The notes under the pieces: generated by a model
The model's input: the letters and a program-made list of their open reading frames with translations, nothing else
Told to the model about the DNA's origin: nothing
The model's database searches: none
In this document: positions 1 through 13,516 of the stretch, piece by piece
Position numbering within the stretch: the stretch's first letter is position 1
Layout: the number at the start of each line of letters is the position of its first letter
Translations under genes and position numbers: made by a program
From: Candidatus Zixiibacteriota bacterium
GTDB taxonomy: Bacteria; SM23-81
Direction: 5' to 3'
DNA length: 13,516 bases
Assembly (NCBI GenBank): GCA_030628225.1
Contig: DAOVRJ010000039.1
Location: 1 to 13,516 of the forward strand

Positions 1-945
1 CAGTCGGTGCTGGCCACCATCTATGAGGTCCAGTTCACCACCGATCCAGGGGCCGACAGCACCTATCCCTCTCCCATGGACAGCATACTGGTGACGGTCA
101 CCGGCGTGGTCACAGAGGACCACTCCCACTCCAGCAGCCATTTTCATATCCAGGACGACACGGACCCCCAGGGCACCGGAGGAGCCTGGAACGGCATCTA
201 CGTTTACGACGGCGGAGACTATAGCCCGGCCATGGGGGACAAGGTCCAGATAACCGGGGAAATCCAGGAGTACTATGGCAAAACGGAGATCGGCAACCTG
301 GCCGCATACACCCTGATCAGCTCCGGCAATAACCTGCCCGGCCCGGTGGAGCTCCAGACCGGGGACATCCAGTTCGATTCCAATGTGAGCGAGCCATACG
401 AGGGTGTCTACATCATCCTCCGGGACGTCACCGTCTCCGATCCGGCACCGGATGGCTTTGGCAACTGGCACGTCAGCAACGGATCCGGCACGGCGCAGGT
501 GGACGCCAGCGGCGACTACAGCTACGAGCCGCAGCTAAACGACCACATCGAGTATATACAGGGCGTCATCGACTACAGCTACGATCAATACGAGATCGAG
601 ATCGGCAACGACGATGACATCGGCCCGGTGACCACCGACGTTGAGCAAACGCTTGGTGAGATACCGGTGGACTATGCCCTCTCCCAGAACTATCCCAATC
701 CCTTTAATCCCATCACCCGGTTCACGTACACCGTGCCCCAGCAAAGCCCGGTGAAGATCGAGATCTTCAACATCATGGGCCAGAGGGTGCGGGTTCTGGT
801 GGACGAGAAGGTGGCGGCCGGCAGTCATGTGGTCACCTGGAATGGCCAAAGCGACGCCCGGATGGAAACGGCCAGCGGAATCTACTTCTGCCGGTTTCAA
901 GCAGGCGACTTCTGCCAGATCCGTAAGCTGGTGCTCTTGAAGTAG
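1..945 (+). CDS. Secreted OB-fold protein with T9SS C-terminal sorting domain (5' end missing)
   Basis: The frame is open from the first base, so this is the C-terminal 314 residues of a longer protein; the GTG at 7 is probably internal. Residues about 6-105 and 115-205 look like two successive OB-fold-type beta domains (patterns such as VTVTGVVTED, GDKVQITGEI, then YIILRDVTVSD, DHIEYIQGVI), of the kind that accompanies secreted nucleases and peptidases. Residues about 223-314 are a classic type A T9SS sorting domain, with NYPNPFNP, a central IEIFNIMGQRVR strand, VTWNG, SGIYF and the terminal KLVLLK. Known for the family: this domain directs export across the outer membrane and is usually cleaved. 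Any catalytic domain must lie upstream of the window, so the function is unknown. The next gene starts 6 bases after the stop, suggesting co-transcription. The fold assignment is inference; the sorting domain is clear. Confidence 0.88.
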   Translation, partial: QSVLATIYEVQFTTDPGADSTYPSPMDSILVTVTGVVTEDHSHSSSHFHIQDDTDPQGTGGAWNGIYVYDGGDYSPAMGDKVQITGEIQEYYGKTEIGNLAAYTLISSGNNLPGPVELQTGDIQFDSNVSEPYEGVYIILRDVTVSDPAPDGFGNWHVSNGSGTAQVDASGDYSYEPQLNDHIEYIQGVIDYSYDQYEIEIGNDDDIGPVTTDVEQTLGEIPVDYALSQNYPNPFNPITRFTYTVPQQSPVKIEIFNIMGQRVRVLVDEKVAAGSHVVTWNGQSDARMETASGIYFCRFQAGDFCQIRKLVLLK

Positions 946-951
946 GAATTG

Positions 952-3135
952 ATGCGCTATTTGAAATTTGCTGCAGGCCATTTGATCCCGGAAGCTCTGG
1001 GGCTGCTTCTGCTCATCGCTCTGTTTATCCCCGGCCCGGCCAGAGGAGAACTCTCCTATGTGAGCAGCACTCTCTGGTCCGATGTGCGGGCGGTGACCGT
1101 TCGAGAAGATACGCTCTTCTGCATCTTCTCCAACGGACTGGTCCTTCTGGAGCTCATCCCCGGAGAGTACCCGGCGCTTATCGGTCAGCTGTACCTGGAA
1201 GGAAACGGGCACGATCTGTGCCTGGAGGGTGAGTACATCTACGTGGCCGATGGCCAGGGCGGGCTTCAGATCGCCCGGCTGGGCGAGTCCAGGGGTCCCG
1301 TATGGGTGGGACAATATGATGTTCCGGGAATGGTATACGGCGTTGCCGTCCGGGAGAGCCTGGCCTATTTGGCCGCCGGGGAGAGTGGCTTGATCATCGT
1401 GGACGTCCGGGATCCATCTCATCCCCAGCTGGTGAGCTCATACGCCACAACAGAGCCCGCCCAGATGGTTCTGGTGCGGGACTCTCTGGCCTTTGTGGCC
1501 ACGGGATATGGCGGGGTGGAAATCGTGAAGGTGACTGACCCCCACCTGCCAATCCCGCTGGGCAGCTACAGTTTTCCGGGAAGGGTTTTCGTCCAGGACC
1601 TCGACCTCCATGATTCTCTCCTATACATGGCCGCCAGCACCTACGGTCTGCGAATCCTGGAGGTCTCAAACCCTGCGGCACCATGGGAGAGAGGCAGCTA
1701 CGACAGCCCGGGAGACGCCGAGGGGATCGCGGTCAGGGGAACGCTAGCCTATTTGGCCAACGGCTTCGGGGGCTTTGAGATCATCGATGTGGCCAATCCG
1801 GAGGAGCCGGAGTTTCTCGGCTCATACGATACTCCGGATTGGGCCTACGACATCTGGGTTGGAGATTCCTCGGCTTACTTGGCCGACGGGTTCGGAGGAC
1901 TAAAGATCTTCCATGTGGCCGACTCGACTCACCCTCAGTTGGCGAACGTTTACCGGACCACGGATCAAGTCCACGGCGTCCAGGTACGAGGGGCTTATGC
2001 CTATGTGGCCAGCGGTGACAAAGGACTTCAGGTCGTGGACGTGAGCGAGCCAACCATCCCAACCCTGGTGGGAGAGCTCGACACAGAGGGTTTCGCCATG
2101 TCCTTATGGGTGGAGAACCATTACGTCTATTTGGTTAGTGAGACGGGAGGGTTGCAGATCTTCGACGTCCAAGATCCAACCGAACCGGATCTAGTGGGGT
2201 CACACCACACACCTCACTACAGCTGGGGGGTAGTGGTGAGGGACACCCTGGCCTATGTGGCCGACGGTAACAGCGGTCTGCAGATCATCAATGTGGCCGA
2301 TCCCGGCAACCCCCAGTATGTGGGTTCCTACAACACTCCGGGCTTCGCCGCCAACATAGCTCTGGATAGCTCTTACGCCTACGTGGCCGACAAGGATGGC
2401 GGACTCCATATCCTCGGGGTTGGTGACCCCTTTTCTCCCGGGTTCGTGAGCTCGTACCAGGATTTGGTGTCAGCCTGGGACGTGGAAATCAGCTGGCCCT
2501 ATGCATACGTGGCCAACCAACGGGCCGGCCTGTTGATCCTGAACATCTCCGATCCCGCCGATCCCCAGTTTGTGGCCTCACTTGACACGCCGGGATTGGC
2601 TAAAAACGTCTTTCTGGAAGACCATTATGCCTTCGTGGCCGATGGGGACTCCGGGGTGGTCGTCGTGGACGTTCAGAACCCTGCTCAGCCAATAGCCGCC
2701 AGCGCATATTATACACCTTCGCACGCCTTCGCTCTGAATGTTTCCGATGGGATGATGTATGTGGCCGATAGGGCCTCATTATTGATTCTGAGCTTTCAGC
2801 CCACGGTCGTGGAGGACCAAGGTCCGAAGACTCCGTTTCCCCAGGACTTCTATCTTTATCAGAATTGTCCCAATCCCTTCAACGACGTGACCAGCATCCT
2901 GTTTAGCGTCGACGGGCATGAGCAGGAAAGAGAGCTTCCCGTTTCCCTGAAAATCTACAACATTCGGGGACAATTGGTCAGAACCCTGCTGGAAACAAGA
3001 GTGGGGCCGGGAGTACATCAGGCCAGCTGGGATGGGAAAGATGCCCTGGGGCGGACGGCGGAAAGCGGAATTTACCTCTGCGTCCTTCAAGCTGGCTCGC
3101 GGCAAAACTGCAAAAAGGTAGTTTTATTGCGTTAG
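952..3135 (+). CDS. Secreted LVIVD-repeat beta-propeller protein with T9SS sorting domain
   Basis: The start is taken at ATG 952, with GTAGGA just upstream overlapping the previous stop; a TTG at 949 is also in frame. Product 727 aa. Residues 1-32 form a signal peptide ending near PARG|ELS. Residues about 48-617 are tandem units of about 42 aa with the pattern V-R-x-x-x-A-Y-V-A-x-G-x-x-G-L-x-I-(I/V)-D-V-x-(D/N)-P-x-x-P-x-x-V-G-S-Y-x-T-P, the LVIVD repeat of bacterial and archaeal surface proteins, predicted to form beta-propeller blades. I count 13 complete units (the first degenerate) plus a half unit at the end. The last 110 residues are a T9SS sorting domain (NCPNPFN, LKIYNIRGQLVR, ASWDGKD, SGIYLCVLQAG, KKVVLLR). 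No catalytic motif is visible, so a binding or scaffold role on the cell surface is inferred. The gene sits between another sorting-domain protein and a lipoprotein gene in the same tight run. Confidence 0.93.
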   Translation: MRYLKFAAGHLIPEALGLLLLIALFIPGPARGELSYVSSTLWSDVRAVTVREDTLFCIFSNGLVLLELIPGEYPALIGQLYLEGNGHDLCLEGEYIYVADGQGGLQIARLGESRGPVWVGQYDVPGMVYGVAVRESLAYLAAGESGLIIVDVRDPSHPQLVSSYATTEPAQMVLVRDSLAFVATGYGGVEIVKVTDPHLPIPLGSYSFPGRVFVQDLDLHDSLLYMAASTYGLRILEVSNPAAPWERGSYDSPGDAEGIAVRGTLAYLANGFGGFEIIDVANPEEPEFLGSYDTPDWAYDIWVGDSSAYLADGFGGLKIFHVADSTHPQLANVYRTTDQVHGVQVRGAYAYVASGDKGLQVVDVSEPTIPTLVGELDTEGFAMSLWVENHYVYLVSETGGLQIFDVQDPTEPDLVGSHHTPHYSWGVVVRDTLAYVADGNSGLQIINVADPGNPQYVGSYNTPGFAANIALDSSYAYVADKDGGLHILGVGDPFSPGFVSSYQDLVSAWDVEISWPYAYVANQRAGLLILNISDPADPQFVASLDTPGLAKNVFLEDHYAFVADGDSGVVVVDVQNPAQPIAASAYYTPSHAFALNVSDGMMYVADRASLLILSFQPTVVEDQGPKTPFPQDFYLYQNCPNPFNDVTSILFSVDGHEQERELPVSLKIYNIRGQLVRTLLETRVGPGVHQASWDGKDALGRTAESGIYLCVLQAGSRQNCKKVVLLR
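1093..2802 (+). repeat. Coding tandem array of about 126-base LVIVD units
   Basis: The array encodes 13 complete units plus a final half unit. Unit length is 42 residues throughout, except an early unit of about 41 and one of 44. The DNA still shows the periodicity: versions of gcctatgtggccgac recur about every 126 bases (for example near 2251, 2377 and 2629). Individual units differ at many positions, so this is an old array rather than a fresh expansion. Confidence 0.85.
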
Positions 3136-3162
3136 ATGTAACCTGCCCTTCAACCTCCCTAT

Positions 3163-3169
3163 GGGAGAG
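3163..3169 (+). promoter_or_regulatory. Ribosome binding site selecting ATG 3176
   Basis: GGGAGAG lies 6-8 bases before ATG 3176 and downstream of the in-frame ATG at 3161. It therefore favours the shorter product, whose signal peptide starts MCRKIK with a basic n-region. Confidence 0.6.
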
Positions 3170-3175
3170 CACGAG

Positions 3176-4606
3176 ATGTGCCGAAAGATAAAAATCGCCG
3201 TTACCATCGCAGCGGGCTGGGCTCTTTTGGTCGGTTTGCTTATGGCCTGTTCCAAAGATATGCCCTCCCAACCTCACGGAAACCTGAGGCCCCAGACCCA
3301 TCTCTCCATCATCCTGTCCGAGGAAATGGAGACGCCGGACACCACCGTGAGCAGACAGGTGCTTCACTGGTGGGGCGACGATCCCGATGGCCAGGTGATG
3401 GGCTTTTACTGGGCCTGGGACGACACCAGCTGCGACACATGCTGGACCTGGACCGTGGCCAATAGCGACACCTTTCAGCTGAAAATTCTCAGCCAGTTCG
3501 ACTCGTTCACATTTTACGTCAAAGCGGTGGATAACACCGCCGTCTTCAACGCGTTTCCCTCAGACAGCACCCCGCCCGTTGATATCGCCGGAGCCGTCGA
3601 TCTCACGCCGGCCGTCATGACCTTCCCCATCGCCAACTCGGCACCGGAAATCAGGTTTCCCGCCGAGCTGATCCTGAACTACGCCAGGAACGACTATGTC
3701 TCCTTTCACATCGCCTCCTTCAACTGGGAGGGAAGCGATCCCGACGGAGATGACACCATCGTCAAATATATGTATGCCCTGGATGACACCTCTACCTGGC
3801 AGGAAATCGTCGGATCGCCACCACCCCCCTACATCACCCTGGAGAACATCCCCGCTGGCCAGCATCGCTTTTTCGTGAAAGCACAAGATGTGGCCGGAGC
3901 CACCAGCCCGACCATCGCCTACCCCGACTCGCAGGGCACCTGGACGGTGCAGGAGAAAAAAGGAGATGTTCTGTATATCGACAACAACAAGTGGGCCGAA
4001 TGGTTCAACGACGCCCGCAACTTTTACACCGGGGAGCTGGATCGCCTGTTCGGGCCTGATGGATATTCGATGTGGATCTTAGAAGAGAGCTACCAAATCC
4101 CCTTCTCCAAGCTGGACATCACCAGGACTCTGCAGCTGTTCGACAAGGTCATCTGGAACGCCGACCGGGACTCCTATCTGAAGAAGGCTTCCAGCAGCCT
4201 CTCCAGCTATATCCTGGATGGCCATGTGGTCATCATCACCACCGATCTGGGAGAGGGCGACTGGGATAACCCCCCCTTCACCTTCGCCCACATCGACAGC
4301 ATCACAAATGAGGTGGACGAGATCGATATTGGGGATGAGCTAGAACCTCTGCTGACCGGATATCCCCGGCTTAAAGCTCACCGCTATATCTCCCACACCA
4401 CCGAGGTGGGTTTCGGCTTTGTCCCCGACGAGGAGGCCGAGCCTCTGTACATCCTGCTTCACGAGCCCAATCCGGTGGTGGGATTGCGATATCCCGCCGG
4501 CGGCCCAGCTTCCCTGATCTTCCTGGATTTTCAGCTCCACTGGGCGAACGCGCTGGGGACGGCCGGTGATCTATTGGAATACATCCTCACCGTGGAGTTC
4601 GAGTAA
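3176..4606 (+). CDS. Lipoprotein with two Ig/FN3-like domains and an alpha/beta (GATase-like?) C-terminal half
   Basis: Product 476 aa from ATG 3176. A hydrophobic signal ends in the lipobox LMAC with Cys25, so the protein is probably an outer-membrane-anchored lipoprotein. Residues about 43-130 and 155-258 look like two beta-sandwich modules. Each has a W-x-G-x-DPDG core (DPDG near residues 69-72 and 188-191), then a WAWDDT or YALDDT strand and a (F/H)xFxVKAxD strand, as in FN3/Ig-like domains of FCB surface proteins. Residues about 263-476 look like an alternating alpha/beta domain: strand DVLYIDNN, a helix, FDKVIWNAD, helix plus DGHVVIITTD, and a late SLIFLDFQLHW strand. The layout resembles class I glutamine-amidotransferase-like or flavodoxin-like folds, but I see no GATase Cys-His-Glu triad, so a binding role is likelier than catalysis. 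It lies 31 bases before the TonB receptor, in the position a SusD-like partner often takes, but shows no SusD-like helical repeats. No specific family is recognised. Confidence 0.88.
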   Translation: MCRKIKIAVTIAAGWALLVGLLMACSKDMPSQPHGNLRPQTHLSIILSEEMETPDTTVSRQVLHWWGDDPDGQVMGFYWAWDDTSCDTCWTWTVANSDTFQLKILSQFDSFTFYVKAVDNTAVFNAFPSDSTPPVDIAGAVDLTPAVMTFPIANSAPEIRFPAELILNYARNDYVSFHIASFNWEGSDPDGDDTIVKYMYALDDTSTWQEIVGSPPPPYITLENIPAGQHRFFVKAQDVAGATSPTIAYPDSQGTWTVQEKKGDVLYIDNNKWAEWFNDARNFYTGELDRLFGPDGYSMWILEESYQIPFSKLDITRTLQLFDKVIWNADRDSYLKKASSSLSSYILDGHVVIITTDLGEGDWDNPPFTFAHIDSITNEVDEIDIGDELEPLLTGYPRLKAHRYISHTTEVGFGFVPDEEAEPLYILLHEPNPVVGLRYPAGGPASLIFLDFQLHWANALGTAGDLLEYILTVEFE

Positions 4607-4626
4607 TGATAACATCCATAACGCTT

Positions 4627-4632
4627 GGGGAG
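4627..4632 (+). promoter_or_regulatory. Ribosome binding site selecting ATG 4638
   Basis: GGGGAG with a 5-base spacer to ATG 4638 fixes the start of the receptor gene. The frame is open back to a GTG at 4566 inside the preceding gene, but that extension would put 24 non-signal residues in front of the signal peptide. Confidence 0.75.
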
Positions 4633-4637
4633 CGCGA

Positions 4638-7379
4638 ATGAACAGCTCCCTCACATCCGCTGATCCGAGCGCCATACGCCGATCTCTGCTGCTATTAGGT
4701 CTATGCCTGCTGACTTTTTGGGTTTCGGTTCGCCCCGCAGGGGCCAAGGAGACGGGCAGCGTGTCGGGCACGGTGATCGATGCCCAGACGAAAGAGCCGC
4801 TTCCCGGGGTAAACATCGTGGTCAAAGGAACCTATCTGGGCGCGGCCACCGATATGGGCGGCCGTTATTTTATCCCTCAGATACCTGCCGGAGACTTCGT
4901 CTTCCAGGTCTCCATGATCGGCTACACCATCCAGCAAAAAACGGGCATCAAGGTCCTGGCCGGCCAGACCAACATCGTCGACTTCACCCTGGAACCGACC
5001 ACCCTGGCCCTGGGACAGGAGATCACCGTCATCGGCGAAAAACCCCTCATGGAATTGGACATCACCTCCTCCTCCCGGAACATCTCCGCGGCTGAAATCC
5101 AGGCAGCCATGGTGGAGGACGTAAGCGAGGTGGTCGGTCAGCAGCTTGGTGTTGTGGATGAGGAGGGCGCCCTGCATATCCGCGGAGGGCGTTCCCACGA
5201 AAGCCTGTTCATGGTCGACGGGGTGGCCATCCGCGATCCCCTCTCGGGCAACGCCTATGGCCTCCACATCAGTGCCGACGCCGTGGCTGAGATCGAGGTG
5301 ATCACCGGGGGGTTCAACGCCGAATACGGCCAGGCCATGTCCGGGGTGGTGCAGATCAAGACCCGGGAGGGCGGCTCTCACTATCACGGCAGCGCCACCA
5401 TGAAGAGCGATCACATCCTGGGTCTGGACTACTACAATACCGATATCCTGGAATTAAACCTGCGCGGGCCGGAGCCCATCCTGTCCTGGCTCTTGCCCGG
5501 TGATGTGAGCTTCATGTTGAACGGATACAGCTACTTCTCCGACAGCTACTTACCCCATGCCAACCGTCTTTATTCCTCACAGTATGGCGGAACCCGTTTT
5601 TGCCCCCGGGAGGAAAACGACTGGTCCGGCCTGGCCAAGCTAACCTGGAAGATCAAGCCCACCCATAAGCTGTCCGCCTCCTACAACCGTTCTCTGAAGA
5701 TCAACCAGGGGTATTTCTCGGAGTACGGGGGATTCCCTTACCGCTACAGCAAACACCTGGATAACTTCAACACCTACACTCAGGAGGCCATCGGGCTCAG
5801 CGTGAACTGGTCCCACACCACCAGCCCCACCACCTTCTACGAGTTGATCCTCAGCCGCTTCTTCAGCCACCTCCATTACGATGTGGCCGGAAAACACTGG
5901 TCTGAATATATCATGACCGACGATCAGGAACCGGTGGTAACAGATACAAGCGGTCAGGTGCAAGTGGGTGATGGTTTTTACGATTGGGGAGATTCCCCTT
6001 ACTGGCACGACCACTACGTGGAGACTTACACCATCAAGGGAGATCTGACCAGCCAGATCTCTCAGCGACACCAGATCAAGGCCGGCCTGGAGTTGAGCAC
6101 TACCCAGATGCAGTTAGTGGACATCTACAAACCCTGGCTGGGCCAGACAAGTCTGGGCCTCAACCACGACCTCTACCACGTTTATCCCAACAGCGGGTCC
6201 TTTTACATCCAGGACAAAATCGTCTACGAGGGCATGATCGTTAACCTGGGCCTGAGATACGATTACTGGTTCCCGGGTGAGTTCGTGGAACAGGCCATCA
6301 ATGACCCGGAGACGGTGACCATCAGCGATGCCGCCCGGCAGAAATTCTATGATGAGACCTTCGAGATCTTCGGTCACCGGGGAAAGGGGCACCTGAGCCC
6401 CCGCCTGGGCATTTCCCACCCCATCTCCGACAACGACATGCTCTTTCTCTCCTACGGCCATTTTTCCCAGCTGCCCAAATATCAATACATCTACGCCAAA
6501 CTCAAGTCTCGCTCCATGAGCACCTATCAGCTCTTCGGCAACCCCAACCTTAACTCCACGGTCACCGTGGCCTACGAGATGGGCATCAAGCACAAGTTCA
6601 GCGAAAAGCAGATGATCAGCCTGACCGCCTTTTACAAAGATATTTTCGATTATCCTACCTCCTTGCAGGTTGAGGCGAATAATCCTCGCCTGGGAGATAT
6701 CTATTACCTGATGTACTTCAACATGGACTTCGCCCGCTCCCGGGGGGTGGAGATCGAGCTGAAGAGGCGACAGAGCCATTACCTCTCCGGAACGGCCAAT
6801 TTCTCTTACTCAATGGCCACCGGTAAAAGCTCCACCCCGGACGACGCCCTGCTGGTGGCCGCCGGGAGACTTCGGGAGAAGACCTTGAAGGAGGACTTCC
6901 TGAATTGGGATAAACCCATCCTCTTCTCCCTCAACATCACCTTTCGCATCGGGGAACACGAACACCCCCGCCTCTTCGGGCTCAAGCTGCCCGACAATTG
7001 GTCCGTCAACCTGCGCTATTCGGGACAGTCGGGAAAGCGATACCGTCCCGTGGAACGCAAACATGACGCCAACAACCAGCCCTATGACGATTACGGCGAG
7101 CGAAACGCCAACGTGGGCCAGCACTGGGCGTGGCTGGACTTGAAGATCGAGAAGGACCTCCACTGGAGATCCCTGTGGACCACATTCTTCCTGGAAGGAA
7201 AGAACGTGCTGGACAACAAAAACGCGCGCTACATCAACCCCCTCACCGGCAGGGCCTGGGAGCAGGGAGATCCCATCCCCATCAGCTGGGCCAACGATCC
7301 CAATGATCTGCCACCCTGGAACCCGGCGCGCTACAAAGAGCCCAGAAGCTGGCGAGCTGGCATGTCCGTCAGCTGGTAG
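4638..7379 (+). CDS. TonB-dependent outer-membrane receptor with carboxypeptidase-regulatory-like N-terminal domain
   Basis: Product 913 aa. The signal peptide has RR followed by a leucine-rich core and probable cleavage after AGA at residue 36. Residues about 40-120 are a CarboxypepD_reg-like beta domain (GSVSGTVIDAQTKEPLPGVN, GTYLGAATDMGGRYFIPQIPAG), typical of FCB receptors. A short TonB-box-like stretch, EITVIGE, follows near residue 128. The plug spans about 145-245, with HIRGGRSHES, LFMVDGVAIRD and the end motif GGFNAEYGQAMSGVVQIKTREG. The rest is a beta-barrel rich in alternating aromatic strands, ending in an aromatic residue (SVSW). The family imports ligands across the outer membrane using TonB-ExbBD energy; the substrate cannot be read from the sequence. 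The stop overlaps the ribosome binding site of the next gene (TAGGAG), implying translational coupling with the PorV-like barrel. The preceding lipoprotein gene is the obvious candidate partner. Confidence 0.95.
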   Translation: MNSSLTSADPSAIRRSLLLLGLCLLTFWVSVRPAGAKETGSVSGTVIDAQTKEPLPGVNIVVKGTYLGAATDMGGRYFIPQIPAGDFVFQVSMIGYTIQQKTGIKVLAGQTNIVDFTLEPTTLALGQEITVIGEKPLMELDITSSSRNISAAEIQAAMVEDVSEVVGQQLGVVDEEGALHIRGGRSHESLFMVDGVAIRDPLSGNAYGLHISADAVAEIEVITGGFNAEYGQAMSGVVQIKTREGGSHYHGSATMKSDHILGLDYYNTDILELNLRGPEPILSWLLPGDVSFMLNGYSYFSDSYLPHANRLYSSQYGGTRFCPREENDWSGLAKLTWKIKPTHKLSASYNRSLKINQGYFSEYGGFPYRYSKHLDNFNTYTQEAIGLSVNWSHTTSPTTFYELILSRFFSHLHYDVAGKHWSEYIMTDDQEPVVTDTSGQVQVGDGFYDWGDSPYWHDHYVETYTIKGDLTSQISQRHQIKAGLELSTTQMQLVDIYKPWLGQTSLGLNHDLYHVYPNSGSFYIQDKIVYEGMIVNLGLRYDYWFPGEFVEQAINDPETVTISDAARQKFYDETFEIFGHRGKGHLSPRLGISHPISDNDMLFLSYGHFSQLPKYQYIYAKLKSRSMSTYQLFGNPNLNSTVTVAYEMGIKHKFSEKQMISLTAFYKDIFDYPTSLQVEANNPRLGDIYYLMYFNMDFARSRGVEIELKRRQSHYLSGTANFSYSMATGKSSTPDDALLVAAGRLREKTLKEDFLNWDKPILFSLNITFRIGEHEHPRLFGLKLPDNWSVNLRYSGQSGKRYRPVERKHDANNQPYDDYGERNANVGQHWAWLDLKIEKDLHWRSLWTTFFLEGKNVLDNKNARYINPLTGRAWEQGDPIPISWANDPNDLPPWNPARYKEPRSWRAGMSVSW

Positions 7380-7388
7380 GAGCCGTCG

Positions 7389-8387
7389 ATGAAGAAGATC
7401 ACCGCCATCACCATCATGCTGTCTATCCTGTGGTGGGTTGATACTGCCCTCTGTTGGCAGCCCTTCGCCAATATGGGCGGCCAGCGAGCCGGTACCTCTT
7501 CGGCCCAGTTCCTGAAGATCGGCGTGGGGGCCAGAGCCGCCGCCCTGGGCGATGCATTCGTGGCCATTGCCGACGATGCCTCGGCCCTCTATTGGAATCC
7601 AGCCGGCCTGGGTTTTCTGCAGGGAACACATGTGCACTTTACTCATATCCAGTGGCCGGCGGAGATCGAATACGAGTTCATTGGTCTGACCAAGAAGGTG
7701 GCCCGGATCGGAATTATAGGACTCAGCTTCGCCTCCCTGCATATGGACGATATGGAGGTGACCACCGAGTTCCGGCCCCATGGCACTGGTGAGTACTTTT
7801 CTTATGGCGACTTCCTGGGGGCGGTGACATATGCCCGCCAATTGACGGACCGGTTTTCCTTCGGCATCAACCTCAAATACATCCAGGAAAATCTGGCCGA
7901 ACTGACCTCTCAGGGCTGGGTGGTAGATATGGGTACTTACTACCGAACCGGCTTCCGCAGCCTGCGCATCGCCGCTAACCTGGCCAACTTTGGTCCCAAT
8001 ATCCGGCCGGATGGCTCATATCTGGGAATCAATGAATATGGCCAGCCGGCCACCAGGCGCTATGAGGGCTTCGCACCTCCCACCGTATTTCGCCTGGGAA
8101 CGGCCATGGAGATCCTGGAAAGTGATGGGCAGAGGCTGACCCTCTGCCTGGCCATGAACCACCCCGTGGACAACGCCGAGAACGCCTCTTTGGGCTTAGA
8201 GTACCAGTTTTTGAAGGCCATATCCGCCCGCCTGGGATATAAGTTCAACTACGACGAGGAGAGGGTCACCGTGGGAGCTGGATGGCAGCTGCCCCTGTGG
8301 TCATCACAGATGAAAATCGATTATGCTTACACCGATTTCGGACTGCTGGATTGCGCCCACCGGATATCCTTCGACTTCTGGTTCTGA
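7389..8387 (+). CDS. PorV/PorQ-family outer-membrane beta-barrel protein
   Basis: Product 332 aa with signal peptide MKKITAITIM... through about residue 22. The family signature is at residues 39-75: SAQFLKIGVGARAAALGDAF, then a stretch reading VAIADDASALYWNPAGLG. This is the N-terminal hallmark of PorV/PorQ (UPF0164, FadL-like barrels). The rest consists of alternating barrel strands (IGIIGLSFASLHMDDM, FSFGINLKYIQENLAE, LRIAANLANFG, ISARLGYKFNYDEERVTVGAG) ending in the aromatic DFWF. AGGAG at 7378-7382, overlapping the receptor stop, gives a 6-base spacer to ATG 7389. In characterised T9SS, PorV binds the C-terminal sorting domain of cargo and delivers it to PorU. Many FCB genomes encode several paralogs, so this need not be the core PorV. 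Its place downstream of two sorting-domain proteins in the same run supports a link to their export or display; that link is inference. Confidence 0.92.
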   Translation: MKKITAITIMLSILWWVDTALCWQPFANMGGQRAGTSSAQFLKIGVGARAAALGDAFVAIADDASALYWNPAGLGFLQGTHVHFTHIQWPAEIEYEFIGLTKKVARIGIIGLSFASLHMDDMEVTTEFRPHGTGEYFSYGDFLGAVTYARQLTDRFSFGINLKYIQENLAELTSQGWVVDMGTYYRTGFRSLRIAANLANFGPNIRPDGSYLGINEYGQPATRRYEGFAPPTVFRLGTAMEILESDGQRLTLCLAMNHPVDNAENASLGLEYQFLKAISARLGYKFNYDEERVTVGAGWQLPLWSSQMKIDYAYTDFGLLDCAHRISFDFWF

Positions 8388-8389
8388 TG

Positions 8390-8394
8390 AGGAG
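8390..8394 (+). promoter_or_regulatory. Ribosome binding site selecting ATG 8405
   Basis: AGGAG with a 10-base spacer to ATG 8405 decides between two in-frame starts. ATG 8387, which overlaps the previous TGA, has no such site upstream and would add only MRRCDR. Confidence 0.55.
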
Positions 8395-8404
8395 ATGTGA
8401 CCGG

Positions 8405-9370
8405 ATGAAAATTACCCTGGGATTATCCTCCCTGGGACTGGCTATTTTGTTGGCCATGGCCGGATGCGGAAAGAAGATGGGCCTCCCCAGCGAATCACCG
8501 CTGAGCAAATGGGGCGCCGGGGACACCACCTACGTGCGCATCAATCCCCCCTGGGACCGCAACCATCCGTACAGACATAATTTTCAAGATCCCCGAGACG
8601 TCATCGTGGGGCGGGATGGCCACATCTGGGTGGCCGACAGCCTGTTCATCTGGAAGCTGGATCGAGCCGGCCAGATCTTGAACAGGTACCTGGTCCCTGG
8701 GCTGCAAGATATAAAGGCCATCGCTCAGAGCCCCACCGGCCAGATCTATGCCGTCCGGGGCGACTCCATCGTCTACCTTCTAGACGGCACCTTCTTTCTG
8801 ACCCACCGCAAGGCACGCTATACGGGCGTGGCCGTTGACGATGAAAACTGGATCTACTTAGCTGATTCCGGCCGGCAGATGTTGTTGAAATTCTCCGCCG
8901 ATGATCCCTCTCAATCAGACACGCTGGCCACCTATGGTACCGGAGGCGGAACCGTGGATCTGCCCAGGGGGATCACCACCGACATCTCCCTGAATGTCTA
9001 TTTCGTTCAGGAGGGCGGGAGCTTTCACGTCCAGAAGATGAGGCCTTCGGCCACCGGGTACCTGCCCGATGTCTACTTTGGCCTGCAGGGAGACTCCCTG
9101 AAGCAGTTCATGGCCCCGCAAGATGTGGCCGTGGACGCCGACGGCTACATCTACGTGGCCGACACGGGGAACCACCGCATTCAGAAGTTCAGCCCCTATG
9201 GAGGTCTGAAGATCGCCTTCGGGGACAGCGGCTCCGCCGGAGAGCAATTCATCTTTCCAGAGGGCATCGCCGTGGACGAGAATCTGATCCTGTACATCGC
9301 CGACACCGGCAATGACCGCGTGGAGCGCTACCAGCTTTCCACTGAAATTGACATCCCCGAAGAGCCCTGA
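8405..9370 (+). CDS. NHL-repeat (six-bladed beta-propeller) lipoprotein
   Basis: Product 321 aa. A hydrophobic signal ends in MAGC, putting the lipidated Cys at residue 21. Six propeller units can be placed at about residues 65-90, 102-128, 140-165, 188-212, 239-264 and 287-310. The clearest are DVAVDADGYIYVADTGNHRI followed by QKFSPYG, and GIAVDENLILYIADTGNDRV followed by ERYQ, textbook NHL motifs; the second and fourth units are more diverged. Six NHL repeats build one closed six-bladed propeller, so the protein is essentially a lipid anchor, a roughly 40-residue tether and one propeller. NHL propellers usually bind proteins, peptides or carbohydrates, and no catalytic residues are evident. 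It is the last gene of the envelope cluster, 17 bases after the PorV-like gene, and is probably an accessory surface or periplasmic component of that barrel or of the receptor. Confidence 0.92.
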   Translation: MKITLGLSSLGLAILLAMAGCGKKMGLPSESPLSKWGAGDTTYVRINPPWDRNHPYRHNFQDPRDVIVGRDGHIWVADSLFIWKLDRAGQILNRYLVPGLQDIKAIAQSPTGQIYAVRGDSIVYLLDGTFFLTHRKARYTGVAVDDENWIYLADSGRQMLLKFSADDPSQSDTLATYGTGGGTVDLPRGITTDISLNVYFVQEGGSFHVQKMRPSATGYLPDVYFGLQGDSLKQFMAPQDVAVDADGYIYVADTGNHRIQKFSPYGGLKIAFGDSGSAGEQFIFPEGIAVDENLILYIADTGNDRVERYQLSTEIDIPEEP

Positions 9371-9424
9371 TAACCTTCCGTAATCATTGCGCTTCCAAAC
9401 ACATTCTAATGGAGTACTTTAAGT

Positions 9425-10675
9425 ATGGCGTCAGCTTTATGTCTATTTGAGGACACTGATTATCGAAAACTTCTGCCTCTGGTGTACACCCGTCCGGTCT
9501 ACGACCTGCGCTGTGGAACCTGTACCCTGGGGGAAAAGATCATCCGCCAATATTCCGGGGCCACCGTTATTGCGCACTGTCGTGGGGAGCTGGTTAGTGC
9601 AATTAAAAATGTCTATCACGGACTTTTGGTAAATGAGCTGCCCCATGATTCTTGCCTGTTGATCAACGGCCGACTGCTGGCGGATAAAAACCTCCCGGAA
9701 AAGATTCCCCTGCAGGGTGAGGACTGCCTGTTCATCTCTGGAGAAACCTTAGTGGCAGCCCGGGTGAGCGGAAAAAATTTAGAGCGACTACGGCAGAAGT
9801 TAGGATCCGGCCCCATCACCATCGACCTCTTCTCCGTCGACCGAACCCAGGAGGTGGAGGTTCAGCTCATCAGCTACCCTTGGAATCTTGTCAACCACAA
9901 TAGCTCTCAGATCGAGGCGGACTGGGAGGTTTTCGGCTTAGGGGGACGGATCAAGGGTCATGTCTACGACGGTGCCACTTTACTGAACCGGGAGAAAATC
10001 TTTCTGGCCCAGGGAACCAAGCTCAAGCCGGGAGCAGTATTGGATGCTGAAGGGGGACCTATAATTATTGAGCCGGGAGCCACCATCTTTCCCAATGCCA
10101 CCATCGAGGGCCCGGCCTTCATCGGAGCCAGGACCCTGATCAAGACGGGGGCCAAGATCCATGAGGGAACCAGCATCGGCGAGGTGTGCAAGGTGGGCGG
10201 AGAGGTGGAGGAAAGCATCATCCACAGTTACAGCAACAAACAGCACGAAGGTTTTTTGGGTCACTCCTACTTAGGAATGTGGGTCAACCTTGGCGCCGGC
10301 ACCAACAACAGCGACCTGAAGAACAATTATAGCAACGTGAAGGCTTACGTGGACGGTGAGATGGTGGACAGCGGCTCCATGTTCGTCGGCTTGACCATGA
10401 GTGACCACTCCAAGTCAGGCATCAACACCATGTTCAACACGGGCACCGTGGTAGGGGTCAGCTGTAACGTCTACGGCGGCGGGTTTCCCCCCAAGCTCGT
10501 TCCCTCCTTCACCTGGGGCGGAGCCGAGGGACTGGTGGAGTATCGGCTGGACAAGGCCCTGGAGATGGCCCGGGCGGTGATGGGCCGGTGCAAGCTGGAG
10601 CTGACTCCGGCCCACGAAGAACTGATCAGGGCGATCTTTCGGGAGACGGCCCCGGAGCGGGCCAAGTTGAAGTGA
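9425..10675 (+). CDS. GlmU-like bifunctional sugar nucleotidyltransferase / left-handed beta-helix acyltransferase
   Basis: Product 416 aa. The N-terminal half (about 1-190) has the pattern of the FCB-type GlmU nucleotidyltransferase domain: LCLFEDTDYRKLLPLVYTRPVYDLRCG near the start, then a LLINGRLLAD strand and the LVNHNSSQIEADWE segment. It lacks the LxAGxGTRM loop of classical GlmU. Residues about 190-380 are hexapeptide repeats of a left-handed beta-helix (LKPGAVLDAEGGPIIIEPGA, TIEGPAFIGARTLIKTGAKI). They contain the signature block NKQHEGFLGHSYLGMWVNLG followed by AGTNNSDLKNNYSNV. This matches the alternative bacterial GlmU family, predicted to make UDP-N-acetylglucosamine through glucosamine-1-phosphate acetylation and uridylylation for peptidoglycan and lipid A. 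The exact sugar is inferred and a related sugar-nucleotide product is possible. GGAG at 9411-9414 lies 10 bases before the ATG. The 54-base gap from the previous gene is larger than others in the cluster, so it may be transcribed separately. Confidence 0.92.
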   Translation: MASALCLFEDTDYRKLLPLVYTRPVYDLRCGTCTLGEKIIRQYSGATVIAHCRGELVSAIKNVYHGLLVNELPHDSCLLINGRLLADKNLPEKIPLQGEDCLFISGETLVAARVSGKNLERLRQKLGSGPITIDLFSVDRTQEVEVQLISYPWNLVNHNSSQIEADWEVFGLGGRIKGHVYDGATLLNREKIFLAQGTKLKPGAVLDAEGGPIIIEPGATIFPNATIEGPAFIGARTLIKTGAKIHEGTSIGEVCKVGGEVEESIIHSYSNKQHEGFLGHSYLGMWVNLGAGTNNSDLKNNYSNVKAYVDGEMVDSGSMFVGLTMSDHSKSGINTMFNTGTVVGVSCNVYGGGFPPKLVPSFTWGGAEGLVEYRLDKALEMARAVMGRCKLELTPAHEELIRAIFRETAPERAKLK

Positions 10676-11043
10676 GTTGTGGAGAGAACGAATACCGCGG
10701 CTTAACAAAATTTGTGTACATTGAGCTTTCTTGAAGATGGGTAAATGCATCGCTGAGATAACAAACCCGATAAAAACATGAAACTATCACCATAGATGAA
10801 AAAGGCTTTTAATCTCGAAGGTAGCGGAGTCGAAACCAGATCTCAGGAGAAATTTCATCTTCGTCTACGGGGGGCGCTAGGTGCCCTGAAGAGAAGGTTA
10901 TTCAGCGGTCAGAGAGTTTAGTCTCGACAAGATCTCGAATTTTTCCTTGACTCACCTGATCAGATATACGATGTTGAAATTGGGTTCCAAAGAGAGCTCG
11001 TTGTGATACACACACTCTCTGAGAATTCTATTCATTTTGGCAT
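10676..11043 (+). other. Intergenic region without a recognisable gene
   Basis: These 368 bases hold no credible ORF, tRNA or strong intrinsic terminator. They are visibly AT-richer than the upstream genes. The only structures seen are a short GC hairpin at 10872-10886 and the octamer atctcgaa in two copies (near 10814 and 10932). A -35-like TTGACT at 10947-10952 has no matching -10 at 16-18 bases. The region separates the GlmU-like gene from the downstream pair and probably contains that pair's promoter, which I cannot locate. Confidence 0.6.
10872..10886. repeat. Short GC-rich inverted repeat
   Basis: GGGCGC-TAG-GTGCCC can fold into a 6-bp stem (one G-U pair) with a 3-base loop, preceded by extra G residues. 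No T-run follows on either strand, so it is not a standard intrinsic terminator. It may be chance or a remnant structure. Confidence 0.35.
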
Positions 11044-11964
11044 ATGGTGATACGAACAATGAAGATGAGACGAATATTAGAATCTATCACAATATCAGGG
11101 CTGATGGTTCTTTCTCTAAGCTGTGGCTTGGAGAATCCTGAGGGGCCGAATTATTTTTTAGACCCCCCGGCACCAGTTCCTCGGGATCTTCGTCCTTCCT
11201 GGTCGCCTGATGGGAAGACCATCGCCTACTATCACTACGAACCATTCGACCCAGACTATCCTTCCGGCGTCTATTTCATAGATGTCGATGGGACCAACAA
11301 GCGCCAGTTCCTACCAAAGCCAGCCTATGGCGCCGATTGGTCACCAGATGGCCAGAAGCTCGTCCTTCAATACAGCATGGACATCTACACCATAAATATC
11401 GATGGCACAGAGCTGACTCGACTCACCTTCGACGGCCGAAGCTATGACCCCACCTGGTCACCAGATGGCACCAAGATCGCCTATAGTAATGGAGAAGGAA
11501 CTACATTATGGGTGATGAACACTGACGGTTCTGCCAAGAGGACCTTTCTCCAACGGAATGAACATGGGTTCCCCACGGCATGGGCACCGGATTGGTCTCC
11601 GGATAGCAAAAAGCTCGTTTGTACTATGAGGAACGACTCCCATGACCCCGGGGAGATATATACCGTCTATCTTGACGGAACTCATCTTAATCGTCTAACT
11701 CGCAATGATTATTTTGACCGATCCCCCGCTTGGTCACCAAACAGAAGAAAGATCGCGTATACCTGGTCGAAGGGAAGTGGTAATTATGGAATAAATATAA
11801 TGGACCTAGTCAGGAAAAAGGCGCGTTTACTCACCAAGGGAGGCAGCTCCTGTTGGTCTCCGGATGGAACGAAGATCGTCTATTGTAAGCCCAGCGAAGA
11901 AGGCACCCGATTGTGGATCGTCAATGCTGATGGGACTGGAGATCATCAACTCACCTTTGAGTGA
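11044..11964 (+). CDS. TolB/PD40-type beta-propeller protein, probable lipoprotein
   Basis: Product 306 aa from ATG 11044; in-frame ATGs at 11059 and 11065 are alternatives, and none has a clear ribosome binding site. The N-terminus (KMRRILESITISGLMVLSLSC) is a signal sequence. Cys27 would be lipidated, but the lipobox (SLSC) departs from consensus at -3, so anchoring is moderately certain. The body carries six WSPDG-type PD40 motifs at about residues 53, 99, 138, 184, 230 and 271; the fourth is WSPDS and the fifth WSPNR. Blades alternate with IDVDGTN, INIDGTEL and VNADGTGDHQLTF strands, as in TolB and periplasmic WD40-like proteins. Six motifs fit one six-bladed propeller. TolB itself has an extra N-terminal domain that is absent here, so this is not a true TolB. 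The protease gene starts 23 bases downstream, suggesting a two-gene operon and perhaps a functional partnership. Confidence 0.9.
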   Translation: MVIRTMKMRRILESITISGLMVLSLSCGLENPEGPNYFLDPPAPVPRDLRPSWSPDGKTIAYYHYEPFDPDYPSGVYFIDVDGTNKRQFLPKPAYGADWSPDGQKLVLQYSMDIYTINIDGTELTRLTFDGRSYDPTWSPDGTKIAYSNGEGTTLWVMNTDGSAKRTFLQRNEHGFPTAWAPDWSPDSKKLVCTMRNDSHDPGEIYTVYLDGTHLNRLTRNDYFDRSPAWSPNRRKIAYTWSKGSGNYGINIMDLVRKKARLLTKGGSSCWSPDGTKIVYCKPSEEGTRLWIVNADGTGDHQLTFE

Positions 11965-11972
11965 TAAACCTG

Positions 11973-11979
11973 AAGGAGG
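11973..11979 (+). promoter_or_regulatory. Strong ribosome binding site selecting ATG 11988
   Basis: AAGGAGG with an 8-base spacer to ATG 11988 is near-perfect. It overrules the in-frame GTG at 11961, which would overlap the previous stop and add nine charged residues before the signal peptide. Confidence 0.85.
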
Positions 11980-11987
11980 AAGATAAA

Positions 11988-13415
11988 ATGCGGTCCCGAT
12001 TTGTTACCTCTGTGATAATACTTACTTTGCTTGTTTTTGTATGTATTGATGTTTGGGCTCAGGAAGAATACGCCCCTGGCGAGATAGTAACCATGTTTGA
12101 TACTCCTGTTTTGGAATTACCTCCAGGTTCCGAGTTGGCAAACATAGAGCAAGTGACGATTCACACAGCTTCTTTAAGGGACTTCGTCGATCTCTTCAGC
12201 GTAGAGACGGCAGAGAAAGTATTCAAGGGCTCTATTCCCAACGACACTCTTAAGGTATCCCGTACGGGAGATTTGGTTAGAGTAGCTGACCTTTCCAGGG
12301 TCTATAAATTCAAGCTTCCGGTCACAGTCGATATTCCCTTTGCTTGCTCGAAACTACAAGAGCTGCCAGAGGTCATCTATGCCGAGCCCAATTATTTGCG
12401 TCATGCCTGTATTGTTCCCAATGACTCCCTTTTCGAGGATCAGTGGGGGCTTTATCAAGCCAATGATGTAGATATTGATGCCCCCGAGGCTTGGGAGCTT
12501 TCTACTGGCAGCGAGTCCCACCTTCTGGCCATCCTTGATACCGGCATAGACTATAATCATGACGATCTTGGACACGCCTTTGGATCATACCCTAACTCCA
12601 AAATCGTTGGGGGATATGACTTTGTCAACAATGATAACAATCCTATGGATGATAATCTGGATCCTCCCTATCACTCTCATGGCACTTCGGTGGCTGGGGT
12701 GGCTGCTGCTCTGACTAACAATTACAACGAACCTCCTGGTTTCCATGGAGGAGTGGCCGGTGTATCCGGGGGATGGCGAGGAGTTGCCTCGCCAAGTATA
12801 GGCTCACCCCTTTTGGCAGTCAAGGTACTTTGTGATACAGGAACGGGAACTATAACCGACGTTTCCGATGGGATACTCTGGGCAGTGGACAACGGAGCTT
12901 GGGTGATAAACATGAGCCTGGGTTGGTATGGATTTTCCTTCACTGAGTGCTTTGCCGTGACCGAAGCTTGGTGGCGAGGAACCATAATAGTGGCCTCTAT
13001 GGGTAACCATGGAAGGGGAGATTTCCATGCTCCTTCGGGCTATAGTCACGCCTGTATCTCTGTGGGTGCTGTTGATAAGGATGGTAACAGGATTACCGAC
13101 CCTCCCTATGAGTGGGAATCAAATTATGGTCCTTGGATAGATGTTATGGCTCCAGGCATCAACTGCTCGACCACAGCTCGCTTGAGTATGGGATCCTATC
13201 AATCCTTCAGCGGCACTTCTTGTTCTGCTCCCTTTGTGTCCGGCCTCTGTGGTCTCCTTCTCCAACACATGTCTGCTCCTACACCGGAGAAGTTAGAGGC
13301 CTTTGTGCGGGCATCTGGAAAGGACTATCCCTCTGGCTATTGGGATGAGTATAAGGGCTATGGTCTGATCAACGCCCGCCAGGGGTTGGATCTCTACCTA
13401 GATCCCCATGCATAG
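11988..13415 (+). CDS. Secreted subtilisin-like serine protease (S8 family) with N-terminal propeptide
   Basis: Product 475 aa. The signal peptide, with a hydrophobic core and VWA|Q, ends near residue 24. Residues about 25-150 form a propeptide region ending with the typical LPEVIYAEPNY strand. The catalytic domain follows QWGLYQANDVDIDAPEAWEL. All catalytic elements are present: Asp184 in AILDTGIDYNHDDL, His231 in HSHGTSVAGVAA, oxyanion Asn340 in VASMGNHG, and Ser411 in FSGTSCSAPFVSG. The enzyme should therefore be an active endopeptidase released or retained outside the inner membrane. The protein stops shortly after the last catalytic-domain helix (YGLINARQGLDLYL), with no T9SS sorting domain, FN3 module or lipobox, unlike the surface proteins upstream. 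A periplasmic location or another export route is therefore possible. The base composition is AT-richer than genes before 10.7 kb, most clearly in the signal-peptide region. It is paired with the PD40 propeller gene just upstream. Confidence 0.95.
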   Translation: MRSRFVTSVIILTLLVFVCIDVWAQEEYAPGEIVTMFDTPVLELPPGSELANIEQVTIHTASLRDFVDLFSVETAEKVFKGSIPNDTLKVSRTGDLVRVADLSRVYKFKLPVTVDIPFACSKLQELPEVIYAEPNYLRHACIVPNDSLFEDQWGLYQANDVDIDAPEAWELSTGSESHLLAILDTGIDYNHDDLGHAFGSYPNSKIVGGYDFVNNDNNPMDDNLDPPYHSHGTSVAGVAAALTNNYNEPPGFHGGVAGVSGGWRGVASPSIGSPLLAVKVLCDTGTGTITDVSDGILWAVDNGAWVINMSLGWYGFSFTECFAVTEAWWRGTIIVASMGNHGRGDFHAPSGYSHACISVGAVDKDGNRITDPPYEWESNYGPWIDVMAPGINCSTTARLSMGSYQSFSGTSCSAPFVSGLCGLLLQHMSAPTPEKLEAFVRASGKDYPSGYWDEYKGYGLINARQGLDLYLDPHA

Positions 13416-13423
13416 GGATACAA

Positions 13424-13446
13424 TCGAACCGCCTCCGGTGGTTCGA
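13424..13446. terminator. Hairpin after the protease gene, possible terminator
   Basis: A 10-bp stem (TCGAACCGCC / GGTGGTTCGA, one G-U pair) with a TCC loop begins 8 bases after the protease stop. Position and strength fit a transcription terminator or a 3'-end-stabilising structure. There is no clean T-run behind it, only gattttacg further on, so classic intrinsic termination is uncertain. Confidence 0.5.
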
Positions 13447-13455
13447 GCCAGGACG

Positions 13456-13516
13456 ATGATTTTACGTATTATTTTGGCACTGGGATTTGGTACAAGCGTT
13501 GGAAGGTCACCAAGTC
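13456..13516 (+). CDS. Possible start of another exported protein (3' end missing)
   Basis: An ATG at 13456 opens a frame that stays open to the window end, beginning MILRIILALGFGTSVGRSPS, which resembles a short signal peptide. The only purine-rich site, AGGA at 13450-13453, is just 2 bases from the ATG, too close for a normal ribosome binding site. With 20 codons visible this is a weak call; it may be non-coding sequence after the hairpin. Confidence 0.25.
   Translation, partial: MILRIILALGFGTSVGRSPS

Follow-up and report, generated by a model that had tools for sequence, protein, structure and literature searches.

A conserved outer-membrane cassette of FCB bacteria that sets a PorV-family barrel beside a TonB-dependent receptor

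A contig of a Candidatus Zixiibacteriota genome carries six adjacent genes on one strand (A-B-C-D-E-F, positions 1-9370), every product of which is exported. Among them are a barrel of the PorV/PorQ family and a TonB-dependent receptor. This raises the question whether the six genes encode one surface system and, if so, which cargo the barrel serves and in which direction the system works. The window, i.e. the whole stretch of DNA that was analysed (13,516 nucleotides), is the entire contig C199 of a MAG with 306 contigs and an estimated completeness of 92%; statements on the whole genome come from family searches.

Gene layout and the contig edge

The original prediction had described a compact run of six genes for exported proteins, and this was borne out by the open reading frames and the family matches. 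The intergenic gaps A-B, B-C, C-D, D-E and E-F are 3, 40, 31, 9 and 17 bp, a range of 3-40 bp instead of the 6-40 bp first given. The family matches also agree with the assignment of A and B as carriers of sorting domains, of D as TonB receptor, of E as PorV/PorQ barrel and of F as NHL lipoprotein (Table 1); the match of A to Por_Secre_tail has 39.7 bits.

Table 1 Genes of the cassette and their features, in coordinates of the window
Gene	Position	Strand	Product	Features
X	on contig C17, upstream of A		surface protein	PorZ-like sorting domain
A	1..945	+	T9SS cargo with ExeM/NucH-type OB-fold domains	type A sorting domain; CTD 691-933; open at the 5' contig edge
B	949..3135	+	protein with LVIVD repeats (beta-propeller type)	sorting tail 2869-3123; lineage-specific insertion
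C	3176..4606	+	lipoprotein	lipobox Cys 3248-3250; two Ig-like domains ~3278-3955; ThuA/GATase-like C-terminal domain ~3959-4603
D	4638..7379	+	TonB-dependent receptor	N-terminal CarboxypepD_reg; TonB-box-like motif 5016-5036; plug ~5058-5348
E	7389..8387	+	PorV/PorQ-family outer-membrane barrel	own group, not core PorV
F	8405..9370	+	NHL-repeat lipoprotein	lipid Cys 8465-8467

The left edge of the window is a contig end that cuts the operon. A profile of a further gene, X, built from relatives, matches contig C17 of the same genome with 713 bits. That contig (L165) holds X and the first part of A: on its other strand, X is followed by the start of A, which joins base 1 of the window without overlap, as judged by the full-length A of the nearest relative. 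The true operon in the window genome is X-A-B-C-D-E-F.

Downstream of F, and outside the unit, are genes for an alternative GlmU (9425-10675), a TolB-like PD40 lipoprotein and an S8 protease. The alternative GlmU gene (TIGR03991, 424 bits) starts 54 bp after F, and is close to F in SM23_81, too. From 10676 to 13516, across the genes for the PD40 lipoprotein and the S8 protease, which nearly touch each other (11044-13415), the G+C content drops from about 0.57 to 0.47-0.50.

The cassette in other genomes

C was searched first in 60 genomes, and hits were obtained in genomes of the same family and in three more distant ones. In these, E orthologues lie about 3 kb from C, and the full gene order was read there. 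A profile search of genome contigs with the alignment of D gave 80 named loci; the labels of the carriers rest on D. At the loci that could be tested, C is directly upstream of D in 76 of 76 and E downstream of D in 74 of 76, the two misses being a merged frame (L142) and a contig end (L127). An F orthologue is in place in 70 of 71, an A orthologue in 62 of 63 and X in 51 of 53 testable loci, and all six genes are visible in 52 of the loci retrieved by D. These counts of C, E, F, A and X around D exclude a chance grouping. The single miss of A is a locus with B inserted. B itself was found only in the window genome and its nearest relative, SM23_81 (L035/L085), and is ruled out as a member of the system, being a local insertion of this lineage; the conserved unit is X-A-C-D-E-F, with B outside of it.

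The records of the carriers are labeled Zixibacteria, KSB1, Neomarinimicrobiota, Ignavibacteria, Kryptonium, Calditrichaeota, Fermentibacteria and Bacteroidetes; the labels Opitutia, Parcubacteria and Deferribacteres on a few loci probably reflect misassigned MAGs. At several KSB1-type loci (L087, L090, L091, L234, L240) a gene for a second, distant TonB receptor follows F.

As the first loci had been chosen by D, a second retrieval was done with C. In the phylum of genome G048, C matches 49 of 82 genomes, and about half of all 82 at full length. Twenty of these loci retrieved by C were read, and A-C-D are found in this order at 20 of 20; X is upstream in all except L236 and E is present in all but L244, both at contig ends, and F is absent in L247 and L248. 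In a sample of 386 genomes over the domain, C is present in 36, all of which have a PorU match, vs 97 with PorU among all 386. The Fisher test for this association (p = 8e-25) is of descriptive value, since the genomes are not independent.

At eight loci, from six other families, the six gene families stand in a second order, D-E-F-X-C-A (A is out of reach in two of the eight, at contig ends). The block D-E-F is kept, and the block X-A-C stands behind it with A and C swapped. Nothing speaks more strongly for the set working as a unit than the fact that its genes are still together after such a rearrangement. The synteny on which the original prediction depended is therefore conserved, across phyla and in a second gene order, and a scattering of the neighbours in relatives is ruled out by the 80 loci retrieved by D, the 20 retrieved by C and the 8 reordered ones. 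We regard it as almost certain that X-A-C-D-E-F is a conserved single system. One clear exception was seen, L229 (G324:C15:45500-65000), with C and A and without X, D, E and F in reach.

A more modest reading is that the operon is merely co-regulated, its products being abundant surface proteins that share a niche; they would form no stable complex, and E would have no dedicated cargo. Indeed, the window genome is rich in such genes, with 22 PorV-family matches (about 20 genes) and 64 sorting tails. Against this, the six families stay together across deep divergence and after reordering, and E is one group apart from its paralogues. The core genes are closely coupled, with median gaps C-D, D-E and E-F of -1, 4 and 1 bp (starts estimated by script), and the members rarely occur apart: only L229 lacks the rest, and F is missing in L247 and L248. 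Mere co-regulation is thus quite unlikely. The genes X, A and C are spaced by median gaps of about 40 bp (X-A) and 80 bp (A-C).

Barrel E and its candidate cargo

E matches the PorV/PorQ family (NF033709) with 222.9 bits at a cut-off of 90, and 19 of 19 E orthologues scanned match this family. Of the specific models PorQ scores best, with 92.8 bits and below its cut-off of 220; the core PorV model NF033710 gives 77.9 bits, below the equivalog cut-off of 250, and E is also below the equivalog cut-off of PorV2. SprA and PorU are both encoded in the window genome. PorU is beside two PorV-family genes on contig C166, and a second PorU-like gene is beside another one on C43. A tree of 52 barrels places the E proteins of the cassettes in a single group (support 97/97), separate from the other copies of the genome; one unlabeled relative falls inside this group. 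A role of E as the general PorV of the genome is ruled out by the number of PorV-family matches, by the position of PorU beside other copies and by the separate group in the tree. The original prediction of a dedicated barrel turned on whether E is the sole PorV, which it is not.

Of the two loci with PorU-like genes (G000:C166:16528-21823 and G000:C43:141-3976), the second one is incomplete or diverged. About half of the PorV-family genes of the genome are directly beside a sorting-tail gene (rough binomial estimate 9e-7, from a hand count). On contig G000:C266 (L053:2426-8263), another PorV-family gene has two genes for OB-domain proteins similar to A in its vicinity, and one of these proteins has a clear type A tail; this is possibly a locus of A paralogues.

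Which protein, then, is served by E? A and B both have sorting tails and are encoded in the same gene run, and E could be a dedicated export shuttle for these two cargoes of the window. This is very improbable, since B is confined to this lineage, the tail of A is of type A, the class served by PorV (PMC12618676), and the conserved cargo is X, whose relatives adjoin PorV-family genes. The earlier proposal of a dedicated barrel with its own cargo is partly supported: neither of its refuting conditions came true, but its choice of cargo is right only in part, as B is not in the unit, A has a type A tail and X is the better candidate.

X has no Pfam match. Its tail is matched by the PorZ model in 28 of 41 orthologues and by the type A model in 2 of 41; the type B sorting model was unmatched, and the NCBIfam scan (E ≤ 0.01) gave the PorZ and type A models only. 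The model of X (mean pLDDT 81) has the super-beta-sandwich of GH116/GH94 enzymes (Z about 20) without the catalytic barrel, followed by an FnIII-like domain and the CTD. On each of the contigs C20, C227 and C59, a paralogue of X directly adjoins a PorV-family gene, and in two of the three cases a TonB receptor gene lies upstream. A smaller set, consisting of a TonB receptor, a T9SS protein like X and a barrel of the PorV family, was seen to recur on these three contigs of G000 (L042, L045, L046), and L220-L222 likewise have D, X and E in one run. The barrel PorQ is known to anchor PorZ at the surface (PMC5562754), and the CTDs of PorU and PorZ stay uncleaved (PMC11285876). The PorZ-like CTD of X is probably uncleaved, too. 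X, which is encoded outside the window, is likely the best candidate for cargo and partner of E.

Possible function and known systems

C has no match to a Pfam or NCBIfam family. Its AlphaFold model (pLDDT 86.6) shows two Ig-like domains and a ThuA-like domain, and the fold matches include HisH (Z 14.1), the ThuA-like protein 1t0b (Z 11.4) and the levan surface glycan-binding protein (SGBP) 8aa2_G (Z 10.0). The levan SGBP is composed of two Ig-like domains and a ThuA-like levan-binding domain and is docked on SusC (PMC7618045). The ThuA-like fold suggested by the model of C is a common one, with HisH scoring above the levan SGBP. A sequence similarity of C to the levan SGBP was not detected; a direct sequence link is therefore rejected, and the likeness is one of layout and fold only. 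A role of C as amidotransferase enzyme is unsupported; the lipid cysteine is the sole invariant cysteine across 60 orthologues, which makes such an activity unlikely. D has CarboxypepD_reg and plug domains, as indicated by family matches, and a TonB-box-like motif in all 80 aligned loci. With 78.2 bits it is below the cut-off of 368 of the SusC/RagA model. SusD was unmatched in the 92%-complete genome with PF07980, the sole SusD model tried, and none was seen in the block.

From the families identified and the order and conservation of their genes, from the predicted folds and lipid anchors, from the TonB-box-like motif and from the presence of the T9SS, all of them computed, we propose that X-A-C-D-E-F is a SusD-less, T9SS-coupled importer resembling a utilisome. 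This is a reading for which we see the chances as evenly balanced, and in which contacts, direction of transport and substrate are what we infer, as is a physical surface complex of the cassette proteins. In such an importer, SprA would send X and A out to the surface. E would receive X through its PorZ-like CTD and, in the manner of PorQ with PorZ, keep it at the membrane. A, with its type A tail, would be delivered via the general PorV/PorU route and could provide OB-fold binding domains. C would sit on D and capture a polymer, like the levan-binding lipoprotein on SusC, and D would take in the fragments with energy from TonB. F, the NHL propeller lipoprotein, may be a scaffold or a second binder beside E.

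The same parts could also work outward, with E, F, C and D as an assembly or attachment complex for surface proteins, similar to PorU-PorV-PorQ-PorZ or to BamG and the propeller dome of the Bacteroidota BAM; D would then be a scaffold or signaling receptor and not an importer. E belongs to the FadL/PorV/PorQ superfamily, as do PorQ and BamG, F is predicted to be a propeller lipoprotein and BamI has a six-bladed propeller (PMC12578637), the tail of X is PorZ-like, the link to genomes with PorU is strict and, unlike typical nutrient loci, the cassette is present in a single copy in the genome. However, the constant TonB-box-like motif of D in the 80 loci suggests energised transport, and C is laid out like a glycan-binding lipoprotein. 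In the loci inspected no BAM or core T9SS gene was recognised, and the absence of the cassette from about half of the genomes of a carrier phylum would be odd for core biogenesis. We therefore consider an outward-working complex unlikely.

What could be taken up by the proposed importer? A contains repeated OB-type domains that are shared with the N-terminal part of ExeM/NucH nucleases. Genes for T9SS-tailed PLD or EEP (endonuclease/exonuclease/phosphatase) proteins are beside 30 of the 80 cassettes retrieved by D. PLD genes are beside 21, either right after F or a short distance further downstream, and most of these loci are labeled Ignavibacteria; EEP genes are beside 10 of the 80 and beside 4 of the 20 loci retrieved by C. 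At one Marinimicrobia locus, A matches the N-terminal part of ExeM/NucH, and the protein encoded next to the cassette matches the catalytic part. Control contigs with other PorV-family genes (149 kb) had no such nuclease genes. The T9SS-tailed PLD-family proteins are NucT-like (L103, L115, L137 and 18 others), and EEP was seen in KSB1 and Marinimicrobia loci. Nuclease genes are absent beside the cassette in the lineage of the window and in all eight loci with the second order, which makes nucleic acid a lead and not a finding; it is a somewhat unlikely substrate. A glycan would be just as compatible with the sandwich fold modeled for X and with the layout of C. A search for riboswitches as a clue to the substrate gave none over the gathering cut-offs in 14 sources, and no further clue of this kind came up.

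A role of A as a cytochrome is rejected: a CxxCH motif is present in only 6 of 69 A proteins, all from loci labeled Marinimicrobia. These six (L138, L163, L096, L097, L098, L101) have one motif each, and in A of L138 Pfam finds an N-terminal cytochrome c domain ahead of the OB repeats.

The Bacteroidota have two hallmark surface machines, the T9SS and SusCD, which have been studied separately. In the cassette, parts of both types are joined in a single, strictly conserved operon, and this in phyla represented mostly by MAGs. It looks like a machine, so far undescribed, that connects a secretion barrel to an energised nutrient importer, with cargo and partners as predicted above. We found no description of such a cassette in the open-access papers that were searched. 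In a broader and more tentative view, which we hold to be possible but doubtful, it would represent an undescribed class of outer-membrane machines that couple the T9SS to TonB import and are widespread among FCB phyla beyond the Bacteroidia studied so far. A substrate-binding protein exported by the T9SS would be docked permanently, via a PorV-family barrel, on a TonB transporter that has no SusD. Each genome would use a minimal D-X-E module several times, and extracellular nucleic acid may be what the six-gene form handles. The cassette also bears on the question why such genomes contain roughly 20 PorV-family barrels, several of which adjoin their own cargo. The cassette offers a concrete set of families for study, with C and X having no Pfam or NCBIfam match of their own.

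The closest counterparts on the import side are the levan and dextran utilisomes of Bacteroides, made of SusC, SusD, a glycan-binding lipoprotein and a glycoside hydrolase lipoprotein (PMC7618045). They share with the cassette a TonB-dependent barrel and the encoding in one locus, and the levan utilisome also a surface lipoprotein in which two Ig-like domains precede a ThuA-like domain, as predicted for C (PMC7618045). However, SusD was not found in the genome and D is below the SusC/RagA cut-off, X and A exit by the T9SS, the cassette has a PorV-family barrel and an NHL lipoprotein in addition, and a glycoside hydrolase was not recognised in the conserved block. With the extracellular nucleases ExeM/NucH, A shares the N-terminal OB-type part, but it is without the catalytic nuclease domain.

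On the export side, type B CTD cargo and PorP/SprF shuttles (PMC12618676, PMC9143113) likewise have one specialised barrel per cargo, side by side; here, X has no type B tail match and E is of the PorV/PorQ family. The Bacteroidota BAM with BamG and BamI (PMC12578637, PMC12611786) also has a FadL-superfamily barrel and surface lipoproteins including a propeller. The cassette differs in having a TonB receptor as the partner barrel and T9SS cargo as two of its members, and a gene for BamA was not recognised within the block. PorQ-PorZ (PMC5562754, PMC11285876) has in common with E and X a PorV/PorQ-family barrel and a surface protein with a PorZ-like CTD, which in PorZ is uncleaved. The differences are that E scores under the cut-off for PorQ, that X has a super-beta-sandwich in place of propellers, and that the pair is tied to the operon of a TonB receptor and not to PorU.
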